DNA of 64,000 bases, taken from Chromobacterium paludis (GTDB lineage Bacteria; Pseudomonadota; Gammaproteobacteria; Burkholderiales; Chromobacteriaceae). Below are positions 1 to 64,000 of this stretch, piece by piece (the stretch's first letter is position 1; the number at the start of each line of letters is the position of its first letter). Below the pieces are notes generated by a model. That model was given only the letters and a program-made list of their open reading frames with translations. It was not told where the DNA came from and searched no databases. The translations under genes and the position numbers were made by a program. The stretch lies in the NCBI RefSeq assembly GCF_008275125.1, contig NZ_CP043473.1, forward strand, positions 1,674,001 to 1,738,000. Direction: 5' to 3'.

Positions 1-3000
1 TTGGTCAGGTTGAGCTGACCCGCTGCCTGCAGCGTGCCCTTGGCGTTGTCGACGATGGCGGCGTTGAGGTCGAGCTGGCCATTGCCGGCGATCTTGCCTT
101 GGTTGTGCAGCTCGCCCGACACATTCAGGCTGCTCGCCGCGTCCTTCCCTAGCGCTAATATCTGGCCCTTGTCGGCGTTGGTCAGGCTGCTGGCGCTGAG
201 CTGTAAATCCTTGCCGGCTTGGATGCTGCCGCCGACGTTGTCGAGCTGGCCGGCGTTCAATTTGAGCTGGCCATCGCTGCCGACCACGCCGTCGTTGTGC
301 AGCGTATCGCTGACCGTCAGGTCGACGCCCTGGCCGCCGATCAGGCTGCCTTGAGCATTGTTCAGCGTGTGCAGATCGCCCTTCAGTTGGTTTTGCGCAT
401 AAATCTCGCCGGCCTGGTTGCTCAGGCTGTCCGCTTTGACGTTCAGGCTCTGCGCCGCGATGTGGCCGCCGTCGTTGGCCAAACTCGTTTGCTTGGTCAG
501 GTTCAGCGCGCCGGCTGCCTGCAGCGTGCCCTTGGCGTTGTCGACGATGGCGGCGTTGAGGTCGAGCTGGCCATTGCCGGCGATCTTGCCTTGGTTGTGC
601 AGCTCGCCCGACACATTCAGGCTGCTCGCCGCGTCCTTCCCTAGCGCTAATATCTGGCCCTTGTCGGCGTTGGTCAGGCTGCTGGCGCTGAGCTGTAAAT
701 CCTTGCCGGCTTGAATTGAACCGGCTGCATTCTCCAATTTGCCGGCGCTGAGCTTCACTTGGCCATCGCTACCTAGGGTACCGTCGTTATGCAACGTATC
801 GCTGACCGTCAGGTCGATGCCCTGGCCGCCGATCAGGCTGCCGTGGGTGTTGTCGAGGGTCTTCAGTTGGCTGCTGAGTTGACCCTGGGCGTAGATTTCG
901 CCCGCTTGGTTGCTCAGGCTGTCGGCTTTGACGTTCAGGCTCTGCGCCGCGATGTGGCCGCCGTCATTCGTCAGGCTGCTCTGCTTGGTCAGATTGAGCT
1001 GACCCGCCGCTTGCAGCGTGCCCTTGGCGTTGTCGACGGTGGCGGCGTTGAGATCGAGCTGGCCGTTGCCGGCGATCTTGCCTTGGTTGTGCAGTTCGCC
1101 CGACACAGTCAGGCTGCTGGCCGTATCCTTGCCCAGCGCCAGGATTTGGCCCTTGTCGGCATTGTTCAGGCTGCTGGCGCTGAGCTGTAAATCCTTGCCG
1201 GCTTGGATGCTACCGCCGACGTTGTCGAGCTGGCCGGCGTTCAATTTGAGCTGACCGTCGCTACCTAGGGTGCCGTCGTTATGCAACGTATCGCTGACCG
1301 TCAGGTCGACGCCCTGGCCGCCGATCAGGCTGCCGTAGGTGTTGTCGAGGGTCTTCAGTTGGCTGCTCAACGCACCTTGGGCGTAGATTTCGCCCGCTTG
1401 GTTGCTGAGGCTGTCGGCTTTGACGTTCAGGCTCTGCGCCGCGATGTGGCCGCCGTCGTTGGCCAAACTCGTTTGCTTGGTCAGGTTCAGCGCGCCGGCT
1501 GCTTGCAGCGTGCCCTTGGCGTTGTCGACGGTGGCGGCGTTGAGGTCGAGCTGGCCGTTGCCGGCGATCTTGCCTTGGTTGTGCAGATCATTGGCGATCG
1601 TCAGACTGCTGGCGGCGTCCTTGCCCAGCGCCAGGATTTGGCCCTTGTCGGCATTGTTCAGGCTGCTGGCGCTGAGCTGTAAATCCTTGCCGGCTTGGAT
1701 GCTACCGCCGACGTTGTCGAGCTGGCCGGCGTTCAATTTGAGCTGACCGTCGCTACCTAGGGTGCCGTCGTTATGCAACGTATCGCTGACCGTCAGGTCG
1801 ACGCCTTGGCCGCCGATCAGGCTGCCGTGGGTGTTGTCGAGGCTCTTCAGTTGACTGCTCAACGCACCCTGGGCGTAGATTTCGCCCGCCTGATTGCTGA
1901 GGCTGTCGGCTTTGACGTTCAGGCTCTGCGCCGCGATGTGGCCGCCGTCATTCGTCAGGCTGCTCTGCTTGGTCAGATTGAGCTGACCGGCCGCTTGCAA
2001 CGTGCCCTTGGCGTTGTCGACGGTGGCGGCGTTGAGGTCGAGCTGGCCATTGCCGGCGATCTTGCCTTGGTTGTGCAGATCATTGGCGATCGTCAGACTG
2101 CTGGCGGCGTCCTTGCCCAGCGCCAGGATTTGACCGGCGTTGCTCAGGGAACTAGCCGTCAGTTGCAGGTCTTGGCCGGCTTGAATGCTGCCGCCGACGT
2201 TGTCGAGCTTGCCGGCGTTCAATTTGAGCTGGCCATCGCTGCCGACCACGCCGTCGTTGTGCAGCGTATCGCTGACCGTCAGGTCGACGCCCTGGCCGCC
2301 GATCAGGCTGCCGTGGGTGTTGTCGAGGGTCTTCAGTTGGCTGCTCAACGCACCTTGGGCGTAGATTTCGCCTTCTTTATTGCTGAGGCTGTCGGCTTTG
2401 ACGTTCAGGCTCTGCGCCGCGATGTGGCCGCCGTCGTTGGCCAAACTCGTTTGCTTGGTCAGGTTCAGCGCACCGGCTGCTTGCAGCGTGCCCTTGGCGT
2501 TGTCGACGGTGGCGGCGTTGAGGTCGAGCTGGCCGTTGCCGGCGATCTTGCCTTGGTTGTGCAGATCATTGGCAACCGTCAGACTGCTGGCGGCGTCCTT
2601 GCCCAGCGCGAATATCTGGCCCTTGTCGGCATTGCTCAGGCTGCTGGCGCTGAGCTGTAAATCCTTGCCCGCCTGGATGGAGCCGGCCGCATTCTCCAAT
2701 TTGCCAGCGCTGAGCTTCACTTGGCCGTCGCTGCCGACCACGCCGTCGTTGTGCAGCGTATCGCTGACCGTCAGGTCAACGCCTTGGCCGCCGATCAGGC
2801 TGCCGTGCGTGTTGTCGAGGGTCTTCAGTTGGCTGCTCAACGCACCTTGGGCGTAGATTTCGCCTTCTTTATTGCTCAGGCTGTCGGCTTTGACGTTCAG
2901 GCTCTGCGCCGCGATGTGGCCGCCGTCATTCGTCAGGCTGCTCTGCTTGGTCAGATTGAGCTGACCCGCCGCTTGCAGCGTGCCCTTGGCGTTGTCGACG

Positions 3001-6000
3001 GAGGCGGCGTTGAGGTCGAGCTGGCCGTTGCCAGCGATCTTGCCTTGATTGTGCAGATCATTGGCGATCGTCAGACTGCTGGCGGCGTCCTTGCCCAGCG
3101 CCAGGATTTGACCGGCGTTGCTCAGGGAACTAGCCGTCAGTTGCAGGTCTTGGCCGGCTTGAATGCTGCCGCCGACGTTGTCGAGCTTGCCGGCGTTCAA
3201 TTTGAGCTGACCGTCGCTGCCGACCACGCCGTCGTTATGCAACGTATCGCTGACCGTCAGGTCGACGCCCTGGCCGCCGATCAGGCTGCCTTGAGCATTG
3301 TTCAGCGTGTGCAGATCGCCCTTCAGTTGGTTTTGCGCATAAATCTCACCGGCCTGGTTACTCAGGCTATCGGCTTTGACGTTCAGGCTCTGCGCCGCGA
3401 TGTGGCCGCCGTCGTTGGCCAAACTCGTTTGCTTGGTCAGGTTCAGCGCGCCGGCTGCTTGCAGCGTGCCCTTGGCGTTGTCGACGGTGGCGGCGTTGAG
3501 GTCGAGCTGGCCGTTGCCAGCGATCTTGCCTTGGTTGTGCAGATCATTGGCAACCGTCAGACTGCTGGCGGCATCCTTGCCCAGCGCCAGGATTTGGCCC
3601 TTGTCGGCATTGCTCAGGCTTTGCGCCGTCAGCTGCAAATCCTTGCCCGCCTGGACTGAGCCGGCCGCATTCTCCAATTTGCCAGCGCTGAGCTTCACTT
3701 GGCCGTCGCTGCCGACCACGCCGTCGTTGTGCAGCGTATCGCTGACCGTCAGGTCAACGCCTTGGCCGCCGATCAGGCTGCCGTGCCTGTTGTCGAGGGT
3801 CTTCAGTTGGCTGCTCAACGCACCTTGGGCGTAGATTTCGCCCGCCTGATTGCTGAGGCTGTCGGCTTTGACGTTCAGGCTCTGCGCCGCGATGTGGCCG
3901 CCGTCATTCGTCAGGCTGCTCTGCTTGGTCAGATTGAGCTGACCCGCCGCTTGCAGCGTGCCCTTGGCGTTGTCGACGGTGGCGGCGTTGAGATCGAGCT
4001 GGCCGTTGCCGGCGATCTTGCCTTGGTTGTGCAGTTCGCCCGACACAGTCAGGCTGCTGGCCGTATCCTTGCCCAGCGCCAGGATTTGGCCCTTGTCGGC
4101 ATTGTTCAGGCTGCTGGCGCTGAGCTGTAAATCCTTGCCGGCTTGGATGCTACCGCCGACGTTGTCGAGCTGGCCGGCGTTCAATTTGAGCTGACCGTCG
4201 CTGCCGACCACGCCGTCGTTATGCAACGTATCGCTGACCGTCAGGTCGACGCCCTGGCCGCCGATCAGGCTGCCTTGAGCATTGTTCAGCGTGTGCAGAT
4301 CGCCCTTCAGTTGGTTTTGCGCATAAATCTCACCGGCCTGGTTACTCAGGCTATCGGCTTTGACGTTCAGGCTCTGCGCCGCGATGTGGCCGCCGTCGTT
4401 GGCCAAACTCGTTTGCTTGGTCAGGTTCAGCGCGCCGGCTGCTTGCAGCGTGCCCTTGGCGTTGTCGACGGTGGCGGCGTTGAGGTCGAGCTGGCCGTTG
4501 CCGGCGATCTTGCCTTGGTTGTGCAGATCATTGGCGATCGTCAGACTGCTGGCGGCGTCCTTGCCCAGCGCCAGGATTTGGCCCTTGTCGGCATTGCTCA
4601 GGCTTTGCGCCGTCAGCTGCAAATCCTTGCCCGCCTGGACTGAGCCGGCCGCATTCTCCAATTTGCCAGCGCTGAGCTTCACTTGGCCGTCGCTACCTAG
4701 GGTGCCGTCGTTATGCAACGTATCGCTGACCGTCAGGTCGACGCCCTGGCCGCCGATCAGGCTGCCGTGGGTGTTGTCGAGGGTCTTCAGTTGACTGCTC
4801 AACGCACCTTGGGCGTAGATTTCGCCTTCTTTATTGCTCAGGCTGTCGGCTTTGACATTCAAACTCTGCGCCGCGATGTGGCCGCCGTCGTTGGCCAAAC
4901 TCGTTTGCTTGGTCAGGTTCAGCGCGCCGGCCGCCTGCAGCGTGCCCTTGGCGTTGTCGACGGTGGCGGCGTTGAGGTCGAGCTGGCCATTGCCGGCGAT
5001 CTTGCCTTGGTTGTGCAGATCATTGGCGATCGTCAGACTGCTGGCGGCGTCCTTGCCCAGCGCCAGGATTTGACCGGCGTTGCTCAGGGAACTAGCCGTC
5101 AGTTGCAGGTCTTGGCCGGCTTGAATGCTGCCGCCGACGTTGTCGAGCTTGCCGGCGTTCAATTTGAGCTGGCCATCGCTGCCGACCACGCCGTCGTTGT
5201 GCAGCGTATCGCTGACCGTCAGGTCGACGCCCTGGCCGCCGATCAGGCTGCCGTGGGTGTTGTCGAGGGTCTTCAGTTGGCTGCTCAACGCACCTTGGGC
5301 GTAGATTTCGCCCGCTTGGTTGCTGAGGCTGTCGGCTTTGACGTTCAGGCTCTGCGCCGCGATGTGGCCGCCGTCGTTGGCCAAACTCGTTTGCTTGGTC
5401 AGGTTCAGCGCGCCGGCTGCTTGCAGCGTGCCCTTGGCGTTGTCGACCGTCGAAGCGTTGAGGTCGAGCTGGCCGTTGCCAGCGATCTTGCCTTGGTTGT
5501 GCAGATCATTGGCGATGGTCAGGCTGCTGGCGGCGTCCTTGCCCAGCGCCAGGATTTGGCCCTTGTCGGCATTGTTCAGGCTGCTGGCGCTGAGCTGTAA
5601 ATCCTTGCCGGCTTGGATGCTACCGCCGACGTTGTCGAGCTGGCCGGCGTTCAATTTGAGCTGACCGTCGCTACCTAGGGTGCCGTCGTTATGCAACGTA
5701 TCGCTGACCGTCAGGTCGACGCCTTGGCCGCCGATCAGGCTGCCGTGGGTGTTGTCGAGGCTCTTCAGTTGACTGCTCAACGCACCCTGGGCGTAGATTT
5801 CGCCCGCCTGATTGCTGAGGCTGTCGGCTTTGACGTTCAGGCTCTGCGCCGCGATGTGGCCGCCGTCATTCGTCAGGCTGCTCTGCTTGGTCAGATTGAG
5901 CTGACCGGCCGCTTGCAACGTGCCCTTGGCGTTGTCGACGGTGGCGGCGTTGAGGTCGAGCTGGCCATTGCCGGCGATCTTGCCTTGGTTGTGCAGATCA

Positions 6001-9000
6001 TTGGCGATCGTCAGACTGCTGGCGGCGTCCTTGCCCAGCGCCAGGATTTGACCGGCGTTGCTCAGGGAACTAGCCGTCAGTTGCAGGTCTTGGCCGGCTT
6101 GAATGCTGCCGCCGACGTTGTCGAGCTTGCCGGCGTTCAATTTGAGCTGGCCATCGCTGCCGACCACGCCGTCGTTGTGCAGCGTATCGCTGACCGTCAG
6201 GTCGACGCCCTGGCCGCCGATCAGGCTGCCGTGGGTGTTGTCGAGGGTCTTCAGTTGGCTGCTCAACGCACCTTGGGCGTAGATTTCGCCCGCTTGGTTG
6301 CTGAGGCTGTCGGCTTTGACGTTCAGGCTCTGCGCCGCGATGTGGCCGCCGTCGTTGGCCAAACTCGTTTGCTTGGTCAGGTTCAGCGCACCGGCTGCTT
6401 GCAGCGTGCCCTTGGCGTTGTCGACGGTGGCGGCGTTGAGGTCGAGCTGGCCGTTGCCGGCGATCTTGCCTTGGTTGTGCAGATCATTGGCAACCGTCAG
6501 ACTGCTGGCGGCGTCCTTGCCCAGCGCCAGGATTTGGCCCTTGTCGGCATTGCTCAGGCTTTGCGCCGTCAGCTGCAAATCCTTGCCCGCCTGGACTGAG
6601 CCGGCCGCATTCTCCAATTTGCCAGCGCTGAGCTTCACTTGGCCGTCGCTGCCGACCACGCCGTCGTTGTGCAACGTATCGCTGACCGTCAGGTCGACGC
6701 CTTGGCCGCCGATCAGGCTACCGTGCGTGTTGTCGAGGGTCTTCAGTTGGCTGCTCAACGCACCTTGGGCGTAGATTTCGCCTTCTTTATTGCTCAGGCT
6801 GTCGGCTTTGACGTTCAGGCTCTGCGCCGCGATGTGGCCGCCGTCATTCGTCAGGCTGCTCTGCTTGGTCAGATTGAGCTGACCCGCCGCTTGCAGCGTG
6901 CCCTTGGCGTTGTCGACGGAGGCGGCGTTGAGGTCGAGCTGGCCGTTGCCGGCGATCTTGCCTTGGTTGTGCAGATCATTGGCAACCGTCAGACTGCTGG
7001 CGGCGTCCTTGCCCAGCGCCAGGATTTGACCGGCGTTGCTCAGGGAACTAGCCGTCAGTTGCAGGTCTTGGCCGGCTTGAATGCTGCCGCCGACGTTGTC
7101 GAGCTTGCCGGCGTTCAATTTGAGCTGACCGTCGCTGCCGACCACGCCGTCGTTATGCAACGTATCGCTGACCGTCAGGTCGACGCCCTGGCCGCCGATC
7201 AGGCTGCCTTGAGCATTGTTCAGCGTGTGCAGATCGCCCTTCAGTTGGTTTTGCGCATAAATCTCACCGGCCTGGTTACTCAGGCTATCGGCTTTGACGT
7301 TCAGGCTCTGCGCCGCGATGTGGCCGCCGTCGTTGGCCAAACTCGTTTGCTTGGTCAGGTTCAGCGCGCCGGCTGCTTGCAGCGTGCCCTTGGCGTTGTC
7401 GACGGTGGCGGCGTTGAGGTCGAGCTGGCCGTTGCCGGCGATCTTGCCTTGGTTGTGCAGATCATTGGCGATCGTCAGACTGCTGGCGGCGTCCTTGCCC
7501 AGCGCCAGGATTTGGCCCTTGTCGGCATTGCTCAGGCTGCTGGCGCTGAGCTGTAAATCCTTGCCCGCCTGGATGGAGCCGGCCGCATTCTCCAATTTGC
7601 CAGCGCTGAGCTTCACTTGGCCGTCGCTACCTAGGGTGCCGTCGTTATGCAACGTATCGCTGACCGTCAGGTCGACGCCCTGGCCGCCGATCAGGCTGCC
7701 GTGGGTGTTGTCGAGGCTCTTCAGTTGACTGCTCAACGCACCTTGGGCGTAGATTTCGCCTTCTTTATTGCTCAGGCTGTCGGCTTTGACGTTCAGGCTC
7801 TGCGCCGCGATGTGGCCGCCGTCGTTGCTCAGGCTGCTCTGCTTGGTCAGGTTCAGCGCGCCGGCCGCTTGCAACGTGCCCTTGGCGTTGTCGACGGTGG
7901 CGGCGTTGAGATCGAGCTGGCCGTTGCCGGCGATCTTGCCTTGGTTGTGCAGATCATTGGCGATGGTCAGACTGCTGGCGGCGTCCTTGCCCAGCGCTAA
8001 TATCTGGCCCTTGTCGGCATTGCTCAGGCTTTGCGCCGTCAGTTGCAAATCCTTGCCGGCTTGGATACTGCCGCTGGCATTGTCGAGTTGGCCGACGCTG
8101 AGCTTCACTTGGCCGTCGCTGCCGACCACGCCGTCGTTGTGCAACGTATCGCTGACCGTCAGGTCGACGCCTTGGCCGCCGATCAGGCTGCCGTGCGTGT
8201 TGTCGAGGCTCTTCAGTTGGCTGCTCAACGCACCTTGGGCGTAGATTTCGCCTTCTTTATTGCTCAGGCTGTCGGCTTTGACGTTCAGGCTCTGCGCCGC
8301 GATGTGACCGCCGTCGTTGGCCAAACTCGTTTGCTTGGTCAGGTTCAGCGCGCCGGCTGCTTGCAGCGTGCCCTTGGCGTTGTCGACGGTGGCAGCGTTG
8401 AGGTCGAGCTGGCCATTGCCGGCGATCTTGCCTTGGTTGTGCAGATCATTGGCGATCGTCAGACTGCTGGCGGCGTCCTTGCCCAGCGCTAATATCTGGC
8501 CCTTGTCGGCATTGCTCAGGCTTTGCGCCGTCAGTTGCAAATCCTTGCCGGCTTGGATACTGCCGCTGGCATTGTCGAGTTGGCCGACGCTGAGCTTCAC
8601 TTGGCCGTCGCTGCCGACCACGCCGTCGTTGTGCAACGTATCGCTGACCGTCAGGTCGACGCCTTGGCCGCCGATCAGGCTACCGTGCGTGTTGTCGAGG
8701 GTCTTCAGTTGGCTGCTCAACGCACCTTGGGCGTAGATTTCGCCTTCTTTATTGCTCAGGCTGTCGGCTTTGACGTTCAGGCTCTGCGCCGCGATGTGAC
8801 CGCCGTCGTTGGCCAAACTCGTTTGCTTGGTCAGGTTCAGCGCGCCGGCTGCTTGCAGCGTGCCCTTGGCGTTGTCGACGGTGGCAGCGTTGAGGTCGAG
8901 CTGGCCATTGCCGGCGATCTTGCCTTGGTTGTGCAGATCATTGGCGATCGTCAGACTGCTGGCGGCGTCCTTGCCCAGCGCCAGGATTTGGCCGGCGTTG

Positions 9001-12000
9001 CTCAGGGAACTAGCCGTCAGTTGCAGGTCTTGGCCGGCTTGGATGCTGCCGCCGACGTTGTCGAGCTGGCCGGCGTTCAATTTGAGCTGGCCGTCGCTGC
9101 CTAGGGTGCCATCGTTATGCAACGTATCGCTGACCGTCAGGTCGACGCCCTGGCCGCCGATCAGGCTGCCTTGAGCATTGTTCAGCGTGTGCAGATCGCC
9201 CTTCAGTTGGTTTTGCGCATAAATCTCGCCGGCCTGGTTGCTCAGGCTGTCGGCTTTGACGTTCAGGCTCTGCGCCGCGATGTGGCCGCCATCGTTGGCC
9301 AAACTCGTTTGCTTGGTCAGGTTCAGCGCGCCGGCTGCTTGCAGCGTGCCCTTGGCGTTGTCGACGGTGGCGGCGTTGAGATCGAGCTGGCCGTTGCCGG
9401 CGATCTTGCCTTGGTTGTGCAGTTCGCCCGACACAGTCAGGCTGCTGGCCGTATCCTTGCCCAGCGCCAGGATTTGGCCCTTGTCGGCATTGTTCAGGCT
9501 GCTGGCGCTGAGCTGTAAATCCTTGCCCGCCTGGATGGAGCCGGCCGCATTCTCCAATTTGCCAGCACCAAGCTTCACTTGGCCATCGCTGCCGACCACG
9601 CCGTCGTTGTGCAGCGTATCGCTGACCGTCAGGTCGACGCCCTGGCCGCCGATCAGGCTGCCGTGGGTGTTGTCGAGGGTCTTCAGTTGGCTGCTCAACG
9701 CACCTTGGGCGTAGATTTCGCCTTCTTTATTGCTCAGGCTGTCGGCTTTGACGTTCAGGCTCTGCGCCGCGATGTGGCCGCCGTCGTTGGCCAAACTCGT
9801 TTGCTTGGTCAGGTTCAGCGCACCGGCTGCTTGCAGCGTGCCCTTGGCGTTGTCGACGGTGGCGGCGTTGAGGTCGAGCTGGCCGTTGCCGGCGATCTTG
9901 CCTTGGTTGTGCAGATCATTGGCAACCGTCAGACTGCTGGCGGCGTCCTTGCCCAGCGCGAATATCTGGCCCTTGTCGGCATTGCTCAGGCTGCTGGCGC
10001 TGAGCTGTAAATCCTTGCCCGCCTGGATGGAGCCGGCCGCATTCTCCAATTTGCCAGCGCTGAGCTTCACTTGGCCGTCGCTGCCGACCACGCCGTCGTT
10101 GTGCAGCGTATCGCTGACCGTCAGGTCAACGCCTTGGCCGCCGATCAGGCTGCCGTGCGTGTTGTCGAGGGTCTTCAGTTGGCTGCTCAACGCACCTTGG
10201 GCGTAGATTTCGCCTTCTTTATTGCTCAGGCTGTCGGCTTTGACGTTCAGGCTCTGCGCCGCGATGTGGCCGCCGTCATTCGTCAGGCTGCTCTGCTTGG
10301 TCAGGTTCAGCGCGCCGGCCGCTTGCAGCGTGCCCTTGGCGTTGTCGACGGTGGCGGCGTTGAGGTCGAGCTGGCCATTGCCGGCGATCTTGCCTTGGTT
10401 GTGCAGATCATTGGCGATGGTCAGACTGCTGGCGGCGTCCTTGCCCAGCGCCAGGATTTGGCCCTTGTCGGCGTTGCTCAGGCTGCTGGCGCTGAGCTGT
10501 AAATCCTTGCCCGCCTGGATGGAGCCGGCCGCATTCTCCAATTTGCCAGCGCTGAGCTTCACTTGGCCGTCGCTACCTAGGGTGCCGTCGTTATGCAACG
10601 TATCGCTGACCGTCAGGTCGACGCCCTGGCCGCCGATCAGGCTGCCGTGCGTGTTGTCGAGGGTCTTCAGTTGGCTGCTCAACGCACCTTGGGCGTAGAT
10701 TTCGCCTTCTTTATTGCTGAGGCTGTCGGCTTTGACGTTCAGGCTCTGCGCCGCGATGTGGCCGCCGTCGTTGCTCAGGCTGCTCTGCTTGGTCAGGTTC
10801 AGCGCGCCGGCTGCTTGCAGCGTGCCCTTGGCGTTGTCGACGGTGGCGGCGTTGAGATCGAGCTGGCCGTTGCCGGCGATCTTGCCTTGGTTGTGCAGAT
10901 CATTGGCGATGGTCAGACTGCTGGCGGCGTCCTTGCCCAGCGCTAATATCTGGCCCTTGTCGGCATTGCTCAGGCTTTGCGCCGTCAGTTGCAAATCCTT
11001 GCCGGCTTGGATACTGCCGCTGGCATTGTCGAGTTGGCCGACGCTGAGCTTCACTTGGCCGTCGCTGCCGACCACGCCGTCGTTGTGCAACGTATCGCTG
11101 ACCGTCAGGTCGACGCCTTGGCCGCCGATCAGGCTGCCTTGAGCATTGTTCAGCGTGTGCAGATCGCCCTTCAGTTGGTTTTGCGCATAAATCTCACCGG
11201 CCTGGTTACTCAGGCTATCGGCTTTGACGTTCAGGCTCTGCGCCGCGATGTGGCCGCCGTCGTTGCTCAGGCTGCTCTGCTTGGTCAGGTTCAGCGCGCC
11301 GGCTGCTTGCAGCGTGCCCTTGGCGTTGTCGACGGTGGCGGCGTTGAGATCGAGCTGGCCGTTGCCGGCGATCTTGCCTTGGTTGTGCAGATCATTGGCG
11401 ATCGTCAGACTGCTGGCGGCGTCCTTGCCCAGCGCTAATATCTGGCCCTTGTCGGCATTGCTCAGGCTGCTGGCGCTGAGCTGTAAATCCTTGCCGGCTT
11501 GGATGCTGCCGCCGACGTTGTCGAGCTGGCCGGCGTTCAATTTGAGCTGACCGTCGCTACCTAGGGTGCCATCGTTATGCAACGTATCGCTGACCGTCAG
11601 GTCGACGCCCTGGCCGCCGATCAGGCTGCCTTGAGCATTGTTCAGCGTGTGCAGATCGCCCTTCAGTTGGTTTTGCGCATAAATCTCACCGGCCTGGTTA
11701 CTCAGGCTATCGGCTTTGACGTTCAGGCTCTGCGCCGCGATGTGGCCGCCGTCGTTGCTCAGGCTGCTCTGCTTGGTCAGGTTCAGCGCGCCGGCTGCTT
11801 GCAGCGTGCCCTTGGCGTTGTCGACGGTGGCGGCGTTGAGATCGAGCTGGCCGTTGCCGGCGATCTTGCCTTGGTTGTGCAGATCATTGGCGATGGTCAG
11901 ACTGCTGGCGGCGTCCTTGCCCAGCGCTAATATCTGGCCCTTGTCGGCATTGCTCAGGCTTTGCGCCGTCAGTTGCAAATCCTTGCCGGCTTGGATACTG

Positions 12001-14545
12001 CCGCTGGCATTGTCGAGTTGGCCGACGCTGAGCTTCACTTGGCCGTCGCTGCCGACCACGCCGTCGTTGTGCAACGTATCGCTGACCGTCAGGTCGACGC
12101 CTTGGCCGCCGATCAGGCTGCCTTGAGCATTGTTCAGCGTGTGCAGATCGCCCTTCAGTTGGTTTTGCGCATAAATCTCGCCGGCCTGGTTGCTCAGGCT
12201 GTCGGCTTTGACGTTCAGGCTCTGCGCCGCGATGTGGCCGCCGTCGTTGCTCAGGCTGCTCTGCTTGGTCAGGTTCAGCGCGCCGGCTGCTTGCAGCGTG
12301 CCCTTGGCGTTGTCGACGGTGGCGGCGTTGAGATCGAGCTGGCCGTTGCCGGCGATCTTGCCTTGGTTGTGCAGATCATTGGCGATGGTCAGACTGCTGG
12401 CGGCGTCCTTGCCCAGCGCTAATATCTGGCCCTTGTCGGCATTGCTCAGGCTTTGCGCCGTCAGTTGCAAATCCTTGCCGGCTTGGATACTGCCGCTGGC
12501 ATTGTCGAGTTGGCCGACGCTGAGCTTCACTTGGCCGTCGCTGCCGACCACGCCGTCGTTGTGCAACGTATCGCTGACCGTCAGGTCGACGCCTTGGCCG
12601 CCGATCAGGCTGCCTTGAGCATTGTTCAGCGTGTGCAGATCGCCCTTCAGTTGGTTTTGCGCATAAATCTCACCGGCCTGGTTACTCAGGCTATCGGCTT
12701 TGACGTTCAGGCTCTGCGCCGCGATGTGGCCGCCGTCGTTGGCCAAACTCGTTTGCTTGGTCAGGTTCAGCGCGCCGGCTGCTTGCAGCGTGCCCTTGGC
12801 GTTGTCGACGGTGGCGGCGTTGAGATCGAGCTGGCCATTGCCGGCGATCTTGCCTTGGTTGTGCAGATCATTGGCGATCGTCAGACTGCTGGCGGCGTCC
12901 TTGCCCAGCGCCAGGATTTGACCGGCGTTGCTCAGGGAACTAGCCGTCAGTTGCAGGTCTTGGCCGGCTTGAATGCTGCCGCCGACGTTGTCGAGCTTGC
13001 CGGCGTTCAATTTGAGCTGACCGTCGCTGCCGACCACGCCGTCGTTATGCAACGTATCGCTGACCGTCAGGTCGACGCCCTGGCCGCCGATCAGGCTGCC
13101 TTGAGCATTGTTCAGCGTGTGCAGATCGCCCTTCAGTTGGTTTTGCGCATAAATCTCACCGGCCTGGTTACTCAGGCTATCGGCTTTGACGTTCAGGCTC
13201 TGCGCCGCGATGTGGCCGCCGTCGTTGGCCAAACTCGTTTGCTTGGTCAGGTTCAGCGCGCCGGCTGCTTGCAGCGTGCCCTTGGCGTTGTCGACGGTGG
13301 CGGCGTTGAGGTCGAGCTGGCCGTTGCCAGCGATCTTGCCTTGGTTGTGCAGATCATTGGCGATCGTCAGACTGCTGGCGGCGTCCTTGCCCAGCGCCAG
13401 GATTTGGCCCTTGTCGGCATTGCTCAGGCTGCTGGCGCTGAGCTGTAAATCCTTGCCCGCCTGGATGGAGCCGGCCGCATTCTCCAATTTGCCAGCGCTG
13501 AGCTTCACTTGGCCGTCGCTACCTAGGGTGCCGTCGTTATGCAACGTATCGCTGACCGTCAGGTCGACGCCTTGGCCGCCGATCAGGCTGCCGTGGGTGT
13601 TGTCGAGGGTCTTCAGTTGACTGCTCAACGCACCTTGGGCGTAGATTTCGCCTTCTTTATTGCTCAGGCTGTCGGCTTTGACATTCAAACTCTGCGCCGC
13701 GATGTGGCCGCCGTCGTTGGCCAAACTCGTTTGCTTGGTCAGGTTCAGCGCGCCGGCCGCCTGCAGCGTGCCCTTGGCGTTGTCGACGGTGGCGGCGTTG
13801 AGGTCGAGCTGGCCGTTGCCGGCGATTTTGCCTTGGTTGTGCAGATCATTGGCGATGGTCAGGCTGCTGGCCGCGTCCTTGCCCAGCGCCAGGATTTGAC
13901 CGGCGTTGCTCAGGGAACTAGCCGTCAGTTGCAGGTCTTGGCCGGCTTGAATGCTGCCGCCGACGTTGTCGAGCTTGCCGGCGTTCAATTTGAGCTGGCC
14001 ATCGCTGCCGACCACGCCGTCGTTGTGCAGCGTATCGCTGACCGTCAGGTCGACGCCCTGGCCGCCGATCAGGCTGCCGTGGGTGTTGTCGAGGGTCTTC
14101 AGTTGGCTGCTCAACGCACCTTGGGCGTAGATTTCGCCCGCTTGGTTGCTGAGGCTGTCGGCTTTGACGTTCAGGCTCTGCGCCGCGATGTGGCCGCCGT
14201 CGTTGGCCAAACTCGTTTGCTTGGTCAGGTTCAGCGCGCCGGCTGCTTGCAGCGTGCCCTTGGCGTTGTCGACCGTCGAAGCGTTGAGGTCGAGCTGGCC
14301 GTTGCCAGCGATCTTGCCTTGGTTGTGCAGATCATTGGCGATGGTCAGGCTGCTGGCGGCGTCCTTGCCCAGCGCTAATATCTGGCCCTTGTCGGCATTG
14401 CTCAGGCTGCTGGCGCTGAGCTGTAAATCCTTGCCCGCCTGGATGGAGCCGGCCGCATTCTCCAATTTGCCAGCGCTGAGCTTCACTTGGCCATCGCTGC
14501 CGACCACGCCATCATTGTGCAGCGTATCGGTGATCGTCAGGTCAA
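1..14545 (-). repeat. Tandem array of about 29.5 near-identical 492/486-bp units inside tpsA
   Basis: A landmark, the complement of the TVSDTLHND codons, recurs 30 times between 304 and 14524. Successive copies are 492 bp apart, or 486 bp where the ADKG segment is replaced by AG. There are eight short spacings, matching the total length exactly. Each unit encodes 164 residues, or 162 in the short form, made of about eight FHA-type beta-helix motifs of roughly 20 residues such as GKIAGNGQLDLNAATVDNA and HIAAQSLNVKADSLSN. Units differ by swapping a few module variants (for example NQLKGDLHTLNNAQG versus GALSSQLKTLDNTHG), which gives a mosaic. Divergence rises abruptly past about 14,545, where older, degenerate copies of the same motif continue. 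The array extends beyond the left edge. Confidence 0.95.
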
Positions 14546-16340
14546 GCCCTTGGCTACCGATGACACTGCCCTGGCGGTTATCCAATGACGCGGCTTGCAA
14601 TTCGAGGCTGCCGTCGCTGACCAAACGGCCTTGCTGGCCGTTGTCCAGCGCGCCGGTAGCGATGGTCAATTTGCCGTGCCCGCTGTGGGCCAATTGTCCC
14701 TGGCGGTTATCCACCCTACCCGCCTGAAACGTCAGGTCTGCGCCAGCGCTGCTCAAAGCGCCACCGCGGTTGTCCAACTCGCCCGCGATGCGCCATGTTG
14801 AACTTGCCGCGCCGCTTTGCGTCACCTCGCCTTGCCGGTTGTCCAGCGCACCCAGCGTGAGCTCCACTTGGCTAGCGGACAGCTGGCCCGATTGATTGTC
14901 CAGCTTGCCTTCCACAGTCAAACGCGCGGCTCCTTCCGCGCTGAGGTGGGCATGCTGAGTGTTCAAATCTCTGGCCGCATGGACGGTCAGCGCGCCATGG
15001 CTGGCGCTGACGGTGGATTGGGCCAGATCGATCTGGCCGCCTTGCAGACTGACGTCCTCGCCCGCTAGCAGTTGCCCGCTGCTCTGCAGCGCGCCGGCGC
15101 CATACACGCGCAACTGGCCGCTGGCCGTCAGCTTGCCATCGGTTTGCGCGCCGGCAGCCAGCGTGCCGTCGCCCTGCAGCGCCGCCGTATTCAGCGTGAT
15201 ATCACCCTGAGCGCTCAGCGCCTGATGCAGCGTCGTCTGGCCGACGATGTCGGCCTGGATGGCACCCTCCGCGCGCGTGACGCCGTCGTGGCGCAACTGT
15301 CCTTCGACCTGCAGCCTCAAGTCGTGCTGGCTATTCGTCTTGCCTTTCAGGATCAGATCGCCGGCGCTGGTCAACTGCAGGTCGCCAGCTTGGGCGGCCA
15401 TAGTGCCCAGCTGGTTGACGCCGACGCCCTTCTCGGTGCCGATCAATTTGATGGAGTCAGCGTACATGCCGCCCAATTGCGCCACGTCCAAGGCGAAGAC
15501 TGGCGCGTCCGCAGCCTGGGGCGCCAAGGCCTGAGCCTGCAGGCTGGCGGCATCCACTTGATTGCGTCCCAGCACGATATCCAATTTCTTGGCATACAGT
15601 TGGGCGTTGACCGATAAGGCGCGGCTGATGATGGCGAAGCTATCGAGATTGGCCACATTCAAGCCCGCACCTTCGACATTGACCCGCCCGCCTGACACGC
15701 GGTATCCGCTCAAGCCCCCTTGCGCATCCAGCTGCGGCACACCCGTGGTTAACACGGCCCGCGGCGTGTTGATGAAACCGCAGCCGCTGCAGGTGATCCC
15801 CCAAGGATTGGCGATCACCACTTGAGCCCGCTGTCCGGCCACTTCCAGATAGCCTCGCAATTGAGAGGGGTTGGGCTGTGTGACTTCGTTGAGAATGATG
15901 CGGGCGCTGCCGTTCTTAAGATTGGCATTGCCGCTGATATAGCCCGCCAATTGTGTATTGACGTTGACCGCGCTGTTATTGAGCAGCGCGCCGCCCGGTC
16001 CGACATTAAACGACTGGTATTGGTTATGCGACACGCCGCCGGCCGTCGGCGCGGCAATCTGCACTACCGGCAGGCCATTGGCGGAGGTGATAACGCCAGG
16101 CTGCTTGCCCGGCTGCGCGCCGGGGTCAGCGACGATATCCGCCGCCAAGACGCTGCTTCCCAGCCCCAAGCCGATCAGCAATACGCTCAGCCGCAAGCTG
16201 AAAGCCCGGCTGCGGCCCGCCAGCGTGGCCGCGACCCCTTGCGCGCCATTGCCCTTGCCCTGCCCGTTCGCATCCTCCTGCACCACCATCAATTGGCCGC
16301 GGGATCGGTTGAATATGATTCGATAGAGTTTTTTATTCAT
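1..16340 (-). CDS. Filamentous haemagglutinin-like TpsA exoprotein (N-terminal part, runs off window)
   Basis: This is the secreted partner of a two-partner secretion system, an adhesin or possibly a CdiA-like toxin carrier. Translation from the ATG at 16340 begins MNKKLYRIIFNRSRGQLMVV, the extended signal peptide region typical of large type V exoproteins. A hydrophobic signal (SVLLIGLGLGSSVLAA) follows. The TPS secretion domain lies at about residues 70-210 and includes NTQLAGYISGNANL, GSARIILNEV and NPWGITCSGCGF (Asn at residue 178). After about residue 600 the protein becomes a long array of 164-residue haemagglutinin repeats that reaches position 1 still open, so at least 5,446 codons are present. 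The stretches and repeat-unit variants I translated are stop-free. The C-terminus, and so any toxin domain, lies outside the window. tpsB sits 36 bp upstream, so they form one operon. Confidence 0.93.
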   Translation of the reverse strand, partial: MNKKLYRIIFNRSRGQLMVVQEDANGQGKGNGAQGVAATLAGRSRAFSLRLSVLLIGLGLGSSVLAADIVADPGAQPGKQPGVITSANGLPVVQIAAPTAGGVSHNQYQSFNVGPGGALLNNSAVNVNTQLAGYISGNANLKNGSARIILNEVTQPNPSQLRGYLEVAGQRAQVVIANPWGITCSGCGFINTPRAVLTTGVPQLDAQGGLSGYRVSGGRVNVEGAGLNVANLDSFAIISRALSVNAQLYAKKLDIVLGRNQVDAASLQAQALAPQAADAPVFALDVAQLGGMYADSIKLIGTEKGVGVNQLGTMAAQAGDLQLTSAGDLILKGKTNSQHDLRLQVEGQLRHDGVTRAEGAIQADIVGQTTLHQALSAQGDITLNTAALQGDGTLAAGAQTDGKLTASGQLRVYGAGALQSSGQLLAGEDVSLQGGQIDLAQSTVSASHGALTVHAARDLNTQHAHLSAEGAARLTVEGKLDNQSGQLSASQVELTLGALDNRQGEVTQSGAASSTWRIAGELDNRGGALSSAGADLTFQAGRVDNRQGQLAHSGHGKLTIATGALDNGQQGRLVSDGSLELQAASLDNRQGSVIGSQGLDLTITDTLHNDGVVGSDGQVKLSAGKLENAAGSIQAGKDLQLSASSLSNADKGQILALGKDAASSLTIANDLHNQGKIAGNGQLDLNASTVDNAKGTLQAAGALNLTKQTSLANDGGHIAAQSLNVKADSLSNQAGEIYAQGALSSQLKTLDNTHGSLIGGQGVDLTVSDTLHNDGVVGSDGQLKLNAGKLDNVGGSIQAGQDLQLTASSLSNAGQILALGKDAASSLTIANDLHNQGKIAGNGQLDLNAATVDNAKGTLQAAGALNLTKQTSLANDGGHIAAQSLNVKADSLSNKEGEIYAQGALSSQLKTLDNTHGSLIGGQGVDLTVSDTLHNDGTLGSDGQVKLSAGKLENAAGSIQAGKDLQLSASSLSNADKGQILALGKDAASSLTIANDLHNQGKIAGNGQLDLNAATVDNAKGTLQAAGALNLTKQTSLANDGGHIAAQSLNVKADSLSNQAGEIYAQNQLKGDLHTLNNAQGSLIGGQGVDLTVSDTLHNDGVVGSDGQLKLNAGKLDNVGGSIQAGQDLQLTASSLSNAGQILALGKDAASSLTIANDLHNQGKIAGNGQLDLNAATVDNAKGTLQAAGALNLTKQTSLANDGGHIAAQSLNVKADSLSNQAGEIYAQNQLKGDLHTLNNAQGSLIGGQGVDLTVSDTLHNDGVVGSDGQVKLSVGQLDNASGSIQAGKDLQLTAQSLSNADKGQILALGKDAASSLTIANDLHNQGKIAGNGQLDLNAATVDNAKGTLQAAGALNLTKQSSLSNDGGHIAAQSLNVKADSLSNQAGEIYAQNQLKGDLHTLNNAQGSLIGGQGVDLTVSDTLHNDGVVGSDGQVKLSVGQLDNASGSIQAGKDLQLTAQSLSNADKGQILALGKDAASSLTIANDLHNQGKIAGNGQLDLNAATVDNAKGTLQAAGALNLTKQSSLSNDGGHIAAQSLNVKADSLSNQAGEIYAQNQLKGDLHTLNNAQGSLIGGQGVDLTVSDTLHNDGTLGSDGQLKLNAGQLDNVGGSIQAGKDLQLSASSLSNADKGQILALGKDAASSLTIANDLHNQGKIAGNGQLDLNAATVDNAKGTLQAAGALNLTKQSSLSNDGGHIAAQSLNVKADSLSNQAGEIYAQNQLKGDLHTLNNAQGSLIGGQGVDLTVSDTLHNDGVVGSDGQVKLSVGQLDNASGSIQAGKDLQLTAQSLSNADKGQILALGKDAASSLTIANDLHNQGKIAGNGQLDLNAATVDNAKGTLQAAGALNLTKQSSLSNDGGHIAAQSLNVKADSLSNKEGEIYAQGALSSQLKTLDNTHGSLIGGQGVDLTVSDTLHNDGTLGSDGQVKLSAGKLENAAGSIQAGKDLQLSASSLSNADKGQILALGKDAASSLTIANDLHNQGKIAGNGQLDLNAATVDNAKGTLQAAGALNLTKQSSLTNDGGHIAAQSLNVKADSLSNKEGEIYAQGALSSQLKTLDNTHGSLIGGQGVDLTVSDTLHNDGVVGSDGQVKLSAGKLENAAGSIQAGKDLQLSASSLSNADKGQIFALGKDAASSLTVANDLHNQGKIAGNGQLDLNAATVDNAKGTLQAAGALNLTKQTSLANDGGHIAAQSLNVKADSLSNKEGEIYAQGALSSQLKTLDNTHGSLIGGQGVDLTVSDTLHNDGVVGSDGQVKLGAGKLENAAGSIQAGKDLQLSASSLNNADKGQILALGKDTASSLTVSGELHNQGKIAGNGQLDLNAATVDNAKGTLQAAGALNLTKQTSLANDGGHIAAQSLNVKADSLSNQAGEIYAQNQLKGDLHTLNNAQGSLIGGQGVDLTVSDTLHNDGTLGSDGQLKLNAGQLDNVGGSIQAGQDLQLTASSLSNAGQILALGKDAASSLTIANDLHNQGKIAGNGQLDLNAATVDNAKGTLQAAGALNLTKQTSLANDGGHIAAQSLNVKADSLSNKEGEIYAQGALSSQLKTLDNTHGSLIGGQGVDLTVSDTLHNDGVVGSDGQVKLSVGQLDNASGSIQAGKDLQLTAQSLSNADKGQILALGKDAASSLTIANDLHNQGKIAGNGQLDLNAATVDNAKGTLQAAGALNLTKQTSLANDGGHIAAQSLNVKADSLSNKEGEIYAQGALSSQLKSLDNTHGSLIGGQGVDLTVSDTLHNDGVVGSDGQVKLSVGQLDNASGSIQAGKDLQLTAQSLSNADKGQILALGKDAASSLTIANDLHNQGKIAGNGQLDLNAATVDNAKGTLQAAGALNLTKQSSLSNDGGHIAAQSLNVKADSLSNKEGEIYAQGALSSQLKSLDNTHGSLIGGQGVDLTVSDTLHNDGTLGSDGQVKLSAGKLENAAGSIQAGKDLQLSASSLSNADKGQILALGKDAASSLTIANDLHNQGKIAGNGQLDLNAATVDNAKGTLQAAGALNLTKQTSLANDGGHIAAQSLNVKADSLSNQAGEIYAQNQLKGDLHTLNNAQGSLIGGQGVDLTVSDTLHNDGVVGSDGQLKLNAGKLDNVGGSIQAGQDLQLTASSLSNAGQILALGKDAASSLTVANDLHNQGKIAGNGQLDLNAASVDNAKGTLQAAGQLNLTKQSSLTNDGGHIAAQSLNVKADSLSNKEGEIYAQGALSSQLKTLDNTHGSLIGGQGVDLTVSDTLHNDGVVGSDGQVKLSAGKLENAAGSVQAGKDLQLTAQSLSNADKGQILALGKDAASSLTVANDLHNQGKIAGNGQLDLNAATVDNAKGTLQAAGALNLTKQTSLANDGGHIAAQSLNVKADSLSNQAGEIYAQGALSSQLKTLDNTHGSLIGGQGVDLTVSDTLHNDGVVGSDGQLKLNAGKLDNVGGSIQAGQDLQLTASSLSNAGQILALGKDAASSLTIANDLHNQGKIAGNGQLDLNAATVDNAKGTLQAAGQLNLTKQSSLTNDGGHIAAQSLNVKADSLSNQAGEIYAQGALSSQLKSLDNTHGSLIGGQGVDLTVSDTLHNDGTLGSDGQLKLNAGQLDNVGGSIQAGKDLQLSASSLNNADKGQILALGKDAASSLTIANDLHNQGKIAGNGQLDLNASTVDNAKGTLQAAGALNLTKQTSLANDGGHIAAQSLNVKADSLSNQAGEIYAQGALSSQLKTLDNTHGSLIGGQGVDLTVSDTLHNDGVVGSDGQLKLNAGKLDNVGGSIQAGQDLQLTASSLSNAGQILALGKDAASSLTIANDLHNQGKIAGNGQLDLNAATVDNAKGTLQAAGALNLTKQTSLANDGGHIAAQSLNVKADSLSNKEGEIYAQGALSSQLKTLDNTHGSLIGGQGVDLTVSDTLHNDGTLGSDGQVKLSAGKLENAAGSVQAGKDLQLTAQSLSNADKGQILALGKDAASSLTIANDLHNQGKIAGNGQLDLNAATVDNAKGTLQAAGALNLTKQTSLANDGGHIAAQSLNVKADSLSNQAGEIYAQNQLKGDLHTLNNAQGSLIGGQGVDLTVSDTLHNDGVVGSDGQLKLNAGQLDNVGGSIQAGKDLQLSASSLNNADKGQILALGKDTASSLTVSGELHNQGKIAGNGQLDLNAATVDNAKGTLQAAGQLNLTKQSSLTNDGGHIAAQSLNVKADSLSNQAGEIYAQGALSSQLKTLDNRHGSLIGGQGVDLTVSDTLHNDGVVGSDGQVKLSAGKLENAAGSVQAGKDLQLTAQSLSNADKGQILALGKDAASSLTVANDLHNQGKIAGNGQLDLNAATVDNAKGTLQAAGALNLTKQTSLANDGGHIAAQSLNVKADSLSNQAGEIYAQNQLKGDLHTLNNAQGSLIGGQGVDLTVSDTLHNDGVVGSDGQLKLNAGKLDNVGGSIQAGQDLQLTASSLSNAGQILALGKDAASSLTIANDLHNQGKIAGNGQLDLNAASVDNAKGTLQAAGQLNLTKQSSLTNDGGHIAAQSLNVKADSLSNKEGEIYAQGALSSQLKTLDNTHGSLIGGQGVDLTVSDTLHNDGVVGSDGQVKLSAGKLENAAGSIQAGKDLQLSASSLSNADKGQIFALGKDAASSLTVANDLHNQGKIAGNGQLDLNAATVDNAKGTLQAAGALNLTKQTSLANDGGHIAAQSLNVKADSLSNKEGEIYAQGALSSQLKTLDNTHGSLIGGQGVDLTVSDTLHNDGVVGSDGQLKLNAGKLDNVGGSIQAGQDLQLTASSLSNAGQILALGKDAASSLTIANDLHNQGKIAGNGQLDLNAATVDNAKGTLQAAGQLNLTKQSSLTNDGGHIAAQSLNVKADSLSNQAGEIYAQGALSSQLKSLDNTHGSLIGGQGVDLTVSDTLHNDGTLGSDGQLKLNAGQLDNVGGSIQAGKDLQLSASSLNNADKGQILALGKDAASSLTIANDLHNQGKIAGNGQLDLNAATVDNAKGTLQAAGALNLTKQTSLANDGGHIAAQSLNVKADSLSNQAGEIYAQGALSSQLKTLDNTYGSLIGGQGVDLTVSDTLHNDGTLGSDGQLKLNAGQLDNVGGSIQAGKDLQLSASSLNNADKGQILALGKDTASSLTVSGELHNQGKIAGNGQLDLNAATVDNAKGTLQAAGQLNLTKQSSLTNDGGHIAAQSLNVKADSLSNQAGEIYAQGQLSSQLKTLDNTHGSLIGGQGIDLTVSDTLHNDGTLGSDGQVKLSAGKLENAAGSIQAGKDLQLSASSLTNADKGQILALGKDAASSLNVSGELHNQGKIAGNGQLDLNAAIVDNAKGTLQAAGALNLTKQTSLANDGGHIAAQSLNVKADSLSNQAGEIYAQNQLKGDLHTLNNAQGSLIGGQGVDLTVSDTLHNDGVVGSDGQLKLNAGQLDNVGGSIQAGKDLQLSASSLTNADKGQILALGKDAASSLNVSGELHNQGKIAGNGQLDLNAAIVDNAKGTLQAAGQLNLT

Positions 16341-16376
16341 GATGTCGGATCGAGAAAATGAGGCAGGGCAGCGGAA

Positions 16377-18080
16377 TTACCACTGTGCGGAAATCGAGAA
16401 ATGAGTGATGGCCGGACGGTCCCAACCGGATGGTTGGTGCAAGGCGCGCTCGTGGGTCAACTCGGCGGATAGATGGCCTGCCAGGCTGGCCCTCAGGCCC
16501 ACGGCCCATCCAGACAAGGCGCGGTCAGGACCGCTGTCATACGCCGGGCGCGCAATCTGCCCGGCATCCAGTCCCAGATAGGGCTCCAGCACCAATCCCT
16601 GGTATGGCGGAAGCGGCCAGCTCAGCTCATTGCGCGCGTAGTAGCCGCTCTGCCCCGTCAGCGAACTGGTATTGAAGCCGCGCACTGTGCTGCGGCCACC
16701 TATGGAGAACTGTTCACTGGACATCAGCAAGTCCGGGCTGTATTGACCGCGCAACTCGCTGCTCCAGCGCAGGGTTTGGCTGCCGGCATGCAGCGGCAGC
16801 TGCAGGCTGAGCCGGCCCTGATACAACTCATGGCGGGCAGAAGGGCCGCCTTGCGCCGCCAACGCATCCGGCTGCGCGCCCCAGGCGCCGATGCCTCGCT
16901 GATAAGCGAAAGCGCCGTCCAGCACCGCCTCTCCCCAATACTGGCGATGGCTAAGCTCCAGCCCGGCGATGGTCAAGTCCCGCCGCTGCTGTGACACTTC
17001 GGCATCTTCGACAAAGCTGCGCGACGCTTTGCGCGTCAAACTGAATTTGAGCTCGGTCTTGCTGCTCTGGTCGCGATGCAGCACTCGCGATAAAGACAGC
17101 TGGGTATTGCGGCTGTGGCCGCTGGAAATAAAGCTCTGATTCACGCCCTGCACAGTCTGGTGATACCCAAAGCCGCTGTAGCTGGCCATCGCCGTCCAAT
17201 TGCCCAGAGGAATCAGCCAGGAGACCGCAGTCGAATGGCTTAGCGGATGCTGGCCATGCTCGGCGTCCTGTCCCCAAGATAAAGACAGCACATCGTTCAA
17301 ACCCGACAAACCAGCCAGCGTCAGGCTGCCGTTCGCCTGCAGGCGACCGGTGGCGCTTTGCCCCGAATCATCCAGCGTCAACGCGCCGCTCAGCGGCCGC
17401 GCGCCTTGCCTGCTAACCACCACCACGCTCTCGCCCGGCGCGTCGCCCGGCGCCATCTCCATCGTCGCTTGCTGGCCAGGCAGCCGGCCCAACTGCTCCA
17501 GCCCCTGCTCCAGGTCCCGCACATTGAGAATCTCGCCCGGGCCGGTGGGGAAGGCGCTGCGCAAGCCGGCATCGTTGCCCCCCTCCTTCAGCCGGATGGC
17601 CTGGATGCGGCCCGGCACCACGGCCAGACGCAATTCGCCGCTGCGCAGGTTTTGTTCCGGCAGATACACGCGGCTAGTGACGAAACCGCGCGCGACAATG
17701 CGGTCCGTCAACGTCGCAACCAGCTGATTTAGCTCTCCCAAGCCCACGCAACCGGTCGTCGCGCCCTCTGCCGGCGGCTGCAGCCAAGACAGCCACTCTC
17801 CCGGCGCGCCCGACAAGATCACATGATGGATGGAGAAGCAGCGAGCGTCGGTCGTCTGCGTTTTGGCGGGAGGTGGCGCAGCCTTGACTGGCGGCGGAGT
17901 GAACGAGTCGGGACGTTTTTGCAACTCCAACCGTTGCAGATCCAGCTGTTGCTGATGGCTGCGCAATAGTTGATCGGTTTGCTGCCGCACAGCATCGGGC
18001 AACGGGTCTGCTGGGGAGGCGCCGCAGAATGCGGGCAATAGCAAGCCGCCCATGAAGGCGGCCAAGATACGAAGATTCAT
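16377..18080 (-). CDS. TpsB outer-membrane transporter (ShlB/FhaC/HecB family)
   Basis: This is the Omp85-superfamily beta-barrel pore that recognises the TPS domain of the neighbouring exoprotein and exports it across the outer membrane. I chose the ATG at 18080, which gives 567 aa starting MNLRILAAFMGGLLLPAFCGA, a good signal peptide. An in-frame TTG at 18119 would add 13 polar residues. After a Gln/Pro-rich linker comes a POTRA region at about residues 80-220 (CFSIHHVILSG, GFVTSRVYLPEQNLRSGELRL, VVPGRI). A 16-strand barrel domain follows, ending in the aromatic signature SISAQW. The FSIGGRSTVRGF segment is the conserved VRGY/F-type motif of this family. It is co-transcribed with tpsA. Confidence 0.93.
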   Translation of the reverse strand: MNLRILAAFMGGLLLPAFCGASPADPLPDAVRQQTDQLLRSHQQQLDLQRLELQKRPDSFTPPPVKAAPPPAKTQTTDARCFSIHHVILSGAPGEWLSWLQPPAEGATTGCVGLGELNQLVATLTDRIVARGFVTSRVYLPEQNLRSGELRLAVVPGRIQAIRLKEGGNDAGLRSAFPTGPGEILNVRDLEQGLEQLGRLPGQQATMEMAPGDAPGESVVVVSRQGARPLSGALTLDDSGQSATGRLQANGSLTLAGLSGLNDVLSLSWGQDAEHGQHPLSHSTAVSWLIPLGNWTAMASYSGFGYHQTVQGVNQSFISSGHSRNTQLSLSRVLHRDQSSKTELKFSLTRKASRSFVEDAEVSQQRRDLTIAGLELSHRQYWGEAVLDGAFAYQRGIGAWGAQPDALAAQGGPSARHELYQGRLSLQLPLHAGSQTLRWSSELRGQYSPDLLMSSEQFSIGGRSTVRGFNTSSLTGQSGYYARNELSWPLPPYQGLVLEPYLGLDAGQIARPAYDSGPDRALSGWAVGLRASLAGHLSAELTHERALHQPSGWDRPAITHFSISAQW

Positions 18081-18441
18081 AACAAGGAAAATAGAGTAAT
18101 TATTTAATTTATATTTCAAAATTTCTTAATATTTTAAATAAAAAATACATGAATCAAGCTAAGTGAAACTACCTACCAAAACCAATTTGCAGCAAAGTCC
18201 CTCACGTCCCCTAATTTGTGAAATTTTATGTTTTTACTCACATTGTATTTACAAACAAAATCCAATAGCTGCCCACTCAGGATCACTCCGAGCAGCCCGC
18301 AGTCGGCTTCGCGGATGAGTATGCTCACTATGGAGCCAGCATCCTTACCACACTTCCGGCCACAGGCCTGCCAGATCACCACGGTTTTCCATCAAAGACG
18401 GATGGCCGCTATCAACTGCTCTTAAAGCTCCCCCCCACTCG
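18081..18441. other. AT-rich region upstream of tpsB, no supported gene
   Basis: Positions 18,081-18,260 are strikingly AT-rich compared with the surrounding GC-rich DNA and probably hold the tpsBA promoter and leader. Short open frames exist on both strands at about 18,170-18,425. None has a ribosome-binding site, and I recognise no family in them. The part just before the terminator at 18,442 could be the eroded 3' end of a lost plus-strand gene. Confidence 0.5.
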
Positions 18442-18477
18442 ACAGCCCTGTGCACGCAAGCGCACAGGGCTGTTTTC
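18442..18477 (+). terminator. Rho-independent terminator
   Basis: A perfect 12-bp stem pairs ACAGCCCTGTGC (18442-18453) with GCACAGGGCTGT (18462-18473) around an 8-nt loop, followed by TTTTCC on the plus strand. No intact plus-strand gene lies upstream, so it may be the relic of a lost gene. Confidence 0.75.
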
Positions 18478-18545
18478 CTCAGCATCCCCACACCACATTG
18501 CCACCACCATCGCTTAAACCTGCAGCCCCCTTCTCCGACCCATGC

Positions 18546-18595
18546 TTGACATTACATCTTACGATATATATCTTAAGATACGTATCGTAAGATAT
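18546..18595 (+). promoter_or_regulatory. Promoter and palindromic operator of the PadR-reductase operon
   Basis: A TTGACA box (18546-18551) lies 17 bp from TATCTT (18569-18574). Overlapping it are inverted half-sites ATCTTACGATA (18556-18566) and TATCGTAAGAT (18583-18593), with a further self-palindrome TATCTTAAGATA (18569-18580) between them. Repeated TATCNTA-type half-sites over the -10 are what one expects for autorepression by the downstream PadR protein. Confidence 0.75.
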
Positions 18596-18611
18596 GCACC
18601 GGAGAGTACAC

Positions 18612-19235
18612 ATGAAACACAGACACCTTGACCAAGGATGGCCTCATCCGCTCGCTTGGCTGGCTGCCAGCGGTTTTGGCCGCCGCCATGGCGGCAGGGG
18701 CGCGCACGGCGGCGACGGCGAAATGACGCGTGGCCGCAAGTTCGGCGCGGAAGATTTGCAACTGCTGCTGCTTGCCCTGATCAACGAGCGCCCCTCGCAC
18801 GGCTACGAGCTGATCAAGGAACTGGCCAGCCGTTCCAATGGCTACTACAGCCCCAGCCCCGGCATGGTGTATCCGGCGCTGACTTATCTGGAAGAACTGG
18901 GCCAGGTCACAGTGGAAGCCGCTGGCAACCGCAAATGCTATTCCATCGCCGCGCCGGGCCAGTCCCGCCTGGCGGAACAGAGCGAGCATGTCCAATTGAT
19001 GCTGGCCAAGCTGCGCCACGTCGGCCGCAAGATGGAGCTGGCGCGGCGCGCCTATGCCGGCGAGGAGATCGGCGAAGACGGCGCTGCCGGCTGGACCCGC
19101 GAAATGATAGAGGCGCGCCGTGCGCTGAAGCACGCACTGCTCTTGCGCGACAATGCCGACGCCGACGAGCAGCGACGCATCGCCGCCATCCTGCAACGCG
19201 CCACCGCCGAGATTCTTGGCGACACACAAGCGTAA
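18612..19235 (+). CDS. yqjI: PadR-family repressor, YqjI-like metal sensor
   Basis: The 207-aa product has a His/Gly-rich N-terminal tail (MKHRHLDQGWPHP, FGRRHGGRGAHGG) followed by a PadR winged helix (SHGYELIKEL, YYSPSPGMVYPALTYLEELG, GNRKCYSI). A C-terminal helical dimerisation region follows. E. coli YqjI has the same layout. There the metal-binding N-terminus makes it a nickel-responsive repressor of itself and of the ferric reductase gene yqjH. Here a YqjH-like gene starts only 9 bp downstream, supporting the assignment. The start at 18612 has a GGAGAG ribosome-binding site 5 bp upstream. Control is probably through the palindromes at 18556-18593. Confidence 0.85.
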   Translation: MKHRHLDQGWPHPLAWLAASGFGRRHGGRGAHGGDGEMTRGRKFGAEDLQLLLLALINERPSHGYELIKELASRSNGYYSPSPGMVYPALTYLEELGQVTVEAAGNRKCYSIAAPGQSRLAEQSEHVQLMLAKLRHVGRKMELARRAYAGEEIGEDGAAGWTREMIEARRALKHALLLRDNADADEQRRIAAILQRATAEILGDTQA

Positions 19236-19244
19236 GGACGTCCC

Positions 19245-20039
19245 ATGACCCCAGACCTGATGGTGCAGAAACTGCGCCACGCCACCCGCATGCGCCTGCT
19301 GCAAGTGCGCCGCGTGCAGCGACTCTCGCCCTCCATGCTGCGCGTGACCTTGGGCGGAGAGGATTTGGCCGGTTTCGTATCGGCCTCATTCGACGACCAC
19401 GTCAAGCTGTTCTTCCCCGCGCCAGGCGAGGACAAACCCGCCATGCCGGCAGCCGGCGAGAGCGGCATCGCCTTGGCGGCAGACCACCCCAAACCGCCCA
19501 TGCGCGACTATACGCCGCGCCGCTACGACGCCGTCAAAGGCGAATTGGACATAGACTTCGTGGCCCACGCCGGCGGCGTGGCGGCGGACTGGGCGCGCCA
19601 GGCCAAGCCCGGCGACTACCTGGGCCTGGGCGGCCCGCGCGGCTCCCGGGTGGTGCCAACTGGCTTTGATTGGCACTGGCTGATAGGCGACGAATCGGCG
19701 TTGCCTGCCATCGCCCGACGGCTGGAAGAGCTGCCCGCCCAGGCACGCGGCCAGGCCTGGCTGCTGGTGGAGGACGAAAGCGGCCGCCTGCCGCTCGCCG
19801 CCCCTGCCGGAATGGAAATCGTCTGGGTGCATCGCGCGCGGCATCAGGATTTGCTGCAGGCAGTGCGGCAGGCGCCGCTGCCCGCTGGCGTGGGCTACAT
19901 CTGGGCCGCGGGCGAAAGCGGCGAGATGCGCCCGCTGCACCGGCATCTGCAGGCGCGCGGGGTGGACAAGGAGCGCATGCGCGTAGCCGGCTACTGGAAG
20001 CGCGGCGACGCCGGCGCGCACGAAAGCATTTCCGATTAA
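19245..20039 (+). CDS. yqjH: Siderophore-interacting FAD protein / ferric-siderophore reductase (YqjH/ViuB-like)
   Basis: A cytoplasmic flavoprotein that reduces ferric siderophores with NAD(P)H to release iron. The 264-aa sequence shows the SIP family plan. There is an FAD-binding beta-barrel with the RDYTPRRYD flavin motif, an FHAGG-like segment (DFVAHAGGVAADWARQAKPGD), then the NAD(P)-binding domain (WLIGDESALPAIARRLE, YIWAAGESGEMRPLHRHL). It ends in the family-typical AGYWKRGD. It lies 9 bp after the PadR gene, so the two form an operon. Its stop overlaps that of the convergent hydrolase gene by 4 bp. Confidence 0.9.
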   Translation: MTPDLMVQKLRHATRMRLLQVRRVQRLSPSMLRVTLGGEDLAGFVSASFDDHVKLFFPAPGEDKPAMPAAGESGIALAADHPKPPMRDYTPRRYDAVKGELDIDFVAHAGGVAADWARQAKPGDYLGLGGPRGSRVVPTGFDWHWLIGDESALPAIARRLEELPAQARGQAWLLVEDESGRLPLAAPAGMEIVWVHRARHQDLLQAVRQAPLPAGVGYIWAAGESGEMRPLHRHLQARGVDKERMRVAGYWKRGDAGAHESISD

Positions 20040-21013
20040 GCCTTGATATCCAGCGCCGTCCGGAAGAATTGAATCAAGGCCTCATTCATCTGCCTATGCA
20101 GGGCGGCCCGGTCAAAGCCGGGCGCGTCCTGGCAGATTTCCGGCTCGTGCCTGGCCACCGCCTCCGCGCAGGGCGCGAGGAAGTCAAAGTGCCCGGCGTT
20201 TTGCACCACCTTGTAATCGCGCGCGGTGGGCAGCAACGGATGCAGCTTGGCCTCCGTCGCCGGCTCCACGCCGTCGCCGCCCTTCTCTGAAATCCACAGA
20301 AACACAGGAATCTTGATGCCTGCCACGCTGGCCGCATCGGGGAAAACATTTAACGGATCGACTGCCGCCGCGGCCTTGACCCGTACATCATGTACCCAGT
20401 CGCGCATGCCCGGGGCTTCGCGCTCCAGTTGCCGGCAAAGGGGCCGATCCATCTTGCAGCGCACCTCGGAACCGGCGAAGTTAGGCACCGCCCCCGCCAC
20501 GACCAGCGAGGTAAAACCGCCGCGGGAAAAGCCGAACACGCCTATCTTGGAAGCATCAATGCGCGACGCCTCCCGCGCCTCGCCCAGCATGTAGTCGATC
20601 ACCCTTTTGATCTCGATCGGCCGCCGCTCAAAGGCCAGCATGTCCCACGGGTACTTCATGCTCATGCCGCTGTCCCCGGTGTGGTTCAAGGAAACAACCA
20701 GGAATCCGTTGTCCGCCAAGGCCTCCGCCGTGTCATGGTGGCCGTACATGCTGCCGGTGAAGCCATGAGAAATCACGATCAAGGGCAGCTTGGCCCCCTC
20801 CACCGGACAGTCCCGGCGGGCCCGAACCATGAAGGCCGTCACCTGGCGAGTCTCCGGCGGCCGCGCGCATGGCGACCAGATCGCGGCCTTCAATGCCGGA
20901 ACCGTTTCGGTCGCCGGGATATCGACCAGCCGCAAGCCCGCGGCCAGCGTGAAAGACGCGCACGCCGCCAGAAGCGCGCCTATCGCGACAGGGATGATTT
21001 TGCTCAAGCGCAT
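20036..21013 (-). CDS. Secreted alpha/beta hydrolase (dienelactone hydrolase / PAF-acetylhydrolase-like)
   Basis: A 325-aa protein with an N-terminal signal (KIIPVAIGALLAACASFTLAAG), probably periplasmic. The fold is indicated by the oxyanion segment VISHGFTGSMYGHHDTAEALADNG, the nucleophile elbow GFSRGG, and a late His in QNAGHFDFLAPC. The substrate cannot be read from the sequence; esterase or lipase activity is the usual family role. It converges with the reductase gene and is followed upstream by lysR on the same strand, 61 bp away, so it may be transcribed with it. Confidence 0.8.
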   Translation of the reverse strand: MRLSKIIPVAIGALLAACASFTLAAGLRLVDIPATETVPALKAAIWSPCARPPETRQVTAFMVRARRDCPVEGAKLPLIVISHGFTGSMYGHHDTAEALADNGFLVVSLNHTGDSGMSMKYPWDMLAFERRPIEIKRVIDYMLGEAREASRIDASKIGVFGFSRGGFTSLVVAGAVPNFAGSEVRCKMDRPLCRQLEREAPGMRDWVHDVRVKAAAAVDPLNVFPDAASVAGIKIPVFLWISEKGGDGVEPATEAKLHPLLPTARDYKVVQNAGHFDFLAPCAEAVARHEPEICQDAPGFDRAALHRQMNEALIQFFRTALDIKA

Positions 21014-21074
21014 GAACTGTCTCCGTAAGCAGGAATCTGCATCCTACGCGAAACTCAAATAGCATTCCGCAAAA

Positions 21075-21956
21075 TCAAGACACTCCCCCCGCCTCGCGCA
21101 GCAAGCGCTGCAGCAAGGGCGGCAAGTACTGGCGCTGCACGGTGATGGCGTAGAAGGTTTCCTCCACGCGCGGCACCGCGCAGTATTGCTGCAGCAGGCC
21201 CTTGTCCAGCTCGTCGCGCACCACGATGGCCGGCAGCAGCGCCACGCAGCCGGCGTCGCGCGCCAACAGCCGCAGCATGGCCATATCGTCCACTTCGGCG
21301 CGGATGGCCGGCTGCAGCGCCAGCTCCTCGCACAGCAAGTCGAAACGCAGGCGAATCTCGCTCTTGCGGCTGGGCGCCAGCAGCGGCAGCGCCGGCAGAT
21401 CGCGCTCGAACTGGAACCCCCTCCCCTCGGGCAGCGGCGGCCCCACCAGCACCACGGGCTGGCGCGCCAGCGTGCGGCAACGCCAGGATTGCTTGTCGTC
21501 GCCCAGGGCCGGCCGATTGGACAGCACCACATCCAGTTCGTGCGCCTTCAGCCGCTGCAGCAGCTCGTCCAGGCTGCCGGACTCCAGCACCAGCCGCACA
21601 TCGGCCGCTTGCAGCACCGGCTGCAGGAACCATTCCTGGAAGTTGCGCGACAGCGTGGCCACGCTGCCTATGCGCAAAGTGCCACGCCCCTCGCCGGAGG
21701 CGGCGGTGGCCAACAGCTCGTTGCCCAGCGCGAAAATCTCCTCGGCATAGCGCATCACCACAGCGCCCAGTTCGGTCAGCTGCAGCTTGCGGCCTTCGCG
21801 CAGAAACAGCGGCTGCCCCAGTTGCTCCTCCAGCTGGCGGATTTGCGCGGACAGCGCCGATTGCGAAACGTGCAGCCTTTCCGCCGCGCGCGTCAGGTGG
21901 CCCTCGCTGGCCACCGCCCAGAAGTAATGCAGGTGATGATAGTTGAGACGGCTCAT
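21075..21956 (-). CDS. LysR-family transcriptional regulator (NhaR-like)
   Basis: The 293-aa product starts MSRLNYHHLHYFWAVASEGH, closely resembling NhaR-type LysR proteins. The HTH is LTRAAERLHVSQSALSAQIRQLEEQLG, then the substrate-binding domain (TLRIGSVATLSRNF, LDVVLSNRPALG). It is divergent from dabB across a 96-bp AT-rich gap with a palindrome. LysR genes commonly sit beside dab loci and regulate them, so control of the inorganic carbon operon is likely. The effector is unknown. Confidence 0.88.
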   Translation of the reverse strand: MSRLNYHHLHYFWAVASEGHLTRAAERLHVSQSALSAQIRQLEEQLGQPLFLREGRKLQLTELGAVVMRYAEEIFALGNELLATAASGEGRGTLRIGSVATLSRNFQEWFLQPVLQAADVRLVLESGSLDELLQRLKAHELDVVLSNRPALGDDKQSWRCRTLARQPVVLVGPPLPEGRGFQFERDLPALPLLAPSRKSEIRLRFDLLCEELALQPAIRAEVDDMAMLRLLARDAGCVALLPAIVVRDELDKGLLQQYCAVPRVEETFYAITVQRQYLPPLLQRLLREAGGVS

Positions 21957-22052
21957 TGTTCTTAAATTAAGAATGAAAACTAATATTTAATCTATTTTAC
22001 TGAACATATTTCGTCAGGCAAAGTTCAAGCAGGATAAAAAACGGAGCCCAAC
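21957..22052. promoter_or_regulatory. lysR-dabB divergent promoter region
   Basis: The only AT-rich patch in this neighbourhood. A perfect 15-bp palindrome, TTCTTAA-A-TTAAGAA (21959-21973), abuts the lysR start and is a candidate LysR operator. Further AT-rich sequence (21976-22010) could hold the dab promoter. A GGAG lies about 8 bp before the dabB ATG. Confidence 0.6.
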
Positions 22053-23552
22053 ATGCCCTTTGACCTGCTCGCCGCGCTGCCCTACGCCATCGCCTTGGCC
22101 TGGTTGCTGCCCGCCCTGTGGCCCGGCCGCGCGCTGCCCCGTCATTGGCAGGCCGCCCAAATCGCCGCGCTGGCCGGCGGCCTGCTGCTCTTTCCCCTGA
22201 TCCTTCTCCCCACGCCGGCGCCGTGGTTCGCCGCCGCCTGGCTGATGCAGGCTCTGATCCAGCTGCTGGGCTGGATGGCGTTGCGCTACTCGCGCCGTTA
22301 TATGCAAGGCGAGCCAGGCCAGTCGCGCTTTTTGCGCGCCATGGGCTGCCTGCTGGCGGCGGTGACGGTGGTGGTGCAAGCCAGCCATCTCGCGCTGATG
22401 GCGCTAGGCTGGATAGCCTGCAGCCTGGCCCTGCAAACACTGCTCACGTTTTACCCCGGCCGCCCGGCCGCGCAGCTGGCCGCGCGGCGCGAATGGCGCG
22501 CCAGCCGCCTGGCCGAACTCCTGCTGTTAGCCGCCCTGCTGCTGTGGGCGATGGCCGGCGGCAGCCTGAGCCTCATCCCTGGGGCGCCATCCGCGACGGC
22601 CGACGGCGCGCAGGGCTACGCCATGGCGGCCGGCCTGCTGCTGGCGGCGGCGGTGGCGATCAAGACCGCGCAGCTGCCTTTCCACGGCTGGCTCACCCAG
22701 GTGATGGAGGCGCCGACGCCGATTTCCGCGCTGCTGCACGCCGGCGTGGTCAACCTGGGCGGCATGGTGCTGATCAAGGCCGCGCCGCTGATGCAGGCCG
22801 CGCCGCCGGCCAATGCTCTGCTGCTGCTGTGGGGCGGCGCCAGTGCGCTGCTATGCTGCGTGGTGATGCTGACGCGCATCAGCGTCAAGCTGCGCCTGGC
22901 CTGGTCCACCTGCGCGCAGATGGGCTTCATGCTGCTGGAAATCGGCATGGGCTGCTATTCGCTGGCCCTGCTGCACCTGCTGGCCCACTCCTTCTACAAG
23001 GCTCACGCCTTCCTGCTGGCCGGCCAAACGACGCGCGACAGCGCCGCGCGGCGCCTGCTGGGCGCCGATGATGCCGACAGCCCGTACGCGCATCTGGCGC
23101 GCGGCCTGCTGGCGGCGCTGCTGCTGGCTGCCTCGCAGTGGCTGTGGCAGCGCTGGATTCCCGCCGCGGCCTTGCCTGCCGTGTTCTGGCTGGCGATCGG
23201 CCTGGGCATGGGCGCGTTGCTGCGCGGCTGGGCCGGCTGGCTGGCCGCGCTGGCCCTAAGCCAGACCTATCTGCTGCTGCACGCGCTGGCGGCGCAGATC
23301 CTGCCGCTGCATGGCCCGCAGCCGCCTGGCTGGGCGCAGGCCTTGCTGGCCGCGATGTTCCTGGCCGCCTTCCTGCTGCAAGGCTGGCTGCTGCGCCATC
23401 CGCAAGGCGCGCTGGCGCGCCGGATCTATCCGCATGCCTTCGCCGGTTTCCATCTGGACGAATGGTGGTGCATGCTCGGCCGTCGCCGTCAGCGTCCCGC
23501 CGCCGCCATCAGCCTGAGCTGGCCGCAACTGCAGGAGAGCCGCCGTGACTGA
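22053..23552 (+). CDS. dabB: DabB, NuoL/MrpA-like membrane subunit of the inorganic carbon transporter
   Basis: A 499-aa, highly hydrophobic protein of the proton-conducting membrane transporter family (NADH dehydrogenase subunit 5/NuoL-like), with a dozen or more membrane segments. Diagnostic stretches are KTAQLPFHGWLTQVMEAPTP, ISALLHAGVVNLGG, LAWSTCAQMGFM and LLAHSFYKAHAFLLAG. These include the buried Lys and His residues of the ion pathway. In DAB systems DabB is thought to couple cation flow to the DabA hydratase. The gene overlaps dabA by 8 bp, fixing the partnership. Confidence 0.92.
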   Translation: MPFDLLAALPYAIALAWLLPALWPGRALPRHWQAAQIAALAGGLLLFPLILLPTPAPWFAAAWLMQALIQLLGWMALRYSRRYMQGEPGQSRFLRAMGCLLAAVTVVVQASHLALMALGWIACSLALQTLLTFYPGRPAAQLAARREWRASRLAELLLLAALLLWAMAGGSLSLIPGAPSATADGAQGYAMAAGLLLAAAVAIKTAQLPFHGWLTQVMEAPTPISALLHAGVVNLGGMVLIKAAPLMQAAPPANALLLLWGGASALLCCVVMLTRISVKLRLAWSTCAQMGFMLLEIGMGCYSLALLHLLAHSFYKAHAFLLAGQTTRDSAARRLLGADDADSPYAHLARGLLAALLLAASQWLWQRWIPAAALPAVFWLAIGLGMGALLRGWAGWLAALALSQTYLLLHALAAQILPLHGPQPPGWAQALLAAMFLAAFLLQGWLLRHPQGALARRIYPHAFAGFHLDEWWCMLGRRRQRPAAAISLSWPQLQESRRD

Positions 23553-25908
23553 TCATCAGCCCGCCATCGCCCGCGCCCTGTCCGCCATCGCGCCAGCCTG
23601 GCCGCTGGACAGCCTGGTGGCCAGCTCGCCCTACTGGGGGCTGCGCGAACTTCCCTTCCGCCAGGCGGCGGACACGCTGCGACAGGCGGCGGACAGCCCG
23701 CTGCACCTGCCGCGCAGCGCATACCGGGAGGCGTGGCGGCGCGGCGAAATCCGCCCCGAAGCGCTGGAAACCGCGCTGCGCGAAGCCGGCTGGCGCGACG
23801 GCGCGCCAGCCTGGCTGGACGATGCCTCCGGCGAGGACATGCCTGCCGCCTCGCCGCGCCCGCTCGCCGCTTATCATCCGGAAGCGGCGGGGCCGCTCAG
23901 CGCGCAAAGCTGGACCGATGTCGCCATCCAGCAGATCAGCCAGTTTTGCGCCGCCTGGTTCGACCGCGACCAGGCCAACTGGCACCTCGACCATGAGCGC
24001 GGCTTTTACGCCGCCTGGCTGGAGCAGATGCGCCACCCCTACGGCCTGAGCGCGCTGCCGGAGCGGCGCGAGCAGATCCGCCGGCGCGCCGAACAGCTGC
24101 CTGAAGACGCGGAAGCCATGCTGGCCGCGGGCCTCGCCCAGTTGCAAGCGCAGCCGCAATGGCTGGCCCCCTGGCTGCAAGCCCTGCTGATGCGCAATAA
24201 CGGCTGGGCGGCCTGGTGCGCCTATCTGGGCTGGCAGGCTGGCCTCAAGGGCGAGCGCGACAGCCATCTGCGCCAGCTGCTGGCCATCCAACTGGCCTGG
24301 GAATGCGTGCTAGACGATGGCGCGCGCGGCCCAGGCAGCGCCTGGTCGGCCTGGCAGCGCGACTGGGCGCGGCTGAACGACTGCCAAGCCGACGCGCGCG
24401 GGCTGATCTGGCAACGCGCGCATGAACTGTCCCTGCACGCCCCGCTCGTCCAGGCGCTATGCCGTGAATCCGCCGCGGAAGACACCGCGCGCCCCGCGCT
24501 GCAAGCCGTGTTCTGCATAGACGTGCGTTCCGAACCGCTGCGCCGCGCGCTGGAAGAAACCATTCCCGACAGCCGCACCTGCGGCTTCGCCGGCTTCTTC
24601 GGCCTGCCGCTGGCCTACCGCGCGCCGGGCAGCGCCGCCGCCCAGCCGCGCCTGCCGGTGCTGCTGGCGCCGGCCTGGGAGGCGGCGACGGCGCACGCCT
24701 CCACGCCATCTGCCGCCCGGCGCGGCTGGCGAGCCTTTCAGCGCTCGCCGCTGGCGGGCTTCGCCTTGGTGGAAAGCGCCGGCCTCGGCAAACTCGCCTC
24801 GCTGATCCGGCGCGGCAAGACGCGCGCCGGTCAGGCCACCCTGCCGCAGCTCGACCCCTGGCTCACGCCAGACAGCGCCAAGCCGGCGCCGCAAGACGGA
24901 CTCAGCCTGGACAGACGGGTGGAGATCGTGGGCGGCCTGCTGCCCGCCATGGGCCTCGCCGACCCGCTGGCGCCCTGGGTGCTGTTGACGGGACACGCCA
25001 GCCACGTCAGCAACAATCCGCAGGCGGCGGCCCTGCAATGCGGCGCCTGCGGCGGCCATGGCGGCCACCAGCATGTGCGGCTCCTGGCCAGCTGGCTCAA
25101 TGATCCGGCGTTGCGGGAACGACTGGCGGCGCAGGGCCGCCCCCTCCCCGCCGACACGGTGTTCCTGCCCGCGCTGCACCTGACCCACAGCGACGAAATC
25201 CTGCTGCTGGACACCGACGCCTTGAGCGAGGACGCGCGCGCGCGCCTGCCAGGCCTGCAAGCGCAATTACAGGCGGCGTCGGCCTTGGCGCGCAAGCGCC
25301 GCGCGCCGCAAGTGGGCCTCGCCCCGGAAGCGGACGACGCCGTCCTGCTGAAAAGAATGCGGCAAAAGGGCGGCGATTGGGCGGAAACGCGGCCGGAATG
25401 GGCGCTGGCCGGCAATGCCCTGTTCATCGCCGCGCCGCGCGCCAAGACGCGCCGGCTGGACCTGGGCGGCCGCGCCTTCCTGCATGAGTACGACTGGCGG
25501 GCCGACCCGGACGGCAAAGGGCTGCAGGCCATCCTCGCCGCGCCCATGGTGGTGGCGCACTGGATCAATATGCAGTACTTCGCCTCCACCGTGGACCCGC
25601 GCCGCTTCGGCAGCGGCAACAAGCTGCTGCACAATGTGGTGGGGGGACGCATCGGCGTGTTCGAAGGCAATAGCGGCGATCTGCGCATCGGCCTGGCCTG
25701 GCAGTCGGTGCATGACGGCCAACGGCTGCGCCACGCGCCGCTGCGGCTGGCGGCCTGCGTGGACGCGCCCCCGGACAAGCTGGCCGCCGCGCTGGCGGCG
25801 CAGCCCATTCCGCGCCAACTGGTGGAAAACGGCTGGCTGCACTTGTATTGCGTGCACGGCGAGACGCCGCTGCGCTGGCATGGCGATGGCGGATGGAAGC
25901 ATGACTAA
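23545..25908 (+). CDS. dabA: DabA, zinc carbonic-anhydrase-like subunit (DUF2309)
   Basis: A 787-aa cytoplasmic subunit that drives unidirectional hydration of CO2 to bicarbonate at the membrane with DabB. The beta-carbonic-anhydrase-like zinc site known for the family is present: Cys324 and Asp326 in VFCIDVRSEP, His484 in LTGHASHVSNNP, and Cys499 in QCGACGGHGG. The C-D spacing of 2 and H-C spacing of 15 match characterised DabA. Translation starts at a GTG (23545) with AGGAGAG upstream, inside the end of dabB, so it is translationally coupled. The protein should be functional. Confidence 0.94.
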   Translation: MTDHQPAIARALSAIAPAWPLDSLVASSPYWGLRELPFRQAADTLRQAADSPLHLPRSAYREAWRRGEIRPEALETALREAGWRDGAPAWLDDASGEDMPAASPRPLAAYHPEAAGPLSAQSWTDVAIQQISQFCAAWFDRDQANWHLDHERGFYAAWLEQMRHPYGLSALPERREQIRRRAEQLPEDAEAMLAAGLAQLQAQPQWLAPWLQALLMRNNGWAAWCAYLGWQAGLKGERDSHLRQLLAIQLAWECVLDDGARGPGSAWSAWQRDWARLNDCQADARGLIWQRAHELSLHAPLVQALCRESAAEDTARPALQAVFCIDVRSEPLRRALEETIPDSRTCGFAGFFGLPLAYRAPGSAAAQPRLPVLLAPAWEAATAHASTPSAARRGWRAFQRSPLAGFALVESAGLGKLASLIRRGKTRAGQATLPQLDPWLTPDSAKPAPQDGLSLDRRVEIVGGLLPAMGLADPLAPWVLLTGHASHVSNNPQAAALQCGACGGHGGHQHVRLLASWLNDPALRERLAAQGRPLPADTVFLPALHLTHSDEILLLDTDALSEDARARLPGLQAQLQAASALARKRRAPQVGLAPEADDAVLLKRMRQKGGDWAETRPEWALAGNALFIAAPRAKTRRLDLGGRAFLHEYDWRADPDGKGLQAILAAPMVVAHWINMQYFASTVDPRRFGSGNKLLHNVVGGRIGVFEGNSGDLRIGLAWQSVHDGQRLRHAPLRLAACVDAPPDKLAAALAAQPIPRQLVENGWLHLYCVHGETPLRWHGDGGWKHD

Positions 25909-26713
25909 GCCGCGCGCCGCCCTGCTCACCCGCCACGGCAAGCATGCCGCCATCGCGCCCGCCCTGGCCGCCATAGGCTGGGAACTGGCGTTGGTGGACA
26001 GCTTCGACACCGACAGCCTGGGCACCTTCACCGGCGAGACGCCGCGCGCCGGCAGCCAGCGCGACGCGGCGCTGGCCAAGGCCAAGCTAGCCTGCGAGAT
26101 CAGCGGGCTGCGGCATGGCATAGGCAGCGAAGGCAGCTTCGGCGGCGACCCCTGGCTGGGCCTCAGCGGCTGGGCCAACGAACTCCTGCTGTGTTGGGAC
26201 GCCGAGCGCCAATACGCTGTGGAAGCCTGGACACAGGGTCCGGAAACCAATTTCCGCCACTGGACGCTGCGCGATGTGGCCGCCTTGCCAGACCTCCTGC
26301 GCCAGGCAGGCTTTCCCGATCACGGCCTCATCGTCGGCCGGCCCGGCGAGGCGGCATTTCACAAGGCGCTGGCCGATGAAGCCGCGCTGCGCGCGCATCT
26401 GGCGCGGCATCTGTCAGATGGCCCGCTGCATCTGGAAGCCGATATGCGAGCCCACCGCAACCCCACGCGCATGGCGATGGTCTCGCGCTGCGCCGCCGCG
26501 CTGGCGCAGCGGCTGGCTAGCGCCTGCCCAGACTGCGGGGCGCCCGGTTTCGGCGAGATCGCGCCGCGCTCCGGCGCGCCATGCGCAGACTGCGGCGCGC
26601 CCACGCGGCAGCCCAGCGTGCGCCGCTGGCAATGCCCATGCTGCCAGGCCTCGCGCCAACACCTCTTGCAGGCGGCCGCGTCGCCGCAATACTGCGATTA
26701 CTGCAATCCTTGA
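25901..26713 (+). CDS. DUF6671-like protein with C-terminal zinc ribbon
   Basis: A 270-aa protein of unknown function starting MTKPRAALLTRHGKHAAIAP. It overlaps dabA by 8 bp, the same overlap as dabB-dabA. Conserved-looking features are DSFDTDSLGTFTGETPR, GIGSEGSFG, RAHRNPTRM and a C-terminal cluster of CxxC knuckles (CPDCG, CADCG, CPCC, CDYC) that should bind zinc. I believe this is the family now called DUF6671, from memory. Position in the operon suggests a role tied to inorganic carbon or to the following Sua5 gene. Confidence 0.75.
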   Translation: MTKPRAALLTRHGKHAAIAPALAAIGWELALVDSFDTDSLGTFTGETPRAGSQRDAALAKAKLACEISGLRHGIGSEGSFGGDPWLGLSGWANELLLCWDAERQYAVEAWTQGPETNFRHWTLRDVAALPDLLRQAGFPDHGLIVGRPGEAAFHKALADEAALRAHLARHLSDGPLHLEADMRAHRNPTRMAMVSRCAAALAQRLASACPDCGAPGFGEIAPRSGAPCADCGAPTRQPSVRRWQCPCCQASRQHLLQAAASPQYCDYCNP

Positions 26714-26726
26714 GCCTTAGAGAACC

Positions 26727-27686
26727 ATGAAGTCATTGAGCCCCACCCCCGAAGGACTGGACCAGGCCGCCGCGCTGTTGCGCGCGGGCGAGCTGGTCGC
26801 CGTGCCCACCGAAACCGTTTACGGCTTGGCCGCCGACGCCACCCAGCCTGAAGCCGTGGCCGCCATCTTCCGCGCCAAGAACCGGCCGGCCGATCATCCG
26901 CTGATCGTGCACCTGCCCGGCCTTGCACACTTGGATGAATGGACCGCGCGCGTCCCGGACTGCGCCTGGCCGGTGATGGAACAGTTCTGGCCCGGCCCGC
27001 TGACCCTGGTGCTGCCGGCAAGCGAAAAGGTGCCGGCCATCGTCAATGCCGGACAAGACACGGTGGCCCTGCGCTGGTCCAGCCATCCGCTGCTGCAAGC
27101 GCTGCTGGACCGCCTGCAGCGGCCGGTGGCGGCGCCGTCGGCCAATCCCTTCTGCCGCATCAGTCCCACCAGCGCCGACCACGTGCGCGCCCACATGGAC
27201 GGACGCATCGCCGCCGTGGTGGATGGCGGCCCCTGCGCGGTGGGCATCGAATCCACCATTCTGGACCTCAGCGGCGCGCGTCCTGCCATCCTGCGCCCCG
27301 GCGCCATCACCGCCGCCATGCTGGCGCCTTACCTCGACCTGGCCGACGCCGCCGCGCCCGACGCGCCGCGCGTGCCCGGCAATCTGGCCTCGCATTACGC
27401 GCCGCGCCAGCCCTGCCATCGGCTGGAGGCCGACGAGGCGGCGCAGCGGGTTCATGACGCCGGCTGGCGGCACGCCGCCGTGCTGGCCATCGAAGCCCCA
27501 GCCGCGCGCTGCGGCTGGTTCAAGCGCATGCCGCCGACACCGGAGGGCTATGCCCAGGCGCTGTACGCCGCGCTGCACGAAGCCGATGCCAGCGGCTGCG
27601 CGGCGGTCTGGATCGTGATGCCGCCCGACGAGGCGGCTTGGCGCGCCGTGCGCGACCGCCTGCAGCGCGCCGCGCGGCCGCTCTGA
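26727..27686 (+). CDS. Sua5/YrdC-type L-threonylcarbamoyladenylate synthase
   Basis: This enzyme makes threonylcarbamoyl-AMP from threonine, ATP and bicarbonate, the first step of t6A37 tRNA modification. The YrdC domain covers about residues 10-200: VPTETVYGLAADA, IFRAKNRPADHPLIVHL with the KxR motif, FWPGPLTLVL, RWSSHP, PVAAPSANPFCRISPTSADHV, ESTILDLSG, RPGAI. A C-terminal Sua5 domain of about 110 residues follows (PGNLASHYAPRQP). So it is the long Sua5 form (319 aa), not the short TsaC form. It starts 13 bp after the DUF6671 gene and is followed by a strong terminator, so it is the last gene of the dab operon. Its substrate bicarbonate is the product of DabAB. Confidence 0.92.
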   Translation: MKSLSPTPEGLDQAAALLRAGELVAVPTETVYGLAADATQPEAVAAIFRAKNRPADHPLIVHLPGLAHLDEWTARVPDCAWPVMEQFWPGPLTLVLPASEKVPAIVNAGQDTVALRWSSHPLLQALLDRLQRPVAAPSANPFCRISPTSADHVRAHMDGRIAAVVDGGPCAVGIESTILDLSGARPAILRPGAITAAMLAPYLDLADAAAPDAPRVPGNLASHYAPRQPCHRLEADEAAQRVHDAGWRHAAVLAIEAPAARCGWFKRMPPTPEGYAQALYAALHEADASGCAAVWIVMPPDEAAWRAVRDRLQRAARPL

Positions 27687-27703
27687 AACGCATTGCCCAA
27701 AGA

Positions 27704-27731
27704 AAAACGGAAGCCCGGGGGCTTCCGTTTT
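27704..27731. terminator. Bidirectional terminator between sua5 and purL
   Basis: AAAACGGAAGCC pairs with GGCTTCCGTTTT around a short G/C loop. The flanking A and T runs make it work in both directions, ending the dab operon (+) and purL (-). Confidence 0.9.
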
Positions 27732-27747
27732 CACTGGCAAGGCGGGA

Positions 27748-30700
27748 TCACCCCACCCAGCGCCGCGCGCTGGCGAACATGCGGTACCAGCCGCCGTTCT
27801 CGCCCCAGTCAGCCGGGTGCCAGCTGTTCTGCACGGTGCGGAACACGCGCTCCGGGTGCGGCATCATGATGGTGAAGCGGCCGTCCGGCGTAGTGACCCC
27901 GGTGATGCCCGCCGGCGAACCGTTGGGATTCAAGGGATACGTCTCGGTGGCGCGGCCGTCGAAGTCTATGTAGCGCAAGGCCACCAGCGACTTGTCCTGC
28001 GCGCCCGGCGCGAACACCGCGCGGCCCTCGCCGTGGCTCACCACCACCGGCAGGCGGCTGCCGGCCATGTCGGTCAGGAAAATGGACGGCGATGCCGCCA
28101 CTTCCACCATGCTGAAACGCGCCTCGAACTGCTCCGACGCGTTGCGGCGGAACTTGGGCCAGTGTTCCGCGCCCGGGATGATGGACGACAGATTGGACAT
28201 CATCTGGCAGCCGTTGCACACGCCCAGGGCGAAGGTGTCGCCGCGGCCGAAGAAGGCCTCGAATTGCGCCCGCGCGCTGGGATTGAACAGGATGCTCTTG
28301 GCCCAGCCTTCGCCCGCGCCCAGCACGTCGCCGTAGCTGAAGCCGCCGCAGGCCGCCAGGCCCTTGAAGTCGGCCAGCTGCACGCGGCCGGCGATGATGT
28401 CGCTCATGTGCACGTCCACCGCCTCGAAGCCGGCGCGGTCGAATGCGGCCGCCATCTCGATCTGGCCGTTGACGCCCTGCTCGCGCAGGATGGCCATGCG
28501 CGGACGCTTGCCGGTGGAGATATAGGGCGCGGCCGGGTCGCCATGCACATCAAAGGACAGCTGGGCGAACAGCCCGCGCGATTTGGCATGCCCGCGCAGC
28601 AGCTGCTCGCTGTCGGCGCAGGCCGGGTTGTCGCGCAGGCGCTGCATGCGCGCGCTGGTTTCGGACCAGGCGCAGAACAGTTCGCTGCGGGTTTCGCTGA
28701 ACAGATCGCGGCCCTTGTGGCGGATCACCATGCGGTCATAGGTGTTGGTGCGGCCAATCACGAACAGCTCGCGGCCGATGCCGGCCTTCATGAAGCGGGC
28801 GATCACTTCCGGCGTGTCGGCCTTCTTCACCTGCAGCACCGCGCCCAGTTCCTCGTTGAACAGCACGCGCATGATGCGGCCATGGGTGGCGGCGTCCGGC
28901 GTGGACGGGACAAAGTCGTCGATCACGCGCTGGGTGTTCTGGCGTTCGATCACCAGCTCCTGCAGGTCGATGCTGACGCCGCAGTGGCCGGCGAACATCA
29001 TCTCCGCCAGCGTGGCGAACAGGCCGCCGTCAGAGCGGTCATGGTAGGCCAGCAACATGTCGTCGCGCAGCAGCGATTGCACCGTATTGAAGAAGGCCGC
29101 CAGCTGCAGCGGGCTTTCCACATCCGGCGCGCGGCCGCGCATGTCTTGCCACACCTGGCCCAGGATGGAGCCGCCCAAGCGGCAGCGGCCATAGCCCAGG
29201 TCGATCAGGATCAGGTCGCTGTCCTTGACGTCCTTCAAGTCCGGGGTCACGGTCTTGCGCACGTCCTCCACCGGCGAGAAGGCGGAGATCACCAGCGACA
29301 GCGGCGCGGTTACGGCCTTCTGTTCGCCGTCCTCCTGCCACACCGTCTTCATGGACAAGGAGTCTTTGCCCACCGGGATGCTGACGCCCAGGCTCTGGCT
29401 CATCTCGGACACCGCCTGCACCGTGCGATACAGATTGGCGTCCTCGCCCGGGTGGCCGGCCGGCGCCATCCAGTTGGCGGACAGTTTGACGTTGCCCAGG
29501 TGGCCGACAAAAGCGGCCGCCATATTGGTCAGCGACTCGCCTATCGCCATGCGGCCGGAGGCGGGGCCGTCGAACAAGGCCGACGGTGTGCGCTCGCCCA
29601 TCGCCATCGCTTCGCCGCGGCAGGTGTTGAAGCCCATGGTGGTGACGGCCACATCGGCCACCGGCACTTGCCAGCGCCCCACCATCTGGTCGCGCGCCGT
29701 CATGCCGCCCACGGTGCGATCGCCGATGGTGATCAGGAAAGACTTATCGGCCACCGTGGGGTGGCGCAGCACGCGATAGGCGCTGTCACGCAAGGCATAG
29801 CCGGAGGCATCGAACACCAGGGATTCGCGCGTCGCGGTCTTGGCGTCGCGCACCATGCGCGGCGGTTTGCCCAGCAGCACGTCCAGCGGCATATCCACCG
29901 GCTTGTTGTCGAAGTAGTCGTCGCGCACCTGCAAATGGCCGTCATCGGTGGCCACGCCCAGCACAGCGAAGGGGCAGCGCTCGCGCTCGCAAATGGCGGA
30001 GAAACGATCCAGATCCGCCGGCAGGATGGCCATCACGTAGCGCTCCTGCGCCTCATTGGACCAGATTTGCATCGGCGTCATGCCCTTTTCTTCCAGGTGC
30101 ACCTTGCGCAAATGGAAGATGGCGCCGCGGCCGGCGTCGTTGACCAGTTCCGGGAAGGCATTGGACAGGCCGCCCGCGCCCACGTCGTGAATGGAGACGA
30201 TGGGATTGGCTTCGCCCAGCTGCCAGCAGCGGTCGATCACTTCCTGGCAGCGGCGCTCGATTTCCGGGTTGCCGCGCTGCACGGAGTCGAAGTCCAGGTT
30301 TTCGCTATTGGCGCCGGTATCCATGGACGAAGCCGCACCGCCGCCCAGGCCGATCAGCAGACCGGGGCCGCCCAGCTGGATCAAGAGCGCGCCCTCGGGG
30401 ATTTCGTTCTTGTGAATCTGCTGCCGCTGGATATTGCCCAGGCCACCGGCCAGCATGATGGGCTTGTGATAGCCGCGCATTTCACCGTCGAACTCTTGTT
30501 CGAAGGTGCGGAAATAGCCGGCCAGATTGGGCCGGCCAAACTCGTTGTTGAACGCCGCGCCCCCGATGGGGCCATCCAGCATGATCTGCAGCGCCGAGGC
30601 GATGCGGCCCGGCTTGCCGTATTCCGGCTGGTCCGCGCGGTAGGTTTCCCAAGGCTGCTTGAAGCCCGGAATGTTCAGGTTCGAAACGGTGAAGCCGGTC

Positions 30701-31707
30701 AGGCCGGCCTTGGGACGCGAACCTCGGCCGGTGGCGCCTTCGTCGCGGATTTCGCCGCCATTGCCGGTGGACGCGCCGGCGAACGGCGAGATCGCCGTCG
30801 GATGATTATGCGTCTCCACCTTCATCAGGATGTCGGTGGACTCGCTGGCATAGGCATAGCCATGGCTGCCGGGCTGCGGATAGAAGCGCTCGATGAAAGC
30901 GCCCTCGATCACCGAAGCGTTGTCCTTATACGCCACCAGCGTGCCTTCCGGATGGGCGTCGTGTGTGTCGCGTATCATGCGGAACAAGGATTTGGCCTGC
31001 TCCACGCCGTCGATGAGGAACTGGGCATTGAAGATCTTGTGGCGGCAATGTTCGGAGTTGGCCTGGGCGAACATCATCAGTTCCACATCGCTGGGATTTC
31101 GCGCCAGCTTGACGAAATTTTCCACCAGGTATTCCACTTCATCGTCGGACAGCGCCAGGCCCAGTTGGGCATTGGCCCGTTCCAACGCGGCGCGGCCGCC
31201 TTGCAGCACGTCAACCGTGGTCATCGGCTGCGGATCAATGTGGACGAACAGTTTTTCCACCTCATCAAAGGAGGCAAGGACGGTTTCCGTCATCCTATCG
31301 TGCAAGAGGCCCGCCAATGTCTGACGAGCCTCTTTACTTAAAGATTTATCCGCGGTCTGGATCCGGAATGCGGTGCCGCGCTCTATCCGTCGGATATTCG
31401 GCAGTCCGCAGTGCCGGGCGATGTCCGTCGCCTTCGACGCCCACGGCGACAGGGTGCCGATGCGAGGCGTCACCAGAAACAGCTCTCCCTGAGGCTCCAC
31501 ATTCAGCGGCGCTTCGCCGTAACTGAGCAGTTGCCCCAGCACGCTCACGTCCTCCAGCGTCAGCTCGCTGTCGCTCTCCGCAAAGTGCCAATACTCGGCT
31601 GTCAGGACAAGATCCTTAAAACCGGCATCGGCCGCTGCCGCCTGCAGTTTTTCGAGACGAAACGGCGACAATGCAATGCCGCCGCGCAGCTTGGTAATGT
31701 AAGACAT
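27748..31707 (-). CDS. purL: Phosphoribosylformylglycinamidine synthase (FGAM synthase)
   Basis: The large single-chain PurL of purine synthesis converts FGAR, glutamine and ATP to FGAM. I start it at the ATG at 31707 ([20 protein letters not shown]), giving 1,319 aa, close to the 1,295 aa of E. coli PurL. The open frame continues upstream across the glnB region but that part is not homologous. The order is N-terminal PurS-like domain, synthetase domains ([55 protein letters not shown]), then a C-terminal glutaminase with its nucleophile Cys1164 in [13 protein letters not shown] and the His/Glu pair in MPHPERVFR. It is a single-gene unit ended by the terminator at 27,704. Confidence 0.96.
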
Positions 31708-32193
<486 letters not shown>

Positions 32194-32218
32194 CACAGCC
32201 CGCTCAAACGTAAAATCT

Positions 32219-32234
32219 ATGGTCAGCCTGACCT
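32219..32234 (+). repeat. IS inverted repeat, right-end side
   Basis: ATGGTCAGCCTGACCT, the perfect inverse of 33571-33586, beside the 3' noncoding end of the element. Confidence 0.85.
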
Positions 32235-32467
32235 TTGCAAGAACAGCGTGCTGATGAATCATGACGGGGTAGGCTTGCTCTAATCTATCCGGATTCTTGA
32301 TGGGCACAATAGAGCCCGATCCATGATGTGAGCCGCTCCTGCAAGTCCCTAAAAAGCCCTCAGTCTGTCATGACTGTTTTTACGATCGGGGTATCCTGCA
32401 GGCCGTGGGCCGGTTGTCGTCATCAGTATCTGTCTTGGCAAAAGCAGGCTTCTACTCGCCGCCGGGT
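32235..32467 (-). ncRNA. Candidate bridge-RNA region of the IS1111 element
   Basis: 233 bp with no ORF between the transposase stop and the inner edge of the right inverted repeat. IS110-family elements encode a structured bridge RNA that base-pairs with target and donor DNA; in the IS1111 subgroup it lies at this 3' end. The exact RNA ends and guide loops cannot be set by eye, so the call rests on position and family knowledge. Confidence 0.5.
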
Positions 32468-33514
32468 TTACCCGGCGGTTTGCATTTCAGTCAGTGCGCG
32501 GGCCTGGGGACGGTACTCGCCGCCTTTGGCGAGTAGCGCCCACACGACCCGTGCCAGTTTGTTGGCCAGTGCGCAGGCCACGATATTCGAGTGGCGACGC
32601 TGCATCAGCGCCACCGTCCACGCTGCCATCGCACTCTTCCAGCGCGGCGCGTTCTGCATGATCACCCGTGCGCATTGCACCAGCAGGCGACGCAGGCTCT
32701 TGTCACCGCGTTTGCTGATGCCCAGCAGCTTGGACTTCCCGCCTGTCGAGTATTGTCGCGGGACCAGACCCAGCGATGCCGCAAAGTCACGGGCATTGCC
32801 ATAGCCCTTGGCATTGCCGGCGTCCGCCGACAACTGGCTGGCGGTGATCGCACCGATGCCGGGAATGGTCATCAACCGCCGGGCGACATCGTCCTGTCGG
32901 GCTTCTGTGGCAATCTCGTGATCCAGCTCGTCGATCTCGGTCTTGAGCAGACGGTAGTGATCCAGCTGGCGTTGCAGGATCTGCCGGGCCTTGACGGGCA
33001 AGCCGTTGGTCTCGTCCATCAGCAGCGTCGGCAGCTGCGTGATCCCCCGTACCCCGACAGGAAGCGCGATGCCGAACTCCAGCAGCAGCGCATGGATCTG
33101 GTTGTTGGTCTGTATTCGTTCGGCAATGCGAGATTCCCGCAGGCGATGCAGTGCCGACAAGGCTTGCTGTTCGGCACTCTTGGCGGCAACGTAGCGCATG
33201 GTCGGGCGCGTAGCCGCCTCGCAGATGGCCTGGGCATCGATGAAATCGTTCTTGTTGCCGAAGACAAACGGGCGGATGTACTGCGGTGCGATCAGTTGTA
33301 CGGTATGACCGAAGCCCGTCAGCTTGCGTGCCAGCCAGTGCGCGCCGCAGCAGGCCTCCATCACGATGCGGCAGGGAGGCTGTTTCGCGAGAAATTCGAT
33401 GAGACTGTTGCGATTGAACTGCTTCTTGAGGACCGGGTTGCCGCGCGGGTCGTGCCCGATCAGATGAAAGCTGTGCTTGCCGATATCCAGACCGATGAGT
33501 GTGACGGTTGCCAT
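32468..33514 (-). CDS. IS110-family DEDD transposase
   Basis: A 348-aa RuvC-like DEDD recombinase that moves the element with a bridge RNA. The N-terminal catalytic domain shows LIGLDIGKHSFHLIG (first Asp), CRIVMEACCGAHWLARKL (Glu) and NKNDFIDAQAICEA (the DxxDA pair). The C-terminal Tnp_20 domain shows LMTIPGIGAITASQL and AASLGLVPRQYSTGGKSKLLGISKRGD with its serine. The start at 33514 has GGGGAGAG 4-5 bp upstream. It appears full length and intact. Confidence 0.93.
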   Translation of the reverse strand: MATVTLIGLDIGKHSFHLIGHDPRGNPVLKKQFNRNSLIEFLAKQPPCRIVMEACCGAHWLARKLTGFGHTVQLIAPQYIRPFVFGNKNDFIDAQAICEAATRPTMRYVAAKSAEQQALSALHRLRESRIAERIQTNNQIHALLLEFGIALPVGVRGITQLPTLLMDETNGLPVKARQILQRQLDHYRLLKTEIDELDHEIATEARQDDVARRLMTIPGIGAITASQLSADAGNAKGYGNARDFAASLGLVPRQYSTGGKSKLLGISKRGDKSLRRLLVQCARVIMQNAPRWKSAMAAWTVALMQRRHSNIVACALANKLARVVWALLAKGGEYRPQARALTEMQTAG

Positions 33515-33533
33515 GATGCTCTCCCCGAAGAAG

Positions 33534-33570
33534 AAATGCCTCAGCAGGTTTGACGCCTGCTGAGGCATTT
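33534..33570 (-). other. Perfect 15-bp hairpin upstream of the transposase
   Basis: AAATGCCTCAGCAGG (33534-33548) and its complement (33556-33570) form a stem with a 7-nt loop, between the left inverted repeat and the transposase ribosome-binding site. Read in the transposase direction it is followed by CTTCTTC, so it could act as a terminator or translation block against read-through from outside. Confidence 0.65.
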
Positions 33571-33586
33571 AGGTCAGGCTGACCAT
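33571..33586 (-). repeat. IS inverted repeat, left-end side
   Basis: AGGTCAGGCTGACCAT, inverse of 32219-32234, 57 bp upstream of the transposase start. Confidence 0.85.
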
Positions 33587-33593
33587 CACATTA

Positions 33594-33613
33594 AGCCCCC
33601 GCTAGCGGGGGCT
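33594..33613. terminator. Terminator between the IS and the BI-1 gene
   Basis: AGCCCCCGCTAGCGGGGGCT is a perfect palindrome followed on the plus strand by TTGTCTTT. It probably served glnB before the IS inserted. It may also end the convergent membrane protein gene. Confidence 0.7.
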
Positions 33614-33657
33614 TTGTCTTTAGCACTTCCCAGTCCGGCCGGGAACCGCGTCAAGAT

Positions 33658-34347
33658 TCAATCACGATTGCCGGAGAAGGCCAGCAAGAGCTGCAGCAGA
33701 CTGGTGAACAGATTGTAGATGCTGATGTAGATGGACAGCGCGGCGGAGATATAGCTGTCTTCGCCGCCATCGACCACTACCTTCACCTGCCACAGTATCA
33801 TCAGCGAGCTGATCAGCGCTAAGGCTGCGGACAGCATCAGCTGGAAGGCCGGCATGCGCAGGAAGAGATTCGCCACCATGGCCACCAGCAGCACGACGAT
33901 GCCGACCGACAGGAAGTTGCCCAGGCCGGACAGGTCGCGCTTGGTGGTGGAGGCGATGCCGGCCATCACGAAGAACACGACAGAAGTGGCCCCGCCAGCG
34001 ATCATGATCAACTGGCCGCCATTGGAGAGGCTAAGCGCGAACTGAAGCAAGGGCCCGAGCAGCATGCCCATCAGGAAGGTGAAGCCCAGCATCAGAAACA
34101 CGCCCGTGGAACTGTAGCGATTTTTCTCAATGATAAACATCAGGCCATATACCACCGCCATGATCAGCAGCGTACCCATGAGGGGGCTGCCGGCCAAGAA
34201 GGCGAAACTCATGTGGGTGCCCACGATGGCGCCCATCACCGTGGGAATCATGGACAGACCCAGCAGGCCATAGGTATTGCGCAGCACTTTGTTGCGCGCA
34301 TCGGCCATGGGGGTCGATTGATAGGCCGTTTGAAAGTCCGGGTGCAT
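33658..34347 (-). CDS. Bax inhibitor-1 family inner-membrane protein (YccA/YbhL-like)
   Basis: A 229-aa protein with seven predicted membrane segments, for example LMGTLLIMAVVYGLMFII, GVFLMLGFTFLMGMLLGPLL and FLSVGIVVLLVAMVANLFL, and the BI-1 C-terminal Asp-bearing region (VVDGGEDSYISAALSIYISIYNLF). E. coli YccA modulates FtsH-dependent proteolysis, and other members act as pH-sensitive calcium leak channels. Which applies here is not known. Its start has AGGAG 8 bp upstream. It stands alone. Confidence 0.9.
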   Translation of the reverse strand: MHPDFQTAYQSTPMADARNKVLRNTYGLLGLSMIPTVMGAIVGTHMSFAFLAGSPLMGTLLIMAVVYGLMFIIEKNRYSSTGVFLMLGFTFLMGMLLGPLLQFALSLSNGGQLIMIAGGATSVVFFVMAGIASTTKRDLSGLGNFLSVGIVVLLVAMVANLFLRMPAFQLMLSAALALISSLMILWQVKVVVDGGEDSYISAALSIYISIYNLFTSLLQLLLAFSGNRD

Positions 34348-34534
34348 GTTTAACTCTCCTGAGTTGTGTCGTTCTGGAAATATTTTGGAATTGTACGCAA
34401 CAGACCATGCCGCAGGAAAAAAGTTTCCCGCAACCAGCAGGGCTTGTCATAGCCAAGTGCTTGCGCTATGATCCGCGCTCCTCTTCAGGAATGCAGATGC
34501 GGGCAACGCCTGCGCTTGCAAGTCCTCACCTCGT

Positions 34535-34619
34535 GCGAGAGTGGCGGAATTGGTAGACGCACTGGATTTAGGTTCCAGCGCCGCAAGGCGTGAGAGTTCG
34601 AGTCTCTCCTTTCGCACCA
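34535..34619 (+). tRNA. tRNA-Leu (anticodon UAG), CCA encoded
   Basis: An 85-nt class II tRNA. The acceptor GCGAGAG pairs with CTTTCGC (one G-U). The anticodon stem CTGGA/TCCAG holds loop TTTAGGT with anticodon TAG. It has a long variable arm, T-arm GAGAGTTCGAGTCTCTC and a terminal CCA. tRNA-Leu 3' ends are frequent phage integration sites; an integrase remnant follows 158 bp downstream. Confidence 0.97.
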
Positions 34620-34777
34620 GCCTAGCTTTTTAGAGCTAGTCACCCCCCCAAAAAAACATCCCCCAAGTACCGCGAATAGAGGCTTTCCCGCCTTTTCGCA
34701 TTCCACGTCTTCACACCAAATTACCGCCGTTTTTCGGTATCGTTTGTCCCAAGAGTGTCCCAGGACGTGTCCCAAGC

Positions 34778-34948
34778 ATGGCAACGATAGAACCGCGCGG
34801 CGACAAATGGCGAGCCAAGGTGCACAAAGGAAAAATCTGCCGATCCCACACCTTCAAGCGCAAGGCGGATGCCGTCGCCTGGGCGCCGAAACTAAAAGCG
34901 GAAATCGACGCGGGACGCATCGGCATGGCTGATGACATCAACGGCTGA
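34778..34948 (+). pseudogene. Truncated phage integrase, N-terminal arm-binding fragment
   Basis: A 56-residue open frame starting MATIEPRGDKWRAKVHKGK and continuing HTFKRKADAVAWAPKLKAEI. This is the N-terminal DNA-arm-binding module of tyrosine integrases; the core-binding and catalytic domains (over 250 residues) are missing. Just upstream the motif GTGTCCCA occurs three times (34,746-34,776), resembling arm-type binding sites. With the adjacent tRNA-Leu it marks an old integration event at this tRNA. Confidence 0.75.
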
Positions 34949-35039
34949 GAGGAAAACCGCTCCACGGCCGCCCCCTGGTCTCAAAGGCTGGGACAGCGCA
35001 GCTGCCGCCCCAGCTCAGATCGTCGTTGCGCTTACATCG

Positions 35040-35957
35040 TTAAAAAAATATATAAATCAGACCATTCCCACCGTTGGCGCCTGCGGCATTTTTACCGCCA
35101 CTTCCACCGTTGGATGCAGCTGAGATGGAACTCCCCGCTGGGCCGTAGCTGCCGCCTCCACCGCCGCCGCCGGTGCAGTTGAAGGTGTTAATACCCCCGC
35201 CGCCGCCAGCCCCCCAACCGCCGCCGCCGCCGCCGCCGGTCCACGAAGAATACTGACCACCAAAGCCACCCGCACCAGCACCGACGCCCGACCCGGCCAC
35301 GCCCTTGGTAGCAGTTAACCCGCTGACACCACCAGGGCCGCCATATCCTGAGCCACCATTTCCGGCGTATTGGGCAGCGCCGCCACCACTGCCATTTGCA
35401 CCGCCACCGCCGCCATTAGCGCCTCCCGCGCAGCCGGCGCCACTGCCGCTATTGCCATTGCCGCCGTTGCCGCCAGCATTCCCAGCATCGCCGCCACCGC
35501 CACCTCCGCCGCCGCCCGCCACAACCAAGGTGGATCCCGTCGTGGAATTAACCAGGTTGCTTGAGCCCCCACCACCCCCACCATTAGCCGTTGCCGTGCC
35601 TCCACCACCGCCACCACCCGGACCACCCACAACAAAGGTCAGCACATCGCCCGGATTGACGGCAACCGTACCGCCAACCGTCCCACCCGAGCCACCATTG
35701 CCACCCAGGCTGCCCGCGCTCGCCGTGCTAGCGCCGCCACCCCCACCAGCCCCCATGGCTAAAATATTAATAGCGTGGGTTCCAGCAGGCACGGAGCAGG
35801 TATAGCTGCCTGGGGCGCTGTACATGGTGCCGCTAACGCAATTTGCGGCAACAGCGCCTATCGACGTTAAACCGCACACCGCTAGGACAATCATTTTCGG
35901 CGCGCCAATAAATCCCTTATAAGCATATTTCTTTGGTATTTTTTCAGCAGATGGCAT
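35040..35957 (-). CDS. Glycine-rich secreted protein
   Basis: A 305-aa protein. A charged leader (MPSAEKIPKKYAYKGFIGAP) and hydrophobic segment (MIVLAVCGLTSIGAVAANC) form a long signal peptide. After a short unique segment (SGTMYSAPGSYTCSVPAGT) almost the whole chain is Gly-rich with runs of up to nine glycines, ending GGNGLIYIFF. It resembles glycine-rich receptor-binding or cell-surface proteins of unknown role. An ATG at 35957 with GGAG upstream is preferred over the TTG six bases earlier. It lies between the integrase stump and the intact integrase, so it is probably cargo of an older island. Confidence 0.7.
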   Translation of the reverse strand: MPSAEKIPKKYAYKGFIGAPKMIVLAVCGLTSIGAVAANCVSGTMYSAPGSYTCSVPAGTHAINILAMGAGGGGGASTASAGSLGGNGGSGGTVGGTVAVNPGDVLTFVVGGPGGGGGGGTATANGGGGGGSSNLVNSTTGSTLVVAGGGGGGGGGDAGNAGGNGGNGNSGSGAGCAGGANGGGGGANGSGGGAAQYAGNGGSGYGGPGGVSGLTATKGVAGSGVGAGAGGFGGQYSSWTGGGGGGGWGAGGGGGINTFNCTGGGGGGGSYGPAGSSISAASNGGSGGKNAAGANGGNGLIYIFF

Positions 35958-36525
35958 ATTCAACTCCAGCAGTTAGCGTGAATACGTGAGGAATGGCGGC
36001 ATGTTTTTGCCAGATCATCCCTTCAGCGCACGATATATTTGCGACAGATTTGGTCAGGTTCGACTGACCTGCTTGAACCTTGTTGCGGAGCCTATTAGGT
36101 TGCAGCAAAGGCACCTTACGAAAGCTTAGACTACTTCGCTCCAAAAAATACCCAATGGATCACCAGTCAACCAAAACAACCTGAATGTAATTATGCTTTG
36201 CACATGGCAGCAGCCAGAGGCCCTCGCCGCGCCGGAGTGGCCATTGGAGGTGATCACTGGCCGGCCACAGCATGAAGATCAGTATGTCAATTGGTCTTTA
36301 TCCCGAACCCACACCTATCCCAAAGGACAGGGCAAAGATCCGACCCATCTCCTAGAGTGGGTCTACCCCACACCGAGTAGCGAGTGCCATGCCAATGGCT
36401 CGCCATTTGCGGGGGCTGCATCGCTCTTCCCATCTGAACGAAGAAGGCTTTCAAGGCATCGGCGCCAGCCTGGGATGGCGACTGTCAGTCACATCAACTG
36501 CGTTGAATCCACTGGAGATTTTCTT
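35958..36525. other. Intergenic region, no convincing gene
   Basis: About 570 bp between the glycine-rich gene and the 129-aa ORF. An open frame runs in from 36,193 but its composition is not protein-like and lacks a ribosome-binding site. An inverted repeat GGTCAG...CTGACC lies at about 36,054-36,071. Residues around 36,390-36,480 in another frame faintly resemble an AraC-type HTH and may be decayed DNA. Confidence 0.4.
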
Positions 36526-36915
36526 ATGGAAAAGACAGGCCTGTATTTGCTTAAGCTGAGCTTCACTCCCGAAAAAGGCATGACTGGCGCAGGCTCCATG
36601 ACGCTTGCCGTCACGGTCAATGCCTCCACCGGCGCTCTGCACGGCCAGGCGCACGGCTCCATTCTGGAAGGTACGCAGCATTCCCCGACCTTCACTTCTC
36701 CGGCAGTGGGCGCCATGCACAGCACTGGCTTTGGCCACATCACCAGGGTCGGCGCCGTTCATGGCGAGGCTGCGGTATCCGTCGCTCCGCCGGCCATCGG
36801 CACCTACCTCGCTCCGTTCTCCGCCAGCTTCGGCCTCGGCGCCGACTGGACTGGCCAAGGCCAATTCACCGTGGGAACCCATACCTACAAGTGTGAAGTG
36901 AAGATGGTGGACTAA
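36526..36915 (+). CDS. Small protein of unknown function (possibly DUF1842-like)
   Basis: 129 aa, starting MEKTGLYLLKLSFTPEKGM at an ATG with GGAG 8 bp upstream. No signal peptide or membrane segment. It reads as a small beta-rich domain (GSMTLAVTVNASTGALHGQAHG, GEAAVSVAPPAIGTYLAPFSA, WTGQGQFTVGTHTYKCEVK). The pattern reminds me of DUF1842 proteins, but I am not certain. It is followed by its own terminator. Confidence 0.65.
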   Translation: MEKTGLYLLKLSFTPEKGMTGAGSMTLAVTVNASTGALHGQAHGSILEGTQHSPTFTSPAVGAMHSTGFGHITRVGAVHGEAAVSVAPPAIGTYLAPFSASFGLGADWTGQGQFTVGTHTYKCEVKMVD

Positions 36916-36953
36916 GTCCACGCGTTGATTGTCGATATAATGTTCTCATGAAG

Positions 36954-36984
36954 CAGCCCGAGCTGACGCAGTTCGGGCTGTTTT
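36954..36984 (+). terminator. Rho-independent terminator
   Basis: CAGCCCGA (36954-36961) pairs with TCGGGCTG (36973-36980), then TTTTC. Ends the 129-aa gene. Confidence 0.85.
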
Positions 36985-37308
36985 CATTACCAGGCTGCAG
37001 CTGCAGCCATACCTAAATGCATCCATCGGCGGTATAGTGCTGGTCATTAGCATCGATTTGCGCCCTGCAGCGCTCCGCCCGACGCATGGAGCCGCAATGC
37101 CGCGCAACACACTCGAGGAATTGGCCGCAACATGCTTCTGATGATTGATAATTAGCACGGTCTTCCGACGTGTTTCGAAGTCATCTGACTGCACCTCCAT
37201 AATCCTTGCCACACTTAGATTTGTTTTCCGACGTCTTCCGACATTGATCGGTGACATCAGAAAAAAAAGGGGGTATTTTTGGGGGTATATCAAATCGATA
37301 CCCCCACC
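36985..37308. other. Region upstream of the intact integrase, candidate attachment region
   Basis: No supported gene. CTTCCGAC recurs (about 37,163, 37,231) with a related TTCCGACGT copy, and two GGGGGTAT copies (37,270-37,288) are followed by the inverted ATACCCCC just before the integrase ATG. Such short repeats are typical of integrase arm sites and of autoregulation. The prophage left end probably lies here, but the core cannot be fixed without the right end. Confidence 0.45.
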
Positions 37309-38538
37309 ATGCCCCTTACAGACGTCAAGGTTAGACAGACAAAGCCAACCGACAAGCCGGTAAAAATCAGCGACAGCAATGGCCTCTATCTACTGGTCAA
37401 GCCCAATGGCTCAAAGTTGTGGCGCTACAAGTACCGCATGGCTGATGCTGCAGGCACCATTCGTGAGAATGTCTATGCCATTGGCGATTATCCTACCTTC
37501 TCGTTGTCAGAGGCCCGCGCTGAACGAGATCGCGCGCGAGAGTTGGTGAAGGCTGGCCGCCATCCATCACAGGTTCGCAGGTCAGAAAAATCTGACAAGA
37601 TCGCAGAGAATGCCAACACCTTCCAATCAGTCGCATTGGAATGGCTGGAAAAGAAGAGGGCCAGCTGGAAGCCTTACACATTTTCTCAAGCCTCGAACGC
37701 ACTCCATAAAAATGCCTTTCCATCTTTTGGCTCTTCACCCCTGCGTGAAGTCACATCGGCCATGCTATTGGAGATGCTTCAGAAAATGGAGAAGCGTGGT
37801 GCCGAAACACTTGCCTTGCAGGTGCGCCAATGGTGCTCCGCCATATTCTGCTACGGTGTTGCCACGTTGCGCGCAGACTTCGATCCCGCTTATGCCATCA
37901 AAGGGGCGTTGCACCGACCACCGGTCAACCACAGCAGATCGCTCACAACTGCCGACCTGGCAGACTTGAAGGCGAAGCTGGACGCATACGGCGGCAATCG
38001 GCAAACAATAATTGCTATGCGCCTGTTGATCTACTGCTTCACGCGAACGGGCGAACTGCGGCTGGCCAGTTGGGCGGAGTTTGATCTGGATCGAGCAGAA
38101 TGGCGCATACCGGCGGGCAGGATGAAAATGGCGCGACTGCACATCGTGCCGCTATCTCGGCAAGCAGTGGAACTGCTGAGGGAGCTAAGGACGATAACGG
38201 GCGGCGGCGATTTGTTGTTTCCAAATCAGCGCAAGCCCAGAGAAAGCATGAGCGCAACGACAATCAACCGCGCGCTAGAGCATATGGGATACAGCTCTGG
38301 GATGGTGACAGGCCATGACTTTCGAGCCACGGCCTCTACCCTGCTGCATGAGAATGGTTTTACTGCGTTGGCGATTGAGCGCCAGTTGGCGCACGCAGAG
38401 AGGAATAAAGTAAAAGCGGCGTACAACCATGCTGAATACATGGAGGAACGCCGCCAGATGATGCAATGGTGGGCCGACTATATCGACTCGATACCGCCCA
38501 AGGAAATACCTAAAGTAGATCAAGCTACCCTGACCTGA
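37309..38538 (+). CDS. int: Tyrosine-type prophage integrase (P4-like, DUF4102 N-terminus)
   Basis: A 409-aa site-specific recombinase. The N-terminal DUF4102 arm domain begins MPLTDVKVRQTKPTDKPVKI and includes DSNGLYLLVKPNGSKLWRYKY. The catalytic domain shows the Arg of CFTRTGELRLASW, the Lys region GRMKMARLHIVPLS, HDFRATAST (HxxR), and the tyrosine in AAYNHAEY. All catalytic residues are present, so it should be active. I start at the ATG at 37309 rather than 30 bp earlier, because homologues begin MPLTD. It overlaps the convergent alpA by 19 bp. Confidence 0.93.
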   Translation: MPLTDVKVRQTKPTDKPVKISDSNGLYLLVKPNGSKLWRYKYRMADAAGTIRENVYAIGDYPTFSLSEARAERDRARELVKAGRHPSQVRRSEKSDKIAENANTFQSVALEWLEKKRASWKPYTFSQASNALHKNAFPSFGSSPLREVTSAMLLEMLQKMEKRGAETLALQVRQWCSAIFCYGVATLRADFDPAYAIKGALHRPPVNHSRSLTTADLADLKAKLDAYGGNRQTIIAMRLLIYCFTRTGELRLASWAEFDLDRAEWRIPAGRMKMARLHIVPLSRQAVELLRELRTITGGGDLLFPNQRKPRESMSATTINRALEHMGYSSGMVTGHDFRATASTLLHENGFTALAIERQLAHAERNKVKAAYNHAEYMEERRQMMQWWADYIDSIPPKEIPKVDQATLT

Positions 38539-38708
38539 CTTGCAGCCTCTATCCAGGCATTGATTTCGCTCTCCAGCCAAACCGCAACGCGCTCCCCCAG
38601 CTTGATCTGCTTGGGGAATGCGCCCTCCTTCATGCGGTCATAAATCGTAGTGGTGCTCAAACCAGTCCTCTCTCGCACTTCCTTGATTCTCAGAAAACGA
38701 TCAGCCAT
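38520..38708 (-). CDS. alpA: AlpA-family excisionase/regulator
   Basis: 62 aa, MADRFLRIKEVRERTGLSTTTIYDRMKEGAFPK followed by VAVWLESEINAWIEA, the MerR-like HTH of AlpA proteins that regulate integrase or act as excisionase. GGAG lies 7 bp before the ATG. It is convergent with and overlaps the end of int, a typical int-alpA pairing. Confidence 0.9.
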   Translation of the reverse strand: MADRFLRIKEVRERTGLSTTTIYDRMKEGAFPKQIKLGERVAVWLESEINAWIEAASQVRVA

Positions 38709-38749
38709 TTCATATTCTCCAAATAGTAAGGGCCGCCCTCGGGCAGCCC

Positions 38750-38929
38750 TCAAAACACAATTTCCGGCGCGGTCCAGTGGCCGCCCCACTCCTCTGCCGG
38801 CGCCCTCACCCACTCCATCCGGGTGCAGCTGTGGCCAGGCTCTGGCGCCGGCGGCTCCGGGCCGATGTAGATCACCTCCACGCCGCGGCGCAGTGTGTAG
38901 CGGTAGATGGGCGCGGTCAGCTGGAGCAT
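38750..38929 (-). CDS. Small phage protein
   Basis: 59 aa, MLQLTAPIYRYTLRRGVEVIYIG then a Pro/Glu-rich stretch and a Trp-rich end (WGGHWTAPEIVF). It starts with GGAG 7 bp upstream and overlaps the preceding gene by 13 bp. Function unknown. Last gene of the leftward block before alpA. Confidence 0.65.
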   Translation of the reverse strand: MLQLTAPIYRYTLRRGVEVIYIGPEPPAPEPGHSCTRMEWVRAPAEEWGGHWTAPEIVF

Positions 38930-39429
38930 GCCGACTCCGGTGGAATGACAGGGCCAGCGAACTGCCAAGTACCCATTCCGTACTCAATGCCGCGGCTGTT
39001 GCCTGGCTGGATCGGGATCAGCACCCAGTTGGCGCCGGTATTCGGTCGTGCCCATACGTGGCACGGCGTGGCGATCTGTGCGGCCAGCTCGATCACGTCG
39101 TCGGCGGTCATGCTCCGATCGCTCCGCGCCACGTCCCTAACCAGCTCGGTGATACGTGCCTCCTGGACATCGACGTGGGCGAGGAGCGCAAGAATGGCGG
39201 CAGGGTTGGCGGCGGCGATGTACGCGGCATTAGCGACCGACTCTGCCTGGAAATTGCTATTTCCCTCCAGCAGCACCTTGGGGCCAATGTCTGTGTCGAT
39301 TACCACCTGTGAGCCGTAAACCGTAATCTCGTGCAGTCCATCAGGCTTGCTGCCTCCCGTGCGCCACGGCCCCGGCGTCGCCGCCTCGGCCGCCGCGCGC
39401 AAAGCAGAGAGTTGGTCAGGGGTTAGCAT
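38917..39429 (-). CDS. Ead/Ea22-like phage protein
   Basis: 170 aa. The N-terminus MLTPDQLSALRAAAEAATPGPW and AYIAAANPAAILALLAHVD are the hallmark of Ead/Ea22-like proteins encoded in the leftward accessory region of lambdoid phages. Their function is unknown. The C-terminal half (TPCHVWARPNTGANWVLIPI) seems specific to this phage. Overlaps its neighbours on both sides. Confidence 0.85.
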   Translation of the reverse strand: MLTPDQLSALRAAAEAATPGPWRTGGSKPDGLHEITVYGSQVVIDTDIGPKVLLEGNSNFQAESVANAAYIAAANPAAILALLAHVDVQEARITELVRDVARSDRSMTADDVIELAAQIATPCHVWARPNTGANWVLIPIQPGNSRGIEYGMGTWQFAGPVIPPESACSS

Positions 39430-39643
39430 GGGCGGCCTCCTTCTTGCGTTCCCACGCCTTGATTTCGCGCTCGGTCATGAACGAATAGGAGCTGCAGCCA
39501 CATACAGGGCAGACACCCCTGGTAATTGCCAGGCCACTCCGTTCATCGGGCATCCTGGCCATCTGCGTTTCATACCCGCGCCACTTGCATTTGCTGCGGC
39601 CGCATTTAATCGGTGCGGTGCCGAATTCGGGGTATTCCATCAC
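39416..39643 (-). CDS. Small zinc-knuckle phage protein
   Basis: 75 aa with four cysteines in a zinc-ribbon spacing (IKCGRSKCKWRGYE and GVCPVCGCSSYSF). The C-terminus is a charged helix. Similar tiny zinc proteins are frequent in phage early regions. Function unknown. Confidence 0.7.
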   Translation of the reverse strand: MMEYPEFGTAPIKCGRSKCKWRGYETQMARMPDERSGLAITRGVCPVCGCSSYSFMTEREIKAWERKKEAAHANP

Positions 39644-39861
39644 ACACCTCCCTTCAGCGCTGCTAACACCCGCTCCACCTCCGGTCCGGTGATAATGATC
39701 GAGCGCGGCAGCTGCAAGGCTTCGCGCAGCGCGGCCAACTCGGTACGAATTGCGGCCAACTCGCCAGCTAGCTGCATCTCAGCCGGCGGAAAGCCTGCCC
39801 ACGCTGCATCTGGGAACGCCAGGCTTTTGCCGCGCTCTGCGGCTCCGTTGTTTTGGCTCAT
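39640..39861 (-). CDS. Small phage protein with coiled-coil segment
   Basis: 73 aa, MSQNNGAAERGKSLAF. The middle AGELAAIRTELAALREALQL has heptad-like Leu/Ala spacing. Start overlaps the previous stop (ATGA), so it is translationally coupled. Function unknown. Confidence 0.65.
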   Translation of the reverse strand: MSQNNGAAERGKSLAFPDAAWAGFPPAEMQLAGELAAIRTELAALREALQLPRSIIITGPEVERVLAALKGGV

Positions 39862-41246
39862 GCCTCACCCCCTTCCTTCGGCTTGAACGTCAGCTCGCCG
39901 CGGAGCAGCGCCTTGACGATGGCGTTGAACTCCCAGCAGTAGTATTGCGATTCGACGTACACGCGCAGGCCATGCCTGTAGTCATGCTTCTTGCGCTGGA
40001 TAAAGGCCTCTGCCGCCGCCTGGGTGAAGTGGGCATTCACGTAATCCCACCGATCATCCCAGCCGGTGACGGTGTGGTCCTCGCGCTCGCCCAGTATTTC
40101 CCACTGGTCCGCCGTGCCCAGCTCAAGGAATAGGATGTCCGCCTCCTCGCCATCGCTGGCCAGCCTGTTCAACTCTTCGCGCTCTTCCTCTCCGCAGTCG
40201 TCCCAATATTCTTGCGGGGTGAACCACATCGAGTCTTCGCAGCACACGCACAGCTGGTCGGTGTAGTCGGTGTCGATGCCGGTGATGATCTGGCGGGCCT
40301 GGACGACAAACAGCGCGTCAGCAGTGCAGTGTTCATCGACGCCATCGCCATCGACATCGTGGCGCAGCCTGGCGATGAAGTCAGCGAATGTCTCCTGCGT
40401 CAGTTCCGCGCCGGTGGCTATGGAGGGTCTGAGCTGAGTCATGCAGCACCCCCCTTCCTTCGGCTGAGGCGCGGCCATTCTGTCCTCCCGTTCAATCGCA
40501 GCAACTAGCAGGGCAGCGGCCTTGATCCAGTTGCGGCGCTTATCCGGGCTTGGCTTCCACCATGCCTTGTCCCACGGCCAGGGCTGCGGCGGGTCGCCAG
40601 CGGGAAATGCGAGGGTATGCATGGCGTAGCAACCGGCGGCGCCCGCCAGGGCGTAGTCCCGATGCTGGTCGTCATGCTCCGGTGTCCAGCCCTCGACCTC
40701 TATCTGCCGGCGGCGTTCGGCGGCTATCTCCTCGACCACGGTCGGCAGTTGCTGGGCCGGCTGCGGCGCGGCGGCGAGCATGGCGCGTAATTCGTCCAGT
40801 CGCACCCATTCGCCATCGACGGCCTGTTCCATTGCAAAACCGCCTATTGTTCCCAAAGATATCGCCCGAAATCGACGCAGCGCATCCGGCACAACCAGCG
40901 CGGGCTGAACCGTCAAGGAATCCTTGACCGTTGCCACCGCCTCGCCGCTCTGCTCGGCGGCCGGCGGCGCGAACGGGAGCAAATCCTCCGGATCGAACGG
41001 CAGCGGCTCGCCGCGCATCAGCGCGCTGGCCAGGTCCAGCACCTTCTCGGGCGCGTCGTATGCGCCAAGGACTTGATACAGCACGGCCGCGGCGCGCTGC
41101 TCCTCCGTGGTGGCCTGGTGACGCGCCTGCTCCAGCAGGGCCAGGGCCATTTCCATCCGCTGAATATCCTCGTCGGTCAGTTCGCCGGCGCGGTCGGCCG
41201 CGATGACGGCGCGCGCGGCGCCTGCCAGCTGGTTCAGGGTTTGCAT
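39858..41246 (-). CDS. Fused pair of unknown phage proteins (single ORF, likely two ancestral genes)
   Basis: One 462-aa frame starts MQTLNQLAGAARAVIAADR, with GGAGGAGG upstream. It has a conserved-looking phage domain at about residues 170-265 (EEIAAERRRQIEVEGWTPEHDDQHR, RRNWIKAAALLVAAIERED). After QPKEGGCC an internal ATG at 40442 opens a 194-residue part (MTQLRPSIATGAELTQETFADF) ending KPKEGGEA. With five instead of six bases in the C run at 40449-40454, the first part would end PKEGGAA-stop in an ATGA overlap with that ATG, exactly like other junctions in this block. So this is either a real fusion or a one-base error. Functions unknown. Confidence 0.7.
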   Translation of the reverse strand: MQTLNQLAGAARAVIAADRAGELTDEDIQRMEMALALLEQARHQATTEEQRAAAVLYQVLGAYDAPEKVLDLASALMRGEPLPFDPEDLLPFAPPAAEQSGEAVATVKDSLTVQPALVVPDALRRFRAISLGTIGGFAMEQAVDGEWVRLDELRAMLAAAPQPAQQLPTVVEEIAAERRRQIEVEGWTPEHDDQHRDYALAGAAGCYAMHTLAFPAGDPPQPWPWDKAWWKPSPDKRRNWIKAAALLVAAIEREDRMAAPQPKEGGCCMTQLRPSIATGAELTQETFADFIARLRHDVDGDGVDEHCTADALFVVQARQIITGIDTDYTDQLCVCCEDSMWFTPQEYWDDCGEEEREELNRLASDGEEADILFLELGTADQWEILGEREDHTVTGWDDRWDYVNAHFTQAAAEAFIQRKKHDYRHGLRVYVESQYYCWEFNAIVKALLRGELTFKPKEGGEA

Positions 41247-41887
41247 GCTGCCTCCTCCACTATTTTGAATTCCACCACCCACACCCACGGGTTTGAATCG
41301 CTACTGCCTGGGCCATAAATGCTGTCCCACAGGTTGGCGAACGCTTCGAATCCGTATGTGGCCGGCCTGAATTCGTAGATGGATCGGGCCAGCCCTTCTT
41401 TGCAGATTTCGCCGAGCGTGATCCGATCCAGCGGCTCGGCACGGATAGACGTGATTTCGAGCGTGATGCGGCTTGCCCAGCGCGGCATGGTCTTGGCCGG
41501 ACGAGCTTCGCCGTTGGTGTTGCCGTGGAACGCGCCGCAGGCGCGTACTTCGCCGTCAGCCAAGTAGCGAACCGGCCAAGCTGCGAACAATGCCGGGTCT
41601 TTCCCGTCCAGGCTGCTGTCGGTCGCCCATTCCTCTTGAACCCATAGTCGGTCGCCGGGCTTGCCGTAGGGGCATGGTCGCCAATGACCAGCTGCCATAC
41701 CGCGCCCGGATGGGGCCGGTCCATTCGGCATCCATAGGTCCGTTTTGCCTGCGTCGCATACGATCTCGGTGATAGGCCAGGGCGGGAGGTCTTCCACCAT
41801 GCGCCGCGTCTGCGTCTTGATGCCGTTTAGCAGCGCGCAGATCATGTCGGGATGGAAGGCAATCGGCCGCTCTTGGATGGTGGGCAT
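41234..41887 (-). CDS. ASCH-domain-like phage protein
   Basis: 217 aa, MPTIQERPIAFHPDMICALLNGIKTQTRR, CPYGKPGDRLWVQEEWA, RWASRITLEITSIRAEPLDRI, LWDSIYGPGSSDSNPWVWVVEF. This is the layout of a widespread phage family with an ASCH-like (RNA/nucleotide-binding PUA-related) fold. Its biochemical role in phages is unsettled. The second ATG (41887) is preferred because GGAGG is 7 bp from it; the first ATG at 41893 is too close. Confidence 0.8.
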   Translation of the reverse strand: MPTIQERPIAFHPDMICALLNGIKTQTRRMVEDLPPWPITEIVCDAGKTDLWMPNGPAPSGRGMAAGHWRPCPYGKPGDRLWVQEEWATDSSLDGKDPALFAAWPVRYLADGEVRACGAFHGNTNGEARPAKTMPRWASRITLEITSIRAEPLDRITLGEICKEGLARSIYEFRPATYGFEAFANLWDSIYGPGSSDSNPWVWVVEFKIVEEAACKP

Positions 41888-41889
41888 GC

Positions 41890-42285
41890 TCATGCCTCCG
41901 CTTTCTTGGTGTCAGAATTGGTGTTCGTGGCGATGCCATCGAACATGTCCTTGGTAGTGGCATTCCTGGCGGCGTAGGCGACGCCTTCCGGGGTCAATCC
42001 GTGTTCTTCCAGAAACTCGGGCCAGCCTTCGGATAGTGACTCTTCATGTTCGGAGTCATCCCATGGCCACGGCACAACCTCCGCTGTGATGCACTCGATT
42101 GGCGGGTACATCCGCCGCTCCTCCGGTGGCTTGCTGTCCATGATTTTCTGGATTGCAGGCAGGGTCGTTTTGTTGTGATGCTCAGCAACAAAAACGGCCT
42201 CGGCATGACTGGGAGCGGCGTATAGATCGTCCGGGCCGGGAATGTGAATGGCCCACTTCTTAGGGGTGTTGAGTGCATGGCTCAT
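41890..42285 (-). CDS. Unknown phage protein
   Basis: 131 aa, MSHALNTPKKWAIHIPGPDD, LYAAPSHAEAVFVAEHH, ECITAEVVPWPWDDSEHEESL. Acidic, no membrane segment. GGAG upstream of the ATG at 42285. Not recognised. Confidence 0.65.
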   Translation of the reverse strand: MSHALNTPKKWAIHIPGPDDLYAAPSHAEAVFVAEHHNKTTLPAIQKIMDSKPPEERRMYPPIECITAEVVPWPWDDSEHEESLSEGWPEFLEEHGLTPEGVAYAARNATTKDMFDGIATNTNSDTKKAEA

Positions 42286-42287
42286 GG

Positions 42288-42617
42288 TCAAAACTCCGCT
42301 TTCAGGCGCGCAGCGACCATCATGTCGGCGTAGGCCCAGCGCCAGGCGATGTAGCGGCCGATGTCGCGCTGTTTGTCCCACTGCTCTGCGGCCTTCCGGG
42401 CGCGGGCCATGCGGCTCGCCAATTCGACTACATCAGGGTGCACATCCTTCTCATTCAACCAGTCGCCGAGTCCTTCCAGCTGCTGGCGCAGTTCCTCGCT
42501 ATCCAGTTCGAACTTGCTGGGGATGCTCGGGCGCTCGCGCTCAGGCTTCCATTCAAACCAGGCTGGGATATCTGCCGGTGCGTGCGTTGCAAAATGGTCG
42601 CGTAGATCAATGCTCAT
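42288..42617 (-). CDS. Unknown phage protein
   Basis: 109 aa, MSIDLRDHFATHAPADIPAWFEWK, helical middle (SEELRQQLEGLGDWL), Trp-rich end (DIGRYIAWRWAYADMMVAARL). AGGAG upstream. Such WRYADAM-like C-termini occur in lambdoid early-region proteins. Function unknown. Confidence 0.7.
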   Translation of the reverse strand: MSIDLRDHFATHAPADIPAWFEWKPERERPSIPSKFELDSEELRQQLEGLGDWLNEKDVHPDVVELASRMARARKAAEQWDKQRDIGRYIAWRWAYADMMVAARLKAEF

Positions 42618-42620
42618 GGC

Positions 42621-42839
42621 TCACTCCTCGCTTATGTCGATGATGTCGGCAGCGTGGGCCGCGTTGACTGCGGCAATCGCCGCGCCGGTGTCGGCAGGCT
42701 GGCGCTTGTGCTGGCATTCGCCGGCGTGGCCGCAGTACTTCATGCCGGTGATGATCTGCGAGCAGATGGCGCGCGGACGCGGCATGCCGTGGACAGCGCA
42801 AGTCGGGCGCTGGTCGGGTATCAGTTCCAGGTGGTGCAT
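42621..42839 (-). CDS. Small Cys/His-rich phage protein
   Basis: 72 aa with C/H residues (CAVHGMPRPRAICSQ, YCGHAGECQHK) that could bind zinc. GAGGAG ribosome-binding site. Function unknown. Confidence 0.6.
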   Translation of the reverse strand: MHHLELIPDQRPTCAVHGMPRPRAICSQIITGMKYCGHAGECQHKRQPADTGAAIAAVNAAHAADIIDISEE

Positions 42840-42841
42840 GG

Positions 42842-43084
42842 CTACTCCTCACTTCCATGGATCCGCTCGTAGGCGGCTTGAGGGTTATTCGAGGCCAGCT
42901 CGGCCAACTCAGGAGAAAGCGCCTTCATTGCATCCCAGGCCCAAGCGCGGTGCTTATGCGGGCAGTCGCTGAAATACTGAATGCTGACCAGCTCCTTCAG
43001 ACATGAATGCAGCCGCTCGTCAGTGAGGGGTGGCACTTCGGCGCGCGGCACATACTCGACGCCGTCAATCAAAACGGTCGGCAT
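42842..43084 (-). CDS. Small phage protein
   Basis: 80 aa, MPTVLIDGVEYVPRAEVPPLTDERL, a start common to many small phage proteins, then CLKELVSIQYFSDCPHKHRAWAWD. GAGGAG lies 6 bp upstream of the ATG at 43084. Function unknown. Confidence 0.65.
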   Translation of the reverse strand: MPTVLIDGVEYVPRAEVPPLTDERLHSCLKELVSIQYFSDCPHKHRAWAWDAMKALSPELAELASNNPQAAYERIHGSEE

Positions 43085-43139
43085 AGTCACTCCTCGCCCT
43101 GGGTGGGCATTGGTGCCGGCGCATCAGGTACCTGCTGCA

Positions 43140-43262
43140 TCACTTCGCCCCCTTGCACAATGCGCAGCGCCACACGCTGCCTGCGCCGCTCGGTGTCGTC
43201 ACATACCCGCCGCCGGCTATCGGACGGCGTCTTTTGCAAATGCCGCAGATTCGGTAACGCAT
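43140..43262 (-). CDS. 40-aa zinc-ribbon miniprotein
   Basis: MRYRICGICKRRRPIAGGGY followed by VWRCALCKGAK gives two CxxC knuckles 24 residues apart, a minimal zinc ribbon. A 17-codon frame (MQQVPDAPAPMPTQGEE) starts in an ATGA overlap with its stop and may be a coupled microprotein. Confidence 0.55.
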   Translation of the reverse strand: MRYRICGICKRRRPIAGGGYVTTPSGAGSVWRCALCKGAK

Positions 43263-43342
43263 GCGCGACTCCATGAAAAAAGGCCCACGCGGGGCCAATA
43301 AAAAACCCGCCGTTGGGCGGGTTGCTTGTTCTCTCTGCCTGA

Positions 43343-43588
43343 TTAGCGGCGCTTGGCTGCCTCAAGCTCCTCTTCGCTCAGCTGCTCTCGATGAAGGTAA
43401 ACACCATCAACCGGCGGGATGGTTACAAGGTGGGACGTCTCGTAAGGGTTTCTTTTCGTTCCCCCTATAAGCCCCACTAGCTTTCCATCATCGCTCTGCT
43501 CCCAGGCTGCAATGTGATGAACAATGGGCCTGCCTTCGGATTTAAAAACGAAGAACCAATCTTGAGCCGGGGTGACGGTCTGGTACAT
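43343..43588 (-). CDS. Small phage protein
   Basis: 81 aa, MYQTVTPAQDWFFVFKSEGR, VVHHIAAWEQSDDGKLVGLIG-like middle, ending SEEELEAAKRR. AAAGGA is 7 bp upstream of the ATG at 43588. Not recognised. Confidence 0.65.
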   Translation of the reverse strand: MYQTVTPAQDWFFVFKSEGRPIVHHIAAWEQSDDGKLVGLIGGTKRNPYETSHLVTIPPVDGVYLHREQLSEEELEAAKRR

Positions 43589-43730
43589 GCAATTCCTTTC
43601 TTGATGATGGAATGGATGAGATATGGCTAAAAAATACCATTTCAATGTTCACACCGCCTTCATAAAATCATCCGCCACCATCTCGCGGTCGACCTCCATC
43701 TCGGCCGCGAACAGGCGCTGCAACACCGCG

Positions 43731-43886
43731 TCACTGCATTTCGCTGGTGATCTCCACAAACTGTCCCACACGAATGCAGCCGGCGCAGCGCCAGATTAAA
43801 CCCATCCGAATCTCGCGCCGCACATACGCCCCGCCCTCACGCTCCGCTACGCTGCGGCAGCCTGGGCAATATGCGAACTGGTGCAT
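43731..43886 (-). CDS. 51-aa zinc-ribbon miniprotein
   Basis: MHQFAYCPGCRSVAEREGG, then IWRCAGCIRVGQFVEITSEMQ. Two CxxC knuckles again form a minimal zinc ribbon, similar in plan to the one at 43,140. Overlaps the upstream gene by 40 bp in another frame. Confidence 0.55.
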   Translation of the reverse strand: MHQFAYCPGCRSVAEREGGAYVRREIRMGLIWRCAGCIRVGQFVEITSEMQ

Positions 43887-44365
43887 GCCCTGCCCTCCAT
43901 CTCGCGGCGGCGATCCTCACGGGCCGCGCAGTAATCGACATCCAGCTCAGCCATCATCAGTCGCTGGGCCGGCACGCTTTCTGCAATCCAGGTTTGCAGC
44001 TCCGTAACCGAGCGCCGGAGCGCCTGCCATTCATCACCGGTCACGCCGTAGCGCCCATGTTGTTGCTTGCGACGCTTCACCTCAGCCAGCACTGCGACCA
44101 TCTCATTTCCTATCGCCAAGCGCGCCGTCGTGCTGTACTCCGGCCACTGCCTTAGCAAAGAACTGCAGGTGTTAGCTAGGTAAATCAGTTCGTTGACATC
44201 CTGGGGCGTCCATTTAGATGGCGGACGCTGCACCGTCAAAAGGCGCTTGATGGAGCGGTCCTGGCAACGTATCCCGGCGTGGCCGTATTGAGCAGCAGCC
44301 GACAGGCCAGGGATACTGCCATTTGGCAGCTGCCACACCTTGCGCGAAGTACGCTTCCAGCTCAT
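43847..44365 (-). CDS. Unknown phage protein
   Basis: 172 aa, MSWKRTSRKVWQLPNGSIPG, helical second half (AIGNEMVAVLAEVKRRKQQHGRY, ALRRSVTELQTWIAESV, YCAAREDRRREMEG). Start overlaps the upstream stop by 4 bp. Function unknown. Confidence 0.65.
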   Translation of the reverse strand: MSWKRTSRKVWQLPNGSIPGLSAAAQYGHAGIRCQDRSIKRLLTVQRPPSKWTPQDVNELIYLANTCSSLLRQWPEYSTTARLAIGNEMVAVLAEVKRRKQQHGRYGVTGDEWQALRRSVTELQTWIAESVPAQRLMMAELDVDYCAAREDRRREMEGRACTSSHIAQAAAA

Positions 44366-44643
44366 GCCGCACTCTCCCGGATCAGCTGGATAACCCTAGC
44401 GCGCGACTCTGGCGACAGCCTGGCTACCGCCAGCGCATGTCGCAACTCGTCGTTTTCGCGGTCGCGCTCCTCCAGCAGCTCCTGCAGTTGACCAACCAGC
44501 TCAGCCGCGGAGCGCAGCTCGGCAATATTGCTGCCCTGTTCGGCCAGTCGCTGCTCCAGATTGGCGCAGAGGGATTTCAGGGCCTCATTCTCTTCGAGCA
44601 GCGGCTCGTGGTCAGGGTGAATCAATATCAAAATCGCAGACAT
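44362..44643 (-). CDS. Coiled-coil phage protein
   Basis: 93 aa, MSAILILIHPDHEPLLEENEAL, then a long heptad-rich helix (NLEQRLAEQGSNIAELRSAAEL, LQELLEERDRENDELRHAL). GGAGGG upstream. Probably a dimerising helical protein; role unknown. Confidence 0.65.
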   Translation of the reverse strand: MSAILILIHPDHEPLLEENEALKSLCANLEQRLAEQGSNIAELRSAAELVGQLQELLEERDRENDELRHALAVARLSPESRARVIQLIRESAA

Positions 44644-44662
44644 ATCTGCCCTCCAGGCTCTG

Positions 44663-45046
44663 TTACCTGGCATTCTCAAAATCGAGAGCTGCCGCGGCAT
44701 CAATATTGTGAAAAAAGACCGAGATGGCAGAATCCATTTTGAACAGCGCCATGTCATCGCCACGATGGAAGCTAGTGACATAGCCATCGACGCGCTGATC
44801 GCTCAGCCACTCCAGCAGATCCGTAGTTTTCGAGACATCAACCAAGGCGAAACTGATGTGAATATCAAATGGGTTATACAGGCCGCCAAGCTGCAGCCGC
44901 GATACCGAAAACGGCGGCTCTTGAAGATGAATCTCCGAACCAATCAGGCGCTGTATCAGCCCGTCTACACGCTCGGCCGCACTCAAAACGCTATTGCGGT
45001 CGATGCGATCCAGCATCGTCGTGGTGAACTCCACTGCTGATTGCAT
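44663..45046 (-). CDS. Unknown phage protein
   Basis: 127 aa, MQSAVEFTTTMLDRIDRNSV, mixed alpha/beta character (PFDIHISFALVDVSKTTDLL, DGYVTSFHRGDDMALFKMDS). AGGAGAG upstream. Not recognised. Confidence 0.65.
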   Translation of the reverse strand: MQSAVEFTTTMLDRIDRNSVLSAAERVDGLIQRLIGSEIHLQEPPFSVSRLQLGGLYNPFDIHISFALVDVSKTTDLLEWLSDQRVDGYVTSFHRGDDMALFKMDSAISVFFHNIDAAAALDFENAR

Positions 45047-45068
45047 TGCTCTCTCCTTCCTATCTGGA

Positions 45069-45389
45069 TCAACTGCGAGCGCGCACCCTGTACGCTCTCC
45101 GCTTCTGAATGGAAAATGCCAGTCGGCGAGCCAGGCCTGACGTCACCATCATGGAGACCAGCTCGTGCGCCACTCCCTGGCTCAGGCCCAGCTTGTAGGC
45201 CACATCCAAACTGGTGAATGGCGCCCCTCGCATGGCTTTGGCGACCTGTGCCATTCGGCTGGTGTCGAGGTCTTCCATGCGGGCGCATGGCATCAACTTG
45301 CTCGCCGCAGGGATGGAGTGGAACAGTTGCGCCAGGGTGGGTATGGGGATGGCGGCACCAGGCCGCCGGGTTTGCCTCAGCTCGACCAT
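45069..45389 (-). CDS. Unknown protein, possible winged-helix DNA-binding fold
   Basis: 106 aa. The C-terminal two thirds (MAQVAKAMRGAPFTSLDVAYKLGLSQGVAHELVSMMVTSGLARRLAF) read like a winged helix: helix, helix, recognition helix, wing. This would suit an early phage regulator. The N-terminal 35 residues are Pro-rich and may not be translated. Start overlaps rdgC. Confidence 0.5.
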   Translation of the reverse strand: MVELRQTRRPGAAIPIPTLAQLFHSIPAASKLMPCARMEDLDTSRMAQVAKAMRGAPFTSLDVAYKLGLSQGVAHELVSMMVTSGLARRLAFSIQKRRAYRVRARS

Positions 45390-46327
45390 GGCGCGTCCTT
45401 TTCTGCTGCAACTTCGAGCTGAGGATTGCCTGCCTGGCTCTCCTCCAATCCTCCCAGGGCCGCAACGAGATCACCGATCAGCTCGCCCAGCGCCTCCGTC
45501 ATCAGCAGGAAGGTGGCTTCGAAGAGACTGTCTCGGTCATCGCCGGCATGGCTGGCCTCGTCCTGCAGCACGTCCCGGAACTGGATGCGCTTGAGCTGCA
45601 GCGTGTCGGTCAGCTGGAAGCGGATCTTCTCGTTCCAGATCAGGCCCAGCTTGGTGGCCTGCTTGCCGGTGGCGATGTGCTGGCGGATCTCGTCGCTGGT
45701 CAGGTCGATCCGGCTCACGCGCACCACCGCGCCGTTCTCACTGCCGTCTTTCAGCAGCGCGTCCTCGTCCAGCTCGAAGCCAGCCGGCGCCGCGCCGGCA
45801 GCCAGCCAATCCGTCATAGCGGTATGCGGTGCGATCTTTGTTCTCGGCAGCGCAGCGGGGAACGGCGGCAATGCCTCGCGCAGCTTGGAAACCAGCCCCT
45901 CCGCCTTGGTGGATGAGCTGGCATCCACCACCAGCCAGTTGCCGGAGATAAAGGCCGGGATGCCGCCCTCCTTTGTCAGCGCCTTGGGCAGCAAGTCATC
46001 CGTGACCTGCTCCTTCAGCGCCTGCTGCTCCTTGCGCCCCACCTTGCGCAACTCCTTGGCCTCTACCGTGGCCACCCTCTCCGCCAGAGCCTTCTTGATC
46101 GCCGCTGGCGGCAGAATCTTGTCCTCGCGCAGCAGCCGCACCAGATGGCGCTCCCGCGCGCTGTACACCATGCCTTCCAAGTGCGACGCCGCCGGCATCC
46201 AACCCTCGCTGAACCAATCCAGGCCGGCACATGGCTGAAATTGGCGTGCGGCCAACTTTTCATTCAGGACAGCCGCGTCCAGCATTTCCGCAAGCCGGAA
46301 CAAAACCACGTTTTTGAACCAAGTCAT
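45377..46327 (-). CDS. rdgC: Prophage-encoded RdgC, recombination-associated DNA-binding protein
   Basis: 316 aa. RdgC forms a ring-shaped dimer around duplex DNA and limits RecA-dependent recombination. MTWFKNVVLFRLAEML matches the family N-terminus, followed by FVPC-like ARQFQPCAGLDWFSEGWMPA, LLPKALTKEGGIPAFI, WLVVDASSSTKAEGLVSKLREAL, LTSDEIRQHIATGKQATKLGLIWNEKIRFQLTDTLQLKRIQF. I chose the second ATG (46327) because AAGGA lies 6 bp upstream and E. coli RdgC begins at the equivalent MLWFKN. It sits in the leftward early block, where phages keep recombination genes. Confidence 0.92.
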   Translation of the reverse strand: MTWFKNVVLFRLAEMLDAAVLNEKLAARQFQPCAGLDWFSEGWMPAASHLEGMVYSARERHLVRLLREDKILPPAAIKKALAERVATVEAKELRKVGRKEQQALKEQVTDDLLPKALTKEGGIPAFISGNWLVVDASSSTKAEGLVSKLREALPPFPAALPRTKIAPHTAMTDWLAAGAAPAGFELDEDALLKDGSENGAVVRVSRIDLTSDEIRQHIATGKQATKLGLIWNEKIRFQLTDTLQLKRIQFRDVLQDEASHAGDDRDSLFEATFLLMTEALGELIGDLVAALGGLEESQAGNPQLEVAAEKDAPWSS

Positions 46328-46329
46328 TC

Positions 46330-46685
46330 TCATCCTTCAATGGAAACGGTTTGAATACCCAGGCGCTTCAGCGTCAAAGGCTCTTTTAAGGCCTTGGCCT
46401 CAGCCAACTTGGCGTCAAAGTCCTGCAGGCTGATGCTGTTGCCCGCGTTGTCGTAGATCCGCCAGCGATGACGCAGGCCCAGGCCCTTCATCAGCGCCGA
46501 GAAGTGACGCTGTGCGCCCAGCAGCGCCGCGGTGAAAAGGTGAACTGCTGAAAAGCTGCAACCGGGGGGGCTTCCCACTCAATCCTGGCGTGCCCCATCG
46601 GCAGGTCATGCTCGCCATCGGTAATTCGGAGCGTAAGCGCGGCGTGGTACTTTTCCAGCTGCTGGTGTTGGGCTTTCTTTGCCAT
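46330..46685 (-). pseudogene. Unknown phage gene split by a frameshift
   Basis: The gene starts at 46685 with GGAGGAG upstream (MAKKAQHQQLEKYHAALTLR, GEHDLPMGHARIEWEAPP) and stays in frame to FQQFTF, then meets a stop. The next frame supplies a natural continuation (FTAALLGAQRHFSALMKGLG, then WRIYDNAGNSISLQDFDAKL) ending at 46330 in overlap with rdgC. The switch point is the four-A run at 46535-46538 (TTTT on the coding strand); one extra T would restore the frame. So this is a sequencing error, a recent mutation or programmed slippage. Function unknown. Confidence 0.65.
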
Positions 46686-46688
46686 CGC

Positions 46689-47027
46689 CTACTCCTCCGC
46701 CACAACTTCAATGGCGCAGGCGTTTTTGCCGTGCGATGGATTCACCATCAGCCACCCGGCCGGATAGTTAGGAGCCAGGTTCAGGCCGCGCGCCCCCGCC
46801 ACAGATTGCAAGACCCGCTCCATCCCCGACTGCGCACGTACCGAAACATATGGCGTGGCCGGCGGCCGAAACATAGCGGTGGCTTCCAGACCCGCGCCGC
46901 GGGTATCAGACGCCAACCCCTCCACGAGATCGAAATCATCGCGGCGGGATTCCAGTTGCTGCATGGTGCTTATCAGCTGCTGGCTGGTGTGGCGCAGCGC
47001 GCTGGCGAAAAGCGATTTCCGAAACAT
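46689..47027 (-). CDS. Unknown phage protein
   Basis: 112 aa, MFRKSLFASALRHTSQQLIS, then RGAGLEATAMFRPPATPYVS and NLAPNYPAGWLMVNPSHGKNA. GGAGG lies 5 bp before the ATG at 47027, inside the end of the small membrane peptide gene. Not recognised. Confidence 0.65.
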   Translation of the reverse strand: MFRKSLFASALRHTSQQLISTMQQLESRRDDFDLVEGLASDTRGAGLEATAMFRPPATPYVSVRAQSGMERVLQSVAGARGLNLAPNYPAGWLMVNPSHGKNACAIEVVAEE

Positions 47028-47029
47028 GG

Positions 47030-47107
47030 CTACCTCCATTGCCCGGCCACGGCCAATACCGCCAGCACAGCCAGGTAAACGATGAAAATGGTGACAGCGC
47101 GCCTCAT
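47030..47107 (-). CDS. 25-aa membrane microprotein
   Basis: MRRAVTIFIVYLAVLAVLAV followed by AGQWR: a positively charged start, one hydrophobic helix and a short polar end. Its ATG overlaps the stop of the upstream 45-aa gene (ATGA), and the next gene's ribosome-binding site lies at its end. This tight coupling supports translation. Role unknown. Confidence 0.5.
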   Translation of the reverse strand: MRRAVTIFIVYLAVLAVLAVAGQWR

Positions 47108-47241
47108 GCCACGCGCCGAATGGTGTGGACGGGTAGTCCGCTTTTCCCGAAGAACTCGAAGTGGAGCCGCTTACCCTGCAGCCGATACAAATCAGCCAAC
47201 TCCTCGCCGATCCAGCCGATGATGTACTCCGTAAAGCGCAT
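47104..47241 (-). CDS. 45-aa phage microprotein
   Basis: MRFTEYIIGWIGEELADLYR, then LHFEFFGKSGLPVHTIRRVA. GGAGG lies 4 bp upstream of the ATG at 47241, just after a terminator for the gene to its right. Function unknown. Confidence 0.6.
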   Translation of the reverse strand: MRFTEYIIGWIGEELADLYRLQGKRLHFEFFGKSGLPVHTIRRVA

Positions 47242-47252
47242 ATGACCTCCAG

Positions 47253-47281
47253 GCAAAAAGAAGCCCGGCGCGAAGCCGGGC
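47253..47281 (-). terminator. Rho-independent terminator, minus strand
   Basis: GCCCGGC (47281-47275 on the minus strand) pairs with GCCGGGC (47269-47263) around TTCGC, followed by TTCTTTTTG. It separates the gene at 47,362-47,868 from the rest of the leftward block, so either antitermination occurs or the block has another promoter. Confidence 0.8.
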
Positions 47282-47361
47282 AAGTCGTGGGTAGGAAGAA
47301 ACGGCTCGATGCTGACGCATCCTGCAGCAGCCTGTCGCCAAGCTGCTCGGGGGTGCGCGGG

Positions 47362-47868
47362 CTATTCCGCCGCGTCTTGACTGAGGCTCGGAATCTTTCC
47401 GGCCACATCGGCAATGCACGGGAAGGAAGTGAGGCTTCCCTCGCAGTGAAAGCAGGCCATCTCGAAGGCAGCCGCCGGGACGTGTTGGAAGTGTTCGGTC
47501 CAGATCTGGACTTCGCGATTGAACTCGCGCGACTCTCCTTCCGAGGGCATGCCGAAGACGATGTAGAATCGTACCAGCCGGTCCTTCACGATTTCAGGGA
47601 TAACGTTCATGGCAGTTTCTGCAACAAACAATCCCGGAGAAATGGTCTTCACGCCCGTGCGCGGCGGCTCAATGTGCCCCACAGCCCCCATTCGGCTCTT
47701 AAGCACGAATTCGACATTCCGGCTCCTCCTACCCTGGTAGATGACCAGATCAAACTCGGCGCTTGCGGAAACGATGTCTGGCTTGAGGTCATAAAGAGTT
47801 GGGCGTCTGCCGACAACATCAGCTAGCATGTCCTCGTCATCAACGAACATCACTCGACCTTGAATCAT
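47362..47868 (-). CDS. Unknown phage protein
   Basis: 168 aa, MIQGRVMFVDDEDMLADVVG, beta-rich with EFDLVIYQGRRSRNVEFVLK, GVKTISPGLFVAETAMNVI and a C-terminal CFHCEGSLTSFPC pair of cysteine motifs. AGAGAGG precedes the ATG. Followed by its own terminator at 47,253. It looks like an independently expressed unit; function unknown. Confidence 0.65.
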   Translation of the reverse strand: MIQGRVMFVDDEDMLADVVGRRPTLYDLKPDIVSASAEFDLVIYQGRRSRNVEFVLKSRMGAVGHIEPPRTGVKTISPGLFVAETAMNVIPEIVKDRLVRFYIVFGMPSEGESREFNREVQIWTEHFQHVPAAAFEMACFHCEGSLTSFPCIADVAGKIPSLSQDAAE

Positions 47869-47920
47869 GGAAAACCTCTCTGAGTTGTGGTCTGTAACTT
47901 GGCTACCAAAGCAAGCGACG

Positions 47921-48124
47921 ATGAGCTTTGAAACCGTGGAAGAATTGATCCGAAAAAACCAAGGGGCCTTTCGGAATCGTGACCCGCTGGAACCCGGCGC
48001 GCTGGGTGGCGTGACGCTTTTCATCGGCCCCAAGTCTGAAGCGAAGATCGTGGCCGATGACCTTCAACGAAGACTGCATGCAGACAGCGACCTTCGCGTC
48101 GCCGAGGAGGAAAAACATGGATAG
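47921..48124 (+). CDS. Small unknown protein
   Basis: 67 aa, MSFETVEELIRKNQGAFRNR, LFIGPKSEAKIVADDLQRRLH. No good ribosome-binding site at this ATG; an upstream ATG at 47867 coincides with the start of the divergent gene. Overlaps the next gene by 8 bp. Its strand is opposite to the surrounding leftward block. Confidence 0.5.
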   Translation: MSFETVEELIRKNQGAFRNRDPLEPGALGGVTLFIGPKSEAKIVADDLQRRLHADSDLRVAEEEKHG

Positions 48125-48323
48125 ACCTGAAGCATTGCGTCTTGCTGCCACCCTTCACGCCGGCCGGCTGGCCTCGATGGAGGGCGAAGGCTACGTCCAA
48201 GACGATGAAGTGGTTGAGGCGGTCATGAAATTGGCCGACAAAATCCAACAAGAGGCCGTTAAACGCCGCCCAAAGATCAACGTCTCAGCCGAGGCGTTGG
48301 CAAAGGCTGCTGTGCAAAAATAA
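48117..48323 (+). CDS. Small unknown protein
   Basis: 68 aa, MDRPEALRLAATLHAGRLAS, then DDEVVEAVMKLADKIQQEAV and INVSAEALAKAAVQK, all helical. GAGGAGG is 6 bp upstream. Its last bases overlap the tail of the minus-strand terminator of the predicted noncoding RNA, so the two transcripts converge. Confidence 0.6.
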   Translation: MDRPEALRLAATLHAGRLASMEGEGYVQDDEVVEAVMKLADKIQQEAVKRRPKINVSAEALAKAAVQK

Positions 48324-48348
48324 ACCGCCCAGCCAGGTGGCTGAGCGG
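48315..48348 (-). terminator. Terminator of the P_L noncoding transcript
   Basis: On the minus strand CCGCTCAGCC (48348-48339) pairs with GGCTGGGCGG (48334-48325, one G-T pair) around ACCT, followed by TTTATTTTTG. A strong intrinsic terminator. Confidence 0.85.
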
Positions 48349-49201
48349 CAGTATTGGTGCTGGCCTTTAACGTCGCCTGCTGATTCACCAACAGGAAAAA
48401 GAGGAGTACACCCTTTGTTGCTGCGCCCTCTCGGACGTTTGGTACTGCGCGCAGCTCGGGAGATCCTTTTTTTAGCGCCCCCTCTTTCCTGTTGGTGCCC
48501 GTTTAGCGACCGGGCCAGTCGTATAAGCCGTTCTTGCGCAGGCCGCTCTCGCCTGTTTCCTGCATGCCCTGAGCAAACCGCCGGGCCAGCGAGCCTTGTC
48601 AAAACACGGATACGGGCTATTTTTCGTCGCCGCGCCGACGTGTGCTGCTCTCACACCGAAGCGGGCCGGGCTTGATACCGGCTTCGGGAAAGTGTCTATT
48701 GTGCTATCCCGCGTGTCCTTCCACGCCGCCGCTTCAGTGTGAGCCCTATTGCTAGGGTGCGCGGTCTCTCCCGCCGTCACGAATCTTTCGTCCATCGTCG
48801 CGCCGCTATCGGCAATGCGGTGTGCCGTTACGTGTCAAAGGCTGATTTATGCGCTACCCGCTCGCCACGCGGTCAGTACCCCATGCGCCGCAGCGCTTCC
48901 CTTGGCTGGGTAACTCGCCTTTCGCCAACTCCACCTGTTCGCTTCCTTTGCTCGGTCGCCTGGCCGTAGTCGCCAGTCCTTCTAAATCTCCAAGAGCGGT
49001 CACCAGCACCGCGCCCTGTGGCGGCTTCCGAGAGGGGCGGCTCGACCTCATCCCCTCTTAGCTGGCCCCCGCGTCCTGGCTCTCCGCCATTCATCCGCTA
49101 AACCGACCCTTGCTCTTCGCCGCGCGCTTCGCTCTTCGCATCCGCTTAGGCTTTCCGGTGTCGGTGTGGGCGCAACGCGCTGGGCGCTGCGGTGTTGATG
49201 A
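48316..49201 (-). ncRNA. Candidate large structured noncoding RNA from the phage P_L promoter
   Basis: An approximately 885-nt leftward transcript is bounded by P_L (49,236-49,208) and an intrinsic terminator. No ORF in it has a protein-like sequence plus ribosome-binding site. It is rich in self-complementary helices: GCAGCGC/GCGTTGC (49190/49178), AGAGGGG/CCCCTCT (49058/49037), CTGGC/GCCAG (48976/48964), TTGGC/GCCAA (48928/48906), CCCTA-GCAA-TAGGG with a GNRA loop (48757-48744), and CGTCG/CGACG (48640/48629). A 13-bp helix, CTCACACTGAAGC (48743) with GCTTCGGTGTGAG (48662, one T-G pair), encloses three further hairpins. A long arm, CACCAACAGGAAA (48497) with TTTCCTGTTGGTG (48398), lies near the 3' end. 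The RNA strand is purine-rich in loops. It is reminiscent of the giant ornate phage RNAs GOLLD and ROOL; membership is untested. Confidence 0.6.
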
Positions 49202-49207
49202 GACGTA

Positions 49208-49244
49208 ATGTAAACCTTGGTTTCCATTGATGTCAACCATGGTT
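49208..49244 (-). promoter_or_regulatory. P_L promoter with two repressor operators (O_L)
   Basis: On the minus strand TTGACA (49236-49231) is 17 bp from TTACAT (49213-49208), predicting a start near 49,201. Two palindromes cover it: AAACCTTGGTTT (49212-49223), at the -10 edge and in the spacer, and AACCATGGTT (49235-49244) at the -35. Their centres are 22 bp apart. The same AACC-NN-GGTT core recurs three times between the cI-like and cro genes. Confidence 0.8.
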
Positions 49245-49333
49245 TCATTTTTTGTTTAACTTCAGTTTGCATTTATGCCACATCCATCGCGGAGTAAAAT
49301 GCCAATGTCACAGACAAATATTGCGAAAAATTC

Positions 49334-49957
49334 ATGGAGCACGATCAGATACCCGCAGCTTTTCAAGCCAAGGAACGCATCAAGCGAGACGTTTCCGAGT
49401 TCATCGGGATATGCAAAGGGGTGGTCGCAGACGGCCTAGTGGCGCCCGAAGAGGTCGAGTTCATGGGTCAATGGCTGCACACCCATCCGCACGTGCTCGA
49501 TCAGTGGCCCATGTCCGTTCTGGTGGAGCGTATCCCGCAGATTTTGTCTGACGGGACGGTAGACGAGGACGAGCAGCTGGAGCTATTGCGGCTGATCGGG
49601 CAGATTGCCGGCAAGAACCCATGCGAGGATGCGCCCTCCATGAGCACGGACTTACCCTACTCCACGCCGGCGCCCGCCATCGAGTTCGAAGGCAAGCTGT
49701 TCTGCGTAACCGGGACGTTCGAGATGGGCCCGCGCAGCGTGGTCATCGCTGAGATAGAGGCCAGGGGCGGCCTCATTGCATCCGGCGTGAAAATGGCCTT
49801 GGATTACCTGGTGGTGGGAGAGATTGGCAGCAGGGACTGGAAATACAGCACATTCGGCAACAAGATCGAGAAAGCCGTTGCATGCCGTGAGAAGGGGGCG
49901 AGGCTTGCGATCCTGCCGGAGAAGACCTTACAGGCATCCTTTTCGATCGCAGCCTAG
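49334..49957 (+). CDS. BRCT-domain protein with TerB-like N-terminus
   Basis: 207 aa. The N-terminal about 90 residues are helical (VSEFIGICKGVVADGLVAPEE, ILSDGTVDEDEQLELLRLIG), with the acidic repeated-helix look of TerB-like domains. The C-terminal about 90 residues form a BRCT domain (FEGKLFCVTGTFEMGPRSVV, EIEARGGLIASGVKMALDYLVVGEIGS, KIEKAVACREKGARLAILPE), close to the BRCT of NAD-dependent DNA ligases. Stand-alone BRCT proteins of this type are annotated in many phages and islands; their role, probably DNA-end or nick binding, is unproven. It is divergent from P_L. I see no ribosome-binding site before the ATG. Confidence 0.85.
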   Translation: MEHDQIPAAFQAKERIKRDVSEFIGICKGVVADGLVAPEEVEFMGQWLHTHPHVLDQWPMSVLVERIPQILSDGTVDEDEQLELLRLIGQIAGKNPCEDAPSMSTDLPYSTPAPAIEFEGKLFCVTGTFEMGPRSVVIAEIEARGGLIASGVKMALDYLVVGEIGSRDWKYSTFGNKIEKAVACREKGARLAILPEKTLQASFSIAA

Positions 49958-50088
49958 CTGTCACCAAGGAACCCCGCTGCCATAAGCGCAACCCCACTTG
50001 CGCCTGACGCAGGCATCACACTTCGTACTGGCTGGTAGAGGTGCTGATGTGAAATTTATGCCGACAGGAATAGAGGTGATACATCATA

Positions 50089-51015
50089 ATGGATGCTATG
50101 AAACACGAGAATTTTCGCATCACCTACGATGGACCCGCGCTTCAAACTCACGAGATTGATGTGAGGGTGCTTGCGCCTGCGCTATTAGCTGTGGGTGATG
50201 TGCTTGAGCATGCCAACAGGGTCTTGAATGATGGCAGAGCAAAGGTATCTGTCAACGTCAAAGGCTCGCTGAAGACTGGCAGCGTAAATATAGACTTTGC
50301 TTTGGTGCAGGGTTTTTTGTCACATGCAGTGGATCTACTGACGGGCAAGGAAGTGACTGCCACCCTTGCGCTAATGTCTTTTCTGGGAATTAGCGCAAAA
50401 GATGGACTCAATAGTGTCATAAAGGTCATTCGTTGGACGAGAGGAAGGGCGGTCCACAAAATCGAGACGGAGGAAGGCAAGGCCACCTTGTATATCGATG
50501 AGGAGTCGCTAGAAGTTGAGCTTGAAGTGCTTGAGCTAATTCGTGACTACGAGCTTCGTCGCGCCCTTGAGGCCATGCTTGAGCCGCTAGAACGTGAAGG
50601 CATTGATACGTTTGCAGTCGGCACGGACAAAGAAGTGTACGAGGTCATCAAGAAGGATCAGGTTGCATGGTTCAAGTCGCCGCCGCCAGCCAGCATTTCC
50701 TTGGATTCGAACACGTATCTGAAGTCTGTGCAGATCGAACGCATTGAGTTCTCTGAAGCAAATAAGTGGCGGTTCTTCGATGGTTCCAGCTCTTTTTATG
50801 CAACCATTGCTGACTTGGAATTTATTAACCGAATTGCTTTAAACGAAGCTACATTTAGCCGTGGGGACACTCTTCGAGTGGAGATTGAAGAAAAGCAGCG
50901 TCTTGATGGAGACAAGCTGAAATCTGAGTACACCATACTTAAGGTTCTCGATCACAGAAGAGGCATGAAGCAGATCAGCCTCCCCCTGTCGCAGCCCTCT
51001 GCCGATGAAGAGTAA
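50089..51015 (+). CDS. Unknown protein of the immunity region
   Basis: 308 aa, MDAMKHENFRITYDGPALQT. The N-terminal half includes a predicted hydrophobic or amphipathic stretch (VNIDFALVQGFLSHAVDLL, TATLALMSFLGISAKDGLNS). The second half is beta-rich (NKWRFFDGSSSFYATIADLE, RVEIEEKQRLDGDKLKSEYTILKVL). AGGTG lies 11 bp before the ATG. It is followed by two terminators, so it is a self-contained unit in the lysogenically expressed region. Function unknown; superinfection exclusion or defence is a guess from position only. Confidence 0.75.
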   Translation: MDAMKHENFRITYDGPALQTHEIDVRVLAPALLAVGDVLEHANRVLNDGRAKVSVNVKGSLKTGSVNIDFALVQGFLSHAVDLLTGKEVTATLALMSFLGISAKDGLNSVIKVIRWTRGRAVHKIETEEGKATLYIDEESLEVELEVLELIRDYELRRALEAMLEPLEREGIDTFAVGTDKEVYEVIKKDQVAWFKSPPPASISLDSNTYLKSVQIERIEFSEANKWRFFDGSSSFYATIADLEFINRIALNEATFSRGDTLRVEIEEKQRLDGDKLKSEYTILKVLDHRRGMKQISLPLSQPSADEE

Positions 51016-51017
51016 AC

Positions 51018-51035
51018 CCGCTGCAGCGGTTTTTT
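51018..51035 (+). terminator. Rho-independent terminator
   Basis: CCGCTGCAGCGG palindrome (51018-51029) followed by six T. Ends the gene at 50,089. Confidence 0.85.
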
Positions 51036-51069
51036 CTTTGTTGGCCGCGCCGGCCGGCAACGACAGACA

Positions 51070-51092
51070 GCCCGCGCTCGCGGGCGTTTTTT
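51070..51092 (+). terminator. Second terminator in tandem
   Basis: GCCCGCG-CT-CGCGGGC (51070-51085) then GTTTTTT. Confidence 0.85.
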
Positions 51093-51261
51093 CGAATTCA
51101 CAATGCACTGCTCAATCCGTTTTTTTTTAAAAAACAGATTCGCCGGCGGCACGATTTGAGCCATTTTCGCGGAATGCGGCCAAAAACCGGCTATTTCTAG
51201 GGCGACTCGATTGGGTGCTCATGCCATGCTGGGGTCTCCACAACCCAGCAGGAGCCACCCC

Positions 51262-51381
51262 GTGCGATTTATCACATTTTGCCTAACCCTGACCAGCACC
51301 GCATTGGCAGCGTTAATGATCGGATATTATGCGGGAGCATACGCGGCCGTTACCGGGATGATCAGCCTGACAGTGAGATGA
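51262..51381 (+). CDS. 39-aa membrane protein
   Basis: GTG start with AGGAG 9 bp upstream. MRFITFCLTLTSTALAALMI then GYYAGAYAAVTGMISLTVR: one or two hydrophobic helices. It is a free-standing unit between terminators (51,070 and 51,397), the pattern of a phage moron gene. It could be a small exclusion or toxin-like peptide; no family recognised. Confidence 0.6.
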   Translation: MRFITFCLTLTSTALAALMIGYYAGAYAAVTGMISLTVR

Positions 51382-51396
51382 CCGCCCCTAGCAACA

Positions 51397-51419
51397 AGCC
51401 CGCCCAGCGCGGGCTTTTT
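51397..51419 (+). terminator. Rho-independent terminator
   Basis: AGCCCGC (51397-51403) pairs with GCGGGCT (51409-51415), then TTTT. Ends the 39-aa gene. Confidence 0.88.
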
Positions 51420-51491
51420 CACGTCCTCGCTGGTTATAATCACAACTAAGAAACGTACTATCACAACCTTTGCGTCGCTCAAAATTCCGGG

Positions 51492-51839
51492 ATGCTATCT
51501 CTCGCCGAGCGTATCCGTCACATGCGGCTGGAGCGCCGCTGGACCCAAGCGGAGCTGGCGCGCAAAGCGTCGGTCAGCCCCTCCACCATCAAGAGCCTGG
51601 AAAACGGCTACAACCGCAGCACCACCCGGCTCGCGAACTTGGCCAGAGCCCTCCGGGTGACGCCCGAGTGGCTGCAGACCGGCCGCGGCCCGCGCGATCC
51701 ACTATCGCCGTCCGAGGCCGCCTACATTGCCGCCGACAGCCTAGATGACCTGGCCGACAAGCTGCTGGATCGCGGCGCAGGCGAAATCGGCAAATTGATG
51801 ACCCTTCTCATAAAAAAACAAGCAGAACGAAATGGGTAA
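51492..51839 (+). CDS. XRE-family HTH regulator
   Basis: 115 aa. MLSLAERIRHMRLERRWTQA followed by ELARKASVSPSTIKSLENGYNRSTTRLANLARALRV, a textbook Cro/C1 HTH, then TPEWLQTGRGPRD. The C-terminus is short and helical (LDDLADKLLDRGAGEIGKLMTLL), with no peptidase domain. CACAAC is repeated upstream (51,441 and 51,462) around a TATAAT-like box at 51,434 and may be its operator. One of three small HTH proteins in the immunity region besides cro. Confidence 0.85.
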   Translation: MLSLAERIRHMRLERRWTQAELARKASVSPSTIKSLENGYNRSTTRLANLARALRVTPEWLQTGRGPRDPLSPSEAAYIAADSLDDLADKLLDRGAGEIGKLMTLLIKKQAERNG

Positions 51840-51886
51840 GAGTCAACTGACCTTTAATGCAATGTTGTATATGCGCACCTGATTTT

Positions 51887-51902
51887 TGACACAAATTTGT
51901 TC
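51887..51902. promoter_or_regulatory. Candidate operator upstream of the 111-aa HTH gene
   Basis: TGACACAAATTTGT resembles one copy of the palindrome TGACACAGATTTGTGTCA found at 52260-52277, at the other end of the same gene. The pair suggests autoregulation. Confidence 0.5.
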
Positions 51903-51951
51903 GGTTCGGATGCTATTGTAAAGAGTACGTAATAATGCGTAGTATCCGCCC

Positions 51952-52287
51952 GTGTCCGACGAGACGATTCACTCCCGCCTGCGGGCAGCCATCAAGGCCC
52001 GCGGCATCACCGTAACAGCCGTTGCAGCCCACCTTCAGGTCAGCCGGTCTACCGTAAATCGCTGGCTGAAATACCAAATACCGGATGATGAGCAGATATT
52101 CAGGCTATCCGCATATCTGAACGTCAGCCCCTCTCACCTGCGAAGAGGCTCGGACATGAATGCCGAGCACATGATGCTATGCCAAATTCTATTCGCCAAG
52201 TCGACTGACATTTCGTCCAGTGACGTACAGCGGCTCATAGACCTGGCAGACAGGTTTTCTGACACAGATTTGTGTCAAACAGAATAA
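51952..52287 (+). CDS. Small HTH (Cro/C1-like) regulator
   Basis: 111 aa from a GTG start: MSDETIHSRLRAAIKARGIT, VTAVAAHLQVSRSTVNRWLKYQ (HTH), LSAYLNVSPSHLRRGSDM. The C-terminal tail (SSDVQRLIDLADRFSDTDLC) is helical. No ribosome-binding site is evident. It has candidate operators before it and inside its 3' end. Confidence 0.75.
   Translation: MSDETIHSRLRAAIKARGITVTAVAAHLQVSRSTVNRWLKYQIPDDEQIFRLSAYLNVSPSHLRRGSDMNAEHMMLCQILFAKSTDISSSDVQRLIDLADRFSDTDLCQTE
52260..52277. promoter_or_regulatory. Palindrome at the 3' end of the 111-aa HTH gene
   Basis: TGACACAGATTTGTGTCA, a near-perfect 18-bp dyad lying inside the coding end (SDTDLCQTE). It is a possible operator for the same regulator and could control the downstream 68-aa gene. 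Confidence 0.55.
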
Positions 52288-52412
52288 TTACTCCAACTGC
52301 ATACACTACCCTTGTTCGACATTCTGCCGTAGGCTATTTCCTGCACCCGCCGCTCTATTTCAGAGCCGCCATAAGCATAAAACGTTTGATAACGTGATAA
52401 ATGGAGTAGGAA

Positions 52413-52619
52413 ATGCCCTGCAATGAGAAGTTGGCCGAAGCACCTTGCATTCACACGAGAAGCTGCCATTACTTCAGGCCGATCGATACATACCACAGCA
52501 CGGATTTGGCGTTCTTGAGTCTTAAAATTGACAAAGCTGGTAAGTTAAAACTCAGGTATGCAGGAGAGGTGAAGTCACTACTTGATAAACTCAAAGAGCT
52601 TTTCAGAGGAATGGAATGA
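52413..52619 (+). CDS. Small unknown protein
   Basis: 68 aa, MPCNEKLAEAPCIHTRSCHYF, then LKIDKAGKLKLRYAGEVKSLLDKLKEL. GGAGTAGG lies 4 bp before the ATG. Cys/His residues in the first 20 positions might bind metal. It ends at the bidirectional terminator shared with cI. Confidence 0.7.
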   Translation: MPCNEKLAEAPCIHTRSCHYFRPIDTYHSTDLAFLSLKIDKAGKLKLRYAGEVKSLLDKLKELFRGME

Positions 52620-52624
52620 AAAAT

Positions 52625-52646
52625 GGCGACCGCAAGGTCGCCTTTT
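52625..52646. terminator. Bidirectional terminator between the 68-aa gene and cI
   Basis: GGCGACC-GCAA-GGTCGCC (52625-52642), with TTTT on the plus side and ATTTTTC on the minus side. A GNRA-type loop caps it. Confidence 0.9.
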
Positions 52647-53016
52647 AGTTTGGTAGTTTCGCGCTATTTTCCGCAAGCAATCTAATGACTTGCAGCACCT
52701 CGTCAGGCCCCTTCTCCTTCACCTGGCGCACCAACTCTTCCAGAGTATTGGCAGCAACATATCCCCCGCCACTAGCCTCTGATTGCATTTCGCCCTTACC
52801 AGATGCCAACCAGTCCGCACTGACCTGCAGAGCTTTAGCAGCTTTGTAGAGGTTTTCCCCGTCAATCCCGGCTGTTGGATTGTTCATCCACTTGTAGGCA
52901 GCAGGACGTGACACGCCAACCTGGTTAGCAAGCCAGTTTGGCGTTTTTTTGCTTCCGGTCTTCTCGCTAAGGACGTCTAGCGCCTTGCGAATCCGGCTTC
53001 CAAGAGTATTTTCCAT
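52645..53016 (-). CDS. CI-like prophage repressor (short, no peptidase domain)
   Basis: 123 aa. MENTLGSRIRKALDVLSEKT, then TPNWLANQVGVSRPAAYKWMNNPTAGIDGENLYKAAKALQVSADWLASG, an XRE HTH typical of lambdoid repressors. The C-terminus is only a short helical segment (LEELVRQVKEKGPDEVLQVI), so it lacks the LexA-like self-cleavage domain. Induction may then need an antirepressor or another route. The ATG at 53016 has no clear ribosome-binding site, as for lambda cI from P_RM. Divergent from cro across three operators. Confidence 0.82.
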   Translation of the reverse strand: MENTLGSRIRKALDVLSEKTGSKKTPNWLANQVGVSRPAAYKWMNNPTAGIDGENLYKAAKALQVSADWLASGKGEMQSEASGGGYVAANTLEELVRQVKEKGPDEVLQVIRLLAENSAKLPN

Positions 53017-53018
53017 GA

Positions 53019-53082
53019 TAACCAAGGTTAGCGGATATTTTGCAAACCTAGGATTGCATTGAGTGTAAACCATAGTTATCAT
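53019..53082. promoter_or_regulatory. O_R: three repressor operators and P_R
   Basis: Three related dyads with AACC-NN-GGTT-type cores lie at 53019-53030 (TAACCAAGGTTA, perfect), 53044-53055 (AAACCTAGGATT) and 53067-53078 (AAACCATAGTTA), with centres 25 and 23 bp apart. A rightward promoter TTGCAT (53054-53059), 17-bp spacer, TATCAT (53077-53082) overlaps the second and third. This is the lambda O_R plan. Confidence 0.82.
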
Positions 53083-53089
53083 CCTGAGC

Positions 53090-53308
53090 ATGAGAACAGC
53101 CATTGTCGTTTCGTACTTTGGTCCTGGCCGCGGCTCAAAAGCTCGCATCGCCAGGTCGCTAGGCGTCTCCACTGCTGCGGTTGCAAAGTGGGGCGAGACC
53201 GTGCCCGACGGCAGCGCTTACCAGTTGATCCGACGTTTCCCTGAGTTGGACCGGATGGATAAGGAAGACTGGGCAAAGTCGAGTTCATCAGGGCCATCTA
53301 CTGAGTGA
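53090..53308 (+). CDS. cro: Cro-like repressor
   Basis: 72 aa. MRTAIVVSYFGPGRGSKARI, then ARSLGVSTAAVAKWGETVPDGSAYQLIRRFPEL, the compact HTH of Cro/DicC-type proteins. First gene of the rightward early operon, divergent from the repressor. The -10 of P_R ends 7 bp before the ATG, so the message may be leaderless. Confidence 0.88.
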   Translation: MRTAIVVSYFGPGRGSKARIARSLGVSTAAVAKWGETVPDGSAYQLIRRFPELDRMDKEDWAKSSSSGPSTE

Positions 53309-53339
53309 AGTATGGCAAGCACCTTGCAAGGAATCCACG

Positions 53340-53912
53340 ATGAGAAAACCACAGTTTCAATCTCCCACCGACACCCTGATCCTCTGGGCGGATCGGCAGA
53401 TGACCGAGACCCGGCAGCCGCTGCTGAAGTTCGCTGAAGCGCTGACCGACACCTACCTCGACATGGTGCCGGAGGACCGCCGCACCTGCCCGCTGGATGA
53501 AATCCCCATCGACGGCAGCGTGGACGACCACTACCGCATCCAGAAGAAAAACGCCCTCGCCGTGGAGCGCTGGGTGAAGGGCACCATCAAGCTGCCGCTG
53601 GAGATTCTGGATGCCTGGATCGCCACTCTGCAGGGCGAGTACCGCGCCGGCTGCGTGGCGGACTTGCTTGAGCGGCACAACATGACCGCGGTGCCGGCCA
53701 TTGACCGCGCCGACGCCGCCACCTTCGCCAAGACCATGCACACCACCGCGGACATGATAGGCGCCCTCGCCTGCATTGTGGCGGATGGCGTAGTGGACGA
53801 GCAGGACAGGGAAGACATTGTCCGCGCTCAGCAGCAGATGCGCATCCTAAAGGGCCAGATGGCCGGCTGGGAGAAAGCCTTCAACGCGGCGTTGTCAGGT
53901 GGGCGGGAATGA
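53340..53912 (+). CDS. Unknown early phage protein (cII position)
   Basis: 190 aa, MRKPQFQSPTDTLILWADRQ, QPLLKFAEALTDTYLDMVPED, LEILDAWIATLQGEYRAGCVADLLERH. All helical with an acidic end. AAGGAA precedes the ATG. It occupies the position of cII between cro and the replication genes, but I see no CII-type HTH. Regulatory role is an inference from position only. Confidence 0.7.
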   Translation: MRKPQFQSPTDTLILWADRQMTETRQPLLKFAEALTDTYLDMVPEDRRTCPLDEIPIDGSVDDHYRIQKKNALAVERWVKGTIKLPLEILDAWIATLQGEYRAGCVADLLERHNMTAVPAIDRADAATFAKTMHTTADMIGALACIVADGVVDEQDREDIVRAQQQMRILKGQMAGWEKAFNAALSGGRE

Positions 53913-54022
53913 GAAGGGGAAAAAGCCCTCGCCCCGTCCTGGGGATCACGAGGCGAGGCGTACAAACACGTGGCGCCAGTACTCACAAACCACGCAGGGC
54001 TGCCACATCGAGTGGTAACGAC

Positions 54023-54265
54023 ATGGCCTTTGAATTATGGGGCACGAATTACCCAATTCAAACAGCAACTTGCATGGCAAATGGAAGAAAAACCGCATCC
54101 CAACAGGCCAGAAAGAACTGCCGGGATGCGAGCCCATACATAGGCAAGCTGTTACCTGGAGACGACTGGTCATCAAAGAAAGCCCTCGCCCGTGCCATGG
54201 CATGCAATCAGGCGAGAGGAAAGAAGGATGACCGTCGAGGACGATTATGGCGCAGGCCCGCGTAA
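54023..54265 (+). CDS. Possible small protein, weak evidence
   Basis: 80 residues, MAFELWGTNYPIQTATCMAN, KNCRDASPYIGKLLPGDDWS. The frame is open further upstream to 53909 (ATGA overlap with the previous gene), but that extension is Arg-rich and unconvincing. A competing frame exists at 54037-54231. Listed because this 300-bp stretch otherwise has no gene. Confidence 0.35.
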   Translation: MAFELWGTNYPIQTATCMANGRKTASQQARKNCRDASPYIGKLLPGDDWSSKKALARAMACNQARGKKDDRRGRLWRRPA

Positions 54266-54368
54266 CGGCGCACTGATCGAAATGGCGGGCTGGCAGGCCC
54301 ACAGAAAAACCAAACCCCCGGTCAACGCCGTTGGCGCGGCTCGCGGGGGTTATGAGGAGGTTTCGTGA
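54228..54368 (+). CDS. 46-aa early phage protein
   Basis: MTVEDDYGAGPRNGALIEMA, then GWQAHRKTKPPVNAVGAARG. AAGAAGG lies immediately upstream of the ATG. Its stop overlaps the start of a 20-codon frame (MSMQNMNKDFNHFTALSGEA) that ends at the initiator's ribosome-binding site. Function unknown. Confidence 0.5.
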   Translation: MTVEDDYGAGPRNGALIEMAGWQAHRKTKPPVNAVGAARGGYEEVS

Positions 54369-54432
54369 TGAGTATGCAGAACATGAACAAGGATTTCAAC
54401 CACTTCACTGCCCTGTCCGGAGAGGCATAGCC

Positions 54433-55326
54433 ATGAGCGCCGCCGAGAATGTGGTGAGCCTGGCTGAGCGCCGCGCCGCGCGCGTGGTGGAGAGCGCTCC
54501 GCCGCGCAAGGAGGGATATCTGGCCTTCCCCAACGAACTGATGGACGCCCTGCTGGCGGCCGACCTGACCGCGCGCCAGCTCAAGCTGGCCCTGGCCGTG
54601 GTGCGCAAGACCATAGGCTACGGCAAAGAGCAGGACGACTGCACCATCACCCAGCTGGCCGAGGTGGCAGGCATGCAGCGCCCAGCCGCCAGCAAGACCT
54701 TGCAGCAGCTGCTGGGCATGAAAATCGTCAGCGCCAGCAAGGGCCGCTTTGGCATGCTGGTGTCGATTAACCCGCCGGCGGCTTGGGACTCCTCCCCGTA
54801 TCAAATTGATACGCCTGACGATACGGACGTATCAAAACGATACGCTGGAGCGTATCAAAACGATACACACAATAAACAATCCCAAAAGACAAGTAATAAC
54901 CCCCCTGTATCCCCCCAGGGCGAACCGGCCACCGCCGACAGCCCTGCTGCAGACGCTACGCCGCCCAAACCCAAGCGCAAGCCGAGGGCCAAGGGCGTGA
55001 AACAGACCTTCGCCCAATGGCGCGACGCCATGAAGGCCGCCGCCGTGAAGTTGATCCCTGAGGACGATCCGGTGTTCACCTACGCCGACGAGGCCGGCCT
55101 GCCTCGCGAGTTCCTGCGCCTGGCCTGGGTTGAATTCCGTACCACGTACACCGAGAAGCAAGCCAGCAAGCAGCAGCTCGACTGGCGTGCCCACTTCCGC
55201 GATGCCGTGCGCCGCAACTGGTACAAGCTGTGGTTCCTGAAAGACGACGGCACCTGCGAACTGACCACCGCCGGCCTGCAGGCGCGCAACGCCGCCCAAG
55301 CCGCTGACAGGAAGGGAGCAAACTGA
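54433..55326 (+). CDS. Phage replication initiator (lambda O-like)
   Basis: 297 aa. After MSAAENVVSLAERRAARVVE comes a winged-helix replication-initiator domain (YLAFPNELMDALLAADLTARQLKLALAVVRKTIGYGKEQDDCTITQLAEVAGMQRPAASKTLQQLLGMKIV). This matches the N-terminal domain of phage O proteins that binds origin iterons. The middle encodes the origin itself, so it is linker-like (QIDTPDDTDVSKRYAGAYQND). The C-terminal domain (FAQWRDAMKAAAVKLIPEDD, FRDAVRRNWYKLWFL) would contact the helicase. GGAGAGG precedes the ATG at 54433. It is coupled to the helicase gene by a TGATG-type junction. Confidence 0.88.
   Translation: MSAAENVVSLAERRAARVVESAPPRKEGYLAFPNELMDALLAADLTARQLKLALAVVRKTIGYGKEQDDCTITQLAEVAGMQRPAASKTLQQLLGMKIVSASKGRFGMLVSINPPAAWDSSPYQIDTPDDTDVSKRYAGAYQNDTHNKQSQKTSNNPPVSPQGEPATADSPAADATPPKPKRKPRAKGVKQTFAQWRDAMKAAAVKLIPEDDPVFTYADEAGLPREFLRLAWVEFRTTYTEKQASKQQLDWRAHFRDAVRRNWYKLWFLKDDGTCELTTAGLQARNAAQAADRKGAN
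54797..54900 (+). other. Candidate phage replication origin (iterons plus AT-rich DUE) inside the initiator gene
   Basis: Three 17-bp dyads lie at 54797-54813 (CGTATCAAATTGATACG), 54828-54844 (CGTATCAAAACGATACG) and 54851-54867 (CGTATCAAAACGATACA), plus an extra half-site CGATACG at 54819. They are followed by an AT-rich stretch (54866-54900). This mirrors lambda ori, where iterons lie within gene O. Confidence 0.82.
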
Positions 55327-56723
55327 TGCACGACGACCGCGAGTTCATCCAGCTGCACAGCCCGGAAGCAGAACAGGCAGTGCTGGGCGGCCTGCTGCTG
55401 GACAACCTGGCCTGGGACAAGGTGAGCGACACCCTGGCTGCAGAGCAATTTTTCGACCCGGCTCACCGCTACATCGCCCAGGTGCTGTTCGCCATGCTGA
55501 GCGATGGGAAGCCCGCAGACGTAGTCACCGTTGGCGAAGCCCTCGACGCCCAGGGCAAGCTGGACGCTGCTGGCGGGTTTGGTTACCTGGCCACCATGGC
55601 GCAGAACACCCCGTCCGCCGCCAATATCCGCCGCTACGCCTCCATCCTGCTGGACAAGACCATTGCCCGCCAGGCCATCCACATCACCGGCGAGCTAGTG
55701 GGGGGGCTACAGACGCCCAAGGGCGTGAAGTCCGCCGAGCTGGTGGACCGCGCCGCCGGCGCGCTGGAGATGCTGACCACCAACCGCGGCTCGGAGGAAA
55801 AGACCCTGGATGCCGTCGAGTTGGCCCGCCGCACCATCGAAAATATCGACCGCCGCTACACCATGCCCGAGGGGGAGATGGACGGCACGCCGACAGGATT
55901 TGCCGAGCTGGACCAACGCATGGGCGGCATGCAGCCCGGCGAGCTGATCATCATCGCTGGCCGCCCGGCCATGGGCAAAACCGTCATGGGCATCAACATC
56001 GCGGAACACGTCTCGCGCTTCATCGGCCCCGCGTTCGTTTTCAGCCAGGAAATGGACGAGAAGCAGCTGGGCGACAGGCAGGTCGCCAGCCTGGCCGGTA
56101 TCCCGCTTAACCGCGTTCGCTCCGGCAGGTTTGAGGACGAGGATTGGCAGCGCCTCACCTACTACGCCGGCGTGGTGCAGGAACTGAGGATGCAGATCGA
56201 TTTCCGCGCGCAACTCACGCCGGAGCAAGTCCGCAACAAATGCCGCCAGCTGGCACGCCGCCATGGCCGCCCGGCCTTGATCGTCATCGACTACCTGCAG
56301 CTGATGCGCGGTCCCGGCCACGGATCCAGCGACAACCGGAACTACGAGATTGGCTACATCTCCGCCGCCCTGAAGGCGCTAGCCAAAGAGATGGGCTGCC
56401 CGGTTGTGGTGCTGAGCCAGCTGTCCCGAGCGGTTGAGAGCCGCGCGAACAAGCGGCCGATGATGTCCGACCTGCGCGACTCCGGCGCCATCGAGCAAGA
56501 CGCCGACGCCGTGCTGTTTCCATACCGCGACGAATACTACAACCCTGACAGCCCGGACATCGGCACCGTGGAAATCATCATCGGCAAGCTGCGCCAGGGC
56601 GAAGTGAAGCCCGTCCGCCTGGGCTGGGAGGGGCAATACGTACGCATGACCAACCTGCAGGCCGGCTGGGCGCCCCGCCCCGCTATTGGCCACCGCAAAC
56701 ACTCAGGAGGTTTTGACGAATGA
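55326..56723 (+). CDS. dnaB: DnaB-type replicative helicase
   Basis: 465 aa. N-terminal DnaB domain (SPEAEQAVLGGLLLDNLAWD, PSAANIRRYASILLDKT), then a RecA-like helicase domain: Walker A GRPAMGKT at 212-219, FSQEMDEKQLGDRQVA, Walker B ALIVIDYLQLM, VVVLSQLSRAVESR and RDSGAIEQDADAVLFPYRDE. It is full length, so the phage brings its own helicase instead of a loader like lambda P. The start overlaps the initiator stop. Confidence 0.95.
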   Translation: MHDDREFIQLHSPEAEQAVLGGLLLDNLAWDKVSDTLAAEQFFDPAHRYIAQVLFAMLSDGKPADVVTVGEALDAQGKLDAAGGFGYLATMAQNTPSAANIRRYASILLDKTIARQAIHITGELVGGLQTPKGVKSAELVDRAAGALEMLTTNRGSEEKTLDAVELARRTIENIDRRYTMPEGEMDGTPTGFAELDQRMGGMQPGELIIIAGRPAMGKTVMGINIAEHVSRFIGPAFVFSQEMDEKQLGDRQVASLAGIPLNRVRSGRFEDEDWQRLTYYAGVVQELRMQIDFRAQLTPEQVRNKCRQLARRHGRPALIVIDYLQLMRGPGHGSSDNRNYEIGYISAALKALAKEMGCPVVVLSQLSRAVESRANKRPMMSDLRDSGAIEQDADAVLFPYRDEYYNPDSPDIGTVEIIIGKLRQGEVKPVRLGWEGQYVRMTNLQAGWAPRPAIGHRKHSGGFDE

Positions 56724-57100
56724 GCAGCAGCACCGCCCGGCCTGACAAAGTCGTGCCGCGCCCAGGCGACCTGCCCGGCACCGGCCGTCGCGAAGACTAC
56801 CGCAAGAACCCGGACTGGCTGGCCGCCGTGGGCACCATCCGCCAATGCGTCCGCTGCGGCAGCAATCTGGCCGTCCAGGTGGCGCATCGCAACGAAGGCA
56901 AAGGCCTGGCGCTGAAGAACCCCGACGCCCTGACCGCGGCCCTTTGCCTGCCCTGCCACCACGCCATCGACAATGGCAACCGCTTCAACCTGGAATTCCG
57001 GCGCAAGGAAATGGACCGCGCCATTGTGCAGACCCTGGAAAAGCTGGCGCTGGCCGGCTTGGTGAAGATCGATAAGCAGCGGCTGAAGGAGTTGGGATGA
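56720..57100 (+). CDS. Zinc-binding HNH-like phage protein (DUF1364-type)
   Basis: 126 aa. RQCVRCGSNLAVQVAHRNEG and CLPCHHAIDNGNRFNLEFRR give CxxC...H...CxxCH, a treble-clef/HNH-like arrangement. It is similar to lambdoid proteins next to recombination genes (for example DUF1364). Probably a nuclease or DNA-binding protein; activity not shown. 4-bp ATGA overlaps with both neighbours. Confidence 0.7.
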   Translation: MSSSTARPDKVVPRPGDLPGTGRREDYRKNPDWLAAVGTIRQCVRCGSNLAVQVAHRNEGKGLALKNPDALTAALCLPCHHAIDNGNRFNLEFRRKEMDRAIVQTLEKLALAGLVKIDKQRLKELG

Positions 57101-57441
57101 GCATCAAGCTTAAGAAAATCGAGGAGAAACAAGTCGGACCTTTCGGAAGATCGCTCCTTGCATGCTACGAGGTTTCGCACGAAACGTCTGGGCTGGATGG
57201 CACAAGGCTGTCCCAAGAACTGATCGTCGTCTTTGATCCACGCATCGGCGAGGTGGCAGCCAAGCTGACGCTGACGGATCTGAATGCGCCGAGCTTCGAT
57301 GCTGCGCTGGAAAAGATGGCCGAATGGTGCGACCGGATGGCTATTGCTCTGCGAGAGCCCCGTGAGATATCAGCATCCATTCCTGTCGTGATCAAGACAC
57401 AGGGATCGTGCGAGGCTGAAGACGCGGAGGCCAGACCCTGA
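57097..57441 (+). CDS. Unknown early phage protein
   Basis: 114 aa, MSIKLKKIEEKQVGPFGRSL, LIVVFDPRIGEVAAKLTLTDL, FDAALEKMAEWCDRMAIALRE. Coupled at both ends by 4-bp overlaps. Function unknown. Confidence 0.7.
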   Translation: MSIKLKKIEEKQVGPFGRSLLACYEVSHETSGLDGTRLSQELIVVFDPRIGEVAAKLTLTDLNAPSFDAALEKMAEWCDRMAIALREPREISASIPVVIKTQGSCEAEDAEARP

Positions 57442-57902
57442 ACACCATCACCTTCTTCATCCCTGGCCCGCCGGTCGGCAAGCAGCGCGCGCGCAGCGCC
57501 ACCCGCATCGGCAAGGGCGCCGACGGCCAGGCCAAAGCCATGACCCGGCACTACACCCCGGCCAAAACCGCCAACTACGAGGCGCTGGTGTCGTGGATCG
57601 CCAAACAGGCCATCGGCAGCCAGCCGCTGCTGACCGGCCCCGTTGACGTGGTGATGCGGATCTTCGTGCCGGTGCCGGCCAGTTGGTCCAAGCGCCGCCG
57701 CGCGCTGGCCCTGGCCGGGCTGGTGTTGCCCACGGTGAAGCCGGACATCGACAACATCGAAAAGGCGGTTTACGACGCGCTGAACAAAGTCGTCTGGCAG
57801 GACGACGTGCTGGTGTGTGACGTGGTGAAGAGCAAGCGGTACGCAGAACAACCAGGCGTAAAGGTCACGATCAAGCCGATCGAAAACGCCCAGGCAGCAT
57901 GA
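57438..57902 (+). CDS. rusA: RusA-type Holliday junction resolvase, apparent CTG start
   Basis: 154 aa when started at CTG 57438: the frame reads (M)NTITFFIPGPPVGKQRARSA, the conserved RusA N-terminus. It continues FVPVPASWSKRRRALALAG and the catalytic Asp cluster KPDIDNIEKAVYDALNKVVWQDDVLV. An in-frame TGA lies at 57417 and no ATG, GTG or TTG occurs between it and the conserved start. The CTG has a perfect GGAGG 7 bp upstream and overlaps the previous stop as CTGA, the same 4-bp coupling as ATGA in its neighbours. The next ATG (57540) would remove 34 conserved residues. Confidence 0.9.
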   Translation: MNTITFFIPGPPVGKQRARSATRIGKGADGQAKAMTRHYTPAKTANYEALVSWIAKQAIGSQPLLTGPVDVVMRIFVPVPASWSKRRRALALAGLVLPTVKPDIDNIEKAVYDALNKVVWQDDVLVCDVVKSKRYAEQPGVKVTIKPIENAQAA

Positions 57903-57923
57903 TGAACAAGCAGGGGGAGTGAG

Positions 57924-58421
57924 ATGCACGCATCGACAATTCAGAATCTGGTGGGGCTGTGCTTCCAAATGGAAACCACCCTGCTGCTTAAGACCCAGAA
58001 ATTCGGCGTGTACGAGCCGCCGGAGTTTGAGTCGCTGACGATGCACGAGAAGATTGCACAGACGGGCATGATCATGGCAAAGATCAACCGGCTGCCCAAC
58101 CTTCAGCGCGCTGTGCTATGGGCGCTGCACACCAAGCGCGAAACCGAAATGATCTACCTGACCACCCACACGCCCTGCAAATACGGCTACAAGACCGACC
58201 TGGACATCATCCGTAAATGGGCCACCGGCAAAGGCCCCGGCTGCCGCGACCTGGGCGACCGCCACGGCGTTCACCACACTACCCTGCACCGCTACGGCAA
58301 GAAGATCGTCCGCCAGCTGGAGCAGGCGATGCACCAGGCCTACGCCGCTCTGGAGGCGCCGCTGGCGGAGATGATTAGTCGGCTAAGGTATGAGGCGGCA
58401 TATGAGGCGGCAGCGGCGTGA
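57924..58421 (+). CDS. Putative late-gene regulator (antiterminator position)
   Basis: 165 aa, MHASTIQNLVGLCFQMETTL, RAVLWALHTKRETEMIYLTT, CRDLGDRHGVHHTTLHRYGKKIVRQLEQAM. The last part looks like a sigma-region-4-like helix-turn-helix. It lies at the end of the rightward early operon, where phages keep Q-type antiterminators. The function is inferred from that and the HTH. Confidence 0.6.
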   Translation: MHASTIQNLVGLCFQMETTLLLKTQKFGVYEPPEFESLTMHEKIAQTGMIMAKINRLPNLQRAVLWALHTKRETEMIYLTTHTPCKYGYKTDLDIIRKWATGKGPGCRDLGDRHGVHHTTLHRYGKKIVRQLEQAMHQAYAALEAPLAEMISRLRYEAAYEAAAA

Positions 58422-58424
58422 GGC

Positions 58425-58637
58425 TTATCGCTTGCCTTGCAGATCTTTACGGCGAGCTAGACTCTGATCAATGCTATCGATAGTTACTTGGGCCGATTCA
58501 GCATCTACCGCCCCTGCCGCCTCAGCTACCTTGCCGGCGGCACCGACCAACAAATCTGTTACTGAATTGCCCAGCTCATCCTCCGCGGTGGTGCGAGCCT
58601 CTTTTTTCATACTGCTTTGCTGTGCTCTATTCGACAT
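58425..58637 (-). CDS. Small unknown protein
   Basis: 70 aa, MSNRAQQSSMKKEARTTAED, NSVTDLLVGAAGKVAEAAGAV, ending in basic residues. AGGAGAG is 4 bp before the ATG. A convergent single-gene unit on the minus strand, so likely expressed in the lysogen. Function unknown. Confidence 0.55.
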   Translation of the reverse strand: MSNRAQQSSMKKEARTTAEDELGNSVTDLLVGAAGKVAEAAGAVDAESAQVTIDSIDQSLARRKDLQGKR

Positions 58638-58748
58638 GATCTCTCCTGAAATTTCCCCTCATCGCTGCTACTCCTTGTTTTACGAGGTGGCTGCTTTAGC
58701 CTGCAGAAGGCATTACAATCTATCCAAATGATATGAATGGATACTGTT

Positions 58749-58988
58749 ATGCCACTCCAAATCGATCTCGTCGGCCCGATCCAACACGCCATGGAGCCAG
58801 TAAAAATGCTGGCCTATGTCGTCCTCATCGCAACGTTAGCAATACTCGTATCAGGACTGCTTGTCTCGCGGGTGCTACTGAGCAACACAAACCTGAGTAG
58901 AAGCGCGCGCCGGAAGATTGGCCAGACCGTAGGAAGCATCGTCGGCATGGTTGTGATCTATTTCGGCGCGCAGGCGGTGTTGAGGTGA
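58749..58988 (+). CDS. Small membrane protein
   Basis: 79 aa, MPLQIDLVGPIQHAMEPVKM, then two hydrophobic segments (LAYVVLIATLAILVSGLLVS and IGQTVGSIVGMVVIYFGAQA). Lysis-gene-like size, but no lysin is nearby, so a holin call is not justified. An ATG 12 bp upstream (58737) is possible. Confidence 0.55.
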   Translation: MPLQIDLVGPIQHAMEPVKMLAYVVLIATLAILVSGLLVSRVLLSNTNLSRSARRKIGQTVGSIVGMVVIYFGAQAVLR

Positions 58989-59035
58989 TTTTTACGAACC
59001 GAATATTGGGGCCATGCACAGCCCCACATCATTAC

Positions 59036-59524
59036 CTAGAAAATCTCAAAGAATCCGGATGATTTTCCAGAACTTGTATCAACCTGCATGAGTTTACTCT
59101 TGTATACACTAAGCATGAGCATTTTCAGCAGTTTCTCAATAGAAATCGGTTTATCGCAAGGGAAGTCTGACGACCCTGAAGCATCAAATAATCGACCATT
59201 TGAAGGAACCCAGGCTGTGTAGATGGACTCAGGCTTATCCAAGTTCAGGTAGACAAAATCAAGTAATAGAACCAATTCGCAGGCAGACCCTTTTTGTGCA
59301 ACTGTATGAAACTGCAACTCAATTGGCCACCCAAAAACAGTGAGTCTTAATTGGCTCTCTCCCGCTCCATTGCTAAGGACAATATCGCAGATTTCGTCTT
59401 CACCTTTGGCAAGCCAGCGGATGATGGCATCTTGGATGGCAACCCGTCGCACAATAATCGCATTTAACTGCCTGGACGCCTCATATGCCAGTTCGTTTGC
59501 TTCTGTCAGTTTTGCCTGATCCAT
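59036..59524 (-). CDS. Unknown protein
   Basis: 162 aa, MDQAKLTEANELAYEASRQL, IVRRVAIQDAIIRWLAKGED, beta-rich centre (SQLRLTVFGWPIELQFHTVA). AGAGGATG upstream. Lower GC than its phage neighbours, which suggests a moron acquired separately. Function unknown. Confidence 0.65.
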   Translation of the reverse strand: MDQAKLTEANELAYEASRQLNAIIVRRVAIQDAIIRWLAKGEDEICDIVLSNGAGESQLRLTVFGWPIELQFHTVAQKGSACELVLLLDFVYLNLDKPESIYTAWVPSNGRLFDASGSSDFPCDKPISIEKLLKMLMLSVYKSKLMQVDTSSGKSSGFFEIF

Positions 59525-59712
59525 AATCACATCCTCTATTTGCCGTTGTTAGAACTTGCATTTCGATCCGAATAGTTTAGCAGCCGGGAAGTGGCACAGA
59601 GCTACGTAAAAACCACAACATGACGCCTGGCCTTGCGAATAGTCGAAGTATTTTGGCTAGATAGCACATTGGGCTTGACAGCCTGATGCAACAAAACTAC
59701 CATTTTTACAGC

Positions 59713-59745
59713 AGCCCGAACTACGTCTAGAGTTCGGGCTTTTTG
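59713..59745 (+). terminator. Rho-independent terminator
   Basis: AGCCCGAACT (59713-59722) pairs with AGTTCGGGCT (59731-59740), then TTTT. Probably the end of rightward early transcription. Confidence 0.85.
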
Positions 59746-59753
59746 CATTCTGC

Positions 59754-59778
59754 AGCCCCGCCACCGCGCGGGGCTTTG
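59754..59778 (+). terminator. Second terminator in tandem
   Basis: AGCCCCG (59754-59760) and CGGGGCT (59769-59775), then TTGTC. Together with the preceding one it insulates the packaging genes, where antitermination would be required. Confidence 0.7.
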
Positions 59779-59798
59779 TCGTATCTGGAGCCCGCCTC

Positions 59799-59948
59799 AT
59801 GCCCATCTGGTATCTGCAATTCAACGGCCGCGACTATGTGGTCGATGACCATGTGCGCAGCGGCTTCCATGAGCTGGATAGCTGCGAGGCTGCTAGCAAG
59901 GGCGAGGCGTGGCTGGTGTTGATGGAGGACTGGTTATGGCGGGGCTGA
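59799..59948 (+). CDS. 49-aa phage protein
   Basis: MPIWYLQFNGRDYVVDDHVR, then SCEAASKGEAWLVLMEDWLW. GGAG 9 bp upstream, and overlaps the HNH gene by 13 bp. Function unknown. Confidence 0.6.
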   Translation: MPIWYLQFNGRDYVVDDHVRSGFHELDSCEAASKGEAWLVLMEDWLWRG

Positions 59949-60358
59949 CAGCTCAGCTGTGCGCCGCGCCGGGCTGTGGCGCGCTGGTCCGGCCACCGGC
60001 ACGGCGCTGTGCCTTCCATGAGCAGCGGACACAAGCAGAGGCCAAACAGGCGGACCAGCGCCGAGGCAGCCGGCATGAGCGCGGCTACAGCAATGCGTGG
60101 ACTCGCGCCTCGCGCGCTTACCGGGCCCAGCATCCGTTCTGCGTGGAATGTCAGCAGCGCGACGGCCGGCTGGTGGCCGCCGAGCATGTGGACCACATCC
60201 AGCCGCCGCGCTACCGCGAGGCAATGGAGAGCGGTGATCCAGCCAGGATAGCCGAGGCCAAACGGCTGTTTTGGGACGCCAGCAACTGGCAGTCCTTGTG
60301 CCGGCCCTGCCACTCGCGCAAGACGGCGCGCGAGGATGGCGGATTCGGCAATCGCTGA
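59936..60358 (+). CDS. HNH endonuclease
   Basis: 140 aa. An N-terminal zinc knuckle (LCAAPGCGALVRPPARRCAFH), then the HNH nuclease: CVECQQRDGRLVAAEHVDHIQPP (the CxxC and His-Asp-His), ASNWQSLCRPCHSRKTARED (Asn, CxxCH). In HK97-like phages such a protein directly precedes terS and assists cos cleavage by the terminase. GGAGG precedes the ATG at 59936. Confidence 0.93.
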   Translation: MAGLTAQLCAAPGCGALVRPPARRCAFHEQRTQAEAKQADQRRGSRHERGYSNAWTRASRAYRAQHPFCVECQQRDGRLVAAEHVDHIQPPRYREAMESGDPARIAEAKRLFWDASNWQSLCRPCHSRKTAREDGGFGNR

Positions 60359-60484
60359 TGCGTGTCAGCCAGCTTCTGCCCAGATGGGTAGGGGGTAGTC
60401 AATCCTTCAGGGGGAAACGGCGGCCGGAACCGCGTGTCTCGGCCTTATTTTTTCGCCGCGAAATAAAAAATTTGGGGGTCGCGC
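60359..60484 (+). other. Candidate cos region between the HNH and terS genes
   Basis: 126 bp without a gene and unusually G-rich on this strand (about 60,388-60,418), followed by an AT block (60,445-60,476). In HK97-type phages cos lies exactly here. The cut site cannot be read by eye. Confidence 0.4.
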
Positions 60485-60976
60485 ATGGGAGGACCGCGAG
60501 CGCCTGGCGGCGGGCGTAAACCGAAGCCCAACCGGCTGCGGGTGATTGAGGGCAATCCGGGCAAGCGCCCGCTGCGGGATGACGAGCCGCAATACGAAAC
60601 TATCGACGTCCCCGCCCCGCCGCCCTGGCTGGCGCCGCTGGCTACAGAGAAGTGGCACGAACTCGCGCCGCAGTTGGCCGGCACCCGCGTGCTGACCGGC
60701 GTCGATCTGCACAATCTGGAGATGTTCTGCCAGGCCTATAGCCGTTGGCGCGACGCCGAGGACATCGTGCATCGCACCGGCGTGGTGGTGGAAACGCCGT
60801 TCGGGCCGAAGAAGAACCCGGCCTGCACCATCATCAACGAGACCGGCCGGCAGCTGGCCAGCTTCGGGGCCCTGCTGGGGCTGGATCCGTCCAGCCGCAC
60901 GCGCATTGGCGTGAGCGGCGACAAGCCCACGCAAAACCGATTCACCAAACTGCTGAAACCCAAGAAGGCCTCATGA
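60485..60976 (+). CDS. terS: Terminase small subunit (P27 family)
   Basis: 163 aa. MGGPRAPGGGRKPKPNRLRV then EGNPGKRPLRDDEPQY, WHELAPQLAGTRVLTGVDLHNLEMFCQAYSRWRDAE, PACTIINETGRQLASFGALLGLDPSSRTRI, the Terminase_4/P27 signature. It recognises the packaging site on the DNA. Confidence 0.94.
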   Translation: MGGPRAPGGGRKPKPNRLRVIEGNPGKRPLRDDEPQYETIDVPAPPPWLAPLATEKWHELAPQLAGTRVLTGVDLHNLEMFCQAYSRWRDAEDIVHRTGVVVETPFGPKKNPACTIINETGRQLASFGALLGLDPSSRTRIGVSGDKPTQNRFTKLLKPKKAS

Positions 60977-60980
60977 ATCC

Positions 60981-62681
60981 ATGGCTCAACAGCACGTCAC
61001 CGCTGCCACGAAATGGGCGCGCGACGTGGTGGCTGGCCGCATCCCGGCGGGCAAGTGGACGCGACTTGCCGCCCAGCGCTTCCTCGATGACCTGAGGCGC
61101 AGCAAAACCAAGGCCTTTCCGTTCAAGCTGGACCAGGCGGAAGCCGAGCGCGCCTGCGCCTTTGTCGAGCAGCTGCCGCACACCAAAGGCAAGTGGGCGC
61201 GCGAGCAGCAACTGATCAAGTTGGCCGGTTGGCAGTCCTTCATCTTCGTCAACACCTTCGGCTGGCTGCACAAGAAGACCCGGCTGCGCCGCTTCCGCGA
61301 GGCCTACAACGAGGTGCCGCGGAAGAATGGCAAATCGGTGATCGCCGCCGGCGTCGGCCTGTACTGCTTCACCGCCGATGGCGAGTATGGCGCCGAGGTA
61401 TACAGCGGCGCGTCGAGCGAGAAACAAGCCTGGGAGGTGTTTCGCCCGGCCAAGCTGATGCTGGAGCGGTCGCCGGAGCTGGTCGAGGCCGCCGGCGCGG
61501 AGATCTACGCCAAGGCCATGGCCCTGCCGGAGGACGGCAGCCGCTTCGAGCCCATCATTGGCAAGCCTGGCGACGGCGCATCACCGTCCTGCGCGATCAT
61601 CGACGAGTTTCACGAGCACGACTCGCCGGACCTGTACGACACCATGATCACCGGCATGGGCGCGCGCGAGCAGCCGCTGGCCTTCATCATCACCACCGCC
61701 GGCTATAACCTGGCCGGGCCCTGCTACGAGAAGCGGATCGAGGCGGAGAAGGTGCTGCAGGGGCTGGTGGAGAATGAGCAGCTGTTCTGCGTCATGTTCG
61801 GCGCCGACGAAGACGACGACCCGTATGACCCGGCCACGCTGCGCAAGGCCAATCCGAATTTCGGCGTCTCGGTACTTGAAGACTACCTGCTGGCGCAGCA
61901 GCGCCAAGCGGCGCAGAACCCGTCCAAGCAAACCGCCTTCAAAACCAAGCATCTGAACGTCTGGTGCTCGGCCAAATCGGCCTGGGTCAATATGGTCCAT
62001 TGGCACGCCGCGGCGGATGCCACGCTGCGCGAGGAGGACTTCGCCGGCGAGGAGTGCGTCGCGGCCTACGACTTAGCAAGCAAGCTGGACTTCGCCGCGA
62101 TCCTGAAAATCTTCAAGCGCGAGGTATTCGGCAAGGCCCACTACTACGTCTTTGCCAAGCACTACCTGCCGGAGCAGACGCTAGAGTCCGACGACAACCC
62201 TAACCGCGCCGCCTATGTGCGCTGGCGCAACGCCGGCTGGATCGAGCAGCACGATGGGCCGGAGAACGACTTCGCCATGATCCTGCAGGATCTGGAAGAC
62301 CTCCCGAGCCAGTTCCAGGTGACGGAGTATTGCCAGGACAAGTTCGGCGCGGCCTGGGTCGCGCAGCAACTCACGCAGGGCGGCGCGACTGTGGTCGACG
62401 TGCCGATGAAGGCCATCTACCTGACGCCGGCCATGCGCGAAATCGAGGCCGCGTTGAAGGCCGGCCGGCTGCACCACAACGGCGACCCGGTGCTGACTTG
62501 GATGATGTCCAACGTGACCGCCCGCGCCGACAAGAACGACAACCTGTTCCCGGACAAGCAGGCTCCGCAAAACAAGATAGACGGCGCGGTCGCGCTGATC
62601 ATCGGCATGACGCGGGCCATGGCGCCGGAGCAACCCGACACCGGCTACAAGTCGGCCTACGAAGACGAGGTTTACCTATGA
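60981..62681 (+). CDS. terL: Terminase large subunit
   Basis: 566 aa packaging motor with ATPase and nuclease domains. Walker A-like PRKNGKS at 113-119, Walker B CAIIDEFHEHDSP near residue 208, coupling segment LAFIITTAGYN. Nuclease-domain aspartates appear in VAAYDLASKLDFAAI and EYCQDKFGAAW and near the end in NKIDGAVALI. Full-length for the HK97-type Terminase_1 family. Starts 4 bp after terS. Confidence 0.96.
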   Translation: MAQQHVTAATKWARDVVAGRIPAGKWTRLAAQRFLDDLRRSKTKAFPFKLDQAEAERACAFVEQLPHTKGKWAREQQLIKLAGWQSFIFVNTFGWLHKKTRLRRFREAYNEVPRKNGKSVIAAGVGLYCFTADGEYGAEVYSGASSEKQAWEVFRPAKLMLERSPELVEAAGAEIYAKAMALPEDGSRFEPIIGKPGDGASPSCAIIDEFHEHDSPDLYDTMITGMGAREQPLAFIITTAGYNLAGPCYEKRIEAEKVLQGLVENEQLFCVMFGADEDDDPYDPATLRKANPNFGVSVLEDYLLAQQRQAAQNPSKQTAFKTKHLNVWCSAKSAWVNMVHWHAAADATLREEDFAGEECVAAYDLASKLDFAAILKIFKREVFGKAHYYVFAKHYLPEQTLESDDNPNRAAYVRWRNAGWIEQHDGPENDFAMILQDLEDLPSQFQVTEYCQDKFGAAWVAQQLTQGGATVVDVPMKAIYLTPAMREIEAALKAGRLHHNGDPVLTWMMSNVTARADKNDNLFPDKQAPQNKIDGAVALIIGMTRAMAPEQPDTGYKSAYEDEVYL

Positions 62682-62845
62682 CCCCCACCGACAAAGCCAC
62701 CCTGGCCATCGGCCTGCTCGGCGCGAGCGCCGTCACCACCGGCGCCGCCCTGCTCCATCCGGCCGCCGGCTGGATCGTGGGCGGCCTGTTCGGGCTGGCC
62801 TGGTCCTACCTGACGGCGCGCGCCGCCGCGAGAGGAGTCACCTGA
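62678..62845 (+). CDS. Small membrane protein between terL and portal
   Basis: 55 aa, MTPTDKATLAIGLLGASAVT, TGAALLHPAAGWIVGGLFGL, ending AARGVT. Two hydrophobic segments. ATGA overlap with terL and TGATG overlap with the portal gene. Tiny membrane proteins at this position are common in HK97-like phages; role unknown. Confidence 0.75.
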   Translation: MTPTDKATLAIGLLGASAVTTGAALLHPAAGWIVGGLFGLAWSYLTARAAARGVT

Positions 62846-64000
62846 TGTTCATGTCCCGCCAATTTGGCGATCAGCGCGTCGGCAGCCCGGATTCCGGCTG
62901 GATTTCCAGCCTGCTCGGCGCCAGCGCGCAAAGCGCAGCCGGCTTGCGGGTGACACCGGAGCGGGCGCTGGCGCTGACCACACTGCAGGCCTGCGTCTCG
63001 CTGATCGCCGAATCTGTGGCTCAGTTGCCGTGCGAACTGTACCGCCGCCAGGGCGACACGCGCGAGCGCGCCACCGATCATCCGGTCTATAACCTGGTCC
63101 ACGACACGCCGAATGCGTGGCAAACGCCCATCGAATACCGCGAGCAATGCCAGATCAGCGCAGCCTTGCGCGGCAGCGCCTTCTCTTTCATCGAGCGAGA
63201 CGGCGCGGGGCGGCCCACCGCCCTGCTGCCGCTGGACTTCAACAAGGTGCAGGTGCTGCGCGGCAGCGACAACCTGCCCTACTACCGCATCGGCGGTGCC
63301 GAACCGGTGCCGATGCGGCTGATCCACCATGTGCGCTGGTGGACGCTGAATGGCTATACCGGCGTCAGTCCGGTCCAGCTGCATTGCGACACCATCGGCC
63401 TGGCGCTGGCCACGCAAAACCACGCCTCCAAGGTGTTCGCCAACGGCACCCACCTGGCCGGTGTGCTTGAACGTCCCGCAGTCGTAGGGCAACAGGAGCT
63501 CAAACCGCTGGATCCGGAGCGCGTGAAGCAGATCAAGGCGGCCTGGAAAAACGAGTACGCCGGATCGGACAACGCCATGAAGGTGGCGCTGCTGCAGGAC
63601 GGCATGACCTTCCGCCCACTGTCGATGACCAACGAGGACGCGCAGCTGATCGACAGCCGCAAGATGTCGGCGCTGGAGCTGGCGCAGATCTTCAAGGTGC
63701 CGCCGCACAAGGTGGGGTTGTTGGAGCGCGCCACCAACAACAATATCGAGCACCAGGCCATCGAGTTCGTCATCTACTGCCTGCTGCCGTGGCTGCGCCG
63801 CCACGAGCAGGCCATGATGCGCGACCTGCTGCTGCCCAGCGAGCGCGGCGACTACTACATCGAGTTCAACGTCGGCGGCCTGATGCGCGGCGACACCGCC
63901 AGCCGCTACGCCGCGTATGCCGTGGGCCGGCAATGGGGCTGGCTGTCGGTCAACGACATCCGCCGCCTGGAAAACTTGCCGCCGATACCGGGCGGCGACA
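62845..64000 (+). CDS. HK97-family portal protein (truncated by the window end)
   Basis: 385 codons are present and the frame is open at the edge. MFMSRQFGDQRVGSPDSGWI, TTLQACVSLIAESVAQLPCELYRR, RGSAFSFIERDGAGRPTALLPL, NHASKVFANGTHLAGVLERP, LAQIFKVPPHKVGLLERATNNNIEHQAIEFVIYCLLPWLRRHE are the hallmarks of the Phage_portal family that forms the dodecameric DNA gate of the capsid. Coupled to the small membrane protein gene upstream. Confidence 0.95.
   Translation, partial: MFMSRQFGDQRVGSPDSGWISSLLGASAQSAAGLRVTPERALALTTLQACVSLIAESVAQLPCELYRRQGDTRERATDHPVYNLVHDTPNAWQTPIEYREQCQISAALRGSAFSFIERDGAGRPTALLPLDFNKVQVLRGSDNLPYYRIGGAEPVPMRLIHHVRWWTLNGYTGVSPVQLHCDTIGLALATQNHASKVFANGTHLAGVLERPAVVGQQELKPLDPERVKQIKAAWKNEYAGSDNAMKVALLQDGMTFRPLSMTNEDAQLIDSRKMSALELAQIFKVPPHKVGLLERATNNNIEHQAIEFVIYCLLPWLRRHEQAMMRDLLLPSERGDYYIEFNVGGLMRGDTASRYAAYAVGRQWGWLSVNDIRRLENLPPIPGGD

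Follow-up and report, generated by a model that had tools for sequence, protein, structure and literature searches.

A predicted mosaic of base-paired RNA modules, with a recurrent clamp, in a Chromobacterium prophage leader

What does a prophage gain from an early promoter that opens onto almost no coding sequence? In a prophage of Chromobacterium paludis, a promoter covered by operators and a terminator enclose an ORF-poor stretch of ~885 nt (49201-48316, minus strand). Positions are those of the window, the whole 64,000-nt stretch of DNA that was analysed. A sequence-only reading of this locus had proposed a structured noncoding phage RNA; the structure, the apparent absence of coding and a plausible repressor-controlled leftward promoter all stand, while a single giant fold from end to end does not. 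We regard the stretch as very probably a functional structured RNA. Comparison with its relatives shows it to be a mosaic of independently exchanged base-paired modules set between promoter and terminator, and one of these, M3, belongs to a type of phage RNA clamp that is widespread (Table 1).

Boundaries and coding content of the leader

The window holds a lambda-like immunity region. The minus-strand promoter that had been described beneath two repressor operators is indeed present (TTGACA-18-TACATT, 49236-49207, minus strand, 10 of 12 positions matching), in a scanned 4.5 kb where four promoter-like sites were found and 1.6 are expected. Exact copies of RAAACCNNGGTTKA occur only twice in the window, at 49233-49246 and 49211-49224; with up to two mismatches there are 14 matches, compared with 7.0 expected. 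Control by the repressor is plausible because the start of the repressor gene (53020-53079) holds operator-related copies, AACCAAGGTT and a second with two mismatches. Parts of 49190-49300 are also resembled by three other loci (L026, L028 and L030; 77-85% identity). By eye, the upstream operators vary among leaders, and a 5′ hairpin and boxA recur. Downstream, the small gene past the second terminator may originally have headed the early operon, and by eye alone it resembles the first gene past the leader in L028. A tRNA match (55.1 bits) also lies inside the window, at 34535-34616.

At the 3′ end, the sequence-only reading had placed an intrinsic terminator where the next gene begins. The terminator is there, in a region where such sites are no commoner than chance (three found, 5.0 expected), but no gene begins at it; the neighbouring 88-aa ORF (48057-48323) lies on the opposite, plus strand and ends there. 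The block 48316-48380 recurs in L024 and L025 at 94-95%. Between the leader terminator and the next terminator-led gene are two ORFs without a PHROG or Pfam match (47867-48323, plus; 47362-47868, minus).

Within the stretch, the longest ORFs are 107 aa (minus) and 112 aa (plus). Short unannotated genes would be one account of the locus, and they could draw on the minus-strand ORFs and on ORFs seen by eye between modules in some relatives. Eight ORFs compared with PHROG gave no match at E 0.1, the M1 alignment contains 1- and 2-nt gaps that break the frame between relatives, and paired changes preserve helices, which leaves small proteins hardly credible. The view that no ORF here is credible is thus upheld, and a coding role was rejected, as the ORF and PHROG searches gave no support.

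The helices named earlier were found as placed: the GCAA hairpin, the closing helix, the GCGTG/CACGC, GGGA/TCCC and GCCGG/CCGGC stems and the long arm. Over its full length the stretch has a folding energy of -372.2, compared with -349.5 (sd 8.9) for 20 shuffles (z -2.55). The expectation of a better-than-shuffled folding energy holds at this scale and fails locally, where thirteen 120-nt windows (z -0.90 to +1.92) behave like 40 control stretches (mean -0.14, sd 0.88). Folding energy supports a structured RNA weakly.

Exchange and covariation of the modules

Table 1 Features of the window around the leader
Feature	Position	Strand	Basis or content
RdgC gene	45377-46333	minus	leftward of immunity region
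Small gene past second terminator (47281-47263)	47104-47240	minus	ORF/terminator scan
Intrinsic terminator	48315-48349	minus	11-pair stem and 4-nt loop 48349-48324, then TTATTTTTG
M5, long arm closed by CACCAACAGGAAAGAGG/CCTCTTTTTCCTGTTGGTG	48386-48497	minus	likeness to Aeromonas phage ST4
M4 (CAGGC/GCCTG and CCCG/CGGG hairpins)	48497-48557	minus	13-sequence alignment
Linker, shared in part with L027	48562-48649	minus	59 nt at 83% (into M3), 27 nt at 93%
M3 clamp	48650-48743	minus	outer helix; P2 48711-48726; 28-nt insert holding 48686-48710; P3 48665-48682
GCAA-capped CCCTA/TAGGG hairpin preceding M3	48744-48757	minus	drawn from sequence
M2	48757-48820	minus	93% identity to L021, 86% to L027
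M1 with loop pseudoknot (CCCA/TGGG type)	48831-48977	minus	7-sequence alignment
M0, 5′ module	48977-49201	minus	5′ hairpin 49172-49190; helices CCGAC/GUCGG, TGGC/GCCA, AGAGGGG/CCCCTCT
Leftward early (P_L-like) promoter with two AAACCNNGGTTT operators on -35/-10	49207-49246	minus	sequence scan
HTH gene	51492-51839	plus	immunity region
HTH gene	51952-52287	plus	immunity region
Likely lysogeny repressor gene (HTH)	52645-53172	minus	PHROG 4 transcriptional repressor, E 4e-13
CII-like activator	53340-53912	plus	immunity region

Searched with blastn, the 886 nt matched 9 of 19 genomes of the genus and 14 of 61 of the family, own genome included, with no listed match longer than 244 nt apart from the own genome; an Aquitalea plasmid carries a piece of M1. 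The modules recur singly, reordered and with other neighbours in Chromobacteriaceae prophage leaders. The window has the order M0-M1-M2-M3-M4-M5, and other orders, read partly by eye, are M1-M2-M4 (L021), an M3-like piece, linker, M2, M4 (L027), M3, M1b, M4-like (L028 and L057), M1b-M3 (L026) and clamp, ORF, M1, clamp, ORF, M4 (L048). M3 precedes M1 in L028, L057 and L048 and follows it in the window, L026 and L023; M0 leads into M1 in the window and into a clamp-like start in L067; and M2 comes after M1 in L021 and after the M3-like piece in L027. By eye, several relatives carry a GCCGCTTC..GAGGCGGC-type hairpin in place of the GCAA-capped one. The idea of one conserved giant RNA does not survive this swapping, reordering and single use of parts.

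Covariation is strong evidence for the predicted structures of M1, M3 and M4. For M1, alignment A1 takes seven of 13 distinct sequences, leaving out six of type b with a different second half; across its 25 pairs, 97.7% of cells are paired, and double changes affect 8 pairs and 16 cells. In 500 shuffles the paired share, both double-change counts and the covariation score were never equalled (311 reached the number of pair types), and slid structures were 27-47% paired. The M3 frame (A2) was built from 11 sequences stripped of their inserts, without three near-duplicates (L053, L058 and the second clamp of L048). Its 23 pairs give 97.1% paired cells, and both partners have changed in 8 pairs and 19 cells, figures that include row L023a, misaligned in P2, and an Aeromonas row whose 5′ arm is misaligned too; 0 of 500 shuffles were as high on four measures and 3 on pair types. 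M4 (A3, 13 sequences, near-duplicates left out) has 94.7% of cells paired, with both-side changes at 5 of 11 pairs and in 10 cells, and its pair count was reached by 14 of 500 shuffles and the other four measures by none. Covarying pairs among homologues, whose absence had been named beforehand as a refutation of the structured RNA, are therefore present in three modules.

M0 is 82-83% identical to the leaders of L067 and L082 over 167 of its 225 nt, and of the 68 pairs of its predicted fold, L067 leaves 36 unchanged, changes 4 on one side and 10 on both, and breaks 18. M5 matches Aeromonas phage ST4 at 86.6% identity over 127 columns (E 1e-31). Its frame (A4) has 90.0% of cells paired, with double changes at 8 of 15 pairs and in 16 cells, a covariation that is partly circular since the eight arms were picked as complementary.

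A model of M1 (R1) matched 12 of 61 family genomes, own genome included. Over 369 genomes of the class it returned the own genome only, a search that scored 8 candidates per genome under strict filters and so does not prove absence. Blastn of the window RNA against 5,426 E. coli genomes gave no match, yet phage P1 has clamps (see below), so blastn is too insensitive to judge the spread.

A clamp around a variable insert

The clamp consists of an outer helix, P2 just inside it, a variable insert, and P3 abutting the outer 3′ arm. The multibranch domain formerly drawn at 48743-48650 has the helices ascribed to it and is recast here as a clamp with type A loops and a hypervariable insert. Nearly the same outer helix occurs in L028, L057 and L048, whose clamps are of types A, B and C, and it encloses unrelated-looking inserts; among the clamps scored for loops, insert lengths run from 28 nt (window) to 176 nt.

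The loops fall into type A (GAAGGA with TATCAAGC, n = 5), type B (GAAAGCAGA with AGTAGCGC, n = 3) and type C (AGGCTGAT with AGATCAGCA or near, n = 7). In all 15 clamps scored, P2 and P3 carry loops of the same type (P 2.8e-6 under independence), as classified by regular expressions written once the types had been seen. L023b and L114, the latter with an imperfect P2 stem, were added by eye; L109 was dropped because its GAAGGA lies outside a hairpin and the same P3 has a nearer type C P2; and L027 and L023a, which have other loop types, were left out. In type C, the commonest, the GCUGA and UCAGC loops can pair. No loop-loop pairing is visible in types A and B, the window's M3 (GAAGGA, TATCAAGC) included.

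A 19-nt pattern for the type C P2 has at least 121 matches in at least 120 viral stretches. Among the 121 matches listed, a P3-like hairpin follows within 400 nt in 78, compared with 158 of 2,420 random stretches of the same loci. Full clamps, for which the P3 stem was relaxed and a TCAG-type loop with six or more of the 7 outer pairs demanded, stand at 89 of the 121 listed P2 matches and at 59 of 1,210 control starts on viral contigs, some of which may be true clamps seen from upstream. The full clamps among the matches listed comprise 62 distinct arm pairs, 29 distinct 5′ arms and 79 distinct inserts, with insert lengths of 26-162 nt (median 77). Over positions 2-8 of an initial set of 60 arm pairs, for which any GCYGG..CCGGC hairpin was accepted, 350 of 420 cells are paired, compared with a shuffled mean of 238 and maximum of 270; 60 inserts form 52 similarity groups. 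The exact P2 pattern was found in 5 of 398 Pseudomonadota genomes (not in the own genome), and the reversed control pattern in none.

Named phages with a full clamp are Cronobacter ES2, Klebsiella K751, Aeromonas 2_D05 and P1. In ES2 the clamp sits between an antitermination protein gene and the lysis genes, and around the K751 clamp (L254) ~2.7 kb carries no annotated gene. P1 (L252, OP279344) has two type C clamps (~1209-1342 and 1638-1737 of L252, near 65.6 and 66.1 kb of OP279344), one found by scan and the other read from the sequence, which lie between tRNA-Thr and tciA and flank an annotated 'hypothetical protein' on both sides. Their stems differ by compensating changes, with GCGC/GCGC and GCAC/GTGC in P2 and GCCGG/CCGGT and GTCGG/CCGAC in P3.

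The RNA of Aeromonas phage ST4 (L019, ~4560-5550) lies upstream of three tRNA genes, contains an annotated 47-codon hypothetical gene and stands with the tRNA genes between opposed genes. ST4 has a type C P2/P3 pair; at this pair in ST4 and 62AhydR11PP the full-clamp scan found no outer helix, its matches at ST4 506 and 62AhydR11PP 2616 being false. Pieces of the ST4 RNA recur in 20 Aeromonas records (ST4 and RefSeq copies included), covering 8-13% of the query per listed match apart from ST4, and in TS3 such a piece lies within the phage tRNA array. Queries from 4L372D and 2_D05 matched 21 and 14 Aeromonas records, respectively, sources included, some of them near relatives with broad coverage. 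In 2_D05 and 62AhydR11PP the region lies upstream of terminase genes, and that of 62AhydR11PP has an internal tRNA match (49.3 bits).

ARAGORN reported no tRNA gene in 19 of 20 loci, the remaining one giving the three known tRNAs of ST4, and none in 61 clamp inserts. A piece of L023 looks like tRNA by eye; scanning L023 against Rfam at E 10 returned no tRNA. By eye, L227 (from 3953, plus) carries a clamp-like element whose insert resembles a tRNA lacking its anticodon arm, the D arm running straight into the T arm; an imperfect P3 and a terminator come next. In L150 and L165 phage tRNA genes lie some 150-200 nt downstream of a clamp-like element. A weak hammerhead-like score just past P2 in L126 (3701-3779, minus; 28.2 of 52 bits) is probably chance. 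A query around the enterobacterial clamp of L169 matched 93 phage records; in Bas78 the match lies under annotated genes of the opposite strand.

Inverted repeats that are exchanged so freely could also act as DNA, as recombination or replication sites for cassette swapping that pair in single-stranded DNA, and the strong mosaicism and insert turnover fit such a role. Among all counted pairs, G.U cells outnumber A.C cells (27 vs 14, one-sided P 0.03), an excess that RNA of this strand predicts and that weakly supports it. The elements also share the direction of neighbouring genes or tRNAs in the annotated loci (window, ST4, 2_D05, 62AhydR11PP, ES2 and P1), and the M1 loop forms a predicted pseudoknot. 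Together these points make a DNA-level element unlikely.

Possible function and comparison with known RNAs

The host boxA reads TGCTCTTTAACAGA in the rRNA leader and CGATCTTTAACAAA in the spacer. A boxA with at most 3 of 12 mismatches to either is present in 19 of 25 leaders, with a mean of 2.16 mismatches compared with 4.70 after shuffling; the leaders were hand-picked from the loci and are not independent, since several (for example L049, L080 and L095) are near relatives. Eighteen of the 19 lie 25-40 nt into the cut stretch, which begins some 10-15 nt upstream of the supposed RNA start, and one lies at 102 nt. By this test no boxA was found in the window, L038, L039, L042, L067 or L082, the best in the window having 4 of 12 mismatches, which 26% of shuffles equal. 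By eye, L042 and L038 carry CGCTC(T/C)TTACACAA, which resembles lambda boxA. By kinship with these relatives, the window's prophage may use boxA too. In E. coli, boxA and Nus factors are proposed to protect rRNA transcription from Rho (PMC4807359), and the same protection would suit a long untranslated RNA.

Transcription, induction, boxA use by the prophage and, above all, function are what we infer in the following scheme. Loss of repression would let the early promoter make the RNA. The rRNA-type boxA of the relatives would let Nus-modified polymerase cross the long untranslated stretch, and the modules would fold into compact units that expose or protect a variable RNA cargo. Hypervariable inserts in a constant frame suggest such a display or protection role for cargo acting in trans, and these RNAs may act on the host early in infection, more probably for takeover or counter-defence than to control genes of the phage itself. 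Elements set apart from an operon leader, in ST4, P1 and, by eye, L227, count in favour of this view. We give this combined explanation (module mosaic, clamp, early-promoter RNA, boxA/Nus crossing and trans-acting variable cargo) a probability of about one half.

The leader position would equally suit regulation in cis, where the RNA would decide, through conditional termination or RNA-based antitermination, whether polymerase proceeds to the early or late operon, as precedented by the lambda nut and HK022 put sites. The predicted RNA would run from a regulated promoter to a terminator that operon genes follow, boxA stands near the 5′ end of most relatives, and the 2_D05, 62AhydR11PP and ES2 elements precede terminase or lysis genes. 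Such a leader is harder to reconcile with the ST4 region, which shares its place between opposed genes with tRNA genes, with the P1 clamps among tRNA genes and with hypervariable inserts, which a polymerase-binding site does not require; we find it doubtful.

Returning to trans-acting cargo, a wider proposal is tentative. Pseudomonadota phages may share an undescribed RNA cargo system, a loop-locked clamp that shields a fast-evolving insert, single or chained, in early or late leaders and tRNA clusters. Infection would then release stable RNAs that keep changing and are in part derived from tRNA; as decoys or regulators they would work against host functions, defence systems for example. The literature covered, from which most subscription journals are absent, yielded no account of modules or clamps like these. 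Recurrence of the clamp in P1 opens the role of modular phage RNA to simple deletions.

Among known systems, rRNA leaders with Nus boxA antitermination share with 19 of the 25 leaders the hairpin (by eye) and the host-like boxA near the 5′ end, and differ in that phage modules come next here and the window's own copy is not recognisable. The lambda late leader before S (L250, ~44877-44985) has, by eye, a possible outer helix GTTGTGCTG/CAGCACAAC after a clamp-like flank; it differs in having no clamp by scan. The 5′ part of the ST4 RNA (L019, 4550-4658) resembles STnc100/PasD (RF02076) at 39.1 bits (E 1.1e-6; gathering score 47), a family placed in lambdoid prophages by two reports (PMC13192938, PMC12370729). 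Neither the window region, scanned at E 10, nor 12 relative loci, scanned at the gathering score, yielded STnc100. Above gathering scores, Rfam hits were confined to tRNAs, C4 and isrK, none over the modules, and the rest were sub-threshold, so membership of an Rfam family was rejected.

The ICP1 noncoding transcript, about 800 nt, ORF-less and the phage's most abundant by RNA-seq (PMC7567579), is comparable to the ORF-poor window stretch in coding content and size. It differs in that comparison with Aeromonas RNAs showed no convincing likeness in sequence and scanning revealed no clamp; its best match (32 nt at 81%, with E 0.003, the database being tiny) was rejected as homology.

GOLLD and ROOL, to which the sequence-only reading had likened this RNA, are described as large structured phage or prophage RNAs, often near tRNA genes and sometimes with embedded tRNAs, whose role is unknown (PMC12286853). 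With the ICP1 transcript, they are large phage RNAs without a settled role. The phage setting, size and ornate fold are shared, as are the tRNA neighbours in ST4 and the embedded tRNA match in 62AhydR11PP, which could speak for a GOLLD- or ROOL-like RNA that assembles itself into a cage. Kinship finds no backing in Rfam 15, which gave no such match in the window at the gathering score or in the region at E up to 10, and the GOLLD and ROOL covariance models had no match in the relatives scanned. Module order and content also vary by locus, unlike a fixed oligomeric fold, and we judge a cage very unlikely. The clamp, to which an Rfam 15 scan of 18 clamp loci gave no match, would instead add a family of its own. 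Set beside GOLLD and ROOL, the stretch differs in its predicted mosaic make-up, with reusable modules that measure some 60-225 nt apiece in the window, and such modular RNAs would add an RNA layer to the known modular exchange of phage genes.
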